Shown one piece after another: positions 1 through 56,281 of a stretch of 56,281 nucleotides of DNA. Numbering within the stretch: the first letter of the stretch is position 1; each line of letters begins with the position of its first letter. The stretch is from Eubacteriaceae bacterium (lineage in GTDB: Bacteria; Bacillota; Clostridia; Eubacteriales; Anaerofustaceae): NCBI GenBank assembly GCA_017551505.1, contig JAFZLL010000034.1, positions 1-56,281 on the forward strand. The letters run 5' to 3'. The notes under the pieces are model-generated. The model did no database searches and was not told the origin of the DNA. It saw nothing but the letters and a program-made list of their open reading frames with translations. A program made the position numbers and the translations under genes.

Positions 1-1
1 G

Positions 2-547
2 AACGTTTTCACCGGCCAAAGCCCCCTTGGCACCGCCGGGAACGCATACGGCGGGGCTTACGCAGCTCCCGCAGCGCGTCAGGGCAACGCGATGATCTAC
101 TACGACCAGGATTATGCCGCCGCCAACGGGGTAAAATCCGGTGCAGGCTATATCGCCGCGATGATAGCTATACTTGTTATAATGCCGATAGCGGGCCTGG
201 CTGTCGGAGGAGCGCTTGCATCAGCGAAGCAGTCAAGTCCCGTCATGGCGCTGGTGATGCTCGTCTTCACCGTCGGCTCGGTACTGCTCTCCATATATAC
301 CTACCGCAGGAACGCATGCGTGATAGAAGCAAAATATACCGCATACTTCATCTCGGAGGACGGAGTGCTGTGCGCGAGGAATGCGCGCGGCACAGTCACC
401 CGCTACGACGGGCTGTCCATCGAGCAGGAGCTGGCGGACAGGTTCATCGGCAGCTACACGCTCAGAAACGGCCGCAGGGCGAGGGCCGAATTCGCCAAGG
501 CTTTCCCCGGGCTGAGGGAAGCCTTCTCGGACGCAGGGGCGTATTAA
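2..547 (+). CDS. Membrane protein, 5'-truncated, unknown function
   Basis: The reading frame is open from the first bases of the window, so the gene begins upstream and only its C-terminal ~181 residues are present. An internal ATG at 92 exists but has no convincing ribosome-binding site. The visible part starts with a Gly/Ala/Pro-rich stretch, then two hydrophobic segments (about 24 to 45 and 52 to 70 residues after the internal Met), then a soluble basic C-terminal tail of about 80 residues. I recognise no family. A perfect 15-bp hairpin lies 17 nt after the stop. It could be the tail of a zinc-ribbon or low-complexity membrane protein, but the N-terminus needed to tell is missing. Confidence 0.6.
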   Translation, partial: NVFTGQSPLGTAGNAYGGAYAAPAARQGNAMIYYDQDYAAANGVKSGAGYIAAMIAILVIMPIAGLAVGGALASAKQSSPVMALVMLVFTVGSVLLSIYTYRRNACVIEAKYTAYFISEDGVLCARNARGTVTRYDGLSIEQELADRFIGSYTLRNGRRARAEFAKAFPGLREAFSDAGAY

Positions 548-564
548 AGAAAAAGACCGAAATA

Positions 565-598
565 AAAGCTCCGGGCCACGGCTGTGGCCCGGAGCTTT
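565..598. terminator. Bidirectional terminator hairpin
   Basis: A perfect 15-bp stem (565-579 with 584-598) closes a GGCT loop. It is A-rich on the left and T-rich on the right, and lies between two convergent genes, so it can end transcription from both sides. Confidence 0.85.
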
Positions 599-611
599 CT
601 GTTTTATCCCG

Positions 612-1739
612 TCACTCTGTTTTTTCCAGGTCTTTAAGATTATCCACGATTTCGCAGAATTCCTTCCTCTTGCCGATCTGGTCGCACATCTGCTGGCCGA
701 TGAACATGGAGGCGAAATTCCCTTCCACCACCACCCATCCGCTGTCGGTATGGGCTATATCCCAGCCGATATAGCGCACCCTCGGGGTGATCGGCGCCAG
801 CTTCCTTCCCAGTTCCAGAGCCTGTTCCCAATCCGGGATCTGGAACCCCGGGATAGGAGTCCCGGTGTCGGGGTGCACCGCGAAGCTCTCGCCGCTCTCC
901 GCGATCCCTTTCGTGACGACGATCCCCGTTTTTTCATCTATCAGGGCAAGAAGGCCGCCGGCCCCTCCGTTATCGACAAAGGAACCGTTCCTGCCGATCT
1001 TGATGAAGGGATATTTGTAGATCACTTCCCCGTCGTCTCCGAGGAGCGTCAGCAGCCTTATGCCGTTGACGGAGGTCGGGTTCAGGGATGACATGATATC
1101 GCTCTGCCGGATTAGCTCCTCGACTACTACAGGCCCCGTCTCGGCCACCTCCTCCATGAAGTGGTCGAACAGCGCGTCATTGGAAGGATAGTCCGCGCAG
1201 CTGAACTTGTTGACCCCGCGGCCGCAGGCCCCTGTCTGGCCCTTTCTCACGAAAGACGGATTCCTGCCGGCGAATTCCAGAAAGGCGGCTCTGTCCTCCT
1301 CGCCTTTCAGGATGAGCATCTGCCTGCCGTAATACTCGCCGTAGACCTTATATGTCTCGTATTTGTTGTTGAAGAGGTTGAGATAGGCGTAGTCGTTGAG
1401 CTTGTGCAGGTTCGCCACGGTGACCTTGTCGGTGATGAAGGAATCCTTCCCCTTCGGGGAAAGATACGCGAAGCGGAACATGAAATACTCGTCGGGGAGG
1501 ATGCCGTAGGCAAACATCGAGAAGATGATCGCGCGGCGCGCTTTTCTGACTGCCTTTTCATCCCCCAGCCATTCCTCGTTCTCTTTGTAGTTCCTTATCG
1601 CCGCGGCTATCTTATCCTCGTAATAGGCGATCCGCTTCCTTTTGGCTATCATGAACCAGTCGGTGAGCAGTTCCCTGCCCAGCGGCGTTTTTTCCATATT
1701 CCTGTAAAAGCGTTCCTGTTTTTTCGTCAAGAATTCCAT
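612..1739 (-). CDS. ATP-grasp protein (sugar-transfer-associated type)
   Basis: This 375-residue protein resembles the ATP-grasp family found near polysaccharide and glycosyltransfer genes (ATPgrasp_ST type). Visible features are a Lys/Gly-rich nucleotide loop (RKGQTGACGRGV), the acidic VVVEELIRQ segment that follows the adenine-binding strand, NPTSVNGIRLLT with the conserved Asn/Arg, and a C-terminal metal-ligand region VVVEGNFASMF. The charged N-terminal ~60 residues look helical. ATP-grasp enzymes join a carboxylate to an amine or thiol through an acyl-phosphate. The acceptor here cannot be told from sequence, and no polysaccharide genes lie next to it. It is a single-gene unit on this strand, facing the truncated membrane protein across a shared terminator. 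Confidence 0.75.
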   Translation of the reverse strand: MEFLTKKQERFYRNMEKTPLGRELLTDWFMIAKRKRIAYYEDKIAAAIRNYKENEEWLGDEKAVRKARRAIIFSMFAYGILPDEYFMFRFAYLSPKGKDSFITDKVTVANLHKLNDYAYLNLFNNKYETYKVYGEYYGRQMLILKGEEDRAAFLEFAGRNPSFVRKGQTGACGRGVNKFSCADYPSNDALFDHFMEEVAETGPVVVEELIRQSDIMSSLNPTSVNGIRLLTLLGDDGEVIYKYPFIKIGRNGSFVDNGGAGGLLALIDEKTGIVVTKGIAESGESFAVHPDTGTPIPGFQIPDWEQALELGRKLAPITPRVRYIGWDIAHTDSGWVVVEGNFASMFIGQQMCDQIGKRKEFCEIVDNLKDLEKTE

Positions 1740-1848
1740 AGATTTGCTCCGTTTGCCTGTTTACCTGATTATAAACGCAAAATGCGGCCGTAAAAAGCAT
1801 TTCCGTCCATATTTAGGCCGGGTTGCATCCCGTACGGTGCAATCAAAA

Positions 1849-1879
1849 GGACCGGCCCTATTCTTTTCAGGGCCGGTCC
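1849..1879 (-). terminator. Rho-independent terminator of the HAD gene
   Basis: An 11-bp GC-rich stem (1849-1859 with 1869-1879) with a 9-nt loop. On the minus strand it is followed by TTTTGATT. It lies 12 nt after the stop of the HAD phosphatase gene. Confidence 0.85.
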
Positions 1880-1890
1880 GTTATTTCGCG

Positions 1891-2529
1891 TTATCCCAGA
1901 ATCTTTTCCGCCTTCTGCGGAAGCTCGGAGAATGAGTCTATCTTTTCGTCGCATTCGGCGACGTCGCCGAAGCCGTAGGCGGCATGGATGAACGGGAGGC
2001 CTGCCTTCCTGGTGCACAGGCGGTCCTTCTCGGTATCCCCGACGTAAACGGCTCTGCCGATCCCGTACTTTTCGATCAGGTAAAGTATGTTCTCGTCCTT
2101 GTCCAGATGCGTGTCCCCGAAGCTCAGAAAACCTTCGAAGAGCGGCCGGGCGTCATAATAATCGAGAAAAGCCTGTATGTAGCCGTCCTCGCAGTTGCTG
2201 ACGATATAAAGGCTGTATCTTACGCTGAGTTCCCTTAAGGTCTCCGGTACCCAGGGATACAGCTTCGCCCCTTTCCTCTCGATAAAGGTCACTTCCCTGC
2301 GGCAGCATTCGCCCAGTATGTCCAGCCCTTCCTCCGGGGACTTGTCCGGCAGCAGGGCGGCGGAGAATTCCGGCAGCGTCTTGCCCATGAGCGAGCGCAT
2401 CATCTCCTCTGTAAGGGGCTCCCTTCCCGGTGCCCTTTCGGAAAAGACCTCGTTCCAGGCTTCCGTGATGACGGAGACCGAATCCCAGAGGGTGCCGTCA
2501 AGGTCGAATATTACCGCTTTTTTCATCAT
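1891..2529 (-). CDS. HAD-superfamily phosphatase (Gph-like)
   Basis: A 212-residue haloacid dehalogenase-fold hydrolase of the phosphoglycolate phosphatase type. Motif I is DLDGT at residues 9-13 (nucleophile D9, acid D11), motif II Ser is S111 in IVSN, and motif IV is GDTEKD at 164-169. The helical cap between motifs I and II marks subfamily IA. The substrate is probably a small phosphorylated metabolite but cannot be assigned. The start overlaps the stop of the TSCPD gene (ATGA), so the two are translationally coupled. Two adjacent ATG codons begin the frame (2529 and 2526). A strong terminator follows, making this the last gene of its unit. Confidence 0.88.
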   Translation of the reverse strand: MMKKAVIFDLDGTLWDSVSVITEAWNEVFSERAPGREPLTEEMMRSLMGKTLPEFSAALLPDKSPEEGLDILGECCRREVTFIERKGAKLYPWVPETLRELSVRYSLYIVSNCEDGYIQAFLDYYDARPLFEGFLSFGDTHLDKDENILYLIEKYGIGRAVYVGDTEKDRLCTRKAGLPFIHAAYGFGDVAECDEKIDSFSELPQKAEKILG

Positions 2530-2813
2530 TGGGCTGCCGACTGCGCCTTTTTCTGGGCGAGCTGCTTCTCCGCAGAGAGCACGGCGCGGGAGAACTGGTC
2601 CATGCAGCTCGTATTCTTATACCCGCAGGTGTTGCCCAGAAGCTTTCCGGCGATCTCCTGCGGCGTCCAGCCGTCCAGTACGGTGCACAGGGCTTTCAGG
2701 TTGCCGTCACAGCCTCCCTCGAAGCTGATATCGCGGACCTTCCCGTCGTTCTCGTCCAGGTCGAAATGGATGGCTCGGGAGCATACCCCGTTAGTCGTAT
2801 ATCTGAATCTCAT
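2526..2813 (-). CDS. TSCPD domain protein (TIGR03905-type)
   Basis: A 95-residue protein carrying the pattern of the small clostridial TSCPD family: a GGCDGNL turn in the first half and a CGYKNTSCMDQ motif in the second. The family is related to a C-terminal domain of some ribonucleotide reductases; the conserved cysteines suggest metal binding, but the function of the stand-alone form is not established. I placed the start at the ATG at 2813 because a GGAG ribosome-binding site sits 8 nt upstream; an in-frame GTG nine bases earlier is less well placed. It is coupled to the HAD phosphatase gene by a 4-nt overlap. Confidence 0.85.
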   Translation of the reverse strand: MRFRYTTNGVCSRAIHFDLDENDGKVRDISFEGGCDGNLKALCTVLDGWTPQEIAGKLLGNTCGYKNTSCMDQFSRAVLSAEKQLAQKKAQSAAQ

Positions 2814-2855
2814 CTGTATCACTCCTTATGTATTATTATTTTCCGGATGTCCGGC

Positions 2856-3710
2856 TCAGATCGATATGACCTCCGTCTTTTTCCTTACCGCGTGATAAGC
2901 CGCGAAAAACAGCGAGGCCGTTATCAGGCAGGAAGTCACGCTGTTGAAGATCATGAGCGGCGTGCCCGCGAAATGGAAAAGGATCCTTGAAGCGGCCCCC
3001 GCAAGCTCGACGAACGCCATGAATACCAGGCTGATGCGGCTTGCCTTCGCCCCGAAAAGCTTCCTGACCGCGGAGGAAAAGCCCGTTTCCCTTCCGAAGA
3101 TCCGGTACCACGCATATGCAGAAGCTCCTGCCGTCAGGACGAAGCGTACTGCTTCCCCTATGTAGAAGAGCCTGGCAGACATCATGCCCGCTATGGTCTC
3201 CGCGGCGTTCATTATCACTGCGGACAGGGCCATGGTGACCACATTCTTCAACGTGAAGAGCTCCTTTAGGCTCTTTTCCGGATACAATAGCTTGAAGAAC
3301 ACTGCGCACAATACCGCGATGAACGCGAACCTTATCACTGCTCCGAGCATGAATACGGCCAGCGGCGCAGCTATCCTGCCCAATGTCTTCACCACCCTGT
3401 TCAGGATGACCTTAATGACCAGAAGCACTGAGAAGGACACGGCGGAAACACTTCCCGCCTTGACCCTCGCAAGCTTTTCCTTCCTCAGGCGTTCGGTCCT
3501 GTGCCGCTCGTCCTCGATGATCATCGTCTCCCTGTGTGAGGGATACACTTCTTCGCTTTTTACCGCTCGGTTTTCCCGGGGAAGGGCCTCCATGTCCGCA
3601 GGGTCAAATGCGCCTGCCTTTTCGGCGGAGATCAGCATGCCGGCGGAAAGCAGGGAAGCAGCGATCGCCGCCTGGGCGGACTTTTTCGGCTTCTTTTTAG
3701 GCTTCTTCAT
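2856..3710 (-). CDS. Multi-pass membrane protein, unknown
   Basis: A 284-residue protein with a very Lys-rich N-terminus (MKKPKKKPKK), then a hydrophobic segment resembling a signal anchor, a charged linker with many Arg and Glu residues (about 45 to 85), and five or six predicted membrane segments to the C-terminus. I recognise no family. The start overlaps the 3' end of the cyclophilin gene by 14 nt and has an AGGA site inside that gene, so the two are probably cotranscribed and coupled. Function unknown; the poly-Lys N-terminus could contact anionic lipid or nucleic acid, which is only a guess. Confidence 0.7.
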   Translation of the reverse strand: MKKPKKKPKKSAQAAIAASLLSAGMLISAEKAGAFDPADMEALPRENRAVKSEEVYPSHRETMIIEDERHRTERLRKEKLARVKAGSVSAVSFSVLLVIKVILNRVVKTLGRIAAPLAVFMLGAVIRFAFIAVLCAVFFKLLYPEKSLKELFTLKNVVTMALSAVIMNAAETIAGMMSARLFYIGEAVRFVLTAGASAYAWYRIFGRETGFSSAVRKLFGAKASRISLVFMAFVELAGAASRILFHFAGTPLMIFNSVTSCLITASLFFAAYHAVRKKTEVISI

Positions 3711-4182
3711 CTTCCTGTATGTATACTCTTTTCATTATCTGGGGTTCTTTCGGCCTGTCATAGGAATCGGTGTCGGCGGAAGCTATCCTGTCCACCGCGT
3801 CCATCCCTTCTATCACATGGCCGAAAGCAGCGTATTGGCCGTCCAGATGCGGCGCGTCCCTGTGCATTATGAAGAACTGGCTGGAGGCCGAATCGAAGTT
3901 TGCCGCACGGGCCATGGAGATCACGCCCCTTTTATGCTCTATCGGGTTATCCCAGCCGTTGGCGTCAAATTCGCCTTTGATATTCTTCCCGCTTCCACCG
4001 GTGCCGTTCCCTTTCGGATCTCCTCCCTGGATCATGAAGCCATAGATCACTCTGTGGAAGACGAGACCGTCGTAGAATCCCCGGCGTGCGAGTTCGGCGA
4101 AGTTGGCGCATGTAACGGGGGCAGCCTGCTCATCGAGCCTGACCCTGATGTCTCCGTACTCTGTTTCGATAACTGCTATCAT
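3697..4182 (-). CDS. Peptidyl-prolyl cis-trans isomerase (cyclophilin)
   Basis: A 161-residue cytoplasmic cyclophilin with no signal peptide. The core active-site signature is intact: FHRV at 42-45 (catalytic Arg), QGGDP at 52-56, SQFFI at 101-105, LDG at 113-115 and AFG at 119-121. It catalyses Xaa-Pro bond isomerisation and assists protein folding. Length is normal for a single-domain bacterial enzyme. GGGG lies about 6 nt before the ATG, and an extended -10 (TGCTACAAT on the minus strand, hexamer at 4224-4229) supplies a promoter just upstream. The membrane-protein gene downstream overlaps it. Confidence 0.95.
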   Translation of the reverse strand: MIAVIETEYGDIRVRLDEQAAPVTCANFAELARRGFYDGLVFHRVIYGFMIQGGDPKGNGTGGSGKNIKGEFDANGWDNPIEHKRGVISMARAANFDSASSQFFIMHRDAPHLDGQYAAFGHVIEGMDAVDRIASADTDSYDRPKEPQIMKRVYIQEDEEA

Positions 4183-4284
4183 AATTACCCCTTTCTGCCT
4201 TTTCGGGTGTTTCTTCTATCCGCATTGTAGCATAACGGCGGTTGAATCGTCATACCGGCAATGATAAAATCATTCAGGTGCCAT

Positions 4285-4290
4285 TATAAT
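4285..4290 (+). promoter_or_regulatory. -10 element (TATAAT) for the DUF6951-like gene
   Basis: A consensus TATAAT lies 24 nt before the chosen ATG; the likely transcript start is near 4297. No good -35 hexamer is visible. An AAAGGA ribosome-binding site lies between the start of transcription and the ATG. Confidence 0.55.
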
Positions 4291-4314
4291 GGATACGGAA
4301 AGGAACCAATCTGT

Positions 4315-4635
4315 ATGAAAATAAAAGTCGACGTCATGGCCGGCGCCTGCCGGCTGAACACCGTTCTCAGCGTCTACACCGACGAGGACGGCACTGCCCA
4401 TATCTCCGTTGACTCCCAATGCGCCCACGTGCGCAGGATGGCGGACGAGATCACCGAGGCCGATCCCTTCGAGGAAGTGCTCAGCCGGGACGGGGAGCTT
4501 TTCGATAAAGCCCGCTCCTTCTGCGTCCATCCCGCATGCCCGGTGCCTACGGCCCTTTTGAAAGCCATAGAAGCAGCAGCGGGGCTGGCCCTGCCCGTGA
4601 GCCCGGTCATCTCGATCGCGAAAGAAGAGGAGTGA
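4315..4635 (+). CDS. Small conserved protein, DUF6951-like
   Basis: A 106-residue soluble protein. The start at 4315 is chosen over the in-frame ATG at 4261 because a consensus TATAAT (4285-4290) and an AAAGGA site (about 4299-4304) lie between them. The sequence has a beta-rich first half (KIKVDVMAGACRLNTVLSV), a conserved Cys in DSQCAHVR, a helical middle, and a CVHPACPVP motif with two further cysteines. Three or four conserved Cys/His residues suggest metal binding. It resembles the short DUF6951 family from memory, which I could not check. Stand-alone transcription unit with its own terminator. Confidence 0.6.
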   Translation: MKIKVDVMAGACRLNTVLSVYTDEDGTAHISVDSQCAHVRRMADEITEADPFEEVLSRDGELFDKARSFCVHPACPVPTALLKAIEAAAGLALPVSPVISIAKEEE

Positions 4636-4654
4636 CCGTTTCCTAAAAAGAACC

Positions 4655-4682
4655 GCCGCGGAAGATCGGAGTCATCCGCGGC
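4655..4682. terminator. Terminator hairpin
   Basis: An 8-bp GC-rich stem (GCCGCGGA 4655-4662 with 4675-4682) with a 12-nt loop, followed by TGTTTAAT on the plus strand and preceded by AAAAAG. It lies between two convergent genes and could serve both. Confidence 0.7.
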
Positions 4683-4715
4683 CTGTTTAATCATTCTTCA
4701 TGACAGAACGAGCTG

Positions 4716-4937
4716 TTATTCTACCGCTTCTGCGGCCTCATCCTCGCCGGCGATCACCATTACGGGCGTATCCTTGCCCATCTCCCTGAGATCGCGGTTG
4801 AGCTTCTTCTCTGTGGCGGCAGCTGCCAGCATCATTACCGCCAGCGGGAATACCGTAAGGGCGGCGGCCAATGTGGCTGAGCCGATCCCGTAAAGGATCT
4901 TTCTGTAAGTGGATATCGTTTTGACCGTCTTTAACAT
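4716..4937 (-). CDS. Small single-span membrane protein, unknown
   Basis: A 73-residue protein with a basic N-terminus (KTVKTISTYRK), one hydrophobic stretch of about 25 residues rich in Ala, Leu and Val (residues 16 to 42), and a charged C-terminus ending in Glu and Ala residues. The start has a strong GGGGG site 9 nt upstream, which supports real translation. No family recognised. The layout (positive N-terminus, one span, acidic tail) suggests the tail faces outside. It lies alone between the DUF6951-like gene and whiA. Confidence 0.6.
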   Translation of the reverse strand: MLKTVKTISTYRKILYGIGSATLAAALTVFPLAVMMLAAAATEKKLNRDLREMGKDTPVMVIAGEDEAAEAVE

Positions 4938-5113
4938 CTGAGTGTCCCCCTTTTCATTACCATTATCACCGGAATGTGTTAGAATCCGCGGCGGGTTTGA
5001 TTAAGGGTTCATTAAAACGCAGGAAATTCCCTCCCTTCCGCAAGGCATGGCGATGCGTTTTCCCGTGTATGCCGCGCGGATAATGCTCATTTTCCCATCC
5101 GCTTCATTCCCGG

Positions 5114-5142
5114 TTCCCTGTGCCGGCATATGGTGCTATAAT
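5114..5142 (+). promoter_or_regulatory. whiA promoter; predicts a leaderless transcript
   Basis: A perfect TATAAT (5137-5142) lies 17 nt after a weak -35 (TTCCCT, 5114-5119). Transcription would start about 7 nt later, at or next to the A of the whiA ATG at 5149. No ribosome-binding site is visible. Confidence 0.6.
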
Positions 5143-5148
5143 CTTCTC

Positions 5149-6081
5149 ATGAGCCTGAACAGCGATATAAAAGACAGGATAATAAACTCTTTCCCGGCGG
5201 ATTACGACAGTGCCTCCGCGGCACTTTACGCGCTTATCCTTACCTCCTTCGGGATCGTATTCCGGGGAGGCGGTAAGGCCGCGCTGTATTTCGAGTCCCC
5301 GCACGCCCCTTCCGTCTCCTTCGCCTTCAAGCTGGTCAAGGAAGTCATCTCTTTCAGCGGCGAGATATCCCACAGGCGGGTGAATGCTTTCGGCGGGCGC
5401 ACCGTATACCGGCTCGACATTCCCGACAGCAGCGTCACCACGATGCTGCTGCACAATTACGGCATCATCTCCCCTCAGGGAGTACTGAACCTCGGAGGGC
5501 CTATCGATACGGGGCTCATTCCCGACGAAGAGGCTCAGAGGGCTTTCATCTCGGCAGCGTTCACAGGCTGCGGGCTCATCATGGAACCGTCCCGCGGCTA
5601 CGAAGCCCAGTTCACGCTTTCCTACCCCGGGACTGCGGAGAGCTTCAGGGAGTTCATCGCCGATTTCGGGATAATCGCCAAAACAAGACAGCTCAAAAAT
5701 GATATAATCGTTTACATAAAGAGGGCTGAGAGCGTGGAGAACCTGCTGGCCGCCATCGGGGAGACCCCGACCCTTTTCAGGATGTACGACAAGGAAGGCT
5801 TCAGGGGAGCCAGGGCCCGCGCTGTAAGGGAAGGCAACATGTACGATGCCAACGTCGACAGGATAGCTGCGGCGTCCGTAAGGCAGAGGGAAGCCATAGA
5901 CGCGCTGTCGAGGGCCGGAGTGCTCTCATCGCTGTCCCCCGCCCTCATCGAGGCCAGCCGCCTCAGGGACATGTATCCGGAGGAATCGACCGGCCAGCTC
6001 GCCCAAAGGGCCGGCGTCAGCCGTTCAGCCTTCGCCCAGAGGCTCAACCGCCTCATCGAATTAGCAAAGGATATAAAATGA
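5149..6081 (+). CDS. whiA: DNA-binding protein WhiA
   Basis: A 310-residue WhiA homologue, the conserved Gram-positive regulator linked to cell division and chromosome segregation. The N-terminal two-thirds is a degenerate LAGLIDADG-like fold (RRAFISAAFTGCGLIMEPSRGYEAQFTL around residues 135-165 matches the family pattern), and the C-terminal ~80 residues form a helix-turn-helix ending in QLAQRAGVSRSAFAQRLNRL. The start at 5149 is chosen because the protein aligns with the family from MSLNSDIK, although a longer frame opens at 5047. Usually whiA follows rapZ and a YvcK gene; here it stands first in an operon with ftsK, whose ATG overlaps its stop (ATGA). The promoter is 7 nt before the ATG with no SD site. 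Confidence 0.9.
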   Translation: MSLNSDIKDRIINSFPADYDSASAALYALILTSFGIVFRGGGKAALYFESPHAPSVSFAFKLVKEVISFSGEISHRRVNAFGGRTVYRLDIPDSSVTTMLLHNYGIISPQGVLNLGGPIDTGLIPDEEAQRAFISAAFTGCGLIMEPSRGYEAQFTLSYPGTAESFREFIADFGIIAKTRQLKNDIIVYIKRAESVENLLAAIGETPTLFRMYDKEGFRGARARAVREGNMYDANVDRIAAASVRQREAIDALSRAGVLSSLSPALIEASRLRDMYPEESTGQLAQRAGVSRSAFAQRLNRLIELAKDIK

Positions 6082-8597
6082 CGACAAGGAACACAAGAAC
6101 AGGGAAAAGGACTTCATCATCAAATACAAGAAAAAGCACTGCCTCCCCAAGGAAGACAGCTGCCGAAAAGAGGAAGGAGGCCGCGCTGAAGAACGAGATC
6201 GCAGGCATCATCCTGATCCTGATGGGCGTGCTCATCCTGCTCTTTATTTTCGGCAGCAGCACCGGCACCGTCGGCGCATTCGTCTGCGAGCTGATCCTCC
6301 GGCTCTTCGGCACCTTCGGCAGGGCTGCCTTCGGAACGACGCTCATTCTGCACGGTATCGCGCTCATCACCGGAAGGCGTGCCGCCGCGGGATATATCTA
6401 CGTGCTCTTTATGGCTTCTACCTGCGCTGTCGGTCTGACCGAGCGCACCTACCTGCCTTACGCGCTGAACGATCCCCTGCTGTACGCATCGCTCTGGCTC
6501 GATAAAACGACTGCCGGGGCAGTGGGCTGCTTTATCGATAAGCTCCTGATCACGGCCTTTCAGCAGACCGCCTCATGGGTAATCATCGTATTCACATGCA
6601 TCATCGCCTTTATCGCTATCCTCAAAGTCAGCTTCGTGGACATCCTCAGGACAGGCGCCGATAAGGCGGGAAAGGCCGCCGGCGAGGTCATCGATTCAGC
6701 CAAACGCCGCATAGCGCGCCGCCGCGTGGAAGACCCGCCCAAGGACACTGAACCGTATCCAGAGGGAAAAACTATCATGCAGACCAAGAACGGCGACAGG
6801 ATAGTGTTTATCGAAGCCGGAAAAAAATCCCGCAGAACGAAAAAAGGGAACGCTCCCCAGGTCGGCGACGGATTCTTCGATAATTCCGGGATCATCATCA
6901 AGGACGCGAACCGTGAATCCTCCTCAGGCAGTTTCATCGACCTGAGGGGCAAACAGGTGGCATACGACGAGCCCGGTACAGAAGCCGTCCTTCCCGCTAA
7001 GGATCCCGCGGATAGACAGGGAGAGAAGAAACAGGTCTCCGAGAACTTCCGCAGGGAAAAGCTGACGGCGCAAGAGGAAGATCAGGCGCTCAGGGAAGTG
7101 AGCGCACAAGTGAAGGAAGAAGCCCTGGACGACGCCGGAGACAGGCTTTACAAATATCCTCCTCTGAGCCTGCTCAACAAGCCGGGCGGGAAGAAGAGCG
7201 CAGGCAGGGAAAGATCCGAAAAGAACAACGAGGCAGCCTCCCTCGTCAGGGTGCTATCCGATTACGGGATCAAAGCGGATGTCGCCGATATAACCATTGC
7301 ACCCACAGTTACCAGATACGAGCTCCAGCTGGAGCCCGGAGTCAAAATGAGCAAGGTCTCCTCGCTTGCTGACGACATCGCCTACGCGATGGCTGCGAGG
7401 CAGGTGCGAGTGGAGGCTCCGATACCGGGCAAGAAGGCTGTCGGGATTGAGATACCCAACAGGGAGCCCGCAACCGTATGGCTCTCCGAGGTAATCAACG
7501 AGAAGTCTTTTACCGAGAACCGCTCTCCTCTGGCCGCCGTGCTCGGAAAGACGATAAACGGCCAGACACTGGTGATGGATATAGCAAAGATGCCTCACGT
7601 CCTGATCGCAGGTGCCACCGGCAGCGGAAAGTCCGTGTGCATAAACTCCATCATCATGTCAATACTTTACCACGCTTCTCCCGAGACAGTGAAGATGATA
7701 CTGATCGACCCCAAGATGGTGGAATTATCGGTATACAACGACATACCCCACCTGCTCATCCCCGTCGTCACCAGCGCAAAGCAGGCCAGCGGGGCCCTCG
7801 GATGGGCTGTCAGAGAGATGGAGGACCGCTATCAGAAATTCCACGACAGCAAGGTCAAGGACATTGCGGGATACAACGATAAGATGGTGAAAGAGGGCGG
7901 GGAAAAGCTCCCGTTCATCGTGCTCATAATCGATGAATTCGCGGATCTGATGATGGTCGCCGCCCAGCAGGTCGAGAATTCCATCTGCCGCCTGGCTCAG
8001 CTGGCACGAGCCTGCGGCATCCACCTTGTGCTCGCTACCCAGCGCCCGTCCGTAAACGTCATCACGGGCACGATCAAGGCCAATATCCCGTCCCGCATCA
8101 GCTTTGCCGTAGCCAGCCAGGTCGACTCACGCACGATCCTGGACTCGGGCGGTGCGGAAAAGCTTCTCGGAAGGGGCGACATGCTCTATAAGCCCATCGA
8201 CGAATCCTCGCCCATAAGAGCCCAAGGCGCCTATATAACCAACGAAGAAGTCGAAAAGATAGTCGAGTATATCAAGGAGCAGAACAAGAGCAACTACGAC
8301 GAAGCCGTCGCCGAGAAGATCGAATCGGAGACTGCGGCGATAGGCGAAAAAGGCGGGAGGAGCGTCATCACCAATGAGGAACTGGATGACGACGATTACC
8401 TCGTGCGTAAAGCGCTCGAGATCGGCTTCGCCAATAAAAACAAGCTCTCCACGTCCATGATCCAGCGCAGGCTGCGCCTCGGGTATGCCAGAGCAGGCCG
8501 GATAATGGACCTTCTTGAGGAAAAGGGCTATGTATCCGCCGCGGACGGCAGCAAGCCCAGAGACGTCCTCATCACTCCCGAGGCATTGATACCATGA
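6078..8597 (+). CDS. ftsK: DNA translocase FtsK/SpoIIIE
   Basis: An 839-residue septal DNA pump. The first ~35 residues are Lys/Arg/Ser/Thr-rich, then four membrane spans lie in residues 38 to 185. A charged linker leads to the alpha domain (from about 360), the beta RecA-like motor with Walker A GATGSGKS (near 514) and Walker B VLIIDEFADL (near 615), and a C-terminal gamma winged helix (about 770-839) that reads the orienting sequences. It moves chromosome DNA through the closing septum and activates dimer resolution or spore chromosome transfer. It starts in the whiA stop codon and ends in the rimO start (4-nt overlaps at both ends). Confidence 0.97.
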   Translation: MTTRNTRTGKRTSSSNTRKSTASPRKTAAEKRKEAALKNEIAGIILILMGVLILLFIFGSSTGTVGAFVCELILRLFGTFGRAAFGTTLILHGIALITGRRAAAGYIYVLFMASTCAVGLTERTYLPYALNDPLLYASLWLDKTTAGAVGCFIDKLLITAFQQTASWVIIVFTCIIAFIAILKVSFVDILRTGADKAGKAAGEVIDSAKRRIARRRVEDPPKDTEPYPEGKTIMQTKNGDRIVFIEAGKKSRRTKKGNAPQVGDGFFDNSGIIIKDANRESSSGSFIDLRGKQVAYDEPGTEAVLPAKDPADRQGEKKQVSENFRREKLTAQEEDQALREVSAQVKEEALDDAGDRLYKYPPLSLLNKPGGKKSAGRERSEKNNEAASLVRVLSDYGIKADVADITIAPTVTRYELQLEPGVKMSKVSSLADDIAYAMAARQVRVEAPIPGKKAVGIEIPNREPATVWLSEVINEKSFTENRSPLAAVLGKTINGQTLVMDIAKMPHVLIAGATGSGKSVCINSIIMSILYHASPETVKMILIDPKMVELSVYNDIPHLLIPVVTSAKQASGALGWAVREMEDRYQKFHDSKVKDIAGYNDKMVKEGGEKLPFIVLIIDEFADLMMVAAQQVENSICRLAQLARACGIHLVLATQRPSVNVITGTIKANIPSRISFAVASQVDSRTILDSGGAEKLLGRGDMLYKPIDESSPIRAQGAYITNEEVEKIVEYIKEQNKSNYDEAVAEKIESETAAIGEKGGRSVITNEELDDDDYLVRKALEIGFANKNKLSTSMIQRRLRLGYARAGRIMDLLEEKGYVSAADGSKPRDVLITPEALIP

Positions 8598-9928
8598 GCA
8601 GAAACGTACTTATCATAACACTGGGCTGCGCGAAGAATACCTGCGACAGCGAGAACATGGCTTTCCTTCTGAAAGAAGCCGGCTTTAAGATCGTGGATTC
8701 TTCAGACAAGGCGGATTATGTCATCGTTAACACCTGCGGCTTCATAGAAGCGGCCAAGACCGAGAGCGTCGGTGTCATCTTCGATGTGGTAAAGATAAAG
8801 AAAGAAAGACCCGGCGTAAAGATCGTAGTGACCGGATGTCTTTCCCAGCGCTACGCCGAGGAGATCGCGGAGGGCATACCCGAAGCGGATTACATACTCG
8901 GAGCGATGGACCTCTACGACATAGCAGAGATCCTCAGCGGGCAAAAGGAGCCTACTGCGGGCAAACATATCTACAGGACAGACAATGATGCACCGCTGGT
9001 CGAGACCGGCAGGCAGAGACTGGACGACGCACCGTACGCCTATATAAAGATAGCCGAAGGCTGCGACCGCCGCTGCACCTACTGCGCCATCCCCTTGATA
9101 CGCGGCAAGCAGCGCAGCCGCAGGATCGAGGACATCTGCAGCGAGGCCGAAGCGGTGGTTTCCGCAGGCGCGAAGGAACTGGTCATCGTCGCCCAGGATA
9201 CCGGCGAATACGGTACCGACAATTACGGGCGCAGGATGATCGTCCCCCTGATCCGCAGGCTCGCCTCGATAGAAGGCCTCAGGCAGATAAGGCTGATGTA
9301 CGTTTATCCGGAGGCTGTGGACGAAGAGCTGATAGACGCATACAGGACCGAAGATAAACTAGTGAAATACATCGACATCCCATTCCAGCACGTGAGCTCG
9401 CACATTTTGAAGCGCATGGGCAGAGGTGCGACCAGGGAGACTGTAAGAGGATGCGTGGAAGCCCTCAGGCAGGCAGTGCCAGAGATCGCCATACGCTCCA
9501 CCTTTATGACCGGATTCCCTGGAGAAACGGAAGAGGATGTCGACGAGCTGATCGAATTCCTGAAAGAGTATAAGCTTACAAGGGCAGGAGTCTTCGTTTA
9601 TTCCAGAGAAGAAGGAACTGCCGCCGCCGATTTCCCCGACCAGATCGAGGAAGACGTAAAGCAGGCCAGGTACGAGCGGGTCATGGAAGCCCAGAAGGAC
9701 ATCTCCGCTTCCGTCATGGAGAGCTTCATCGGCTCCACGCTCACCGTACTGGTCGAGGAAGTGCCGGACGAGCCCGGGGGATACTACAGCGGCCTGAGCT
9801 ATCTGGATGCCCCCGAGGTGGACGGAGAGGTCTATTTTACATCTGAAAAAACTCTCAACGCCGGCGACTACGCCGACGTAACGATAACCGATTCAACAGA
9901 ATACGATTTATGGGGGCAATCAAAATGA
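8594..9928 (+). CDS. rimO: Ribosomal protein S12 methylthiotransferase RimO
   Basis: A 444-residue radical SAM methylthiotransferase that adds a methylthio group to the conserved Asp of ribosomal protein S12. The N-terminal UPF0004 domain carries its three cluster cysteines (LGCAKN with C12, NTCGF, TGCLSQ). The radical SAM core has the CxxxCxxC motif CDRRCTYC near residue 157. The C-terminal TRAM domain begins near 375 (ESFIGSTLTVLVEE). The LGCAKN and CAIPLIRGKQRSR patterns separate RimO from the tRNA enzyme MiaB. Start overlaps the ftsK stop; stop overlaps the pgsA start. Two 4Fe-4S clusters imply an anoxic or reducing cytoplasm. Confidence 0.96.
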   Translation: MSRNVLIITLGCAKNTCDSENMAFLLKEAGFKIVDSSDKADYVIVNTCGFIEAAKTESVGVIFDVVKIKKERPGVKIVVTGCLSQRYAEEIAEGIPEADYILGAMDLYDIAEILSGQKEPTAGKHIYRTDNDAPLVETGRQRLDDAPYAYIKIAEGCDRRCTYCAIPLIRGKQRSRRIEDICSEAEAVVSAGAKELVIVAQDTGEYGTDNYGRRMIVPLIRRLASIEGLRQIRLMYVYPEAVDEELIDAYRTEDKLVKYIDIPFQHVSSHILKRMGRGATRETVRGCVEALRQAVPEIAIRSTFMTGFPGETEEDVDELIEFLKEYKLTRAGVFVYSREEGTAAADFPDQIEEDVKQARYERVMEAQKDISASVMESFIGSTLTVLVEEVPDEPGGYYSGLSYLDAPEVDGEVYFTSEKTLNAGDYADVTITDSTEYDLWGQSK

Positions 9929-10479
9929 CAAAACAAATCGACAAGAACCTGCCGAACAAACTCACCATCGCAAGGATCATCGCCGTTCCGATATATGCAG
10001 CGGCAATGCTCGTTGATTTTAAGTATCACACGCTCATCGCCGGAGTGATCTTCATCCTTGCTTCAATAACGGATACCCTGGACGGGAAGATCGCCAGGAA
10101 ATACAATCTGGTCTCCGACTTCGGAAAGTTCGCAGACCCTCTGGCGGACAAGATATTGGTGCTCACCTCGGTCATAATATTCACCGGTCTGGGCAGGGTA
10201 TCATCCTGGAGCTGCGCCATTATGGTGGCACGCGAGATAGCCGTGACAGGGCTCAGGAATATGGCTGTGCTCAAAGGGAGAGTCCTCGCTGCTGACATCT
10301 TCGGAAAGATCAAGACCACGCTCCAGATGATAGCCCTCGTGCTCATGCATTTCGAAGGTCTTCTCCCGGTGCTCATCCTGCCCGCCACTGTCATCTACTA
10401 CGCTTCCGTGTTCTTCACGGTACTTTCGGGAGCCAATTATTTCATTAAGAACAAGGACGTGATAGCATATGAAAAATAA
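9925..10479 (+). CDS. pgsA: CDP-diacylglycerol-glycerol-3-phosphate 3-phosphatidyltransferase
   Basis: A 184-residue integral membrane enzyme that makes phosphatidylglycerol phosphate, the precursor of phosphatidylglycerol and cardiolipin. The CDP-alcohol phosphotransferase motif is complete: D-x2-D-G-x2-A-R-x8-G-x3-D-x3-D in DTLDGKIARKYN followed by FGKFADPLADK. Five or six hydrophobic segments span the length. I chose the ATG at 9925, which overlaps the rimO stop (ATGA) and has GGGGG 9 nt upstream, over the in-frame ATG at 9910. It ends inside cinA (11-nt overlap). Confidence 0.95.
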   Translation: MTKQIDKNLPNKLTIARIIAVPIYAAAMLVDFKYHTLIAGVIFILASITDTLDGKIARKYNLVSDFGKFADPLADKILVLTSVIIFTGLGRVSSWSCAIMVAREIAVTGLRNMAVLKGRVLAADIFGKIKTTLQMIALVLMHFEGLLPVLILPATVIYYASVFFTVLSGANYFIKNKDVIAYEK

Positions 10480-11731
10480 CAGAATCTCTGCAGCGATCAT
10501 AGCTGTCGGCGACGAGGTCCTCTTCGGTGATACCGTGAATACCAACGCCGCCTATATCGCCAGAAGCCTGGACGATATCGGCATACGCACTTTATATCAG
10601 AGCGTGATCCCCGACGAATGGGATACCGTGAAGGCAGAGACCCACCGCGCATGGGATCAGGTCGACGTACTGGTCTTCTGCGGAGGGCTCGGGCCTACAG
10701 CCGATGATCTTACCAAGGAAGCGGTAAGCGGCGCTCTCGGACTGCCCCTTATCCAGGACGATCATACCCAGAAAAAGAATGAAGGCTTGTTTGCCAGATG
10801 GAATATCACCATGACTGCCAATAACAACAAGCAGTCGCTGATCCCCGAAGGATCCCTTGCCATCGAGAACAACAACGGCACAGCCCCCGGCATCTGGCTT
10901 GAGAAGGATGGAAAGATCGTCGTGCTCCTGCCAGGTCCTCCCGGGGAAAACACCCCGATGATGGAGGACTTCGTACTGCCGAAGCTGAAGAAGCTCGGCG
11001 GCACAGGCTATGCCGAGAGATACTACATGCTGACGCTGGACGACGGAGAATCCGCTGCCGAACAGGCCATCCGCGACAATATATACACTGATGAGAGCTA
11101 CACTCTCAACACCTATGTCGGAGACGGGTTCATCCGGGTGAAAGCCACGGCTTATGCCGATAATTTCGAGGCAGCTGAAGCCCTGATAGCGAAAAAGGAT
11201 CCCGAAGTCAAGGCCCTCTTTAAGGGCAGGCTGTATTCAGTCGGCAATGAAGACATCGCCGACTGGGTATGCGCGTACCTTATCGAGCACTCTCTCAGCG
11301 TATCCTGCGCCGAAAGCTGTACGGGAGGACTCATCGCCGCCCGTTTCACCGATTATTCCGGGATATCCGCCGTATTCTCCGGCGGGGCCGTCACTTACTG
11401 CAACGAAGCAAAGATGAAGCTGCTAGGAGTCAGGAAAGAGACCATCGACGAATATACGGAGGTTAGCTGGCAGACAGCAGAAGAAATGGCGAAAGGAGCA
11501 GCGCTTCTTTACGGAACCGATATCGCAGTATCCACGACCGGTATCGCCGGACCTACCGGAGGCACCGAGGAAAAACCAGTGGGACTTGTCTATACAGGCA
11601 TATACTACAAAGGCCGTGTCGGCCACATAAAGACGATCTACAGGGGAAACCGCTCCAAAGTCCGCTCCCGCGCAGTGGCCGGAGCCTTCGCGCTGATCAA
11701 GAAGTATATCGACGAAGAAAACGCGAAATAG
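10469..11731 (+). CDS. cinA: CinA-family protein (NMN deamidase / competence-damage protein)
   Basis: A 420-residue two-domain CinA. The N-terminal molybdopterin-binding-like domain (about 1-170; AVGDEVLFGDTVNTNAAYI and GGLGPTADDLTKEA) is the pyrophosphatase-type half, and the C-terminal CinA/PncC domain (about 260-415; SVSCAESCTGGLIAARFTDYSG, GIAGPTGGTEEKPVGLVY) deamidates nicotinamide mononucleotide. The order pgsA-cinA-recA is common in Firmicutes. It shares an 11-nt overlap with pgsA and is followed 12 nt later by the recA -35 element. I see no terminator between cinA and recA, so read-through into recA is possible. Confidence 0.95.
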   Translation: MKNNRISAAIIAVGDEVLFGDTVNTNAAYIARSLDDIGIRTLYQSVIPDEWDTVKAETHRAWDQVDVLVFCGGLGPTADDLTKEAVSGALGLPLIQDDHTQKKNEGLFARWNITMTANNNKQSLIPEGSLAIENNNGTAPGIWLEKDGKIVVLLPGPPGENTPMMEDFVLPKLKKLGGTGYAERYYMLTLDDGESAAEQAIRDNIYTDESYTLNTYVGDGFIRVKATAYADNFEAAEALIAKKDPEVKALFKGRLYSVGNEDIADWVCAYLIEHSLSVSCAESCTGGLIAARFTDYSGISAVFSGGAVTYCNEAKMKLLGVRKETIDEYTEVSWQTAEEMAKGAALLYGTDIAVSTTGIAGPTGGTEEKPVGLVYTGIYYKGRVGHIKTIYRGNRSKVRSRAVAGAFALIKKYIDEENAK

Positions 11732-11742
11732 TTAAATAATAA

Positions 11743-11770
11743 TTGATTTTTGCCCGAATGAATGTATAAT
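11743..11770 (+). promoter_or_regulatory. recA promoter
   Basis: TTGATT (11743-11748), a 16-nt spacer and a perfect TATAAT (11765-11770). The SOS box follows directly, over the expected transcript start. Confidence 0.85.
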
Positions 11771-11776
11771 AGTATT

Positions 11777-11790
11777 AGAACGTATGTTTG
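11777..11790 (+). promoter_or_regulatory. LexA/DinR SOS box before recA
   Basis: The 14-bp site AGAACGTATGTTTG matches 12 or 13 positions of the Gram-positive Cheo box CGAACRNRYGTTYC. It covers the predicted transcript start of recA, where bound LexA would block initiation. Matching was by eye. Confidence 0.8.
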
Positions 11791-11805
11791 AACGGAGGAC
11801 CTCTC

Positions 11806-12864
11806 ATGGAAGATAAGATGAAAAGCCTTGAGCTGGCGATGAAGAATATAGAGAAAAACTACGGCAAGGGTGCCGTGATGAAGCTCGGAGACAGCGCCGT
11901 CGAGCCTATAGATGTGATCTCGACAGGCAGCCTTGCTCTCGATCTCGCCCTCGGTGTCGGAGGCATACCCCGCGGCAGGATCATCGAGATATACGGACCG
12001 GAATCCAGCGGTAAGACGACCGTCGCTCTTGAGATGATCGCTCAGGCGCAGAAGAGCGGCGGGATAGCGGCTTTTATCGATGCCGAGCACGCTTTGGACC
12101 CTGTCTACGCGCAGGCTCTCGGAGTCAATATAAACAACCTCATCGTCTCCCAGCCCGATACCGGCGAACAGGCGCTCGAGATCGCTGAAGCGCTGGTGCG
12201 TTCAAATGCCATCGATATAATAGTGATAGACTCCGTTGCAGCTCTCGTTCCCAGGGCGGAGATAGAAGGCGAGATGGGCGATGCCCATGTCGGCCTGCAG
12301 GCGAGGCTCATGAGCCAGGCACTCAGAAAGCTTTCAGGACCCGTCAGCAAGAGCAACACCGCCATCGTTTTTATCAACCAGCTCAGGGAAAAGGTCGGTG
12401 TCATGTTCGGCAACCCCGAGACTACCCCGGGAGGGCGCGCGCTCAAATACTACTCCTCGGTGCGTATGGAGGTCCGCAAAGGAGAAGTCATAAAAGACGG
12501 CGCAACGATGACCGGCAGCCGTACGAAAGTCAAGATAGTAAAGAACAAAGTCGCTCCTCCTTTTAAAACAGCGGAGTTCGATCTCATGTACGGAACCGGC
12601 ATCTCCCACGAAGGAGACGTTGCTGATATGGCCGTGGAGGCGGGTATCCTAGAGAAATCCGGCTCCTGGTATTCCTACGATAATCAGCGTATATGCCAGG
12701 GCAGAGAAAACCTCAAAAACTACCTGAAGCAGAACAAGGATGTCTGCGACGAGATCGAAACCAAGGTCCGCCAGACGCTTTCCGGCAAGCCTATCCTGAC
12801 CTATGACGGCACGCAGGATGAAGAATTTGAAGACTTCGATGACGATATCGGCATCATTGAATAA
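11806..12864 (+). CDS. recA: Recombinase RecA
   Basis: A 352-residue RecA, normal length. Walker A is GPESSGKT at 64-71, the Walker B-type strand is [12 protein letters not shown], and the DNA-binding loop L2 region with [20 protein letters not shown] is present; the C-terminus is acidic ([10 protein letters not shown]) as usual. RecA forms the ssDNA filament that drives strand exchange and LexA self-cleavage. The start at 11806 is set by a GGAGG site 7 nt upstream; the longer TTG frame at 11788 lies inside the SOS box. A strong hairpin terminator follows 34 nt after the stop. Confidence 0.99.
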
Positions 12865-12898
12865 GCTTTTAAATTCTGTCGGAATATAACGATCATAG

Positions 12899-12928
12899 AA
12901 AAAGCAACCGCAAAAACGGTTGCTTTTT
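12899..12928 (+). terminator. recA terminator
   Basis: A 12-bp stem AAAAAGCAACCG (12899-12910) with its complement (12917-12928), CAAAAA loop, then T-rich. Canonical rho-independent terminator. Confidence 0.93.
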
Positions 12929-12989
12929 TATCACCGGTCATTTTATTTGGAAAATACTGCGGCCTCTGCCTCAGTATTATCGGACAGTA

Positions 12990-13385
12990 TTACTCTCTTT
13001 CGGTCACGGCAGCGTTGCGTGCGGCAGCCTTGAGCTCATCTATGCCTGCTCTGCACGAAGCGGCGTCTTCATAGGAGTTGGAAATCGTCAGCATCGCTCC
13101 TTCGTTATTCTTCAGCACGAAACGGTATTTATCTCCTGAATCCTTGAATATCTCGAAGTAGCCGGCATTCGCGTCGTCCACGACTTCTACCGTTTGTTCT
13201 TCCGTATCATCAACGGTATCTTCAGATACCTCTTCCTCGACAGGAATCTTTATCCCTTCCAGGATGGCGTTGAAGAACTCCGCTACCTTCTTCCCGCTCT
13301 CTTCGTCGATAGATATCCCTGCGTCTTCAACGCTCGCAGCCACTATCTCTGTCACATATTCCATAATGTCACTGTTTTCGTACAT
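12990..13385 (-). CDS. DUF1508 (YegP-like) domain protein
   Basis: A 131-residue protein. The C-terminal ~55 residues (YFEIFKDSGDKYRFVLKNN, then ISNSYEDAASCRAGIDELK) match the YegP/DUF1508 pattern, a small beta-beta-beta-alpha unit often found as tandem repeats; here there is one copy. The N-terminal ~70 residues are acidic and helical, with Val/Glu/Thr-rich low complexity before the domain. Start at 13385 is chosen for a GGGAGGAA site 6 nt upstream; the frame also runs open to 13532, into the divergent gene, which is unlikely to be translated. Function of DUF1508 is unknown. The promoter region is shared with the carboxypeptidase gene. Confidence 0.78.
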   Translation of the reverse strand: MYENSDIMEYVTEIVAASVEDAGISIDEESGKKVAEFFNAILEGIKIPVEEEVSEDTVDDTEEQTVEVVDDANAGYFEIFKDSGDKYRFVLKNNEGAMLTISNSYEDAASCRAGIDELKAAARNAAVTERE

Positions 13386-13419
13386 ACAACGTTCCTCCCT
13401 CTTCATATGATCCGTATCG

Positions 13420-13496
13420 ATTATACCATAAGCCGGCGTATGCGATACGCCTTTTTCTGAAGGCATGCTCTCTTTTTGAAACAAATGTGATATACT
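13420..13496. promoter_or_regulatory. Divergent promoters around a 17-bp palindrome
   Basis: On the minus strand an extended -10 (TATGGTATAAT, hexamer at 13420-13425) serves the DUF1508 gene. On the plus strand TGATATACT (13488-13496) serves the carboxypeptidase. Between them GGCGTAT-GCG-ATACGCC (13435-13451) is a perfect 7+7 inverted repeat, placed over the -35 region of the minus promoter, so it is a likely repressor site. Confidence 0.6.
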
Positions 13497-13512
13497 TTTC
13501 CCGAAACCTACC

Positions 13513-14547
13513 ATGAAAAAGAAACGACGCACAAGATCTAATAATTTCGCACGGATACTCTTTATCCTTATCCTCTGTGCTTTGCCGGTAATACTGGGAA
13601 AGGTCCTTTGGGATACAATGAGACCTGCTCCTGCCGAAGAAGCGGACCTGAGGCCTGCCGCAGCCAGAGCAGGTTATTTCCATGCCCTCGTAAAAGTAGA
13701 AGGCGTGAGCGCAGACCGTCTGGAACGATATAACGCATACTATCGGGCCGGCTTTGGCCTGAGCATGGACGAAGCGGTAGAGCTCGTCAACTGGGATGTC
13801 GATATCTTATGTCCCAATGGACCGGATGAGCGTATCTTCGAACTTGCCCAGGACAAATTCTTTGTTGGGAGGAACCTCTCCCGCTATCTTGCCATTTATG
13901 ACGGGAACAGCCAGAACGTGAGGGCTGTCGTCGAGAAGGTGAACGCCAGCCGCGACAGGATCGCCTACGCAGACATCGAACCGACTGATCTGAGCAAAGG
14001 CATAATGGTACTCGTGAACAAATACCATTACCTGGACAGCTCATATGTCCCTGACGATCTGGTAAGCGCAGCGAGCCAATACTGCCAGTATTCCTCCGCA
14101 AAGCTCCGCAGACCTGCATATGAAGCGTTCGTCAAAATGGCGGAAGACGCCAGAGCTGCCGGATATATCATAAAGATCAATTCGGGCTATCGAAGCTATT
14201 CCACGCAGAGGAGCATGTACAATAATTATGTCGCGGGTCACGGAAAAGCCGAAGCAGATACATTCTCCGCCCGCCCGGGCTTTTCCGAGCATCAGACAGG
14301 CCTTGCCATAGATATGAGCACCCCGGGCGTCGGATACTGGTCCTTCGGGGACAGTGCGGCCGGCAAATGGGTCCACGCCAATGCCCACAGATACGGTTTC
14401 ATACTGCGTTATATCGAAGACAAAACCGATATTACCGGTTATATCTACGAATGCATGCATTTCCGCTATGTCGGAGTTGATGCAGCGACCGTCATCCATG
14501 AGAACGGGATCACTTATGAGGATTATTACGAGAAATACGTGAAATAA
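13513..14547 (+). CDS. D-Ala-D-Ala carboxypeptidase, VanY/M15B family
   Basis: A 344-residue membrane-anchored peptidase. An N-terminal Lys/Arg cluster and one hydrophobic segment (residues 14-34) anchor it with the catalytic part outside. The M15B zinc site is visible: SGYRSYSTQ, then GFSEHQTGLAIDM (His and Asp ligands), and YECMHFRYVG near residue 320 with the catalytic Glu and third His. Most relatives have E-P-W-H at that last motif; here it is E-C-M-H, keeping Glu and His but losing Pro-Trp. It trims the terminal D-Ala from peptidoglycan stems. The extended -10 lies only ~17 nt before the ATG and no SD site is seen. Confidence 0.9.
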   Translation: MKKKRRTRSNNFARILFILILCALPVILGKVLWDTMRPAPAEEADLRPAAARAGYFHALVKVEGVSADRLERYNAYYRAGFGLSMDEAVELVNWDVDILCPNGPDERIFELAQDKFFVGRNLSRYLAIYDGNSQNVRAVVEKVNASRDRIAYADIEPTDLSKGIMVLVNKYHYLDSSYVPDDLVSAASQYCQYSSAKLRRPAYEAFVKMAEDARAAGYIIKINSGYRSYSTQRSMYNNYVAGHGKAEADTFSARPGFSEHQTGLAIDMSTPGVGYWSFGDSAAGKWVHANAHRYGFILRYIEDKTDITGYIYECMHFRYVGVDAATVIHENGITYEDYYEKYVK

Positions 14548-14603
14548 ATACAGAATCCGCATTGCCATATAAAAACACAGGACAGCACTCTAAACAGAAG
14601 CAT

Positions 14604-15599
14604 ATGATCAAATTTGACGAAACTGAAAGAAGGAACAGCATCAACGGGGCTCTGGCACTCCGGGGCGATATAGAAAAGATAGCAGAAGATATCGTAGACG
14701 GGGGCTTTGACGAGATATACTTCATGGGCATCGGCGGAACGCTCGCATCTGCGATGCAGACAGTATGCCATATAGAAGGGCAGAGCCTTCTGCCTGTACG
14801 CACTCTCAGCGCAGGGGAATACTCCATGGGCGGTGCTAAACGCCTTGGGAAGAACAGTGTCGTTATCTTTTCGTCAGTATCGGGTACTACCAAGGAGATA
14901 GTATCTGCTGTCACCAGGGCTAAGGCAGAAGGAGCGCGCATCGCAGCCTTCCTTGACAACCCCGAAGCAGGGATAAGGAATGAAGCAGACTGGGTGATTA
15001 ATTACCCGGGAAATGAGCAACTCAAATTATTCATGCTTTCGGATGCCATCCTGCATCTTAGAGGTGATTTCCCGGAATATGACGAATACAACGCTGCCGT
15101 AGAAGACAACCTGGCAGACTCGGTCATCAGCGCTGCGTATGCCGGCGACGAGAAGGCGCTTGCCTGGGCGCAGAACCACAAGGATGACCCGCTGCACTAC
15201 TTTACAGCCGCCGGGAACCTCTGGGGAGCGATATATTCCTTTGCAATGTGTTACCTTGAAGAACAGCACTGGATGCACACAAAATCCATCCATTCCTGCG
15301 AATTCTTCCACGGCACTCTCGAAATAATCGGCGCAGATACGCCTGTAACGGTTTATATCGGCGAGGACTATCAGAGAGCTGCGGGAGTAAGAGTGGCGGA
15401 TTTCCTGAATAAGATCAACAGCAACTACACGGTTTTCGATTCGATGGACTACCCTACGCCGGGTATCCCCGACAGGTTCCGCGAAAGGATCGCTCATCAT
15501 CTGCTGCGCGCCGTCAATGACCGTATCGACATCCATTTGGAGGCTCTCACGGGCCATGACATGGAGATAAGACGCTACTACAGAAAACTTGATTACTGA
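14604..15599 (+). CDS. SIS-domain protein, FrlB-like (fructosamine deglycase type)
   Basis: A 331-residue protein with two sugar-isomerase (SIS) folds and no glutaminase domain. The first SIS domain shows EIYFMGIGGTLASAMQT and VIFSSVSGTTKEIVSA, the phosphosugar-binding Ser/Thr-rich loops; the second is near 190-320 with HSCEFFHGTLEII. The overall look (MIKFDETERRNSINGALALRGDIEKI at the N-terminus) matches FrlB, which splits fructosamine-6-phosphates to glucose-6-phosphate and an amino acid. The start at 14604 is chosen by family length; no good SD site precedes it or the in-frame TTG at 14562. No kinase or transporter of an frl operon lies beside it, so the substrate is uncertain. Confidence 0.8.
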   Translation: MIKFDETERRNSINGALALRGDIEKIAEDIVDGGFDEIYFMGIGGTLASAMQTVCHIEGQSLLPVRTLSAGEYSMGGAKRLGKNSVVIFSSVSGTTKEIVSAVTRAKAEGARIAAFLDNPEAGIRNEADWVINYPGNEQLKLFMLSDAILHLRGDFPEYDEYNAAVEDNLADSVISAAYAGDEKALAWAQNHKDDPLHYFTAAGNLWGAIYSFAMCYLEEQHWMHTKSIHSCEFFHGTLEIIGADTPVTVYIGEDYQRAAGVRVADFLNKINSNYTVFDSMDYPTPGIPDRFRERIAHHLLRAVNDRIDIHLEALTGHDMEIRRYYRKLDY

Positions 15600-15706
15600 T
15601 CCCCCTCAGGATCTGCAGTTTTTGCCGTACCTCCGGCCGCAGTGATCATACCGGTTTATTTCCGTTAGAAACCGTCAGAATAGTGAACGAACATCCATCG
15701 ATACCG

Positions 15707-15746
15707 AAAACGGAGACAGCCGCGATGTCCTGTCTCCGTTTTTTTT
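15707..15746 (+). terminator. Rho-independent terminator
   Basis: A 13-bp stem (15707-15719 with 15730-15742), 10-nt loop and a run of eight T. It lies about 107 nt after the SIS gene stop and ends that transcript. Confidence 0.9.
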
Positions 15747-15758
15747 CTGATGCTTTTC

Positions 15759-15880
15759 ATTTCCCCCGCGGGGAATATTTGATAGATATTATTTCCGGGC
15801 AATCAGATCTGCTGTTTATATTTCCCGGGAAATTATATCCGCTGTCAGTATTGCCCGGGAAATATCGCCCGTCTGACGCC
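15759..15880. repeat. Four tandem ~30-bp units with palindromic CCCGGG cores
   Basis: Units begin at about 15759, 15791, 15820 and 15850, each 29 to 32 bp. Cores are TTCCCCCGCGGGGAA, ATTTCCGGGCAAT, ATTTCCCGGGAAAT (a perfect 14-bp palindrome) and ATTGCCCGGGAAAT. The sequence between cores is also partly conserved (GATCTGCTGT, ATCCGCTGT, CGCCCGTCTG). The array lies between the plus terminator and the 3' end of the convergent radical SAM gene. Confidence 0.7.
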
Positions 15881-15913
15881 ATGAATCACCAGACGGAAGA
15901 CCGTCTGTTGCTC

Positions 15914-17041
15914 CTATATCACAATATCTCCGATACGATATCCCTCAGGGAGCTCTCCCTCCTTTACGAACAGGAGGCTTTCGTCTTCCAATGCTGGTAT
16001 GAAGGCATAATAAGGAATACCGGCGAATTCCATGGCATAATCATTGTTTCCGAACCATCCGCCTTCCTTCTTCAGGTTGAGACCTCTCATCACCTTAGTT
16101 ATGTTGGAACAGTCATGCACACAGACTGGCCAGTTTTCTTCACAGCACAGCGCCATCAGCTTCAGAGTAAGATCCCTGCTGAAAACAGGCGAGATATAAC
16201 CGAAGCGGGTCATATATAAACTCTCATGCGCGTAATTGCCGATATTATTCTCGTTCAGGTGCATTTCCGCCAAATTGATGAAATCGATACCGGTGGCAAG
16301 GATCTTATCTTTCTTCATAAGGAAGCTGTCGTAGAACTCCGGCGTCATCGGTGTCTCGATCCCCACGGACGGGATAAAGCGTTTGGCCAAAGCCATATTC
16401 TCTATCACCCTATCGGAGCAGTCCGATGCGCCGAGGTTGAAACGCAGTTCATTCAAACCCGACTCTCCCAGCATCCTAAGATTCTCTTCATCTGCCAGCG
16501 TGCCATTGGTATATAAATGCTGATAGACTCCTGCTTTTGAGAATTCAGTTATTATCGGATAGTATTCCTCGATCTCCATAAACGGCTCGAGATATACATA
16601 CGCCACTCCGCTGGGCCTGCCCTGGATGGCGATCATCTTTGAGATATCCTCTATCCGGTAACGCATTCCCCCGATCTCCCACATGCCGCGTCCGATAGGC
16701 TCCTGTTCATCCATAACGCCGAAATTATAGCAGAATCTGCATCTCAGGTTGCACCTGTTCGTTTTTCTCACAGCCGTGAGCCCGTTTCCGGAAAGACAGG
16801 ATACGCAGCCCTTTGGAAACTTATCCGCATTTCCCGATGACAGCGTTCTGCCTCCAAGGGTGAATGCATTCCTGACTCTGTCGGTCAGCGGCCTCCTCCT
16901 GGCTTCGACCGCCTCTTCCAGCTGAGAGATGACGGCATATGCGATCTCCGTTTGACGGTTCGTAAGTTCCTCGTCTTCAGGCAGAGCAGCAAAAAACCTG
17001 AACCACAAGAGCGCGTCTTTTTTCGAAATATCCAGCATCAT
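15914..17041 (-). CDS. Radical SAM protein, unknown substrate
   Basis: A 375-residue radical SAM enzyme. The cluster motif CNLRCRFC lies near residue 97-104, followed by YNFG; two more cysteines just before it (GCVSCLSGNG, near 78-81) may bind metal. The TIM-barrel core continues with VAYVYLEPFME and QHLYTNGTLADEE, then NLGASDCS and the SAM-contacting IETPMTP segment. The ~65-residue helical N-terminus is not part of the core. I cannot name the subfamily; no RiPP precursor or known partner gene lies nearby. GGAGG precedes two adjacent start codons (17041 and 17038). Transcribed alone toward the repeat array, with no clear terminator but a 7-bp hairpin at 15890-15907 inside that array's flank. 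Confidence 0.85.
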   Translation of the reverse strand: MMLDISKKDALLWFRFFAALPEDEELTNRQTEIAYAVISQLEEAVEARRRPLTDRVRNAFTLGGRTLSSGNADKFPKGCVSCLSGNGLTAVRKTNRCNLRCRFCYNFGVMDEQEPIGRGMWEIGGMRYRIEDISKMIAIQGRPSGVAYVYLEPFMEIEEYYPIITEFSKAGVYQHLYTNGTLADEENLRMLGESGLNELRFNLGASDCSDRVIENMALAKRFIPSVGIETPMTPEFYDSFLMKKDKILATGIDFINLAEMHLNENNIGNYAHESLYMTRFGYISPVFSRDLTLKLMALCCEENWPVCVHDCSNITKVMRGLNLKKEGGWFGNNDYAMEFAGIPYYAFIPALEDESLLFVKEGELPEGYRIGDIVI

Positions 17042-17155
17042 TCTCCTCCTTCGTCGCTGCAGGCCTACGCCCGGACAGTCAGATTATATCTTTCCCTGAT
17101 TCAGTTGTCAAAGATAAGGACTCACCTTACAGATTCCTCCGGATCCTCTGTAAAT

Positions 17156-17180
17156 CAAAAACGCCGCCGTAAGGCGGCGT
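17156..17180 (-). terminator. Terminator of the URO-D gene
   Basis: ACGCCGCC (17161-17168) pairs with 17173-17180 around GTAA; the minus-strand T tract is 17156-17160. It lies 9 nt after the stop. Confidence 0.92.
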
Positions 17181-17189
17181 AAATGAGTT

Positions 17190-18260
17190 TTACCACTTTT
17201 TGTCGTAGTATTCCAGCGAATAGTTGAGCAGTTCATCCCTTGCCCACACGGCCCTTTCGGGGGCATTGAACGGAGTGCGCAGGCTGGCGAGGACTCGGCC
17301 GTACTTGCCATATTTGTCAACGAAATCGCGTACTACCTTGCGGACGTCGTTCTCCGTCATCTCCGGCTTGTCGAGACCGTTGACAGCGAAAGCGAAGGAC
17401 ATGCGGTCATTGTATTTTTCGAAGAGCTCATCAGGCGGGTTCAGGTTTTCCTGAGGTGTCCACATATCGATGCCCATATCGATCATCATGGGCACATACT
17501 GTATGTTCTTTCCGCAGGAGTGAAGCTCGATGAATTTGCCCTGTCCTTTTATGAAGTCCATAAGACGTTTGGTGGGCTCGAAGAGGAAGTCACGGAACAT
17601 TTCGTTGGAGAAGAATCCCGATTTCGCGTTGCCCCAGTCATCGTGATAGAGTACGCCGTCTACTCTTCCGTAATTATCAAAGATCCTCTGGCAGCAGTTG
17701 ATCTTGTAATCTGCCATTCTCTCAAAGAAAGCCTTCGTCTCTTCCGGTTCTTCCACGAAAGCGAGCAGAGTATCCACGAACGGGATCATCTCATGCAGCC
17801 TCTCAAAGATCCCTTCCACGCATTCATAGATGTGTGCTCTTTCCGGATCCAAGCGGGAAGCGATCTTCTCACCGTCATATTTCCAGTCGATCTTGTCAAA
17901 CAGCTCGGTATCCGGCCATTTGACCTCCTTGCGCCAGTTCTCGATGGATGAGAATGTGCGGGTCCCGGGTTTGGTGATCATCCCTCCTGCGATCTCCACC
18001 ATTACCCAATAAACGCCCCAATAGTCTAATCCGTCCACCTCGGGTACCGGATGCTCCTCAACCACGTCCGGCCAGATTGTGTTGGATTCCCAGCCGTATG
18101 CGGGCATCCATTTCGGATGGTTCCCCGTAACGGCTCTGGCGTAGTTTTCCATGACCGGTATGGGGCGGTCGGCTTTTTCCAAAGGAGGCTTAGCCTGCTG
18201 GATCATCCATGGGAATGTCCGTTCTTTCTGTTTCCATACGTATTCTTTTGCTTCTGCCAT
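17190..18260 (-). CDS. URO-D-family protein (MtaA/CmuA-like)
   Basis: A 356-residue member of the uroporphyrinogen decarboxylase superfamily. The family includes heme-pathway decarboxylases and the zinc methyltransferases of anaerobic methyl-group metabolism. The zinc-type motif is visible as IELHSCGKN (near residue 245), with HDDWG earlier and LNPPDELFEKYNDRMSFAF after, features seen in the methyltransferase-like branch; the N-terminal RLPGRR-type porphyrin motif of HemE is absent. So it is probably not HemE. No corrinoid protein is beside it. A paralogue lies at 38009-39073. An extended -10 (TGCTATAAT) and a GGGAG site precede it; a terminator follows. Confidence 0.82.
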   Translation of the reverse strand: MAEAKEYVWKQKERTFPWMIQQAKPPLEKADRPIPVMENYARAVTGNHPKWMPAYGWESNTIWPDVVEEHPVPEVDGLDYWGVYWVMVEIAGGMITKPGTRTFSSIENWRKEVKWPDTELFDKIDWKYDGEKIASRLDPERAHIYECVEGIFERLHEMIPFVDTLLAFVEEPEETKAFFERMADYKINCCQRIFDNYGRVDGVLYHDDWGNAKSGFFSNEMFRDFLFEPTKRLMDFIKGQGKFIELHSCGKNIQYVPMMIDMGIDMWTPQENLNPPDELFEKYNDRMSFAFAVNGLDKPEMTENDVRKVVRDFVDKYGKYGRVLASLRTPFNAPERAVWARDELLNYSLEYYDKKW

Positions 18261-18299
18261 TTTATACTCCCTTTGAATTTAATTTCTGATGTCTGATTT

Positions 18300-18308
18300 A
18301 TTATAGCA
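18300..18308 (-). promoter_or_regulatory. Extended -10 promoter of the URO-D gene
   Basis: On the minus strand TGCTATAAT, with TATAAT at 18305-18300, lies 40 nt before the ATG. No clear -35 is seen, as expected for an extended -10 promoter. Confidence 0.6.
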
Positions 18309-18396
18309 CATATAAGCATGCAATTCATTCAGATTAATCAAGTTCAATAAGCAGCAGGCCGTAAAACCGTTGACGCTGCATGAAAATAAATGAAAA

Positions 18397-18418
18397 CGCC
18401 CCGGCTTTCGCCGGGGCG
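18397..18418 (-). terminator. Terminator of the carboxylesterase gene
   Basis: A 9-bp all-GC stem (18397-18405 with 18410-18418), TTTC loop, followed on the minus strand by TTTTCATTTATTTTC. It lies 30 nt after the esterase stop. Confidence 0.88.
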
Positions 18419-18447
18419 CGATACATTTTTTCGTCAGGACTTAACTA

Positions 18448-19980
18448 TCATTTCCTCCACATCTTATCAGCTGCCAGACGGTACATCTCCCTTACGGATG
18501 GGCTCATATCCTTTTCGTCGCCCATGTGAGCGGTATCCTCGAAGACCATGAGGTGGCTGCTGTCATCTGTAAACGGAATCCAGACAGGCATGGCTTTTCC
18601 GTCGGCGTCTTTCCCGTTGGGATCTCCGGTCTTGGCGAAGTTGGTCCAGTAATTGCAGACTAGACGGGCCAGATCATAGTGCTTGCCCTTGAACGGCCTC
18701 CAGCACTTGCCGAGAGTCTCGAAAACGAACCAGAGGTCCGAAGAGTGGAACACTCCGGGATGATCGTCCCCGGGGATTTCGGGATCGAACTGATACAGAT
18801 ATGTTGTGCGTCCGAGATCGGCGGAACGCATGGCGAAGAGCCTTGCGGAGAACGCGCTTCCGTTGACCTTGCAGAGAGCCATCGAACGCTCGAAATCATT
18901 CTTGTCGAATTCTATGATCTTAAGGAACTCATCGGCGTATTCCCCGTAGAGTGAACGGGCGGTCTTTTCGAGACCGGCCATATCCTTGGCATTGATCAGA
19001 TCGAAAAATTCACCGGTCGTGGATCCGCACATCATCGGTATGTCGATGTATTTTCCTTCATTGAGCAAAGCTACGGGTTCCCCGGGAAGGAAGCTGCCGT
19101 CTACTGTAAACTGCCAGCTGCCCATTCTTTTTGCACTGAATTCCGCGCCTTTATCCCGTATGAATTCGGCAGGCATGCTTCTCGCTTCCTCGAGGTTTTT
19201 CGCACCAATGAATTCAAAGAACTTCTTCCCCATCTCTTCGGCCTCTGGAAGCGTGGGATAGTCGTTACCGTGGCCGAAACCGAAGTTCAGCGGGGTGCTG
19301 CTCTGCGAGATGGCGCGTTTGATATGGCCGTCATTGTTCTTCGGTGACACGACCTGGCTCATAACGCTCCTTCCTCCGGCGGATTGTCCGAAGATCGTGA
19401 TATTTTCGGGATCTCCTCCGAAAGCAGCGATATTCCTGTAGACCCACTCGATGCCGGCCTTCTGGTCGTAAAGGCCGAAGTTAGTGCAGTCCTTTCCTCC
19501 GCATTCAGCGGTGATCTCGGGGTGCGCAAGCCAGCCGAAAACGTTGACGCGGTAGTTTACCGATACGAGGACGACGCCCCTCTTGGCTATCCTCTCTCCG
19601 TCGAATTCCATCTCACCGGGGTAGCCTTCCTGCAGGCCGCCGCCGTATATCCATACCATGACCGGCAGCTTTTCGCCGGGATCCTTGGCCGGAGTCCAGA
19701 TATTCAACTGAAGGCAGTCCTCGCTCATCACCCATTCAGGATTGTTGTGCCACTCTTTATCGTAAAAACCTTCCCCGGTCTTTACCGTCTGGTAGGCAGC
19801 AGGGCCGAACTCGAAACAGTCCTTGATACCGTCCCATTTTTCAACAGGCTGAGGCACTCTCCAGCGGTTTTTGCCGGAAGCAGGAGCCGCGAAGGGTATC
19901 CCCTTGAATACGGTGATGAATGTGTCCCCGGCTGTAAGGCCGCGAACAAGACCGGACTCGGTTTTAGCAATGTAGATCAT
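18448..19980 (-). CDS. Carboxylesterase type B
   Basis: A 510-residue alpha/beta hydrolase of the type-B carboxylesterase/acetylcholinesterase family. The oxyanion hole segment VMVWIYGGGLQEG, the nucleophile elbow FGQSAGG (near residue 195), the acidic residue in STTGEFFDL (near 320) and the His in GVFHSSDLWFVF (near 407) are all visible. The EDCLQLNIWTP signature near 87 is characteristic. There is no signal peptide, so it acts in the cytoplasm on carboxylic esters. The 5' region is long: the nearest upstream gene ends at 20293, and a possible structured RNA lies there. AAAGGA site 7 nt before the ATG. Confidence 0.93.
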   Translation of the reverse strand: MIYIAKTESGLVRGLTAGDTFITVFKGIPFAAPASGKNRWRVPQPVEKWDGIKDCFEFGPAAYQTVKTGEGFYDKEWHNNPEWVMSEDCLQLNIWTPAKDPGEKLPVMVWIYGGGLQEGYPGEMEFDGERIAKRGVVLVSVNYRVNVFGWLAHPEITAECGGKDCTNFGLYDQKAGIEWVYRNIAAFGGDPENITIFGQSAGGRSVMSQVVSPKNNDGHIKRAISQSSTPLNFGFGHGNDYPTLPEAEEMGKKFFEFIGAKNLEEARSMPAEFIRDKGAEFSAKRMGSWQFTVDGSFLPGEPVALLNEGKYIDIPMMCGSTTGEFFDLINAKDMAGLEKTARSLYGEYADEFLKIIEFDKNDFERSMALCKVNGSAFSARLFAMRSADLGRTTYLYQFDPEIPGDDHPGVFHSSDLWFVFETLGKCWRPFKGKHYDLARLVCNYWTNFAKTGDPNGKDADGKAMPVWIPFTDDSSHLMVFEDTAHMGDEKDMSPSVREMYRLAADKMWRK

Positions 19981-20094
19981 AGTTTGTTCCTTTCATTCTT
20001 GCAAATGTATTTACGCCGCTTGATTCATGACGTCTATGAATTCAGTTTATTACAAAATCGGTGCTGTACATAGTTTTTGACGAATTCCCGGCAT

Positions 20095-20111
20095 TTTCCT
20101 TTAAAAGGAAA
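20095..20111. promoter_or_regulatory. Perfect inverted repeat upstream of the esterase
   Basis: TTTCCTTT-A-AAAGGAAA is an 8+8 palindrome about 115 bp before the esterase start. It may be an operator, but no -10/-35 pair is clear around it. Confidence 0.35.
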
Positions 20112-20132
20112 TGAAGATGCAATACTCTTATC

Positions 20133-20217
20133 AGTGCCAGACAGGGGTTGTCTTAGGCGGAGTGTTAGATGACACCTTATGCAGCGAGTCATCTGCTTTT
20201 CATCAGGTCCCGGCACT
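20133..20217 (-). ncRNA. Possible three-way-junction structured RNA (class unknown)
   Basis: Three helices close exactly on one another: P1 20133-20138 with 20212-20217 (AGTGCC/GGCACT), P2 20167-20173 with 20188-20194 (7 bp), and P3 20139-20143 with 20149-20153 (5 bp), P3 directly abutting P1. The strand is uncertain because complementary helices form on both. On the minus strand it would be in the 5' leader of the carboxylesterase, just after the terminator of the upstream operon. I could not match it to a known riboswitch. It holds no convincing protein gene. Confidence 0.35.
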
Positions 20218-20249
20218 AAAAAAGACCCGATCTGTCATAAGATCGGGTC
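20218..20249 (-). terminator. Terminator of the rpoZ-to-rsgA operon
   Basis: A 10-bp stem GACCCGATCT (20224-20233) with 20240-20249, 6-nt loop, and six T on the minus strand (20218-20223). It ends the long minus-strand operon. Confidence 0.92.
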
Positions 20250-20292
20250 AGCATAATAAACACCGATTCAATAGAAGACGATTCAAGGTCTC

Positions 20293-20739
20293 CTATCTGT
20301 AGCGCCAGGAAGCCTCATCGAAGTATTCCTTAACTTCATTGCGCACGGAATCAGGCTTTAATATCTCCCCTTTATCTGCGTTGGCGATAGCCCATTTGAT
20401 CACTTCGCCCAGAGAAGTATTCAGGATGACGGCAATCCTGCCTTCCTTCGTTCCAAGGACACGGCAGCCCTGAGGGAAATCTTCCTGAAATCCTTCGGCA
20501 TATTCCGGGATGATCGATAGCAGGAAATCTCCCCTGATAGAGCGGTTTTTATTCTTCGAGGACCTTTTGGCAGACTTTGAAGCTTCCTCTTTATCCTCCG
20601 TGTCTTCCGGAAGGCTTTCCGGCAAGGAAACTGTTTCCGTCAATTCCTCCTGGTCTGTCGGGACCTTTTCCGTGTCTGCAGCCCGGTTCCCGTTCACTTC
20701 AGTCCCGGGTTCGGGCGTCTTATCCTTGTCTTCTGTCAT
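20293..20739 (-). CDS. Acidic protein with a WCX-like C-terminal domain
   Basis: A 148-residue protein. Residues 1-55 are acidic, Glu/Asp/Thr/Pro-rich and likely disordered; 55-68 form a basic patch (KSAKRSSKNKNRSIRG). Residues ~70-148 resemble the WCX extension found after WYL domains in regulators: FLLSIIPEYAEGFQEDFP, then VILNTSLGEVIKWAIANAD and EILKPDSVRNEVKEYF, following the usual pattern of a strand, a Pro, a wing and a Leu-x-Pro-x-x-x-R helix. Neither a helix-turn-helix nor a WYL domain is present. It follows rsgA by 1 nt, in the place where rpe stands in Bacillus and many Clostridia. The domain call rests on pattern memory. Confidence 0.6.
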   Translation of the reverse strand: MTEDKDKTPEPGTEVNGNRAADTEKVPTDQEELTETVSLPESLPEDTEDKEEASKSAKRSSKNKNRSIRGDFLLSIIPEYAEGFQEDFPQGCRVLGTKEGRIAVILNTSLGEVIKWAIANADKGEILKPDSVRNEVKEYFDEASWRYR

Positions 20740-20740
20740 C

Positions 20741-21616
20741 TCAGTATTCCTTCGGCGCTTTTTTCATTTCTTCGTATATCGTCTTGTAGTTCCCGTATCT
20801 GAGAGAGCTTATCTCGCCTGAGGCTACGGCCGCCTTCACCTCGCACCCGGGCTCGTTTATGTGTACGCAGTTCATATAGCGACAATCAGAGTGCTCGTAG
20901 AATTCGGGATAGTATTCCCACAAGGAATCGTATTCAATGTCCTTTAAGGTAAATTCGGAGAAACCCGGAGTGTCAAGTATGAAGGTGTCGGGTTCCAGAG
21001 GGATCAACACGCTTGCCCTGGTGGTATTCTTCCCGCGCCTGGTCTTCCGAGATATCTCACCGGTCTGCTGGATTTCATCCCCGGTGAGCGCGTTTATCAG
21101 CGATGATTTTCCCGCACCTGAAACGCCGCGCAGCAGTGTGGTCTTGCCCTTCAGGAATTCTTTTATCTCTTCTATCCCTTCCCCATCCAGTGAAGCGACG
21201 GTAAATATCTTTTCGCAGGCATCCCGGTAATTGTCCCTGATATAATCCACTTCCCCGGGATCAGCCAGGTCACACTTGGTGATGCATATATCGGAAGGAA
21301 CGTTTTTCAGCACGTTGTCCGCGAGAAGCTTGTCCAGGAGCAGATAATCCGGGTCGGGATCCCTGACTGCGAAAACGATCAGCGAATAATCCACGTTGGC
21401 CGCCGACGGACGGGTTATGTAATTGACGCGTTCGCGTATGGCTGTCACCACACCGTCTCCATGCTCTTCCTCGGAAAAGGTCACCCTGTCGCCCACAGCC
21501 GGTTTTATATCCTTCGTTCGGAAGGAGCCTTTCATGCGGCAGCGGACCTCCTCGCCTGTCTCGGTCATGATGTAGTAGAATCCGCCGATCCCCTTTATGA
21601 TCACACCTTCGCCCAT
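20741..21616 (-). CDS. rsgA: Ribosome small-subunit GTPase RsgA
   Basis: A 291-residue circularly permuted GTPase that checks late 30S maturation. An N-terminal OB fold (1-65) precedes the G domain, in which G4 (TKCD, 113-116) comes before G1 (GVSGAGKSS, 164-172) and G3 (DTPG, 215-218). The zinc-binding tail has C245, C250, H252 and C258. Start overlaps the prkC stop by one base (TAATG), as in a coupled pair. The order prpC-prkC-rsgA is typical of Firmicutes. Confidence 0.97.
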   Translation of the reverse strand: MGEGVIIKGIGGFYYIMTETGEEVRCRMKGSFRTKDIKPAVGDRVTFSEEEHGDGVVTAIRERVNYITRPSAANVDYSLIVFAVRDPDPDYLLLDKLLADNVLKNVPSDICITKCDLADPGEVDYIRDNYRDACEKIFTVASLDGEGIEEIKEFLKGKTTLLRGVSGAGKSSLINALTGDEIQQTGEISRKTRRGKNTTRASVLIPLEPDTFILDTPGFSEFTLKDIEYDSLWEYYPEFYEHSDCRYMNCVHINEPGCEVKAAVASGEISSLRYGNYKTIYEEMKKAPKEY

Positions 21617-23448
21617 TACTGGAAGTTGATCCTTCCGCTTTCCTCGGGTATGTCGTTCTCGTAGATGATGTATTCGTATTCCCCGGGAGATCTGGTCACG
21701 GCAAGTTTTATGTGCTTGCCCGCAGATTCGGGGTTCTCGTCAGAGCTCATATACTCTCTGTTCAAAGGTTTTCCGCCCGGGACGTCGGCTACCAATATCT
21801 CAACGATGACTCCCGATCCTTTTACGTCATACTCGATATATTTTGTGACATAGTTTCCGAGCGATATCACCACGTCTACGCTGGTGTTCTTGTCTGCCTC
21901 GGAATACGCTGAGGGCGTCTGCTTTATGATCGTTCCCTTGGCATATTTGGAGGAAACCTCGTAATCGGTCCCTCCCAGCTTAAGGCCTGCGGCAGAGAGA
22001 AGCTTCTTGGCTTCCTCCAGAGTCTCGCCCAGAAGATTGGGCACTGTGGTCGAATCCTTTCCCAGAGAAACGAACAGAGTTATCTCTGTTCCCTCCTCTA
22101 CCAGGACATCCTTCCCCGGGCTCTGGTCGAATACCTGCCCGTTCTTATATTCAGTATTGTTCTCGTATTTTATCTCGCTGACCGAGAAGCCTGCCTTCTT
22201 CAGTTTAGAGACGGCCTCGGCCTCGTACAGCCCTTTCACGTCCGGCACCCTGACTACCTGAGGGCCGCTGGAGACTATGACACCTACAGAAGTACCTTTC
22301 TTGACTACGCTCCCTGCCTCGGGGGTCTGAGAGATGATCTTCCCTTCTTCGACCTGGCCGCTGGACTTGAACTGGATCACGTAATATGTCAGCTTTGCAT
22401 CCTCGATAGCCGCCTTTGCCTCTTCCTGGGTCATATCCGTCACGGTAGGCACATATACCCTGCTGTTAACTTTGACAGTGTATACAGTCAGCGTGATCAG
22501 GGAGACCGCCAGCAGGACGCAGGACGCGATGATGACCGATTTTTTGAGCCGCTCCCTGTTCTTTTCGGCAATGGCCCTCCTCCTTGAAGAGACCTTGTTC
22601 TTGCCGTAAGTAGGCGCTATCTCCGCATTTATGTCGTTCTTGAGTTTCTTCAGATCGCTCAGCAGATCGTTCGCGTTCTGGTAGCGGTTCTGCGTCTTGC
22701 GCCGTGTAAGGTTCAATACCATCTGAGCGACGCCGTCAGGTATGCGCCGAACGAGGTTTTTAGGCGACGGAACGTCGTTCTGCACATGCATCAGGGCGAC
22801 CGCAACGGGGCTGTCCCCATCATACGGGAGCTTGCCTGTAAGCATCTCATACATCATTATCCCGAGGGAATAAAGGTCGCTCCTCTCATCCAGGAATCCA
22901 CCTCTCGCCTGCTCGGGCGAAACATAGTGTACGCTGCCCAGAGCTTCTTCAGTGGCAGTCAGTGTACTGGACGTGATAGCCGTAGCGATGCCGAAATCAG
23001 CCACCTTCGGCACCCTGTTCGACGTGAGCAGGATGTTCTGAGGCTTTATGTCTCTGTGTATGATGCCGTTCTTATGGGCCTGAGCTATCCCGAGAGTTAC
23101 GGAATAGATGATATCGATGGTCTCATGGGGGGAGAGCTGCCCCTTTTCGGTGATGTATTCCTTGAGCGTGGGGCCGTTGATATATTCCATGACGATATAA
23201 GGCAGCCCGTCATCCTCGCCGACGTCGTATATCCCAACGATATTGTGATGAGCCAGTTTCGCGTCAGCCTTGGCTTCCTTCATGAATTTATTGACGAACT
23301 GCTCGTTGTCGGCATATTCCTCTTTGAGGACCTTGACCGCCACTATCCTCTCCAGACGGATATCCCTGGCCTTATAGACCTTGGCCATTCCGCCCGAGCC
23401 GAGAAGTTCTTCTATCTTGTACTTTCCGTCTATCGTTTTCCCTATCAT
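21616..23448 (-). CDS. prkC: Ser/Thr protein kinase with PASTA repeats (PrkC)
   Basis: A 610-residue transmembrane kinase. The kinase lobe begins with GSGGMAKVY (17-25) and includes VAVK, HRDIKPQN near 134 and ADFGIA; a basic juxtamembrane segment (SSRRRAIAEKNRERLKKS) precedes one membrane span at about 308-330. Outside the cell are three PASTA repeats (about 335-400, 401-468, 470-536) that bind muropeptides, then a further ~75-residue beta-rich domain. It senses the cell wall and phosphorylates division and metabolic targets; PrpC reverses this. Start at 23448 is chosen because the family begins MIGKTIDGKY; an in-frame start at 23502 lies inside prpC. Confidence 0.96.
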   Translation of the reverse strand: MIGKTIDGKYKIEELLGSGGMAKVYKARDIRLERIVAVKVLKEEYADNEQFVNKFMKEAKADAKLAHHNIVGIYDVGEDDGLPYIVMEYINGPTLKEYITEKGQLSPHETIDIIYSVTLGIAQAHKNGIIHRDIKPQNILLTSNRVPKVADFGIATAITSSTLTATEEALGSVHYVSPEQARGGFLDERSDLYSLGIMMYEMLTGKLPYDGDSPVAVALMHVQNDVPSPKNLVRRIPDGVAQMVLNLTRRKTQNRYQNANDLLSDLKKLKNDINAEIAPTYGKNKVSSRRRAIAEKNRERLKKSVIIASCVLLAVSLITLTVYTVKVNSRVYVPTVTDMTQEEAKAAIEDAKLTYYVIQFKSSGQVEEGKIISQTPEAGSVVKKGTSVGVIVSSGPQVVRVPDVKGLYEAEAVSKLKKAGFSVSEIKYENNTEYKNGQVFDQSPGKDVLVEEGTEITLFVSLGKDSTTVPNLLGETLEEAKKLLSAAGLKLGGTDYEVSSKYAKGTIIKQTPSAYSEADKNTSVDVVISLGNYVTKYIEYDVKGSGVIVEILVADVPGGKPLNREYMSSDENPESAGKHIKLAVTRSPGEYEYIIYENDIPEESGRINFQ

Positions 23449-23452
23449 ATCC

Positions 23453-24178
23453 TTAAGCCTCAAAAAGGATGACCGAGATATTGTCTCCGCCTCCGGCGGC
23501 ATTCGCCGCGTTCACCAGGGAAGCAGCTGCGGCTTTGATATCCGCAGACTCTGTGATCAGCCTCTCCATATCCTCATCGTGCACATAATCACAAAGCCCG
23601 TCGCTGCACAGAAGGATGATATCCCCTTCCCGGATATCCTCCTCGTATATATCCATGTCGTATTCGTTCTCGGTGCCGAGTGCGGAGAGAATGACATGGC
23701 GGCTGGGATGGTCCTTGGCCTGTTCGTTTGTGATCTGTTTGGTGTCGACCATGAACTGCACGAGGCTCTGGTCTTTTGTCACCTGCCTGAAGCCGTTTCT
23801 GCCGAGTATATAGCCCCTGCTGTCACCTACCTGATAGAAAACAGCTTTTCTGCCGTCAGTCACGCACAGCGTCAGAGTAGTGCCCATTCCCTCGCAGCTC
23901 TCGTCTTCACGGGATTTGGCCAGTATCGCATCGTTGATCAGCTTTATCTCGCCGGTGATCTTTTCCTTGTTGGACAGTATGTCGGACTTGTCGCAGTTTT
24001 CGAAAAACAGGGTCAGCGCTCTGGCCGCGATCCCGCTGGCGACATCGCCGGCCTTGTGCCCGCCCATGCCGTCAGCCACCGCCAGGAAATAATCCTCCTT
24101 GCTGTCGCGAAGATTGATGATGCTGTCCTGGTTGGTTTCACGCACCAGCCCCACGTTAGTCAAAGATACGCTCTTCAT
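23453..24178 (-). CDS. prpC: PP2C-type Ser/Thr phosphatase (PrpC/Stp)
   Basis: A 241-residue PPM phosphatase that opposes PrkC. Metal-binding motifs are VRETNQDS near 10-17, VADGMGGHKAGD near 34-45, LLCSDGLCDYV near 188 and GGGDNISVILFE near the C-terminus, supplying the aspartates for two or three Mg/Mn ions. Normal length, cytoplasmic. Its ATG overlaps the rlmN stop by 4 nt and its stop lies 4 nt before prkC, so the pair is translated together. Confidence 0.96.
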   Translation of the reverse strand: MKSVSLTNVGLVRETNQDSIINLRDSKEDYFLAVADGMGGHKAGDVASGIAARALTLFFENCDKSDILSNKEKITGEIKLINDAILAKSREDESCEGMGTTLTLCVTDGRKAVFYQVGDSRGYILGRNGFRQVTKDQSLVQFMVDTKQITNEQAKDHPSRHVILSALGTENEYDMDIYEEDIREGDIILLCSDGLCDYVHDEDMERLITESADIKAAAASLVNAANAAGGGDNISVILFEA

Positions 24179-25206
24179 TTCTTCTCCGGAAAAGCTTCAT
24201 AGGAGCTTTTCAGCTGGCCGCAGGCCGCCGCGACGGAACTGCCCAGCTTTCTTCTTATTGTATAATTAATCCCGAGTCTTTTCAACTTTTTTGCGAACTC
24301 CCCCGCGGCGTTGGCCCTGTTGGCGCCTCTGTACCCTTCGGTGGGATTGTAATCGATGATGTTCACTTCGCAGTCGCTTCCCTTGATGAGATCTGCGAGA
24401 GCGCCGGCGCATTCCATTGAATCGTTTACTCCGTCGATCACAGAATACTCCAGCGTTATCAGCCTTCCTGATACCCTGCGGTACACCATGCACGCTTCAT
24501 AGGCTTCGCTGAGCGGAAACTTCTCCTCGGAAGGCATGATGGTCTTCCTGATCTCAGGGACGGCGCAGTGGAGGGAAAGTGAAAGATTCACTCCGAGGCC
24601 GTCCTCCGTCATCCTTTTGATCCCCGGTGTGACCCCGCATGTGGAAAGGGTGATACGCCTCACTCCTATACCCAGCGTATCCTCCCTCGTTATGAATTCG
24701 ATGAATTCCTTCACGTTCCCGTAATTGAGCAGCGGTTCGCCGCTGCCCATGAGGACTACGGAATGCACGGGCATCCCCATGTTCCTGGAAACGATATATG
24801 CCTGGGAGATGATCTCCGGGGAAGTGAGGCTGCGGATCAGCCCGTTCCTCCCGGATTCGCAGAAGGCGCATCTCATAGGGCAGCCTGCCTGCGTGGAAAC
24901 ACATACTGACAGCTTTCCGTCATATACCATCCCGACGCATTCTATCAGGACAGAGTCCTGTGTTCTGAGAAGGAATTTCCGGGTATCCGTCTTTTCCTCC
25001 GTCAAAACGCTTTTTTCGTCCAGGGCGAAGGTAGTGTAGAGTGCCTTCAGCTTTTCCCTTAGCTTCAGGGAAAGTTCGCTCATTTCGTCAATGAGCCGGC
25101 CTGCGTTCACGCTCTTCTCTATCTGGCGGGCCCTGTAAGGTGCTTCGCCAAAGGAAGAAACGATAGCGTCATATTCTTCTTTTGTTTTGCCGATAAGCGG
25201 TTCCAT
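24175..25206 (-). CDS. rlmN: 23S rRNA (adenine-2503-C2)-methyltransferase RlmN
   Basis: A 343-residue radical SAM methylase for A2503 of 23S rRNA and A37 of some tRNAs. The cluster motif is in STQAGCPMRCAFCESG near residue 105-120 (C-x3-C-x2-C). The Glu loop reads MGSGEPLLNY, and the second catalytic Cys is in VAAACGQL near the C-terminus, in place for the methyl-carrying residue. The N-terminal HhH-like segment (YDAIVSSFGEAPYRARQI) contacts RNA. I start it at the ATG at 25206, sharing one base with the rsmB stop (TGATG) and with GAGGAG upstream; an in-frame TTG at 25209 is possible. Oxygen-sensitive. Confidence 0.95.
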   Translation of the reverse strand: MEPLIGKTKEEYDAIVSSFGEAPYRARQIEKSVNAGRLIDEMSELSLKLREKLKALYTTFALDEKSVLTEEKTDTRKFLLRTQDSVLIECVGMVYDGKLSVCVSTQAGCPMRCAFCESGRNGLIRSLTSPEIISQAYIVSRNMGMPVHSVVLMGSGEPLLNYGNVKEFIEFITREDTLGIGVRRITLSTCGVTPGIKRMTEDGLGVNLSLSLHCAVPEIRKTIMPSEEKFPLSEAYEACMVYRRVSGRLITLEYSVIDGVNDSMECAGALADLIKGSDCEVNIIDYNPTEGYRGANRANAAGEFAKKLKRLGINYTIRRKLGSSVAAACGQLKSSYEAFPEKK

Positions 25207-26582
25207 CAAAGGCTCCTCGTCAGCACGGCCGTAAAAAAGCCGTCCGTATTGTCTTTTGCGGGATTCAGCGCAAGCATCCCGTATTTCATCTCTTCGTGCG
25301 GTACAGCCAGTTCAAAGGGCAAAGAGAGCTTTGCGGGGCTTATCCCGTTCATCTCGCTCAAAGCGCGGGCAATGATGTCCTCGTTCTCCTCTTTGTTGAT
25401 GGTGCAGGTGGAATATACAAGGCGTCCGCCTTTCTTTACGTAGCTGACAGCGTTCTTCAATATCGCCAGCTGCTTGGACTTCAGTTCTTCAATGCTTCTT
25501 TCAGTGACTCTGTAAAGTATCTCCGGCTTGCGGCCGATGACTCCCAGGCCGCTGCACGGGACATCGCAGATAACTGTATCGAAAGCTTCTCTGAATTGAG
25601 GGTTGAAGCTCGTCGCGTCGCTCTTCATTGCCCTCATCGGTATCCTGTACTGGGAGGCGGCCCTCCTCATCGCATCCACTTTGGATACTGAGATATCGCA
25701 GGCGGTAAGATCCGCCGTGCCGCCAGACAGTATGTACGCGTTAAAGCTTTTGGCCCCAGGTGCCGCGCACAAATCCAGTACCGAGCAGCCTGACTTCACA
25801 CCGGCAAGGTATCCCGATATGACCCCGGAGATATCCTGGGCGTAGAAAAGCCCCTCCTTGTATTCCCTGCAGGCAAAGACGTTGACAGCCTTTTCGATCG
25901 TGATCACTCCGGGCACGAATGACTTCACTGCCGCAATGCCGCTGTCCGCAAGCCTTTCTATGAGCCCTTCTTCGGAGATCCTGAGCGTATTCACCCTTAA
26001 GGTCACTTTTGGGCTTTTTTCGAACGCTGCGGCGATATCGGCAAGGCCTCCGAGCCCGTACTGGGAGGAGAGGAGCCTGACCAGCCATGGAGCAAAGCCG
26101 TATTCATTGGCAAGCAGGGCTTTTTTATCGCTCTCCCTCATGATGAGCGCATCTTCGCGGCGCAGTGCTTCCCTCAGGACGGCGTTTACGAAGCCGCTTG
26201 AGGACGGTGAACCGTAAAGCCTCGTCATCTCCACCGCATCATTGACGACCGCGTATGCAGGCACTTTGTCAAGGTAAAACAGCTGATACAGGCTCATCAT
26301 GAGTATCAGCTTTATCCTCTCGTCGACGCTCCTGCCAGAACGTTTGGACAATACCGTGATGATCATCTCCAGACGGTTCTTCTTCTTTATCGTCCCGTAG
26401 ATGATATTCGAGGCCAGAGCCCTGTCCTCCGGCTTCTTCAGGGCAGGGTTGAAGTTTGCGTTTATCGATTCGTTGGAGTATGCCCCGTTGATGAAAACAT
26501 CGCACAGGACGCGGTAAGCTACCGTCCTGGCAGGCGATACCGGCCTTGTGCGGTGTTGGGAGCGCCTTTCAGTGCCGTTCAT
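25206..26582 (-). CDS. rsmB: 16S rRNA (cytosine-967-C5)-methyltransferase RsmB
   Basis: A 458-residue two-domain methylase. A NusB-like helical domain (about 15-150) comes first, then a Rossmann SAM-binding core with VLDLCAAPGAKSF near 255, DVPCSGLG near 325 and the catalytic Cys motif YSTCTINKEEN near 395. It methylates C967 of 16S rRNA before 30S assembly. The N-terminus begins with a basic stretch (RRSQHRTRP). Overlaps fmt and rlmN by 4 and 1 nt, so translation is coupled along the chain. Confidence 0.96.
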   Translation of the reverse strand: MNGTERRSQHRTRPVSPARTVAYRVLCDVFINGAYSNESINANFNPALKKPEDRALASNIIYGTIKKKNRLEMIITVLSKRSGRSVDERIKLILMMSLYQLFYLDKVPAYAVVNDAVEMTRLYGSPSSSGFVNAVLREALRREDALIMRESDKKALLANEYGFAPWLVRLLSSQYGLGGLADIAAAFEKSPKVTLRVNTLRISEEGLIERLADSGIAAVKSFVPGVITIEKAVNVFACREYKEGLFYAQDISGVISGYLAGVKSGCSVLDLCAAPGAKSFNAYILSGGTADLTACDISVSKVDAMRRAASQYRIPMRAMKSDATSFNPQFREAFDTVICDVPCSGLGVIGRKPEILYRVTERSIEELKSKQLAILKNAVSYVKKGGRLVYSTCTINKEENEDIIARALSEMNGISPAKLSLPFELAVPHEEMKYGMLALNPAKDNTDGFFTAVLTRSL

Positions 26583-27508
26583 GAAAAGGCCGCACCTTTC
26601 CTGTCCCTTATCCCGTTATAGAAGTCTATAGCTCCCATAAGGTTCTTTCCTTCAGGCTTGACCTTCTTTATAAGGACGGCATTTTCACCGCATCTGACTA
26701 TTATCCCGTTGTCTTTCTTTCCGATGATCTCCCCGGGAGAGCCTGAAGTCACGTCGCCTAAGGATACCGCAGCATAAAGCTTTACGGTCTTCCCCGCAAA
26801 AACAGATCTGGCTCCGGGATCGGGGTCAAGGCCGCGTATCGTGTTGGCCACCGTCTCAGCGTCCCTGCCGAAATCGATCTTGGTCTCTTCCTTCGTTATC
26901 TTATCGGCATAGGTAGCCTCTGCCATGTCCTGCTTTATCCTTGGCGCGTCGCCCGCCTGGAGATGTTCAAGGGCGGACACTATAAGGGATGCCCCTGCCT
27001 CGGAAAGCTTCCCGCTCACCGTACCGAAGGTATCCTCCGGCGATATGTCTATCCCGGAAGCATACATGATATCCCCTGTATCCATCCCTTCGTCCATATA
27101 CATTACGGTAACGCCGGTACGGCTCTCACCGTTCATCACGGCTCTCTGCATCGGCGCGGCGCCGCGGTATCTGGGAAGCAGGGAGGAATGGATGTTCAGC
27201 GCTCCGTAGGGGCACATGGTAAGGATATTCTTCCGCAGTATCTGTCCGTAGGAACAGACGATCAGGATGTCCGCGCCTTTGGCGGAAAGATACCCGAAGC
27301 TATCGGCAGAGCTCGCACGATGGGGCTGGTAGACCTCGATGCCGCTTTCCGCGGCGAAAATCTTTACCGCGCATGGGATTATCTTATTTCCCCTCGAATT
27401 GGGCTTGTCCTCAGGGCATACGGCGCACAGTATCTCATGCCCGGCCTCTATGAGCGCCTTAAGGGGGGGCACGGCGAATTCTCCGGTGCCCATGTATACT
27501 ATCTTCAT
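26579..27508 (-). CDS. fmt: Methionyl-tRNA formyltransferase
   Basis: A 309-residue enzyme that formylates initiator Met-tRNA with 10-formyl-THF. MKIVYMGTGEFAVPPLKALIEAGHEI opens the Rossmann domain, and the catalytic SLLPRYRGAAPMQRAVMNG (near 108-126) carries the conserved His-Ser/Asn loop (N-I-H-S-S-L-L-P). The DTGDI motif follows near 147. The C-terminal OB-like tRNA-binding domain begins near 205. Partner of def, which removes the formyl group after translation; the two overlap by ATGA. Confidence 0.97.
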   Translation of the reverse strand: MKIVYMGTGEFAVPPLKALIEAGHEILCAVCPEDKPNSRGNKIIPCAVKIFAAESGIEVYQPHRASSADSFGYLSAKGADILIVCSYGQILRKNILTMCPYGALNIHSSLLPRYRGAAPMQRAVMNGESRTGVTVMYMDEGMDTGDIMYASGIDISPEDTFGTVSGKLSEAGASLIVSALEHLQAGDAPRIKQDMAEATYADKITKEETKIDFGRDAETVANTIRGLDPDPGARSVFAGKTVKLYAAVSLGDVTSGSPGEIIGKKDNGIIVRCGENAVLIKKVKPEGKNLMGAIDFYNGIRDRKGAAFS

Positions 27509-27993
27509 TCTTCCTCTTTTTCTTCCTCAGCCGACTCACTGTCCTGGCGGCGCATGTTGACTGCCCTGTCGGTATACAGGATCCCGTCAAGATGATCTAT
27601 CTCATGGCAGAGCGCCTTCTTGTACAGTCCCTCAGCCGTGATATCCAGCTCGTTGCCTTGCTCGTCCCGGGCTTTGACGCGCACCCTTACCGGACGGGTG
27701 ACATCGCCCATCATATCGGGAACCGAAAGACAGGCTTCCGTACTGACTTCGCTGCCCTCGGTCTCCACTATCTCGGGATTCACCAGCTTTACCAGACCGT
27801 CGCCTATGTCGATGACCACGAGCCTGCGCAGTATCCCGACCTGCGGCGCAGCCAGGCCGACTCCGTCTGCGGCATACATCGTTTCCGCCATGTCATCCAG
27901 GATGTCCCTTATGCGGTCATTCACCTCGTCCACAGGACGGCTCTTCTTCCTCAGTAATTCGTCACCGGTTATCCTTATGTTTCTTATCGCCAT
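27505..27993 (-). CDS. def: Peptide deformylase
   Basis: A 162-residue metalloenzyme that removes the N-formyl group from new proteins. Motif 1 is GVGLAAPQVG, motif 2 is EACLSVP (most relatives have E-G-C-L-S; here Gly is Ala, the metal-ligand Cys kept), and motif 3 is HEIDHLDG with the two His ligands and the catalytic Glu. The C-terminus is a Glu-rich tail (EEEKEEE). Start at 27993 is chosen for GGGG 8 nt upstream; the frame runs open to 28026. It ends in the start of fmt (ATGA). Confidence 0.96.
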   Translation of the reverse strand: MAIRNIRITGDELLRKKSRPVDEVNDRIRDILDDMAETMYAADGVGLAAPQVGILRRLVVIDIGDGLVKLVNPEIVETEGSEVSTEACLSVPDMMGDVTRPVRVRVKARDEQGNELDITAEGLYKKALCHEIDHLDGILYTDRAVNMRRQDSESAEEEKEEE

Positions 27994-28040
27994 TTTTTCA
28001 ACCCCTTTATTCATTCGTGGATGCAATATGTATATTAAGC

Positions 28041-30470
28041 CTAAAGAAGTGCTGTCGGATTTATCTCCGCGTAGGTATAGGAGGAAACTCCTTTTCTGAT
28101 CGTATCGTAATTATCGCGCAGCAGTGCGTGCAGCGGGCTGCCTTCGGGCATCTTGACCAGCACATGGTAGATATATCGGTTATTGATCTTTGTGATGAAC
28201 GAAGGCGTCGGAGGATATACTTTGGCCTCCTCGTATCCACCGGACAGCCTTTTTATCGCCTCAGCCATCTTCTCTGCGTCCGCCCTGCATCTTTCCTCGC
28301 TTTCGTTGGCAGCGAAAAAGCCCAGGATCTCCGAAAACGGCGGATAGCCCATCTCCATGCGGTAATTTATGTCGTATGAGTAGAATCCCCGGTAGTCGTG
28401 ATTTGCCGCATAGGCCATCACCGGGCTGTCGGGCATGTATGTCTGAAGCACCACCATCCCGTTGTTGCTGCGCCTGCCTGCTCTTCCCGCAGCCTGTTCC
28501 ACCAGCTGGAACGTCCGTGCAGCGGCATTGACGTCAGGGAAGCTCAGGGATGATTCCGCGAGAAGTATACCCATCAAGGTCACGTTGTCGAAATCGAGTC
28601 CCTTCACTATCATCTGCGTACCGATCAGGATATCCGCGCGGCCTGCCGCGAAATCGCCCAGTATCCTGTCGTAGGCTCCGGCCTTGGACGCGGTGTCCGA
28701 GTCGAGCCTGAGCACCCTTGCCTCATGGAACATTTCCCTGACGGCGGTTTCTATCTTTTCCGTACCGGTGCCCATGAAGCGTATCTTATCGCTCCCGCAT
28801 TTCGGGCACCGCTTTGCCGAGGCTTTTTCATAGCCGCAGTAGTGGCATCTGAGCCTGCCTGAGGAGGAATGATAAGTAAGCGAAACGTCGCAATTGGGGC
28901 ATTTTTCGATATAGCCGCATTCGCGGCAGAAAACATATGTATTGAAACCGCGCCGGTTAAGGAAGAGCATGACCTGTTCTTTCTTGTCGAGCCTGTCGGT
29001 GATGAGTTCCTCCAGCCTCATGCTGATGGGGCTCCTGTTCCCGCTTTTCAGTTCCTCCCTCATATCCGCTATATCCACGGGAGGCAGCGGTATCTTGTTT
29101 ACCCTTTCGGTGAGCTCCAGCAGCACGTACTCCCCCGCCAGGGCTTTGCGGTAGATGTCGGTGGAGGGGGTGGCGCTTGAGAGCAGCAGTGTGGCGTGAG
29201 TCTCGCCGGCGATGAATTCGGCAGTCTCAACAGTATCATACCTGGGCGAAGAAGATGACTTGTAGCTCGATTCATGTTCCTCGTCGATAACGATCATGCC
29301 CAGGTCGGAGAACGGCATGAAAAGGGCACTGCGCGCGCCGAGGACGATCCTTGCCTCTCCCCGCTTGATCTTCAGCAGCTCCGAATACCTCTGCGCGGAG
29401 GTCAGCGCGGAATGCATGACCGCCACCTGTTCTCCGAAACGGCTCTCGACCAGCCTTGCCATCTGCGGGGTGAGGGATATCTCCGGCACGAGCAGCAGGC
29501 ACTGTTTTCCCTCTTTGAGCATATCCGAGAACATCTCAAAGAACAGGTGCGTTTTGCCGCTGCCTGTCACTCCGTGAAGCAGGAACCTGGTGCCTGCCGG
29601 GTGTTCACGGAATACTTTCAGGGCCATAGCCTGCTCCGCGGTCAGCGGGTATCCTGGATACGGCAGTATATCATCGTCCCGCCTGTAGCTTCGCGCCACG
29701 GCGGATACCACGATCAGATTGTTCTCTTCAAGACTGTCCAGGGTGCTTTTCACCGCACCGGTAGCAGCGTAGAGCTCCTTCTTCGGACTCCTTCCGCCGT
29801 GCTCCAGCAGGTATTTCACCACTTCTCTCTGCTTTACCGCTCTTGAAGATATGCACGCGTAATGGTCCTGGAGCGAATTGTCAGGCGAAGTCAGTGAGAC
29901 GTATTCATCGAACATCTCCCGGTTCTCCGGCACAAACTCTTCCTCGGCCCTCAGCGCACCTTTGGCGACGAGGGCGGCTGCCGCGGAAAGGGCCTTGACG
30001 GGAGAAAGCTTCGTTTTTGAGCGGATATATGCCATCTCCCTGCCTTTTTCGGCGCTCACGGCGGACAGGAAAGCGGCCTGTGCTTCGTCAGACGGGACGA
30101 ACCCGTTCTCTGTTCGGAAATAGCGGGTGATCTTCTTCAGCTTGTCAGCGCTTGGCAGCACGCACTTCATAGCTTCGCCGTAGGAGCAGAAATACCTGTT
30201 TCTGAGGAAGACTGCCGTTGCCATAAGGTACGGGGGAACAGCCGGGGAAGCGTCCGCAGGAGCAAAGATATCCTTTATCCTGGACTCATCGAAGCTGACA
30301 GATTCCTTTAAGGAGACGACAAAAGCCTGCGAGAGCCGGGAGCCCCTTCCGAAAGGGACTATCACACGCATCGCAGGTCTTATCAATTCACAAAGTTCTT
30401 CGGGTACCCTATAAGTATAGATTTTATCCGACGCACTGGCTGCCGCGTCGATATAGACTTCAGCAAACAA
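28041..30470 (-). CDS. priA: Primosomal protein N' (PriA helicase)
   Basis: An 809-residue SF2 helicase that reloads the replisome at stalled forks. An N-terminal 3'-DNA-binding domain precedes a winged helix, then the motor with GVTGSGKTHLFFE (Walker A) and IDEEHESSYK (DEEH box). Eight Zn-ligand cysteines (CRECGYIEKCPNCD, RCHYCGYEKASAKRCPKCGS) sit in the C-terminal half, and the second motor lobe has GTQMIVKGLDF and QAAGRAGRR. The start appears to be TTG at 30470: GAGG is 7 nt upstream and the frame then matches the family N-terminus. It follows rpoZ by 8 nt. Confidence 0.95.
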   Translation of the reverse strand: MFAEVYIDAAASASDKIYTYRVPEELCELIRPAMRVIVPFGRGSRLSQAFVVSLKESVSFDESRIKDIFAPADASPAVPPYLMATAVFLRNRYFCSYGEAMKCVLPSADKLKKITRYFRTENGFVPSDEAQAAFLSAVSAEKGREMAYIRSKTKLSPVKALSAAAALVAKGALRAEEEFVPENREMFDEYVSLTSPDNSLQDHYACISSRAVKQREVVKYLLEHGGRSPKKELYAATGAVKSTLDSLEENNLIVVSAVARSYRRDDDILPYPGYPLTAEQAMALKVFREHPAGTRFLLHGVTGSGKTHLFFEMFSDMLKEGKQCLLLVPEISLTPQMARLVESRFGEQVAVMHSALTSAQRYSELLKIKRGEARIVLGARSALFMPFSDLGMIVIDEEHESSYKSSSSPRYDTVETAEFIAGETHATLLLSSATPSTDIYRKALAGEYVLLELTERVNKIPLPPVDIADMREELKSGNRSPISMRLEELITDRLDKKEQVMLFLNRRGFNTYVFCRECGYIEKCPNCDVSLTYHSSSGRLRCHYCGYEKASAKRCPKCGSDKIRFMGTGTEKIETAVREMFHEARVLRLDSDTASKAGAYDRILGDFAAGRADILIGTQMIVKGLDFDNVTLMGILLAESSLSFPDVNAAARTFQLVEQAAGRAGRRSNNGMVVLQTYMPDSPVMAYAANHDYRGFYSYDINYRMEMGYPPFSEILGFFAANESEERCRADAEKMAEAIKRLSGGYEEAKVYPPTPSFITKINNRYIYHVLVKMPEGSPLHALLRDNYDTIRKGVSSYTYAEINPTALL

Positions 30471-30478
30471 CTATGGCC

Positions 30479-30715
30479 TCACTCAGATTTGACGCCGCCG
30501 TCTGTCCGGGATATGCTTACCTTGCCCTGATCGATTTCATTGATGGCCATGGAAACCTTATTGATGTAATTCTCGTCGATCAGCGGTTCATCGTTGTCAA
30601 ATAGCTGGCGCGCCCTTTTCGTGACAAGGACGCTGAGCAGATATTTGTTATCGACTTTCTGCAGAAGGTCATCTCTGGAAGGATTTATCAGGCACTTTTC
30701 AGTCGGTCTCTTCAT
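30479..30715 (-). CDS. rpoZ: RNA polymerase omega subunit
   Basis: A 78-residue omega subunit. It begins with basic MKRPTEKCLINPSRDDLLQK, followed by the family core VDNKYLLSVLVTKRARQL, in which the helix contacts beta'. A short acidic and Ser/Gly-rich tail ends the protein. Omega stabilises the polymerase and, in some phyla, senses ppGpp. First gene of the long minus-strand operon, with a GGAG site and a near-consensus promoter just upstream. The gmk and remA genes that often precede it are not here. Confidence 0.93.
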   Translation of the reverse strand: MKRPTEKCLINPSRDDLLQKVDNKYLLSVLVTKRARQLFDNDEPLIDENYINKVSMAINEIDQGKVSISRTDGGVKSE

Positions 30716-30754
30716 CTCGTTTCTCCGCTGTTCAAAGCATTTTATAGCAGGAAC

Positions 30755-30783
30755 ATTTTACCCTCGCGGATATTTATTGTCAA
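30755..30783 (-). promoter_or_regulatory. Promoter of the rpoZ operon
   Basis: On the minus strand: perfect TTGACA (30783-30778), 17-nt spacer, TAAAAT (30760-30755). This is the strongest promoter in the window by match and drives the nine or ten genes down to 20293. Confidence 0.9.
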
Positions 30784-30835
30784 GGGGATAAGGCGCACAG
30801 GATGATTAAAACGGCCAGCGGTAGAAAAATACACC

Positions 30836-30863
30836 TTTACAAACACAAAATATGGTGTATAAT
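30836..30863 (+). promoter_or_regulatory. Promoter of the zinc-ribbon gene
   Basis: TTTACA (30836-30841), a 16-nt spacer and perfect TATAAT (30858-30863). It is divergent from the rpoZ promoter; their -35 elements are about 52 bp apart. Confidence 0.85.
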
Positions 30864-30884
30864 GTTCCTTGAGGAAGTGATGAT

Positions 30885-31061
30885 ATGACAGAATGTCCGA
30901 ATTGCGGATATAAGTTTCTCGGTAAGATCGGCCGTCGGAAATACTTCTGCAGCAATTGCTTTTCTGAGATCTTCGTTTCCAACAGCAAGGTGAAGATCAT
31001 GACCCTGAACGAGAAGGGGATTCCCTCTGTCGTTCAGATCACCACGGCCAAAGAATCCTGA
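30885..31061 (+). CDS. Small CxxC zinc-ribbon protein
   Basis: A 58-residue protein. The N-terminal half holds two CxxC knuckles (ECPNCG at residues 4-7 and FCSNC at 22-25) separated by a basic stretch (KFLGKIGRRKY), the pattern of a zinc ribbon. The C-terminal half is a beta-rich tail (SKVKIMTLNEKGIPSVVQI). A strong promoter and a GAGGA site 9 nt before the ATG support it. The size and neighbourhood (divergent from rpoZ) suggest a nucleic-acid or polymerase-associated role, but this is only an inference. I do not recognise the family. Confidence 0.8.
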   Translation: MTECPNCGYKFLGKIGRRKYFCSNCFSEIFVSNSKVKIMTLNEKGIPSVVQITTAKES

Positions 31062-31405
31062 TTTCTGGGTCCCAAACGATAACTCCTCGTCGACAGCAGA
31101 TGTCTCCATGTTGTTTTTAAGTCAAAAACGATCCTGGCATCTGCCATGTTAGATTGATTGACGATGAATATCCAAATCTGATAAAACGTTTTATTCCAAC
31201 GGCTGCTTTGTATTGGCGTTGATGCGGAATGTTGAAAACTTCATGCTGACAGCAGCTGTTGTTTTTGTTGTTCAGCCAGCTGTTCCGACGGACATCCATG
31301 TTTACATAACACAGAGCAATATTGCCGGAATCATACATTGCCGACCCCTGTTAGCCCAGACGTGGGAACACCGGAACAACAGGGATGGTATCTGTTCTGC
31401 CGGGA
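31062..31405. other. Intergenic stretch without a convincing gene
   Basis: This is more AT-rich than its neighbours. Two short open frames (31117-31338 minus and 31213-31413 plus) have no SD site and no recognisable family. It lies beside a phage-type orphan gene and may be decayed mobile DNA. No terminator with a T run is clear for either flanking gene. Confidence 0.4.
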
Positions 31406-31915
31406 TTATTTAGTTCTGCTGTCAGCGGCGCTGATCTGATCCAGCAGTTTGGATATATTGCTGGTAATGTCTTTAAGATCTCCCTGGGTGATCTCGTCGT
31501 CGGGAAGTCCTTCCAGACTCCGGCCGCACTTTGGGCAGAAGGCGAATTCACCGGCTTTATCGCCGTATCTTTCCCTCAATTCGCTGCGGCTGCTGCAGAT
31601 ATCGCACGGCCCTTTGTTTTCCTTTTTTCTGTATTCGTCCAGCTCCGCATTCACTTTTTTCAGCAGTGTGTTGTTGCGTGCTATCTGTTCCGCCCACCGG
31701 GCAAGCTGCGCCTTGGTTTTCAGCGCTGTCAGGTTATGGTCGGTGAAAAAGGCGGCATAGACCATCTCCTGCTCCACCTGCTCGGGCGTACAGCCCGTAT
31801 CCTCATAAGCAGCCAGCGAATCCAGCACGGCCTGCTCCCGTTCCTCAATCCTGCCGGAAATGTCATCCGAATATACCGTCTTTCCGGCCTCGTCCCTTTT
31901 AGTCAGTCTGTTCAT
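31406..31915 (-). CDS. Phage-type zinc-ribbon protein (orphan)
   Basis: A 169-residue protein of a type common in clostridial prophages and mobile elements. The N-terminal MNRLTKRDEAG and the LAAYEDTGCTPEQV motif (near 34-48) are typical of these cargo proteins; a helical middle follows, and the C-terminus has a four-Cys ribbon (CDICSSR and CPKCGRS, near 103-136). The function in phages is not known. No integrase, capsid or other phage gene is here, so it is probably a remnant of a lost element or a domesticated gene. AT-rich flanks fit that view. Confidence 0.7.
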   Translation of the reverse strand: MNRLTKRDEAGKTVYSDDISGRIEEREQAVLDSLAAYEDTGCTPEQVEQEMVYAAFFTDHNLTALKTKAQLARWAEQIARNNTLLKKVNAELDEYRKKENKGPCDICSSRSELRERYGDKAGEFAFCPKCGRSLEGLPDDEITQGDLKDITSNISKLLDQISAADSRTK

Positions 31916-32022
31916 ATAATCTCACGCTCGTTGTTCTCGAAAGAGTATACCACATTTCAGATGGAATAAAGATAATTGCATAAGATGACAGCGCAAAGCT
32001 GCAATCCGTCGCAGAAAAAACA

Positions 32023-32045
32023 GCTCCCGCCTGAGAGACGGGAGC
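32023..32045 (-). terminator. Terminator of the AlbA_2 gene
   Basis: A 7-bp stem GCTCCCG (32023-32029) with 32039-32045 and, on the minus strand, TGTTTTTT after the stem. It lies 22 nt after the stop. Confidence 0.87.
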
Positions 32046-32067
32046 CGATCCTGTATCCGTTTATTCC

Positions 32068-33366
32068 TTACCTGTTCTTTCCGTAAACGGTGTTCTTCCC
32101 GCTTCCTATCTTCTTGATGAGTCCTTTCATGGACATTTTCTTTATCAGTTCTATAGAGGCTGTCTGGGACAGGCTCAGTGTCCTTTCCACATCGGAGCGC
32201 ACTATATACTGCTTATCTCTGAAGATATCCATCACCTTCTGTTCCTGCAGCGACATGGAGAATTCCGGCTCGATCTTTGCCACAGGCGCCGGAGCGGGAG
32301 CCGGAGAGGCGGAGATATCCGGCAGGGTGTATCTGAAAACATTATCCGTTATGTCAAACAGAGGCTTCGCTGTGTATCCCTCATAGCTCTCCGAGATCCT
32401 GGCGATGCCTGTTCCATGAGAATCAGCCATGGAGAAGCGGCGGAACATCCCTGTAAGATGAGGATTGCGCTGTACGGAAATGCCCATCATGATATCGTCC
32501 TTATTCATGCCTTCCGCGAGGCCTCCGTAAGAGATGATCTCGAGCCTGTCGGAAAAAACATTGATGAGCGTATTTCCCGAGAATGAGTAATCCCTGTGCG
32601 TACAGGCGTTTGCAAGCGCTTCCTTTACGGCTTCCGCCGGGAAGCGTTTACCGTCCGGGTCATTTTCGTTTATGAATCCGAAAGCCCCGTCCAGCTGCTG
32701 GAAGAGAGAACCGCTGAACTGAACCTTTTTATCTATAAAGCTCTTGCTCTTGCCCCGGTAGAGAGCTGCCTTGATCAGATCGGGGCATCTGTCGCTCATC
32801 AGCAGGCCCAGATTCGAAAAGGTACCGTCGCTGCGCATGATGCGCATCATGGTAAGCTCGTCTACGCTGACACCGAGGCTGATGGCCTTCAGGCGTTTTT
32901 TAAGATCATCGAAAGTCATATCCTGATCCATGCAGCGCGTCGATTCCCAACTGCCCAGCGAAGATTCTTCGACCAGACGCAGAATCTCCGCCCTGCTGGC
33001 AGGAACAGTATAGATATCCTGTCTGAGGAAGACTCCTTCCGGGGTCATCCCGCTGCCTTTCAGATAATACGGCGTGGAAGCACCTCGCGGTATCCTTACT
33101 GCCATAACTGCTTTTCCGCCGTTTTCGGTCTCATCCAGTACTTCGTATCTGACAAGACCGCTGATATCAGGAATGATCTTTTCTCTGATCAGAGAGATCG
33201 CATCCTTCCCGGTCTGTTCGGGATCACGGACGCCGTTGACCTCCCACATGCCGCTCACTCCGAGATACACTGTTCCGCCGTCGGTATTTGCAAACGCGCA
33301 TACCGTCGGTATGAAACTATCGTCGAGCCTTTCCATCAGAGCAACGCTTATTCCTTCGTATTCCAT
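32068..33366 (-). CDS. AlbA_2/ATPase-domain transcriptional regulator
   Basis: A 432-residue regulator-type protein. The N-terminal AlbA_2 (Schlafen-type) DNA-binding domain spans about 1-130 (VCAFANTDGGTVYLGVS is its hallmark). A HATPase-like domain follows with AVKEALANACTHRDYS near 220-236 and DRLEIISYGGLAEG, then HGTGIARI. After an Ala-Pro-rich linker (SASPAPAPAPV), the C-terminal ~70 residues form a winged helix (SDVERTLSLSQTASIELIKKMSMKGLI). Such proteins occur in many bacteria as orphan regulators; some are found in defence islands, but no partner gene is here. Start at the ATG (33366) is preferred; an in-frame GTG is at 33372. Confidence 0.82.
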   Translation of the reverse strand: MEYEGISVALMERLDDSFIPTVCAFANTDGGTVYLGVSGMWEVNGVRDPEQTGKDAISLIREKIIPDISGLVRYEVLDETENGGKAVMAVRIPRGASTPYYLKGSGMTPEGVFLRQDIYTVPASRAEILRLVEESSLGSWESTRCMDQDMTFDDLKKRLKAISLGVSVDELTMMRIMRSDGTFSNLGLLMSDRCPDLIKAALYRGKSKSFIDKKVQFSGSLFQQLDGAFGFINENDPDGKRFPAEAVKEALANACTHRDYSFSGNTLINVFSDRLEIISYGGLAEGMNKDDIMMGISVQRNPHLTGMFRRFSMADSHGTGIARISESYEGYTAKPLFDITDNVFRYTLPDISASPAPAPAPVAKIEPEFSMSLQEQKVMDIFRDKQYIVRSDVERTLSLSQTASIELIKKMSMKGLIKKIGSGKNTVYGKNR

Positions 33367-33818
33367 AGTCACCCGCTAGTTAGTAATATACTTTATGCCT
33401 TAGTAGGATAATGCCATCGCAAATCTGTCCGTGCCGCGGACTGCCTCTGCTCTTGATAAACTGTTTCCCTGACATGATTGCGGTTTTACCGGCGCTTCAG
33501 AAAGGGAACGCGGGCGGGATCAGGAATCTGATCCGATCAACCGCCATCAGAATCAATCACATTATTTATTAGATTATAACAGCCGAAAATCCCGTTTTCA
33601 AGCCGAGGGGAATTCCGATAGACGCGCGTTATGACCGGCGGCGGCAGTTATATCCCATTATATCGCTTAATTTCCGGGCATTGTATTATCGGAATATTAT
33701 TATATGCTCTCTATTCAATTTTATCCAAATTCCCATCGGATCCATTTTCCATGCGGAAATCCCATATCGCAGGATATAATACAATCATAGATCATCTGAA
33801 ACTTCAGCGGAGGGCGAT
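33367..33818. other. Long intergenic region before pfkA
   Basis: About 450 bp between divergent genes with no plausible protein gene. It holds a perfect 7+7 inverted repeat GGATCAG-GAAT-CTGATCC (33517-33534), a core AATTTCCGGGCATTG (33669-33683) that resembles the units of the array at 15759-15880, and a consensus TATAAT (33775-33780) for pfkA. The last 200 bp are AT-rich. Confidence 0.5.
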
Positions 33819-34784
33819 ATGGAAAAAGAAAAACTGGCTGTGCTCACAAGCGGCGGCGATTCCCCCGGCATGAATGCGGCTATAAGAGCAGTTGTACGCA
33901 CGTCTGTTGCTATGGGGATAGATATCTACGGCATCGATCATGGTTACAGGGGGATATATGAAGGTGAAATACACCGGATGGACCGCTATTCCGTGGCTGA
34001 CATAATACAGCGCGGGGGCACGATCCTCTATACGGACCGCTGCGACCGCATGATGGATGAGGATGGACCGGCCGAGGCTGCTGAAATACTGAATAAAAAC
34101 GGAATCACAGGGCTCATAATCATAGGAGGCGACGGCACCTTCAAAGGCGGCCTGGCTTTAAAGAAATACGGAATAAGGGTAGCAGCTGTGCCGGGCACGA
34201 TAGATAACGACATTGCGTGTACTGACCGCACCATCGGCTTCGACACTGCGGTGAATACCGCGCTTGATGCCATCAGCCGTATCAGAGACACATCAAGCTC
34301 TCATAACAGGGTCAATCTTGTCCAGGTAATGGGCCGCAACTGCGGCAACCTCGCCCTGTATGCAGGACTTGCCGGAGGAGCTGAAGCGATCTGCGTGCCC
34401 GAGATCCCATTCGACGCTGATGAGATCGCACACAGGGTCATCATAGGCAAGAACAAGGGGAAGCTGCACTGTATCATCGTCTTCGCCGAAGGAGCGGGAG
34501 ACATGGACATGCTCAGCTTTGAGCTTCAGAAAAAAACAGGCATCGAGGTGCGATCCACAGTGCTTGGATATACCCAGAGAGGAGGCAGTCCTACCGCCAG
34601 CGACAGGATACTGGCCAGCTATATGGGAAGCATGGCAGTGCGCCTGCTCGCGGAAGGGGATTCCGGCAAAGCAGTCTGTCTGGACGGAAGGGAGTATACT
34701 GCTGTTCCTCTGGAGGAAGCGACCAACATGTCACGCATATTAGCCAGCGATTACTACGAACTGGCCCGCACGCTCTCGGTATAA
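33819..34784 (+). CDS. pfkA: ATP-dependent 6-phosphofructokinase
   Basis: A 321-residue glycolytic phosphofructokinase of normal length. SGGDSPGMNAAIRAVVR (11-27) binds ATP, IIIGGDGTFKGG near 100-111 is the ATP-type phosphate loop (GGDG rather than GGDD of PPi enzymes), TIDNDI near 124 carries the catalytic Asp, and MGRNCGNLAL near 168 is typical. It phosphorylates fructose 6-phosphate in the cytoplasm. A GGAGGG site 5 nt before the ATG and a TATAAT at 33775-33780 support this start. Stand-alone unit. Confidence 0.96.
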   Translation: MEKEKLAVLTSGGDSPGMNAAIRAVVRTSVAMGIDIYGIDHGYRGIYEGEIHRMDRYSVADIIQRGGTILYTDRCDRMMDEDGPAEAAEILNKNGITGLIIIGGDGTFKGGLALKKYGIRVAAVPGTIDNDIACTDRTIGFDTAVNTALDAISRIRDTSSSHNRVNLVQVMGRNCGNLALYAGLAGGAEAICVPEIPFDADEIAHRVIIGKNKGKLHCIIVFAEGAGDMDMLSFELQKKTGIEVRSTVLGYTQRGGSPTASDRILASYMGSMAVRLLAEGDSGKAVCLDGREYTAVPLEEATNMSRILASDYYELARTLSV

Positions 34785-34827
34785 AAGGATACGTCTATAA
34801 ATGAATGAAAAACATGCATATCAGTAA

Positions 34828-34860
34828 TACCGGCTGGCTGTATAAAACAGCCGGCCGGTA
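34828..34860 (+). terminator. Hairpin after pfkA
   Basis: A 13-bp stem (34828-34840 with 34848-34860, one G-T pair) and a TATAAAA loop, 43 nt after the pfkA stop. No T run follows, so termination here is only probable. Confidence 0.5.
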
Positions 34861-34974
34861 TGTTACAGACAGTATCCGCTTACAATTTATTAACAGGTGA
34901 TATCTTCGAACGTCATGCATGCGTTGCCGAATCTCTGCCTGGGCATGCGGTCCACGGTCCGGTTCCTACACCAG

Positions 34975-36489
34975 CTACTCTTTTGCGTTTCGGTATATAC
35001 TGCAGGCCAGATCGAAGTGCGCCTGACCAGCGGAGGAATCGGCTCGGTTTATCATGGAAGCGACGCACACGTCTTCCTTCAGGGAAATGATCCATTCCGT
35101 AAGGAATCCCTCGTTCGCTCCGTCGTGGTAACCGACATCCTCTCCGAATTTCGCAGCCGTTTCTTTACTGACGGTTTTCGCGTTGATACGCATCATGCAA
35201 AGACCGTAGTAGCCCAATACCGGTGTCAGCATACGCCGCGCAGTCTTCTTTTTGAGGAATCCGCCTTTGCGATAGCTTCTGGAGAGTTCGATGCCGATCT
35301 TGACCAGCTCCGTAGGCGTGGTCCATAAGCCGGCCGCTGCGTGTTCGGGATAGTAGTGATAACCGTGAACCGGATCCTCCTTGATGCCCAGCCTGCCGCC
35401 GAAGGCCGCGTTGGCCTGCAGCTCCTCATCCAGAGGCTGGAAGAAGCCGGTACGTTTCAGCCCAAGAGGTTCGGCGACCTCCTTCTGGAATGCCTCTCGG
35501 AGGGCAGTCCCCGTTATGCGCGTGAATGCCAGTTCTGCCAGAGTGATGCCGCCGCCGGAATATTTGTACTGCTTGCCGTACGGCTTTATCCTGCGGAGCT
35601 TCGGCGTGTTGCCGCTGCCTGACAGCACCTCCTCCAGAGAGAGGATCTCGTGATTTGCCGGGTATCCGGGAAAGCCGTGCACGTTGAAGCCCGCTGTGTG
35701 GCTGAGCAGGGCAGCGAAGGTCACTGGGCCTTTCCTGGCGAATTCCGGCACGACGCCCGAAATATCCGTGTCCAGGTCGATGAGACCCTTGTCCGCACAG
35801 CGCAGCAGCGTCAGGGCAAACATGGGCTTTGATACGGAGCCCGCCTGGAACAGCATGTCCGGGTTAACGGGGAACGCTTCGCCGTATCTGCCGCTGCCGG
35901 CGCAGTAGGTGAGAAAATCACCGTCTCCGTCTTTAACGGCAATGCTGACGCCGTAGCCTTTCTTTCCCTTTATCCTCATCGCCTTATCCGCATCGACGCC
36001 GTAAAAGTTTTTGACAATCTTATTCGGGCCTTTCAGCATCCTCATCAGCACAGCTTCATCTTCATCGATGATGCCGGTATCCCGGAAACCGGCTTTGCGA
36101 TATATGTGCAGGCCCACCTCGTTCTCCGGCTCGGTGGACAGGAAGAGCCGGTCGGCACCGTTTTCCCTGAAGTATTTGATGATCTCCTGCAGGGCAGCCT
36201 GACCGTAGCCCTTGCCCTGTTCGTTCTGGTCGATCATGAAACGCCAAAGCCAGTAGCGGTCGTCCTCGTCCTCTTCTTCAGGATCAAATGCGAACATGCA
36301 GAAGCCGACGAGCTTCTCGTCCGCGTAAATCGCAAACGGACGCGCTACGCCCGGTTTCTCGGCGTTTGCTTCATCCGCCTGCCTTAACGAAACGTCGTTT
36401 GGCGCGACAAAAGGCTGATCCCCGCGCACGGAAAGGGCCAGGACGGCATCCCGGTTATCCTCATTTATAGGTTCCAGTTTTATCTGCAT
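34975..36489 (-). CDS. GNAT acetyltransferase fused to a class-C beta-lactamase-like serine hydrolase
   Basis: A 504-residue fusion. Residues 1-150 are a GNAT fold: WRFMIDQNEQGKGYGQAAL near 82-100 has the Q-x2-G-x-G acetyl-CoA loop (91-96), and EVGLHIYRKAGF follows, like polyamine acetyltransferases. After a short linker, residues ~165-504 are a serine beta-lactamase/penicillin-binding protein class C domain: SVSK (218-221; nucleophile S218, K221), YSGGG (Y310) in the YxN/S position, and HDGANEG in the KTG position. No signal peptide is visible, so the hydrolase is probably cytoplasmic, unlike typical beta-lactamases. Start at 36489 is set by GGAG upstream; the longer frame to 36630 lacks a site. 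Confidence 0.85.
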   Translation of the reverse strand: MQIKLEPINEDNRDAVLALSVRGDQPFVAPNDVSLRQADEANAEKPGVARPFAIYADEKLVGFCMFAFDPEEEDEDDRYWLWRFMIDQNEQGKGYGQAALQEIIKYFRENGADRLFLSTEPENEVGLHIYRKAGFRDTGIIDEDEAVLMRMLKGPNKIVKNFYGVDADKAMRIKGKKGYGVSIAVKDGDGDFLTYCAGSGRYGEAFPVNPDMLFQAGSVSKPMFALTLLRCADKGLIDLDTDISGVVPEFARKGPVTFAALLSHTAGFNVHGFPGYPANHEILSLEEVLSGSGNTPKLRRIKPYGKQYKYSGGGITLAELAFTRITGTALREAFQKEVAEPLGLKRTGFFQPLDEELQANAAFGGRLGIKEDPVHGYHYYPEHAAAGLWTTPTELVKIGIELSRSYRKGGFLKKKTARRMLTPVLGYYGLCMMRINAKTVSKETAAKFGEDVGYHDGANEGFLTEWIISLKEDVCVASMINRADSSAGQAHFDLACSIYRNAKE

Positions 36490-36688
36490 TAGTTTTTCTC
36501 CTTGATGATGTGATGAATATGAGTTCTCTTGTACAACACACTCTTCTGATAATAGGCACAAAAACACCGCAGCGAAGCAGCTCCCGTCGTGGCTGCGTCC
36601 TGCGGCTCCCACTATCCGAAAGATACTCATAACGGCGCACCTGATTAAGGGGCATGCCCCCTAAAGCGTACTCTGTGCCTCTATTCGA

Positions 36689-36787
36689 TCAATAAGCGAT
36701 AACCTCTCTGTCAATCATCGGCCTACGCTCCTTCTCCAGTTTCCGCAGGGTATTATACATGACCATGCTCAAGGAATCAATGTTCAT
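36689..36787 (-). CDS. Possible 32-residue small protein
   Basis: A short frame (MNIDSLSMVMYNTLRKLEKE...) with a good AGGGAG site 4 nt before its ATG. It is helical and charged and looks like the N-terminus of a larger protein, possibly an antitoxin-like helix. It could be a remnant, since the 440 bp around it holds no other gene apart from the palindrome GGGGCATGCCCC (36649-36660). No family recognised. Confidence 0.35.
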   Translation of the reverse strand: MNIDSLSMVMYNTLRKLEKERRPMIDREVIAY

Positions 36788-36930
36788 TTTCTCCCTTCAC
36801 GTTTCTTTTCGGACGACCGCTTCTCGATGATGAGCCGGGTCTATGAAAGCGAACAGATGGCGCAGTTTTGGCATGACCGGAAGATCATGCCATTCCCGAT
36901 AACCGCAGAACTGTCTCATGCGCCTTGTCT

Positions 36931-37812
36931 TTACCCCTCACGCTTGTATCCTTCCATCAATCCCGCTATGGCCGGATGCTCCAATATAGTAAGTTTCTCC
37001 GGCCGGATACAGCGGTCATCCTTATCGAGCCTGCCCAAAGGGATATCCTTCACGCTGCCGTGGAAATCGCTTCCTCCGCTGATAAACAGGTCCTCCCGTT
37101 CGGCCGTATTCAGAAGGATCTCGCGCTTTGCGGCATCGTAGCGGGAATAATAGCATTCCATACCGTCAATACCACAGGCCATCAGATACCGAAGCCTTGA
37201 GGTGAACCGCCCCTCCGTCAGAGGCGTTTCCCCTTCGCCTCCCAGAGGATGCGCCCAGACCGCGGCACCTCCGGCTCTGTGGACGTATTCCACCGCTTCC
37301 CGGGAAGATATGCGCAGCCCTTCAACATGGCATTTATTGATGTATCCAGTGATCGCGTCACTGATAGTCGCGGCTATGCCTCTGTCTACCAGCACCTGTG
37401 CCAGGTGCGGTTTCGCCGGGCTGTTGCGTGAAAAGATATATGCGGTCTCATCCTCTGTGAGCTTTATCCCGAAATTCTCCTCAAGGCCTTTGATCCGCGC
37501 TTCCATCTTCTCGATCCTCATGGACGCGATCTTCCCGATCAGCTCAGCCATAGCCGGGCTTTGACTGTCGAAAGCGTAGCCCAGAATATGGCATTCTCCC
37601 TCTTCAGTCAGTGTGGTGATCTCGATGCCGGGGATAAAGAAGGCCTTCGCCGGGACATGGGACCTCATCTCATCCAGTGCGGCAATGGTATCATGGTCTG
37701 CTATGGAGAAGACATCGATCACGGCTTCGGTCAGAAGCTCCATTATCCGGGACGGGGCTTCACTGCCATCTGAAAACGAGGAGTGGATATGAAGATCGGC
37801 TCTATTGAACAT
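36931..37812 (-). CDS. PHP-domain phosphoesterase
   Basis: A 293-residue PHP enzyme of the YciV/RNase AM type. DLHIHSSFSDGSEAP gives the first two metal His ligands and Asp; VFSIADHDTIAAL adds the Asp/His/Asp, and PGIEITT the Glu, then GGAAVWAHP and SGGSDFHG complete a three-metal site. Relatives hydrolyse 3',5'-bisphosphate nucleosides or trim 5' RNA ends. Cytoplasmic. I chose the ATG at 37812, with AGAGG 6 nt away; the upstream ATG at 37818 directly abuts that site. It is divergent from the second URO-D gene. Confidence 0.9.
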   Translation of the reverse strand: MFNRADLHIHSSFSDGSEAPSRIMELLTEAVIDVFSIADHDTIAALDEMRSHVPAKAFFIPGIEITTLTEEGECHILGYAFDSQSPAMAELIGKIASMRIEKMEARIKGLEENFGIKLTEDETAYIFSRNSPAKPHLAQVLVDRGIAATISDAITGYINKCHVEGLRISSREAVEYVHRAGGAAVWAHPLGGEGETPLTEGRFTSRLRYLMACGIDGMECYYSRYDAAKREILLNTAEREDLFISGGSDFHGSVKDIPLGRLDKDDRCIRPEKLTILEHPAIAGLMEGYKREG

Positions 37813-37920
37813 TGACATCCTCTGTTGTTATTCTATGCCGTTAATATAGCACATTCCTCTGCTGCTGGAAACAGGGGACTGGTACGGGAACAATTTTAAT
37901 GTTTCATTTAGTTTTCAATA

Positions 37921-37949
37921 TTGCGCCGGGATCATCTGTGATATATAAT
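37921..37949 (+). promoter_or_regulatory. Promoter of the second URO-D gene
   Basis: A consensus TATAAT (37944-37949) 17 nt after a weak -35 (TTGCGC, 37921-37926). The leader is about 50 nt. Confidence 0.6.
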
Positions 37950-38008
37950 TGAATTGAAGTTATTTCATTCGATATTATAGTGGCTTTTTGCCGCTGGAAA
38001 GGGAACAC

Positions 38009-39073
38009 ATGAACAGAAAAATACCATTTTCAGAAGAAGAGCTGCGAGTTGTGGAGATCGGCCCCGGCTTTTTAGGATCTCCGGGCAATCCGGTCTACAA
38101 TACACCGGTCACACCAAAGGAGAATGTGATGGCCATGTTCTGGGAGAAGGACCCGTTCTGGCTGAGCATGCCGGGAGAAATGGGCTATTTCGCCGCCCCC
38201 TTCTATAACGATTATTTGGGGCGGGGCGGGCCAGACGGCACCGTCGATGCGTTCGGCATAGAATGGGAATGGGTGCCCTCTGCCGGAGGTTCGATCGTTC
38301 ATCCGGGAGATCCTCTCGTAAAGGATGCCAATGAGCTGAAGGACAAGATCCATTTTCCCGATCTGGACCAGATCGACTGGAAAGCCGAGGTGGAGAAGTC
38401 CAGCAAACCGGACCTGCGTTTTTCGCCGCAGATGTCCCTCATCAACGGTTTCTGGTTCGAACGCCTCATTTCCTTCATGGACTTTGCCGGTGCGGCTGCA
38501 GCTCTAGTCGATGAGGACCAGCAGGATGCGGTCAAGACCTTTTTCAGGGAATCGACGGAATTCGCATGCAGACTGATCGATAAGCTCATCTGTTGTTTCC
38601 CGTTTCTTGACGGTTTCAACATCCATGACGACTGGGGTGCCCAGAAGAACCCGTTCTTCTCGATGGAGATCGCCAATGAGTTCTTCGTTCCGCACATGAG
38701 GGACCTGACCGATCATATCCATTCCAAGGGCAGGTATGCGACCCTGCACTCCTGCGGCAACAACGAAAAGCGTATCCAATGCTACATAGACGGCGGTTTC
38801 GACCAATGGGATCCGCAGCCCATGAACGACACTCAGGCCCTTTATGAAGCATACGGCGATAAGATCATACTGTCAGTCATCCCCGATCAGTTCGATCCGG
38901 AGACCACCAGCGAGGAAGAGCAGAGGGCGCGCGCCAGAGCGCATGTGGACAGGTTCTGCAGGCCTGGGAAAGTCTCCGTTCTGGGATATTACGCCGCATC
39001 CATGCTTACACCTGCATTCAAGGAGGAAGTATATACGTATTCAAGGAAGAAGTTCGCGGGGCAGCTGCAGTGA
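38009..39073 (+). CDS. URO-D-family protein (second copy)
   Basis: A 354-residue homologue of the URO-D superfamily and distant paralogue of the gene at 17190-18260. Shared features are HDDWGAQKNPFFS near 210-222, ATLHSCGNNEKRI near 250 (the zinc-type H-x-C) and WDPQPMN. As in the first copy, HemE motifs are missing, so a methyltransferase-like or demethylase-component role is more likely than heme synthesis. The start at 38009 is chosen for an AAAGGGA site; the frame also opens at 37988. It is alone, with a strong terminator. Confidence 0.8.
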   Translation: MNRKIPFSEEELRVVEIGPGFLGSPGNPVYNTPVTPKENVMAMFWEKDPFWLSMPGEMGYFAAPFYNDYLGRGGPDGTVDAFGIEWEWVPSAGGSIVHPGDPLVKDANELKDKIHFPDLDQIDWKAEVEKSSKPDLRFSPQMSLINGFWFERLISFMDFAGAAAALVDEDQQDAVKTFFRESTEFACRLIDKLICCFPFLDGFNIHDDWGAQKNPFFSMEIANEFFVPHMRDLTDHIHSKGRYATLHSCGNNEKRIQCYIDGGFDQWDPQPMNDTQALYEAYGDKIILSVIPDQFDPETTSEEEQRARARAHVDRFCRPGKVSVLGYYAASMLTPAFKEEVYTYSRKKFAGQLQ

Positions 39074-39146
39074 TAGATATGGAAGCATTGTCATCCACCG
39101 CTGAGGGAGAGATTAAGTAATCGCTGGAGAATGCCCAGAAGTAGAG

Positions 39147-39185
39147 GGAAGGGACTGCTGTGTTCATCTTACAGCAGTCCCTTCC
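39147..39185 (+). terminator. Terminator of the second URO-D gene
   Basis: A perfect 15-bp stem (39147-39161 with 39171-39185), 9-nt loop, then TTATTATT. The T tract is broken but the stem is very strong. The remaining ~210 bp to the GNAT gene holds no clear gene. Confidence 0.82.
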
Positions 39186-39397
39186 TTATTATTAATTATT
39201 AATGCTTCGGTTCCCGCAAATAAGAACGTTCCCGGATCATCCATAGGCTGTGCCCTGATAAGAAAGCTTTATCCGATTCGAAAAACTCTAATTGACCAGA
39301 CCTTGGGGGCTGATTTCCTCCGCAGCGGCCGTCCAGAAAGTGTTCTAAGGGTATTTGCGGAAAAGCTGATGGCGCTCTTTCTTGCATAGCTGTACAG

Positions 39398-39886
39398 CTA
39401 AAGCCTTTTTTGCAGTAGCCACCAGGCAGTATCATCATATTGGGGCGACATGTTTTCGTCCATCGCACATGGATCGTAGTGGCAATCCTTGATCTTCGTA
39501 TCGAACCCGAAACGCCGGTACAGCCTTATGTTCTGCGGTTCATCGCTCTCAACGCCGATCGTCGCATAACTGAACCCTGCCTCTTTCAGTTCCGAAAGGA
39601 CCGCCGCCAGCAGCCGGCTTCCGTTACCCTGCCCGCGGTATTCCTTCTTTACACGGAAGGCACAAAGATAAGCGGTGTCTGTGCCGTCCGCGAAATCCTT
39701 GTCTTCAAGGTCCAGGAAAGCGTATAATTCGCCGATAAGTTCCCCGTTATCGTCCAAAGTCCAGAAAACGGCATTGCCTGAAACGATATTATCGCGGAAA
39801 AACCTGGCTGTGGGGGATAATGGATCATTATCCTGATACCCCCACAGCTTAAGCATCTCTTCGGCTGTCGCTTTTCTTATCAGCAT
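39398..39886 (-). CDS. GNAT-family N-acetyltransferase
   Basis: A 162-residue single-domain GNAT. The acetyl-CoA loop is KKEYRGQGNGSRLL (near 93-106, R-G-x-G-N-G), and the C-terminal part shows NIRLYRRFGFDTKIKD. The acceptor cannot be predicted; the MLIRKATAEEMLKLW opening is common in amine acetyltransferases. Start at 39886 is chosen for GGAG 8 nt upstream. It follows ymdB by 40 nt and probably shares its transcript. A 14-bp palindrome TAGCTGTACAGCTA (39387-39400) covers the stop codon. Confidence 0.85.
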   Translation of the reverse strand: MLIRKATAEEMLKLWGYQDNDPLSPTARFFRDNIVSGNAVFWTLDDNGELIGELYAFLDLEDKDFADGTDTAYLCAFRVKKEYRGQGNGSRLLAAVLSELKEAGFSYATIGVESDEPQNIRLYRRFGFDTKIKDCHYDPCAMDENMSPQYDDTAWWLLQKRL

Positions 39887-39926
39887 GGTTCGATCTCCAG
39901 ATCCGGCGCTTCTATCCTGGCGCATA

Positions 39927-40718
39927 TCATACGATCTGATCGTATATCCTCCGTATCCTCTCGACTTCAATGCATTTGAAGTCATCACCGAAGGTGAACA
40001 CGGCGCCGTTCACCTGTACCGGACCCTTCGCGGGTTCGTGGCGTCCTTTTCTTTTTGTAAGGAATCCTTTGATGATTATATCCCTGTCGACCCCGATGAC
40101 CCCGTCAAGCGGCCCGCACATCCCTATGTCGGTAATATAGCCTTCCCCGCCTGGAAGCACCCTTTCGTCTGCAGTCTGCACATGAGTATGCGTGCCCCAG
40201 ACAGCAGCCGCCCTGCCGTCCGCATAATAGCCGAATGCGATCTTTTCACTTGTTGCTTCAGCGTGAAAGTCCACGCATATGATGTCGCTGACAGAGCGCG
40301 CTTCCTGGCAGATCCGGTCAAAAGCCTTGAAGGGATTGTCCAGATCGTCCATAAATGTGGTGCCAGAAATATTCAATACAGAAACACGGACGCCCTTTAC
40401 ACGGTAGGTCCCCCAGCCGTTCCCGGGGCAGGGCGAAGGATAGTTTTCCGGGCGCAGCAGTCTGTCGGATTCCTGAAGGATGTTATTGACATCCTTCTGA
40501 TTGAATATATGATTGCCCGAAGTGAAGACATCGACCGTACCCAGAGAAAGCAGCTCCCTGGCGTTTGCCGTCGTGACCCCGTTGCCGCCGGAGGCGTTCT
40601 CGATATTGGCGATCACCATGTCCGCCTCGTATTCTTTCCTGAGCTCACCGCTGTATCGGGCGATGGCAGCCCTGCCGCTTCTCCCGAATATATCCCCTAA
40701 GGCCATTATCCTGAACAT
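39927..40718 (-). CDS. ymdB: YmdB-family metallophosphoesterase
   Basis: A 263-residue YmdB protein. MALGDIFGRSGR and ANIENASGGNGVT at the N-terminus, SGNHIFNQKDV, and VDFHAEATSEK and GTHTHVQTADE give the Asp, Glu/Asn and His ligands of a binuclear site. B. subtilis YmdB hydrolyses cyclic nucleotides and affects biofilm and RNA turnover. Normal length, cytoplasmic. GGAG 7 nt before the ATG. Here it is followed by a GNAT, not rny. Confidence 0.93.
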   Translation of the reverse strand: MFRIMALGDIFGRSGRAAIARYSGELRKEYEADMVIANIENASGGNGVTTANARELLSLGTVDVFTSGNHIFNQKDVNNILQESDRLLRPENYPSPCPGNGWGTYRVKGVRVSVLNISGTTFMDDLDNPFKAFDRICQEARSVSDIICVDFHAEATSEKIAFGYYADGRAAAVWGTHTHVQTADERVLPGGEGYITDIGMCGPLDGVIGVDRDIIIKGFLTKRKGRHEPAKGPVQVNGAVFTFGDDFKCIEVERIRRIYDQIV

Positions 40719-40834
40719 CTTTTTCTCCGATGGTTTTATGTAAATAAAGTATAAACCATAGACATGTCGTTTTCCGTATCGAAACGTTAATTTTCGGAAG
40801 AGACTAGGCTTTTGCGGGACTCATAAAATCCCGA

Positions 40835-40859
40835 TGCATAATCATGCAAAAATATTGCA
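40835..40859 (+). promoter_or_regulatory. Overlapping TGCA palindromes, putative operator
   Basis: TGCATAATCATGCA (40835-40848) and TGCAAAAATATTGCA (40845-40859) are two inverted repeats sharing one TGCA half, with centres 10.5 bp (one helical turn) apart. They lie immediately upstream of the -35 of the citrulline operon. The shape is loosely like an ARG box but the TGCA arms differ from the TGAAT consensus. Confidence 0.5.
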
Positions 40860-40866
40860 TTTTTAC

Positions 40867-40895
40867 TTGACTTATCTGCGGGAAGACAGTATTAT
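40867..40895 (+). promoter_or_regulatory. Promoter of the carbamoyl-phosphate/citrulline operon
   Basis: TTGACT (40867-40872), 17-nt spacer, TATTAT (40890-40895). It leaves a leader of about 115 nt before the first gene. Confidence 0.82.
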
Positions 40896-41016
40896 TTAGA
40901 AACAATCTCTGCGCGGCTCACCGTGCAAGCGCGGAAAATATGAATAAATATGTAATCATGATCCGCGCCTGCGTGAAAGCAGACCGCAGCAGCAATGGAC
41001 ACTTTGGGAAACTGAG

Positions 41017-42099
41017 ATGGAAAAAACGATAAAACTGGCAAACTCCCTGCAGGAGCAGCTGCATCAGATCCCCGAGATCTCCGGCTGCGAGACGCAGACA
41101 AAAAAGAGCCTGAAGGCCTTTCTGGAAAAGGAAAGCGAACTGGAGATCGTCGACTGCGGCGCCTGGTTCTACGCCGCTCACCGGGAGGCAGATGCCGCTG
41201 AAGGCATGGCGTTGCGGGCCGACATGGACGCTGTCACCGGCGCAGACTCCCTGCCATACCACGGCTGCGGTCACGACGGGCACAGCGCAGTCATGGCGGC
41301 ACTGGCAGCTTACACGTCAGGGAAACGTTTTGGAAAGAACCTGTTCTTCCTTTTCCAGCACGCCGAAGAGACAGGTGCAGGCGCCGAGGAATGCTGCGGG
41401 ATCTTCGAAAAAGAAAAGATCGACGCGATCTACGGTTTTCACAACTGCCCGGGCTTTCCGGAAGGCGACGTCCTGCTGCTGCATGACACCTTCGCCTGCG
41501 CTTCCAGGGGAGTAAGGCTGATGTTCGAAGGAAGCCAGGCCCATGCAGCCTACCCCGAGAACGGCAGGAATCCGATCTTCCCGATGGCCGCATTCTTTGA
41601 CCGGTGGCAGGAGATGACGGACCCGGCCGAATACGGCGGAATGGTACTGGCAACGCCGGTATGTCTTTCGGCAGGATCGAGATCCTTCGGTGTAGCGGCA
41701 GGCAGCGGAGAGATCGATCTGACGCTCAGAGCATGGCGTGATGAGGATCTGGAAAAGCTGGAGGCAGCGGTGACAGAGACCGCCGCCGTCCTGGCATCCG
41801 ACGAAGGCGTGTCCCTGAGTTATACCGAACAGGACGTCTTCCCCGCGACGGTGAACGACCCGCTGCTCTGCAAAAAGGCAGAGGCCGCGGCAGATAAGGC
41901 AGGCCTTCGCTGTCAGACACCTGCGGAACCATTCCGATGGTCGGAAGATTTCGGCCATTACGGAGCGCACTGTCCGGCTTTCTTCTGCGGTATCGGCGCG
42001 GGAACAGACGCTGCCGGGCTCCACACTCCGGACTACCGGTGGAACAGCGGCGTAACCGAAGCCGCGATCCGGCTGTTCTCCGCACTTATCCAAATGTAA
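41017..42099 (+). CDS. M20-family amidohydrolase
   Basis: A 360-residue zinc amidohydrolase of the hippurate/N-acyl-amino-acid (IAA-amide) type. ALRADMDAVTG, YHGCGHDGHSAVM, FLFQHAEETGAGAEECCG and SEDFGHYGAHCPAFF hold the metal ligands and catalytic Glu; HAAYPENGRNPI marks the dimerisation insert. It frees an amino acid from an N-acyl group. As first gene of an operon with an amino-acid transporter and ornithine carbamoyltransferase, it may act on an N-acylated amino acid such as an ornithine or citrulline derivative, which is inference. The substrate is unproven. Confidence 0.88.
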   Translation: MEKTIKLANSLQEQLHQIPEISGCETQTKKSLKAFLEKESELEIVDCGAWFYAAHREADAAEGMALRADMDAVTGADSLPYHGCGHDGHSAVMAALAAYTSGKRFGKNLFFLFQHAEETGAGAEECCGIFEKEKIDAIYGFHNCPGFPEGDVLLLHDTFACASRGVRLMFEGSQAHAAYPENGRNPIFPMAAFFDRWQEMTDPAEYGGMVLATPVCLSAGSRSFGVAAGSGEIDLTLRAWRDEDLEKLEAAVTETAAVLASDEGVSLSYTEQDVFPATVNDPLLCKKAEAAADKAGLRCQTPAEPFRWSEDFGHYGAHCPAFFCGIGAGTDAAGLHTPDYRWNSGVTEAAIRLFSALIQM

Positions 42100-42148
42100 A
42101 TCTGCTCTGCAAATAAAACAATCACTTAATAAAAGGAGACTAAAAAAA

Positions 42149-42907
42149 ATGAAAAAGACTATTTCACTGCTTCTCTGCCTGGCAATCTGCGCCGTCGGTT
42201 TCGCCGGCTGCAAATCCACCGACCCCGGAGAGGATACCCCCAAGGTACTCAAGGTCGCTACCAACGTGGCTTTCCCTCCGTATGAGTACTATGAGAACGA
42301 AAAGGCCGTCGGCATCGACATCGAGATCGTTCAGGCTATCTGCGATAAGCTGGGCTATACGATGGAGCTGAGCGACATGGAGTTCGGATCGATCATCACC
42401 GCAGTCGCCACAGGCAAGGTCGATCTGGGGTTCGGTGCTATCACCATCACCGAAGAACGCGCCAAGAGCGTCCACTTCACGACCAGCTATTCCACAGGCA
42501 TCCAGTCCATCATCGTCAAAGAGGATTCGCCCATTACCGGAGTCGATGATCTGGCGGCAGAGGGCATCAAGATCGGAGTCCAGCAGGATACCACCGGTGA
42601 TATCTACGCCACCGACGAGTTCGGTGAGGATCACATGGCACGCTTCAACAACGGAGCCGATGCCGTCCAGGCGCTGGTCACAGGCAAGATCGACTGCGTC
42701 ATCATCGACAACAGTCCCGCTGAAACTTACGTTGCCCAGAACCAGGGACTTAAGATCCTGCCCACGGCTTACGCTGAAGAATCCTATGGTTTTGAGATGA
42801 GCTATGACAACGAAGCGCTGTACAACGAAGTCAACGGTGCGCTCGAGGCACTTATCTCCGACGGCACGGTACAGTCCATCATTGACAAATACATCCACGC
42901 AAACTGA
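42149..42907 (+). CDS. Polar amino-acid ABC transporter, substrate-binding lipoprotein
   Basis: A 252-residue periplasmic-binding-type lipoprotein (family 3). The signal ends in GFAGC with lipidated Cys at residue 21, then VLKVATNVAFPPYEYYENEKAVGIDIEIV and VDLGFGAITITEERAKSVHFTTSY, both typical of the Gln/His/Arg/cystine class. It is anchored outside the membrane and hands a polar amino acid to the permease. In context with argF and carAB the ligand may be arginine, ornithine or citrulline, which is a guess. An AAAGGAG site precedes the start; a stable hairpin follows the gene. Confidence 0.95.
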   Translation: MKKTISLLLCLAICAVGFAGCKSTDPGEDTPKVLKVATNVAFPPYEYYENEKAVGIDIEIVQAICDKLGYTMELSDMEFGSIITAVATGKVDLGFGAITITEERAKSVHFTTSYSTGIQSIIVKEDSPITGVDDLAAEGIKIGVQQDTTGDIYATDEFGEDHMARFNNGADAVQALVTGKIDCVIIDNSPAETYVAQNQGLKILPTAYAEESYGFEMSYDNEALYNEVNGALEALISDGTVQSIIDKYIHAN

Positions 42908-42930
42908 TCCCGTTCAGAGCCTAAACCAGC

Positions 42931-42952
42931 CGGGGACGCCTTGCCGTCCCCG
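42931..42952 (+). terminator. Intercistronic hairpin after the binding-protein gene
   Basis: An 8-bp stem CGGGGACG (42931-42938) with 42945-42952 and a 6-nt loop. It has only a weak T-rich tail, so it is probably a partial terminator or 3'-end protector that raises binding-protein mRNA over the permease mRNA. Confidence 0.65.
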
Positions 42953-42982
42953 GGATTTCTGATTTTCGGAGGATTTCAAGAT

Positions 42983-43711
42983 ATGGCAGAAGCCTTTTCC
43001 AAATTCAAAGAGAGCTTTACTTTCAATTTTATAGAAGGCTCCAGATGGAAGTACATAACGAACGGCCTGCTCGTCACGTTGAAAGTCACCTTCTTTGCGG
43101 TGCTGATCGGCCTGATGATAGGTGTGGTGGTCGCGATGATACGTTCGTCTTTCGATCAGACGAAGGACGAAATGCAGCCGGGGCTCGGCAAGACGCTAAT
43201 GACGGCACTCAACGCGATTGCTCAGGTGTATCTCACGGTCATTCGCGGCACACCGGTCGTCGTCCAGCTGCTGATCGGATATTTTGTGATCTTCGTCTCT
43301 TCGACCAACACGGTCCTGGTCGCAATCATGGTATTCGGCATCAACTCCGGAGCGTACATTACCGAAATAATCCGCGGAGGCATAATGAGCATCGACCGCG
43401 GCCAGTTCGAGGCAGGCCGGAGCATCGGCTTTAACTATGTACAGACAATGCGCCACATCATCATTCCGCAGGCCATTAAAAATGTACTGCCTTCGCTGGC
43501 CAACGAGTTCATCGCCCTGATGAAGGAGACCGCTGTCTGCGGCTACATCGGACTGATGGATCTGACCAAGGGCGGCGACGTCATCCGCGGACGGACCTTC
43601 TCGGCCTTTATGCCGCTGCTCGCGGTGGCCTTGATCTATCTGATTCTGGTCATCTTTTTCAGCTGGTTGATAAGCAAACTGGAAAGGAGGCTGCGGAGCA
43701 ATGAGCGCTGA
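42983..43711 (+). CDS. Polar amino-acid ABC transporter, permease
   Basis: A 242-residue His/Glu/Gln/Arg-type permease. The core is [21 protein letters not shown] and [17 protein letters not shown], and the EAA-type loop is near [23 protein letters not shown], where the ATPase docks. Five membrane spans are visible. The start at 42983 is chosen for GGAGGA 8 nt upstream; the longer frame begins in the hairpin. It overlaps the ATPase gene by 11 nt. Confidence 0.95.
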
Positions 43712-44444
43712 GATCATCATTTCCGTAAAGGACCTGCAAAAGACCTTCAATAACGGCGAAGTGCAGGCGCTGAACGGCGTTTCCGTCGACATCAGGAAAA
43801 GTGAGGTCCTCGTGGTCATCGGTCCCTCCGGATCCGGGAAATCTACATTCCTGCGCTGCCTGAACCTGCTTGAACGGCCGACCGGCGGTTCAGTCGTCTT
43901 CGAAGGCACCGACATCACCGCCCCGCGCGTGAATATCAACCTCTGCCGGCGCAGGATGGGCATGGTCTTCCAGCATTTCAACCTCTTCCCGCACATGACG
44001 GTTTTAAGGAACCTGACCCTAGGGCCGATAGAGCTTTTGAACAAAAGCCCGGCGGAGGCAAACGAAAAAGCAATGCAGCTTCTCGAACGCGTAGGCCTGT
44101 CCGACCGCTCCGACGCTTATCCATTCCAGCTTTCAGGAGGCCAGAAGCAGCGTATCGCCATCGTCCGCGCGCTGTGCATGGAGCCAGACGTCATGCTCTT
44201 TGACGAACCCACCTCCGCTCTCGACCCCGAGATGGTCGGCGAGGTGCTTGACGTAATGAAGGAACTGGCGAATACGGGCATGACTATGGTCGTGGTGACC
44301 CACGAGATGGGTTTCGCCAGGGAGGTCGCCGACAGGGTCCTGTTCATGGACGAGGGAGTCATCGTGGAGCAGGGCACGCCCGGAGAGATCTTCGACCACC
44401 CGAAGAGCGAAAGGCTGCGCAGTTTTCTGTCGAAGGTACTGTAA
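43701..44444 (+). CDS. Polar amino-acid ABC transporter, ATP-binding protein
   Basis: A 247-residue ATPase. Walker [10 protein letters not shown] is near residue 40, the Q loop near [16 protein letters not shown], the signature [15 protein letters not shown] near 140, and Walker [14 protein letters not shown] after it, with the His switch in VVTHEMGFA. It powers the transporter of the same operon. A GGAGG site inside the permease gene and an 11-nt overlap imply coupled translation. Confidence 0.97.
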
Positions 44445-44466
44445 AACGATCGAAAGGAGAACATTC

Positions 44467-45450
44467 ATGAATCTGCACGGAAGAGATTTCCTGACTTTGC
44501 TGGGTTTTTCCGAGGAGGAGATCCTGGGGCTGCTTGATCTGGCGGCGGAGTTCAAGGAGAAGAAAAAAGCGGGGATCCGCCACCGCCTGTTCGAAGATAA
44601 AAACATCGCTTTGATCTTTGAAAAGACAAGTACCCGGACCCGCTGTGCCTTTGAGGTTGCGGCTTACGATCTCGGCATGCGTGTCACATATCTGGATTCC
44701 GCAGGTTCTCAGATCGGAAAAAAGGAGAGCATCCAAGACACCGCAAGGGTCCTCTCGCGCATGTACGACGGGATAGAGTACCGCGGTTTCGGACAGAGCA
44801 TCGTGGAGGAGCTCGCAGAATATGCTTCAGTCCCGGTATGGAACGGTCTGACCAACGAATTCCATCCGATGCAGGTCCTGGCGGATCTGCTCACCATCCG
44901 GGAGCATTTCGGCAAGCTGAAAGGGATCAAACTGGTCTACCTCGGAGATGCGCGTTACAATATGGCAAATTCACTGATGGTAGGCTGTGCGAAACTGGGA
45001 CTGCACTTCACAGCCGCGGCTCCTGAGGCGTACTTCCCGAACAAAGCCCTTACCGATAAGTGCCGGGATATCGCCGCGATGAGCGGCGCGGCGCTGGAAT
45101 TCGAGACCGATCCCGTCAAGGCCGTAAAGGACGCCGACGTGCTGTATACCGACGTCTGGGTCTCGATGGGCGAACCGGAAGAAGTCTGGGCCGAGCGCAT
45201 CAGAGATCTGGCCCCCTACCAGGTCAATGATTCCCTGATGGCAGCCGCAGGACCTCAGGCCTTCTTCTTCCACTGTCTGCCCTCTTTCCATGACCTTAAA
45301 ACGAGCATCGGCCGCGAAATGGGCGAGCGCTTTGGAAGGACCGAGATGGAGGTCACAGATCAGGTATTCGAGAGTCCCCGGTCCCTGGTGTTCGACCAGG
45401 CCGAAAACAGGATGCATACCACCAAAGCGGTCATGGCCGCTACACTGTGA
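44467..45450 (+). CDS. argF: Ornithine carbamoyltransferase
   Basis: A 327-residue enzyme that makes citrulline from ornithine and carbamoyl phosphate. STRTR at 55-59 binds carbamoyl phosphate, HPMQ at 133-136 follows, DVWVSMG at 229-235 and HCLPSFHD (from 269) hold the ornithine-site Cys. The C-terminus ([28 protein letters not shown]) is like ArgF/ArcB in general. It could be biosynthetic or the catabolic ArcB; the neighbouring carAB point to synthesis. AAAGGAG site 7 nt before the ATG. carA starts 9 nt after its stop. Confidence 0.96.
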
Positions 45451-45459
45451 TAAAAAAAT

Positions 45460-46530
45460 ATGAAAAAAGCTTATATTGTTTTATCCGACGGACGCTCTTT
45501 CGAGGGCGTCCGTATCGGTGCACAGGGAAATAGTCTGGGCGAGCTGGTGTTCACTACCGGCATGACCGGCTACCTTGAGACACTGACCGACCCCAGCTAT
45601 GCTGGACAGATCATCATGCAGACTTTTCCCCTCATAGGCAACTACGGGGTCATCCCGGAGGACTTTGAGGGGCGCTGCATGGCCCGCGGCTACGTGGTCC
45701 GGGAGCTGTGCGGCGAGCCTTCCAACTTCCGCAGCGAATACCCCCTGGATACGTTTTTGAAAGAAAACAATATCCCCGGCATCTGCGGAGTGGACACCAG
45801 AGCCCTGACCCGGATAATCCGGGAAGAAGGCGTCATGAACGCGCTCATCTGCGATGAGATACCGGCTGATCTCAGCGCTGTAAAGTCATATGCCGTGCAG
45901 GGATGTGTTCGGGAAGCGAGCTGCCGTGAAGCCTGCGAGTTTCCCGCGCAGGGAAAGGAGCGCTTCCATGTGGCACTGATGGACTACGGTGCCAAAAGGC
46001 ACATCGTGGAGAACCTTATCAGGCGGGGCTGCCGCGTCACGGCCCTTCCCCACGACACCGCAGCCGAGACCGTGCTGGATATACGCCCCGACGGGCTCAT
46101 GCTCTCCAACGGGCCGGGTGACCCGAAGGAAAACGTGTTTGAAATCGCCCAGCTCAAGAAACTTATCGGCACTCTGCCGATCTTCGGCATCTGCCTGGGA
46201 CACCAGCTCGCGGCTCTAGCGCTGGGCGGAGAAACGGTAAAGCTCAAATACGGCCATCGCGGAGCCAACCAGCCGGTGAAGGACCTTCAGTCCGGGCGCT
46301 GCTTCATCACCAGCCAGAACCATGGCTATGCAGTGCTGGCCGATAGTGTTGCGGATTTTGCGCACCTAAGATATATCAACGCCAATGACCTGAGCTGCGA
46401 GGGTCTGGACTATCCTGACCACGGATGCTTTACGGTCCAGTTCCACCCGGAGGCCAGTGCGGGCCCCCATGACACTGAATTCCTGTTCGATCGATTTATC
46501 AGCATGATGGGAGGCGGCGGGAATGCCTAA
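45460..46530 (+). CDS. carA: Carbamoyl-phosphate synthase small subunit
   Basis: A 356-residue glutaminase subunit. The N-terminal domain carries FTTGMTGYLETLTDPSY and GNYGV, and the class-I amidotransferase half has ILSNGPGDPKE-like MLSNGPGDPKE near 212, the nucleophile Cys in ICLGHQLAALALGG near 245, and VQFHPEASAGPHD with the catalytic His and Glu. It feeds ammonia to CarB through a tunnel. No SD site is seen before the ATG (GTGATAAAAAAAT), so translation may depend on coupling with argF, whose stop is 9 nt away. It overlaps carB by 8 nt. Confidence 0.96.
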   Translation: MKKAYIVLSDGRSFEGVRIGAQGNSLGELVFTTGMTGYLETLTDPSYAGQIIMQTFPLIGNYGVIPEDFEGRCMARGYVVRELCGEPSNFRSEYPLDTFLKENNIPGICGVDTRALTRIIREEGVMNALICDEIPADLSAVKSYAVQGCVREASCREACEFPAQGKERFHVALMDYGAKRHIVENLIRRGCRVTALPHDTAAETVLDIRPDGLMLSNGPGDPKENVFEIAQLKKLIGTLPIFGICLGHQLAALALGGETVKLKYGHRGANQPVKDLQSGRCFITSQNHGYAVLADSVADFAHLRYINANDLSCEGLDYPDHGCFTVQFHPEASAGPHDTEFLFDRFISMMGGGGNA

Positions 46531-49500
46531 GAATCCGAAAATCCGCAAGGTGCTGGTCATAGGCTCAGGACCCATAGTGATAGGTCAGGCTGCGGAATTC
46601 GATTACTCCGGAGCCCAGGCATGCCGCGTGCTCAGACAGGAGGGCATCCGAACGGTGCTGGTCAATTCCAACCCCGCGACCATCATGACCGACAAACAGC
46701 TGGCAGACGCGATATATCTCGAACCCCTGACAGAGGAGACCCTTCGCCGTATCATAGAACGCGAGCGTCCGGACGGCCTTCTCGCGGGCTTCGGCGGCCA
46801 GACGGGCCTGACTCTTGCCATGCAGCTGAGCCGTAACGGCACGCTGGCCAGGTACGGAGTGAAGCTTCTGGGCTCCGACATCAACGCCATCGAACGGGCC
46901 GAAGACAGGGAACGTTTCAGGGATACTCTGGCAGCTATCGGCCAGCCGTTTATCCCTTCGGCCACTGCGGACGATGTTCAGACAGCGCTGGAGATAGCTG
47001 AAGAGCTCGGCTACCCGGTAATCGTACGACCTGCCTATACCCTCGGCGGCACAGGCAGCGGCATTGCGGCAGATCCGGAGGAGCTGGCTCGGATCGCGCG
47101 GAACGGCCTCGATCTCTCCCCCATAACACAGATACTTGTGGAGAGATGCGTCTCCGGCTGGAAGGAAATCGAGTTTGAGACCATGCGCGACTCTGCAGGA
47201 AACGTGATCGCGGTCTGTTCCATGGAAAACGTGGACCCGGTGGGGATACACACCGGGGACTCTATCGTCGTGGCTCCGGCGCTGACCCTCGCGGACAGGG
47301 AATACCAGATGCTGCGTTCAGCTGCGCTGAATATAGTGACTGCCATCGGCATCGAGGGCGGGTGCAACGTACAGTTCGCACTCAACCCCGACAGCTTCGA
47401 ATATGCCGTCATCGAGGTCAATCCACGTGTTTCCCGCTCCTCGGCCCTTGCTTCCAAAGCCACCGGTTATCCTATTGCCAAGATGTCCACCCGGATAGCT
47501 CTGGGCTATACTCTGGACGAGATCAAAAACGATATCACCGGCAGGACATGCGCCTGCTTTGAGCCTACAATGGACTATGTGGTGGTAAAATTCCCGAAGT
47601 GGCCGTTTGAGAAATTCCACGGGGCCAGCCGGAAGCTCGGCACCCAGATGAAGGCCACGGGTGAGGTGATGGCCATCGCCTCCTCCTTTGAGATGGCTTT
47701 GATGAAAGCCGTGCGCGGTGCCGAGCTGGGTCTGGACACACTGAATGCCCCGCCCCTTTCCGATGAGCCGCTTGCCCGGCGACTGGCTGCTCAGGACGAC
47801 CGGCGCATCTTCACTGTCTTTGAGGCGCTGAAGGCCGGTCTCAGCGTGGACGAGATCTTCTCGATCACCAAGATCGACCGCTGGTTCCTGCGCAAGCTTC
47901 AGGGGCTCGCGGTGTTTGAAGAGCAGATCCGGGATAGAACGCTCACAGAGGAAGAATACAGAAAGGCAAAACTCCTGGGTTATACGGATGAAGCGCTGCG
48001 CAGGCTTTGTGATCCCGCCAGCGTGTCAGGCCTTCCAATGTCTTATAAGATAGTCGATACCTGCGGCGCGGAGTTCGAGGCGCAGACCCCATATTTCTAC
48101 TCCGGCTTCGACGCGGAATGCGAGAGCCGGCTTATGCGGCGTTCCGGCAAGCCTGTGGTCATGGTGCTGGGCTCCGGCCCCATACGCATCGGACAGGGCA
48201 TCGAATTCGACTACTCCTCGGTGCACTGTGTTTGGACCCTTCGGGAGCTGGGCTATGACGTAGTCATCGTCAACAATAACCCCGAGACAGTCTCTACGGA
48301 CTACGATACGGCCGACCGGCTCTATTTCGAGCCCCTTTGCCGCGAAGATGTGTGGAATATCGTACAGCTGGAGGAACCGGTGGGCGTGGTAGTGGCTTTC
48401 GGCGGGCAGACTGCCATCAGTCTCACGGAATTCCTGGACAAAAAAGGAGTGCGGATCCTCGGTACCTCCGCCGACAGCATCGACACTGCCGAAGACCGTG
48501 CCCGCTTTGACGCTCTGCTGGAACGCTTCGGCATCCGCCGTCCCAAGGGGAAAGGCGTTCTCACGCTCAAGGAGGCGGTCGACGCGGGCGAGGAATTGGG
48601 TTATCCCGTGCTGCTGCGTCCAAGCTATGTCATCGGCGGGCAGAATATGTGCATCGTCCGTGACCGCGACAGTCTCGAGACATATATGCGAGGGATCCTA
48701 GCCCAGGGCATAGAAAACCCCGTGCTGATAGACAAGTACATGCCGGGCACGGAGCTGGAGGTGGACGTGATCTCAGACGGTGAGGATGTGCTCATCCCCG
48801 GGATCATGGAACATGTCGAGCGGGCAGGCGTACACAGCGGCGATTCAATCGCCGTCTACCCGCCATGGAATCTCAACGACAAATTCCAGCACCGCATTGC
48901 TGAGGTTTCCGAGCAGCTGGCATTGGCTCTCGAGACGAAGGGCCTGGTGAATATTCAGTACCTTATCTGGCAGGACGAGCTCTATGTCATCGAGGTGAAT
49001 CCCCGGGCTTCCCGTACTGTCCCGTACATAAGCAAGGTCACCGGCGTACCTATGGTGGATCTGGCATCCAGGATCATGCTCGGCGCGAAGCTTCGGGATC
49101 TCGGCTTTGGAACAGGACTTTACAGCACGCCGCCCTATTACGCGGTCAAGGTGCCGGTATTCTCCTTTGAGAAGATCACTGACGCGAACTCCATCCTCGG
49201 CCCGGAAATGAAATCCACGGGAGAAGTGCTGGGCATCGGAAGGACTCTTGCTGAAGCTCTGTTCAAAGGCCTGACTGCCGCGGGATTCCGTCTCCCGTCT
49301 GATTGCACAGACCAGCGAGGCGTCCTGCTGAGCGTCGAGAACGAGGACAGTCAGGAGATCCTCTCCATCGCGCGGCGATTCCATGAGATAGGTCTTGCGC
49401 TCTACGCTACTCCTGACACGGCGGCTGCCATCGCCTCATTGGGCATACCCGTAAAAGCTGTCCCCAACGCCGGGGAGAGCCATGAGATCGAGGAGCTTAT

Positions 49501-50554
49501 GGACAATGGCAGGCTCTGCTATATCGTATATACCGGTGCGGTCAAAGACGGCACGATGGGTGACTATATCGCTCTTCATCGCCGCGCCATGCAGCTCGGT
49601 CTGCCCTGCCTCACTTCACCTGATACGGCGAACGCTTTGGCCGACGTTATAGCCAGCCGATTCCATGAGAACAGCACCGAGCTCGTAGACATCAACGACA
49701 TGCGCACTTCTCGGCAGGCCATCCATTTCACAAAAATGCAGGACTGCGGCAATGACTATATTTTTATCGAAAACTTCGACGGGTCGATCACCTGTCCCGA
49801 GTCCCTGTGCGTGACTCTCTGCAAGCCTCACACAGGCATAGGCAGCGACGGTATCGTGCTCATCGAGCACTCACTGATTGCCGATATCAAAATGCGTTCT
49901 TTCAATCGCGACGGAACTGAAGGGAAAATGGCGGGAAACAACCTCCGCTTCATAGCGAAATATGTTTATGACAGGGGGATCGTTCCTAAAGAAGAGATGA
50001 GCGTGGAGACCGGCAGCGGCATCAGGTTCCTGCGCCTGTTCCTGCGCGACGGACTTGTCAGTTCCGTAGAGGTGGATATGGGCAGGGCATCCCTGAAGAC
50101 TGCGGATATCCCTGCCTTATTTGAAACCGACACCGTAATCGACGCTCCCGTCATCATCGGAGACAAGAGCTGGCGGGTCACTTGTGTCAATATCGGGAAT
50201 CCGCACTGTGTGATATTCTGCGACGAGATCGACAGGCTGGATCTCGAATCCATCGGCCCGCAGTTTGAGCACGCGGCGATATTCCCAGAGCTTGTCAATA
50301 CGGAATTTGTGCGCGTTGTGAACAGGCACACGCTCCGCATGCGGGTCTGGGAACGCGGCAACGGCGAGACGCTCTCCTGCGGTACCGGTGCCTGTGCCGC
50401 AGTGGTGGCAGCCTGTGAAAACGGGTTGTGCGACAAGAACAGCGATATCAAGGTTATCCTCCTCGGAGGAGAGCTCACGGTCAACTGCTCCGATGAGCGT
50501 GTCCTCCTGACCGGCGGAGCGAACGTCGTTTATGAAGGCACCTTCAAATATTAA
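46523..50554 (+). CDS. carB: Carbamoyl-phosphate synthase large subunit fused to a DapF-like domain
   Basis: A 1343-residue fusion, one unbroken frame. Residues 1-~1060 are a full CarB: two ATP-grasp halves (VLVIGSGPIVIGQAAEFDYSG and VMVLGSGPIRIGQGIEFDYS each open one) and a C-terminal MGS-like regulatory domain (about 930-1055). From about 1067 to the end is a diaminopimelate-epimerase fold: FTKMQDCGNDYIF, GIGSDGIVLIE, and ERGNGETLSCGTGACAAVVAA with catalytic Cys 1286. The first catalytic Cys of DapF (normally M-C-G-N-G) is replaced: the loop reads EGKMAGNNLRF with Ala at 1137. So this half probably cannot epimerise by the usual two-base route. The CarB part should be active. GGGAGG precedes the start, inside carA. 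Confidence 0.93.
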   Translation: MPKNPKIRKVLVIGSGPIVIGQAAEFDYSGAQACRVLRQEGIRTVLVNSNPATIMTDKQLADAIYLEPLTEETLRRIIERERPDGLLAGFGGQTGLTLAMQLSRNGTLARYGVKLLGSDINAIERAEDRERFRDTLAAIGQPFIPSATADDVQTALEIAEELGYPVIVRPAYTLGGTGSGIAADPEELARIARNGLDLSPITQILVERCVSGWKEIEFETMRDSAGNVIAVCSMENVDPVGIHTGDSIVVAPALTLADREYQMLRSAALNIVTAIGIEGGCNVQFALNPDSFEYAVIEVNPRVSRSSALASKATGYPIAKMSTRIALGYTLDEIKNDITGRTCACFEPTMDYVVVKFPKWPFEKFHGASRKLGTQMKATGEVMAIASSFEMALMKAVRGAELGLDTLNAPPLSDEPLARRLAAQDDRRIFTVFEALKAGLSVDEIFSITKIDRWFLRKLQGLAVFEEQIRDRTLTEEEYRKAKLLGYTDEALRRLCDPASVSGLPMSYKIVDTCGAEFEAQTPYFYSGFDAECESRLMRRSGKPVVMVLGSGPIRIGQGIEFDYSSVHCVWTLRELGYDVVIVNNNPETVSTDYDTADRLYFEPLCREDVWNIVQLEEPVGVVVAFGGQTAISLTEFLDKKGVRILGTSADSIDTAEDRARFDALLERFGIRRPKGKGVLTLKEAVDAGEELGYPVLLRPSYVIGGQNMCIVRDRDSLETYMRGILAQGIENPVLIDKYMPGTELEVDVISDGEDVLIPGIMEHVERAGVHSGDSIAVYPPWNLNDKFQHRIAEVSEQLALALETKGLVNIQYLIWQDELYVIEVNPRASRTVPYISKVTGVPMVDLASRIMLGAKLRDLGFGTGLYSTPPYYAVKVPVFSFEKITDANSILGPEMKSTGEVLGIGRTLAEALFKGLTAAGFRLPSDCTDQRGVLLSVENEDSQEILSIARRFHEIGLALYATPDTAAAIASLGIPVKAVPNAGESHEIEELMDNGRLCYIVYTGAVKDGTMGDYIALHRRAMQLGLPCLTSPDTANALADVIASRFHENSTELVDINDMRTSRQAIHFTKMQDCGNDYIFIENFDGSITCPESLCVTLCKPHTGIGSDGIVLIEHSLIADIKMRSFNRDGTEGKMAGNNLRFIAKYVYDRGIVPKEEMSVETGSGIRFLRLFLRDGLVSSVEVDMGRASLKTADIPALFETDTVIDAPVIIGDKSWRVTCVNIGNPHCVIFCDEIDRLDLESIGPQFEHAAIFPELVNTEFVRVVNRHTLRMRVWERGNGETLSCGTGACAAVVAACENGLCDKNSDIKVILLGGELTVNCSDERVLLTGGANVVYEGTFKY

Positions 50555-50611
50555 TCTCGTTTCATCGCATTTCTATTATTCTGATCTCCAAAAGGGGAAC
50601 GAGCGGAAAAC

Positions 50612-50638
50612 GGGGGAGGCAGTTACATTGCCTCCCCC
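50612..50638 (+). terminator. Terminator of the carbamoyl-phosphate operon
   Basis: A perfect 10-bp stem GGGGGAGGCA (50612-50621) with 50629-50638, GTTACAT loop, then ATTTTAG. It lies 58 nt after the carB stop. Confidence 0.87.
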
Positions 50639-50686
50639 ATTTTAGAAAATGCAGCCCGTTTTTTCAAACACCACGGACAGAACATA

Positions 50687-50770
50687 TCATTCGAATGCAG
50701 ATTCAGTGGGGGATCTTTTGAAGGAAACTTTCAGTTTCCTGATAAATGCTTCGATTTTCTCTTTGTCCAT
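50687..50770 (-). CDS. Possible 27-residue basic peptide
   Basis: A short frame beginning MDKEKIEAFIRKLKVSF with an AGGGA site 5 nt before its ATG. It is helical and basic. Adjacent to an IS-end-like palindrome, so it may be a fragment of a transposase or integrase rather than a gene. No family recognised. Confidence 0.3.
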   Translation of the reverse strand: MDKEKIEAFIRKLKVSFKRSPTESAFE

Positions 50771-50837
50771 TTATATCCCTGCTATTTTTGATAATACTTC
50801 ATAATACTGAAAACCCAATTCTGTATTATCCATAATA

Positions 50838-50888
50838 GAACTGACCTCCTCCAGTTAGATTCTTGGTCTAACTATCGGGGGTCAGTTC
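50838..50888. mobile_element. 51-bp IS-end-like inverted repeat (MITE-like remnant)
   Basis: GAACTGACC (50838-50846) and AGTTAGA (50853-50859) are mirrored by TCTAACT (50867-50873) and GGTCAGTTC (50880-50888). The right arm, read inward, is GAACTGACCCCCGATAGTTAG, which resembles the end of an IS3-family element as I remember them. Between the arms is only 7 bp, so no transposase is left. No target duplication is obvious. Confidence 0.45.
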
Positions 50889-50921
50889 ACTGTGAGGCTT
50901 TTTAGTTAGGATATATCTTGC

Positions 50922-51566
50922 TTACTGGATCTCCGTTTCCTCGATCTTCGTGCCGCATTCGGGGCAGAATTTCGTGCCTACGGGAAGTTCCTTGCCGCAG
51001 ACGGGACAGGTAAGGACGAGTTTTGTTCCGCACTTGTCACAGAATTTGGCTTCTGGAGAACACATCGCGCCGCAGTTCGGGCAGGTCTTGGGAACGGTCG
51101 GTGCCTTCGGTTCCTGAGCTGCTTTTGCCGCCTGAGCCGCGAAGGCGCTCTGGTTGAAAGCATCCGCTTCCGGCATTCCTCCAAGGAAGCCCTGGACATG
51201 GTAGATTATCTCGTCAGGCAGTTTGTACTGCTGGTAAGCGCCTATCGCGGGAACGACTGCAACAGGCCAGAATACAACCGCGCTGAGAATGCCAACGCCG
51301 AGCTTGTCGGTCCATTCGGCCTGACCCACCTGTACATTGAGCTTGCCCTCGGATGACCTGAGCACGACCTGTATGGCCTTGCTTAATCCGACCCACTTCT
51401 TCCAATCCTCTGCTTCTCTTGCCTGGATGACGTAACCGTCATACATGGGGGAGCTCTGTGTCTGCATGTTCTTACTGAATTGGAACCACCTTTCCAGATC
51501 CGCGCAAACGTCGCTGATGCTGACTCCATCAGGCAGGGTGAAGTTTTTTTCAATGATATCAGCCAT
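50922..51566 (-). CDS. Double zinc-ribbon membrane protein
   Basis: A 214-residue protein. The first ~90 residues are soluble (a mixed alpha/beta domain with FTLPDGVSISDVCADLERWF), a hydrophobic hairpin follows at about 95-120 (LGVGILSAVVFWPVAVVPAIGAY), then an Ala-rich linker and two zinc ribbons at the C-terminus (CPNCGAMCSPEAKFCDKCG and CPVCGKELPVGTKFCPECG, about 162-207). Tandem ribbons of this kind are common in clostridial proteins of unknown role. GAGG precedes the start. Its promoter region is shared with the divergent DUF1576 gene. Confidence 0.82.
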   Translation of the reverse strand: MADIIEKNFTLPDGVSISDVCADLERWFQFSKNMQTQSSPMYDGYVIQAREAEDWKKWVGLSKAIQVVLRSSEGKLNVQVGQAEWTDKLGVGILSAVVFWPVAVVPAIGAYQQYKLPDEIIYHVQGFLGGMPEADAFNQSAFAAQAAKAAQEPKAPTVPKTCPNCGAMCSPEAKFCDKCGTKLVLTCPVCGKELPVGTKFCPECGTKIEETEIQ

Positions 51567-51830
51567 TATTGTTACCTCTTTCGTTACTGTTGTAGCCGGG
51601 AGATTCCAAAGTACCGCGCATATTCCCGGCAGGTGTATTTTATCATAAAAAAGGCGCGGAAGGGCATCCGCTCGAAAGTAAATGCCTCCGCGGACCTTAT
51701 TTAATGCTTTTCCAACAAATTTGCTTTCAGCCAGATTTCAAATGCCGTAAATTTACATGCTTTGAGTTTATCCCCTTGAATTAGCCCTGAAGCCGCATTA
51801 TACTGAAAATGCGTTTTTAGGCGCTTATTT

Positions 51831-51839
51831 TGGTATAAT
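51831..51839 (+). promoter_or_regulatory. Extended -10 promoter of the DUF1576 gene
   Basis: TGGTATAAT (TATAAT at 51834-51839), an extended -10. The -35 is weak. The leader is about 20 nt and holds AAGGAG at 51853-51858. Confidence 0.7.
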
Positions 51840-51864
51840 TACAACATTTTTCAAGGAGTACAAA

Positions 51865-53160
51865 ATGGAATCACTGAAAAAAGATACCGGAAAACTGTTT
51901 CTGCTGTTTTTCCTGTGCTTTTCCGTCATCTGCATCGTGACCGGCTTCGTGGTCGGCGGAGCTGACGCCATTCCCGGACTCATCAGGGTCATGACATCCT
52001 CCGAAAAACTCACCACCGACGTCCTCGCGCCGGAGATGGGAGGACTCGGAGGAGGACTTCTCTCGGTAGGTCTCGTCGGGCTCATAGCATGGGCTGTCCT
52101 GAAATTCAGCGGAGCCAAAGTCTCAGGAGCTTCTTTCGGAGCCTTCTTCCTGGCTGTGGGTCTTGGGTTCTACGGCAAAAACCCGCTCAATATCCTGCCC
52201 ATTATTTGCGGCACATTCATCTACGCAAAGTTCAAGAAAGTTGACTTCGGCACTGTTGCCAATAACTCTCTCTTCGCAGGAGCCTTAGGCCCGGCAGTAT
52301 CCGAAATGATGTTCGGTGCATGCAACCCCTGGGGGCTCGGTGTCGGCATCATCGTCGGAATCCTCGTCGGAATCCTCGTCGGCTTCTTCTTCACACCGAT
52401 GGCATCTCACGCTGCCACTATGCATAAAGGCATCAACCTCTATAACGCAGGCCTCACTGCGGGGCTCATGGGGATACTCCTCTTCGCTCTTTACAAGCAC
52501 CTGATACTCGTGCCCGCCGGAACTGTCGGCGATTACGCGGCAAGCTCCGTCAAGGGTGAGAGCTATCCTCTGTTCTTCAATATCTTCATGGGCGCCATAG
52601 GGCTGCTCGCCCTCGTAATGGGCGTTGTCCTCAACGGCGGATTCAAGGGATATGCGGGACTTCTCAAGAGAACCGGTTACAAGACAGACTTCGGAGCTCT
52701 CGACGGCGGCCCGTTAAGTCTAATCAACTTCGCCGTGCTGGACGCTTTCGGACTTATCTACCTGAACGTCGTCAAAGCTCCCTTCACCGGACCTGTTATC
52801 GGCGCTTTCCTGAGCATGCTCTGCTGGTCCGCCAACGGAAGCCATGTCCTGAACGTATGGCCGATATTCGCAGGATACGCGCTCGTCTCTCTGACCCAGC
52901 CCGCAGGCCTCGCATGGCTTGCCGGACAGGGGATACTCCTCGGCATCTTCTTTGCCAGCGGCTTGTCACCGGTCTCCGGAAAATATCACTTCTGGTGGGG
53001 GATCGTCGCAGGAGCGCTCCATGCCTGCCTGGTACCTTATGCCGGAGCCTTCCACGGCTGGCTGAACTGCTATAACGGCGGTTTCACCGCCGGCATGGTA
53101 GGATTGGTCCTGATCGCAGTACTCGAAACGCTCGTTCCCGATAAGGAAACTGCGAAATAG
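51865..53160 (+). CDS. DUF1576 multi-pass membrane protein
   Basis: A 431-residue polytopic protein of the DUF1576 family, with about ten to twelve hydrophobic segments and no signal peptide. An internal duplication is visible: INLYNAGLTAGLMGIL (near 189-204) and LNCYNGGFTAGMVGLV (near 400-415), each after a His-containing loop, and GPAVSEMMFG / GPVIGAFLSML also match. Family function is unknown; pseudo-symmetric halves are typical of transporters and channels. AAGGAG 6 nt before the ATG. It is alone between a divergent zinc-ribbon gene and a terminator. Confidence 0.88.
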   Translation: MESLKKDTGKLFLLFFLCFSVICIVTGFVVGGADAIPGLIRVMTSSEKLTTDVLAPEMGGLGGGLLSVGLVGLIAWAVLKFSGAKVSGASFGAFFLAVGLGFYGKNPLNILPIICGTFIYAKFKKVDFGTVANNSLFAGALGPAVSEMMFGACNPWGLGVGIIVGILVGILVGFFFTPMASHAATMHKGINLYNAGLTAGLMGILLFALYKHLILVPAGTVGDYAASSVKGESYPLFFNIFMGAIGLLALVMGVVLNGGFKGYAGLLKRTGYKTDFGALDGGPLSLINFAVLDAFGLIYLNVVKAPFTGPVIGAFLSMLCWSANGSHVLNVWPIFAGYALVSLTQPAGLAWLAGQGILLGIFFASGLSPVSGKYHFWWGIVAGALHACLVPYAGAFHGWLNCYNGGFTAGMVGLVLIAVLETLVPDKETAK

Positions 53161-53231
53161 CATTAAAACAAAGGAACAGTCCTCAGAGATATGAAGCCCA
53201 CTGAATGGGCGGCTCAATGAGCAGCACTTTT

Positions 53232-53265
53232 AATGCCTCTGAATCAGAAATGGTTCAGAGGCATT
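53232..53265 (+). terminator. Terminator of the DUF1576 gene
   Basis: A perfect 12-bp stem AATGCCTCTGAA (53232-53243) with 53254-53265, 10-nt loop, ending in TT. It lies 71 nt after the stop. Confidence 0.75.
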
Positions 53266-53618
53266 TTGCGTATACTTATTCTCTATTTCCGGCAGCGTCA
53301 GAACTCTTCGACAGAACAGATGATATGATCTTGCAACAGGCGCTTTCATCTCAGAACTGCCCGTTACCACACCGGCCTTGATCAAAAGCGTTCTGTGTAA
53401 ATGAGATCCTCCGGAAAATGAGCTTTCACTCTCAAGCCCGCGGCTTTTTCCGTTCTGTTCCCCAAAGCCGAGAAAAAAAGATCTTGGGGAATAGACTCAT
53501 CCAACCAGTTTGCGGCATCGACGATCCGGACACGCCGGTATTCCGGTCGATAAATGCGTGCGGTCACCGGCTTCGGATATGCGCATCTACTCCGGTGATG
53601 CCATCCGTCTTGAGATAC
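53266..53618. other. Intergenic stretch after fumC
   Basis: About 350 bp with no convincing gene. A 61-codon minus frame (53382-53567) starts at GTG, has no clear SD site and matches nothing I know. No rho-independent terminator for fumC is seen. Confidence 0.4.
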
Positions 53619-54998
53619 CTATATCATTTTCTCCGGCTTGACTGTCTCATCGAATTCCTCAGCTGTGATGAGGCCGGAAGCAAGGGCAGCATCCCTAAGG
53701 GGGACACCTCTCTTGAGAGCGTCCTTGGATATCTCGGCAGCTGCCTTATAGCCTATCTTCGTGTTCAGAGCGGTAACAAGCGTCAGTGCGCTCTGCGCGT
53801 TTTTCCGCATGATATCCGTGTTGGCTTTCATATCTTTCAGGCATAAAGATGTAAAGCTTTCGATCGCGGCAGACATAAGGTTTATCGAGCGCACGAGCAG
53901 GTGCGCCATCAGCGGCATATTGACATTGAGCTGGAAATTCCCGTACATGGCGGCCATTCCGAAAGCCGCATCGTTTCCGTATACCATCTGCGAGACCATG
54001 ATAAGCGCTTCGCACTGCGTGGGATTGACTTTTCCCGGCATGATCGAGCTTCCGGCTTCCCTTGCGGGAAGGTTCAGTTCTTTTAACCCGCACAGCGGGC
54101 CTGAGGAATAGAACCGGATATCATTCGCTATCTTGATAAGATCCCCGGCAAGAACGCGCAGGGCGGCGTGTGCGCCTGCCGCCGCGTTTTTTGAAGACAG
54201 CCCTGCATAGAAATCCTTCATCGGGACCACACTCGTCCCCGATTCCTCTGTCAGATAGCGGCATGCCTTTTCAGAGTAGCCTTCAGGCGTGTTGAGCCCG
54301 CTGCCGACGGCTGTGCCTCCAAGAGGGATCTCACGTAGGCTCTCAAGGGACTGTTTTATGAGCGCCGTGTCGGTCTCTATGATATGCTGCCAGCCTGATG
54401 CCTCCTTGCCGAAGGAGATCGGTACGGCATCCATCAGGTGGGTCCTCCCGATCTTCACGGTATCCTTATGCTCCACTGCCTTGAGCCTAAACTCTTCCGT
54501 TATGGCGGCCAATGCGGGCAGCAGCTTCTTTTCGATCAGTAATATGGACGCAAGATGCATCGCCGAGGGGAAGACGTCGTTGGTACTCTGAGACATATTG
54601 ACGTCGTCGTTAGGGTCGAGACGGACAGACTTATCCAGCTTTTCAGCAAAACCGCAGATCACCTCGTTGACGTTCATGTTGGTGAATGTCCCGCTACCCG
54701 TCTGCCAGATCGTGAGGGGGAAGCTGTCATCCAGAGCTCCGGACAGTATCTCATCGCAGCCCTTTTCGATAAGCTCCGCCTTTTTTTCCGGAAGCACTCC
54801 CAATTCTCTGTTGGCCCTTGCGGCTGCCTTCTTTATCATGGCTACCGCGTATACTATCTCAAGAGGCATCCTTTCTCCCAGAAAGCTGAAATCATCCAGC
54901 GCGCGCTGGGTAGCGGCGCCCCACAGCTTATCTGCTTCTATCCTGACCTCTCCTATGGAATCGGTAACTGTCCTGTAATCCTTCTTTCCTGCCATCAT
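53619..54998 (-). CDS. fumC: Class II fumarate hydratase
   Basis: A 459-residue member of the fumarase/aspartase superfamily. WQTGSGTFTNMNVNEV near 95-110, DVNMSQSTNDVFPSAMH near 132-148, TVKIGRTHLMDAVPISFG near 180-198 and GSSIMPGKVNPTQCEALIMVSQ near 316-337 cover the active site. The V-N-P-T-Q-C-E signature favours fumarase over aspartase (V-N-P-V-x-P-E). It hydrates fumarate to malate in the cytoplasm and needs no iron-sulfur cluster. Two adjacent starts follow GGAGGG; the second (54995) is spaced better. Monocistronic here, divergent from the attenuated ABC-transporter locus. Confidence 0.94.
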   Translation of the reverse strand: MMAGKKDYRTVTDSIGEVRIEADKLWGAATQRALDDFSFLGERMPLEIVYAVAMIKKAAARANRELGVLPEKKAELIEKGCDEILSGALDDSFPLTIWQTGSGTFTNMNVNEVICGFAEKLDKSVRLDPNDDVNMSQSTNDVFPSAMHLASILLIEKKLLPALAAITEEFRLKAVEHKDTVKIGRTHLMDAVPISFGKEASGWQHIIETDTALIKQSLESLREIPLGGTAVGSGLNTPEGYSEKACRYLTEESGTSVVPMKDFYAGLSSKNAAAGAHAALRVLAGDLIKIANDIRFYSSGPLCGLKELNLPAREAGSSIMPGKVNPTQCEALIMVSQMVYGNDAAFGMAAMYGNFQLNVNMPLMAHLLVRSINLMSAAIESFTSLCLKDMKANTDIMRKNAQSALTLVTALNTKIGYKAAAEISKDALKRGVPLRDAALASGLITAEEFDETVKPEKMI

Positions 54999-55052
54999 CC
55001 GTCCCTCCAGCTTGACTTTTCAAATAATAATATCATAATTTTAAGTTTCTTA

Positions 55053-55082
55053 TTGACATAGCCCTGCCTCATCTTATATATT
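55053..55082 (+). promoter_or_regulatory. Promoter of the leader peptide and ABC transporter
   Basis: Perfect TTGACA (55053-55058) then TATATA (55075-55080, 16-nt spacer) or TATATT (55077-55082, 18-nt spacer). The transcript would start near 55089, about 20 nt before the leader ATG. Confidence 0.85.
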
Positions 55083-55110
55083 TGACACAACAATTTGAAA
55101 GGCAGACGAA

Positions 55111-55230
55111 ATGAAGAAATTTTCAGGAAATGATCCCATGAGCTTCGTTTCCGCCGCAGATACGGCGTCTGTTTGCCCTGCCCTGTATTACGGTTATTAT
55201 TACTATTATTTTCGCGCCCCGAAAAAGTAA
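55111..55230 (+). CDS. Tyrosine-rich leader peptide
   Basis: A 39-residue frame from ATG 55111 to TAA 55228-55230. Codons 26 to 34 read Tyr-Tyr-Gly-Tyr-Tyr-Tyr-Tyr-Tyr-Phe (seven Tyr codons in eight, then Phe), and the end is RAPKK. GAAAGG lies 8 nt before the ATG. The leader has no protein role expected; its run of Tyr codons would stall a ribosome when charged tRNA-Tyr is short. This is the classic design of amino-acid biosynthesis leaders (as with Phe or Trp in enterobacteria), here with tyrosine and before a transporter. Coding by codon count, SD site and geometry of the downstream RNA. Confidence 0.85.
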   Translation: MKKFSGNDPMSFVSAADTASVCPALYYGYYYYYFRAPKK

Positions 55231-55299
55231 AAAGCCGTATTGACAGGTGAAGAGAAAAGTATAAAACTCGGCTCCGTCAATAGGCGGGGCCGTTTTTTT
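55189..55299 (+). promoter_or_regulatory. Tyrosine attenuator: pairing regions and terminator
   Basis: Region 1 (55189-55195, TACGGTT, inside the Tyr codons) pairs with region 2 (55233-55239). Region 2 (55234-55244, GCCGTATTGAC) can instead pair with region 3 (55276-55285, GTCAATAGGC), 10 bp with one bulged G. The terminator is CGGCTCCG (55269-55276) with 55285-55292, followed by seven T (55293-55299). The second pairing and the terminator share 55276 and 55285 and cannot coexist. A ribosome stalled on the Tyr codons covers region 1 and frees region 2; one at the stop codon covers region 2 and lets the terminator form. Confidence 0.8.
55269..55299 (+). terminator. Attenuator terminator
   Basis: An 8-bp stem (55269-55276 with 55285-55292, one G-T pair), TCAATAGG loop, and a seven-T tract. 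It lies 36 nt before the binding-protein ATG, so it controls entry into the transporter genes. Confidence 0.88.
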
Positions 55300-55334
55300 A
55301 TAAACAGTCATACTTAATCAATCGGAGGAAAATT

Positions 55335-56281
55335 ATGAAAAAACTGATCTCGACGCTGCTTATCGCAGCATTGGCCCTCTCGCTCGCGGCATGCGGCGGC
55401 GGGCAGAAACCGGAAGATGCCGCAAAGAAGGTCGGCATCATCCAGCTGGCCGAATTCGGTGCACTGGACGACGCCGCTGCAGGATTCATAGAAAGGATGG
55501 ATGAACTATGTGCGGAAAAGGGAGTCAAATGGGAACACCAACTTGAAAACGCACAGGGCGAACAGTCCGTCTGCGCCACCATCGCGACCACTTTCGTCAA
55601 CAGCGGGGTGGATATGATAATGGCTATCGCAACTCCGGCGGCTTCCGCTGCCGCCAGCGCCACTGCTGAAGTACCCATCATCTTTACAGCCGTCACCGAC
55701 GCGCAGGCTGCGAGGCTCGTCAAGACGAACGAGGTCCCCGGAGGCAACGTTTCAGGGACAAGCGACATGAACCCTGTCGCCCAGCAGATCGAACTGCTCT
55801 TAAAGCTCGTGCCCGGAGCCAAGACAGTCGGCATCATCTACTGCTCCGCAGAGCCCAACTCCGTCACCCAGGAGGCCATGGCGCGCAAGGAACTGGAAGC
55901 CAAGGGAGTTAACGTTCTTGATTTTACGGCTGCCGATTCCAGCGAAGTAGCGGCTGTGGCTCAAAGCATGGTCGGTAAGGTCGATGCGGTATATATTCCC
56001 ACCGACAACCTGATTTCCGCCTCCGCTGCAACGGTCGCCCAGGTACTGAATGCCGCCAAGATCCCTACAGTCGCGGGAGAGGCTTCCATGGTTGACAAGG
56101 GCTTCCTTGCCACTTTCGGAATCAATTACAAGCAGCTCGGGCGCCAGACTGCAGACATGGCTTTCAGGGTTCTGTTCGAAGGACAGAATATCGCCGAGCT
56201 CCCTGTTGAATTCTATACCAAGGACTGCGAGCTGACCGTCAACAGTGATACGGCAGAAGTCCTCGGGATCACGATTCCCGA
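55335..56281 (+). CDS. TrpX-family ABC transporter substrate-binding lipoprotein (3'-truncated)
   Basis: At least 315 residues; the frame runs off the window. The signal MKKLISTLLIAALALSLAAC ends in a lipobox with lipidated C20. The mature part has VGIIQLAEFGALDDAAAGFIERM, ENAQGEQSVCATIATTFVNS and IATPAASAAASATAEVPIIFTAVTD, characteristic of the ABC_sub_bind (PF04392, TrpX) family, where members are linked to tryptophan and related transport. The upstream attenuator suggests the ligand is tyrosine or another aromatic amino acid. GGAGG 6 nt before the ATG. Permease and ATPase genes should follow outside the window. Confidence 0.92.
   Translation, partial: MKKLISTLLIAALALSLAACGGGQKPEDAAKKVGIIQLAEFGALDDAAAGFIERMDELCAEKGVKWEHQLENAQGEQSVCATIATTFVNSGVDMIMAIATPAASAAASATAEVPIIFTAVTDAQAARLVKTNEVPGGNVSGTSDMNPVAQQIELLLKLVPGAKTVGIIYCSAEPNSVTQEAMARKELEAKGVNVLDFTAADSSEVAAVAQSMVGKVDAVYIPTDNLISASAATVAQVLNAAKIPTVAGEASMVDKGFLATFGINYKQLGRQTADMAFRVLFEGQNIAELPVEFYTKDCELTVNSDTAEVLGITIP

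Follow-up and report, generated by a model that had tools for sequence, protein, structure and literature searches.

A predicted trp-type leader-peptide attenuator with tyrosine codons upstream of an aromatic amino-acid importer gene in a Clostridia bacterium

The enteric trp, his and phe attenuators (Rfam Trp_leader, His_leader and Phe_leader) share a run of cognate codons in a leader peptide, mutually exclusive 1:2, 2:3 and 3:4 helices and a U-tract terminator. Leader-peptide attenuators for his have been predicted in Firmicutes, including Eubacteriales (PMC9413887); these His-leaders control the biosynthetic his operon, stand in place of T-boxes or repressors in some lineages and are missed by the proteobacterial Rfam model. 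A Phe-type leader, the uORFC-13-1 motif, has been proposed for aroF of Acholeplasma (PMC8632094). RNA-level control by tyrosine in Gram-positive bacteria is described as T-box based (PMC1262725), and trpXYZ of S. suis, a relative of the importer considered here, is under a Trp T-box (PMC9382623). Full-text literature searches returned no tyrosine leader-peptide attenuator; these searches covered open-access papers only, and the absence is therefore not proof.

The window analysed here is a stretch of 56,281 nucleotides from a Eubacteriaceae bacterium (contig JAFZLL010000034.1 of assembly GCA_017551505.1). Near its 3' end lies a region that we interpret, with a probability of about 0.88, as a trp-operon-type ribosome-mediated transcription attenuator that has tyrosine as its regulatory codon and would control an aromatic amino-acid importer. 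It resembles the enteric attenuators in the features named above but differs from them in its tyrosine codons, its importer target and its Clostridia host. Like the Firmicutes His-leaders it is a leader-peptide system, with tyrosine and a transporter in place of histidine and a biosynthetic operon. The uORFC-13-1 motif is likewise a candidate leader ORF with aromatic codons and a terminator, but for phenylalanine, a biosynthetic gene and other bacteria. The S. suis Trp T-box and the Tyr T-boxes (UAC) of relatives from the same order, described below, serve the same transporter family, respond to tRNA charging and allow readthrough when the tRNA is uncharged; a T-box binds the tRNA directly, whereas the codons of the window leader are proposed to be read by a ribosome. 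The Rfam Trp, Phe, His, Leu and Thr leader families gave no match in the window at gathering score, and no Rfam family matched there at all. The features of the region are as follows.

55053-55082, plus strand: promoter-like site TTGACA-18-TATATT, sigma-70-like, 11 of 12 matches
55111-55230, plus strand: leader peptide ORF, 39 codons, ATG to TAA, encoding MKKFSGNDPMSFVSAADTASVCPALYYGYYYYYFRAPKK
55182-55195, plus strand: region 1 (5' arm of helix 1:2), from just 5' of the first Tyr codon into the third
55186-55209, plus strand: regulatory codon run, seven Tyr and one Gly in eight codons, then Phe; kept as Tyr/Phe in 13 other loci
55233-55247, plus strand: region 2, directly 3' of the leader stop codon, partner of region 1 or region 3
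55269-55285, plus strand: region 3, comprising the terminator 5' arm (55269-55278) and the antiterminator pairing (55274-55285)
55269-55299, plus strand: intrinsic terminator (3:4), 10-pair stem, 4-base loop and U7
55335-56281, plus strand: substrate-binding lipoprotein gene of an aromatic amino-acid ABC transporter (PF04392, E 2.5e-67), running off the window

At the level of sequence, a promoter-like site, a Shine-Dalgarno sequence and a short predicted ORF precede the operon. An AAAGG, read directly, stands about 9 bases 5' of the leader ATG, and promoter-like sites with 11-12 of 12 matches also lie 5' of most other leaders described below. The initial annotation had reported a 39-codon leader ending at 55230 with seven Tyr codons in eight, and enumeration of the codons confirmed this (55186, 55189, 55195, 55198, 55201, 55204 and 55207). 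The run corresponds to the amino acid expected of the regulated genes, since the importer resembles the tyrosine-binding protein CD0873 and homologues carry Tyr T-boxes.

Folding bore out the three helices and the geometry first annotated for them, with region 1 in the Tyr codons and region 2 just past the stop codon. Helix 1:2 pairs 55182-55186 with 55243-55247 and 55189-55195 with 55233-55239; the fold of the whole region, which contains 1:2 and 3:4, reaches -39.3 kcal/mol (z -4.1, 0 of 200 shuffles as stable). Helix 2:3 pairs 55234-55247 with 55274-55285 and forms in segment 55219-55285 (-16.6 kcal/mol, z -4.2, again 0 of 200 shuffles as stable) when computed without the coding part of the leader and before arm 4 is complete. 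The antiterminator z is only -1.2 if the fold starts further upstream, in the middle of the Tyr run, because other local pairing then contributes. The terminator stem pairs 55269-55278 with 55283-55292 and is followed by the U7 tract, and the antiterminator pairing continues across the terminator loop as far as the opening bases of arm 4. Helices 2:3 and 3:4 share region 3, and the U-tract terminator excludes the 2:3 pairing, as had been claimed.

In a simple ribosome-position model, which assumes that the ribosome leaves RNA free starting 13 bases downstream of the first A-site base, the antiterminator has a probability of 0.99 whichever of the seven Tyr codons occupies the A site. With the ribosome at the stop codon, the modelled probabilities are 0.00 for the antiterminator and 1.00 for the terminator. 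The three helices are mutually exclusive in this model, with region 1 under the stalled ribosome and region 2 under the ribosome at the stop codon. When arm 4 is included, the equilibrium model gives mixed terminator probabilities across the Tyr codons, from 0.00 to 0.99; readthrough would therefore rely on 2:3 forming first, as in trp.

Under the proposed mechanism, transcription would start near 55090 and a ribosome would translate the leader. Under a shortage of charged tRNA-Tyr, the ribosome would stall within 55186-55209 and cover region 1; region 2 could then pair with region 3 (55274-55285), the terminator would be blocked and the importer operon would be transcribed. With tRNA-Tyr charged, a ribosome at the stop codon would cover the start of region 2, allowing the 3:4 terminator to form. 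In the case of no ribosome, 1:2 would sequester region 2 and termination would follow too. Stalling and the response to tRNA-Tyr charging are what we infer from this anatomy. RNA polymerase of B. subtilis is described as outrunning its ribosome in the passages of PMC9226507 and PMC7858274 that cite Johnson 2020; given this runaway transcription, coupling of transcription and translation in the present Clostridia lineage is an assumption, and it is the main question for the attenuator reading.

The last 140 bases of the window contig are identical to the end of contig G000:C53, on which the rest of the binding-protein gene is followed by genes for a permease (PF02653) and an ATPase (PF00005). 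Against the TrpX equivalog NF041285, the window protein scores 273.4 bits, under the 390-bit cut-off. The best solved relative is 6hni (CD0873), with an E of 4e-60. CD0873 of C. difficile binds tyrosine, with Glu-263 holding the tyrosine hydroxyl and Tyr-279 excluding tryptophan (PMC6816091). The likeness to CD0873 consists in the substrate-binding family and these two positions, occupied by Glu249 and Tyr265 in the window protein. Both residues are kept in 14 of 14 leader-controlled binding proteins. The selectivity residues were also tried as a means of telling Tyr, Phe and Trp regulation apart and failed, being shared across the classes: homologues under Phe T-boxes also keep both, and some paralogues under Trp T-boxes keep the Glu. 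The Tyr-selecting Glu is therefore consistent with a tyrosine importer without being discriminating. The predicted ligand of this transporter is an aromatic amino acid, most likely tyrosine.

Tandem binding-protein genes occur in L009, L010, L011, L043, L047 and L121, one protein carrying the Tyr-selecting Glu and the other Ala or Cys; in L044, the second tandem protein has Asp at this position. Such an arrangement suggests paired Tyr and Phe binding proteins. Elsewhere in the window, a gene at 51865-53160 on the plus strand encodes a 431-aa membrane protein of the DUF1576 family (PF07613); it adjoins a gene of the fumarase/aspartase family at 53619-54998 on the minus strand.

The expectation that relatives use T-boxes at such genes was borne out. 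Rfam T-boxes above gathering score precede the homologous gene in 15 relatives of the same order, and all 15 have UAC (Tyr) at the position of the specifier. A UUC (Phe) specifier was read in L020, L028 and six class-level loci whose T-box was found by motif only. All specifiers were read by eye, with calibration only on the other T-boxes of the host, which precede genes that by their look we take to encode aminoacyl-tRNA synthetases. A second TrpX-like gene of the host, a more distant paralogue at G000:C6:15164-16374 (L002, L069), is preceded by an Rfam T-box whose specifier is UGG (Trp); one genome therefore uses two RNA mechanisms for two paralogous aromatic importers. A T-box-to-leader swap within one genus (L016 versus L020 and L028, all g11) was considered and dropped because the tree puts L016 in another branch and orthology with L020 and L028 is unsupported.

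The host may depend on such an importer. Neither prephenate dehydrogenase (PF02153) nor prephenate dehydratase (PF00800) was found in its genome, which is 96.6% complete, and it therefore looks like a predicted Tyr/Phe auxotroph. The same two families were not found in G001, G006, G011 and G004, all with leaders, and both are present in G010, also leader-bearing; control genomes for these searches were positive in 14 of 14 cases.

Binding-protein homologues were gathered from relatives and public genomes. A Tyr/Phe-rich leader followed by a terminator stands directly 5' of the binding-protein gene at 14 loci, the window (L001) included: L001, L035, L036, L037, L040, L042, L045, L065, L022, L029, L064, L066, L016 and L033, with duplicate contigs (L006=L035, L007=L036, L008=L037) counted once. 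The first eight are all the members of one clade (support 98), and each of them has a leader. The leader lineages are scattered over several places in a quick tree of which the root was not inferred, and about six label changes are needed, at least four of them forced by starred branches; this scoring of the label predates the reading of L045.

The RNA sequences of different leader lineages are unrelated, and the same alternative structures occur in most loci. Measured at 13 loci, the distance from run start to terminator is 110-111 bases in L016 and L033 and 79-92 in the other 11. Antiterminator z values range from about -2.7 to -4.7 in L036, L037, L022, L029, L064, L066, L016 and L033 (although the minimum-energy antiterminator fold of L033 uses a single base of arm 3), reach -1.9 in L035 with the fold started mid-run, and are not significant in L040 (-1.7), L042 (-1.1) and L065 (0.0). 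Arm 3 is freer to pair upstream with the ribosome mid-run than at the stop codon in all 14 loci, as is partly expected because more sequence is then free; shuffling gave p <0.05 in 5 of 14. Covariation is thin: most combinations of structure and sister pair show 0-2 double changes, many base pairs are unchanged and some are broken, so the compensatory changes support the helices, but not strongly. The comparison of orthologous loci thus recovered the Tyr/Phe run and terminator in 13 other loci and the alternative structures in most, but few double compensatory changes. The main refuting condition set in the initial annotation, homologous loci devoid of run and pairings alike, did not apply. 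In the subclade of L040, L042, L045 and L065, the leaders are longer, an FAGAFYF-like stretch recurs and the terminator lies only about 13-29 bases past the stop codon; the architecture there may differ from that of the window.

A composite scan of 1.27 Mb on both strands, for a short ORF with a Shine-Dalgarno sequence and at least 6 Tyr/Phe codons in 9 (at least 3 of them Tyr) followed by a terminator, returned 11 matches. All 11 lie directly upstream of this transporter gene, and nowhere else in the 1.27 Mb did the combination occur. In a control scan over residue pairs, Phe/Tyr came top with 11, followed by Ala/Tyr with 8 (which shares Tyr with these leaders) and Leu/Arg with 6; the residue pair alone therefore gives a modest contrast, and the main weight rests on the association with the gene. 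Tyr runs elsewhere in the host genome lie within genes or have no clear leader architecture, and a Tyr-run pattern applied to 13 family genomes found, beyond the known leaders, only runs lacking leader context. No candidates were taken up from a class-wide pattern of a Tyr run with a nearby T-tract, the spacing of which was ill-suited to a real distance of about 100 bases. At G000:C31:1530 on the minus strand (L078), a short YYYY run shares its frame with a possible lipoprotein start that lies just 3' of it.

A ribosome-mediated attenuator before an ABC transporter, as the initial annotation proposed, is thus supported by the exclusive helices, the ribosome model, the 14 loci and the gene association. 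For a purely computational case our confidence in it as a regulatory system is high, and the physiological response is a prediction. Its tyrosine specificity comes with a caveat: seven of eight codons in the window run are Tyr, but several orthologous leaders are about half Phe, and strict tyrosine specificity is therefore best supported for the window itself. The signal in relatives may be Tyr plus Phe. That the attenuator senses the charging of both tRNAs jointly would be a refinement of the best explanation and not its opposite, and we consider it possible but rather unlikely. Leaders such as L035 (VYFYGFYFYFTYF) and L045 (FYFGYFYF) mix the two codons about equally, T-box specifiers at homologous genes vary between UAC and UUC with lineage, and the host was found to lack both terminal pathways; yet the only Phe codon beside the seven Tyr codons in the window sits after the run, and the Phe codons may simply follow from a need for unpaired, U-rich RNA.

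Explanations that dispense with codon reading fare worse. Arrest by the nascent peptide in the style of TnaC or SecM, in which a Tyr-rich peptide would stall the ribosome on free tyrosine instead of uncharged tRNA, is improbable: the leader peptide is hydrophobic and the FAGAFYF-like stretch recurs, but in one subclade only, and outside the aromatic run almost no residues are shared. Leader length and the distance from start to run vary, unlike in arrest peptides, and the T-boxes at homologous genes read tRNA charging. Slightly less probable again is a constitutive terminator next to an incidental Tyr-rich ORF or small protein gene, with no regulation; thin covariation and the computational nature of the attenuator reading leave it some room, but the combination recurs at 14 loci, solely before this gene, with a second exclusive fold in most of them. 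A degenerate T-box, which the T-boxes of relatives might lead one to expect, is scarcely credible at the window site. None was found there at gathering score, the combination of an RF00230 covariance-model match and a T-box core does not precede the window gene, and the four T-boxes of a whole-genome RF00230 search lie elsewhere, none on contig C29; the idea is refuted at the sensitivity of RF00230.

The mechanism of a ribosome-mediated attenuator is itself classical. As far as was searched, three things are new: regulatory codons for tyrosine, an importer as target, and the alternation of T-box and leader. Tentatively, and at slightly less than even odds, Tyr or Tyr/Phe leader attenuators may have arisen several times in Clostridia, taking the place of T-boxes at the same aromatic importer family. 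If true, such repeated origins would need transcription and translation to be functionally coupled at these leaders; in the phylum as a whole, judged from B. subtilis, coupling is thought to be weak or lacking. A single short leader would be enough to test how far coupling extends in Clostridia. In this transporter family some lineages use leader peptides and others T-boxes for Tyr or Phe, and one genome combines a Trp T-box at the paralogous gene with a Tyr leader at the importer; the family lends itself to a natural comparison of two answers to the same regulatory problem.
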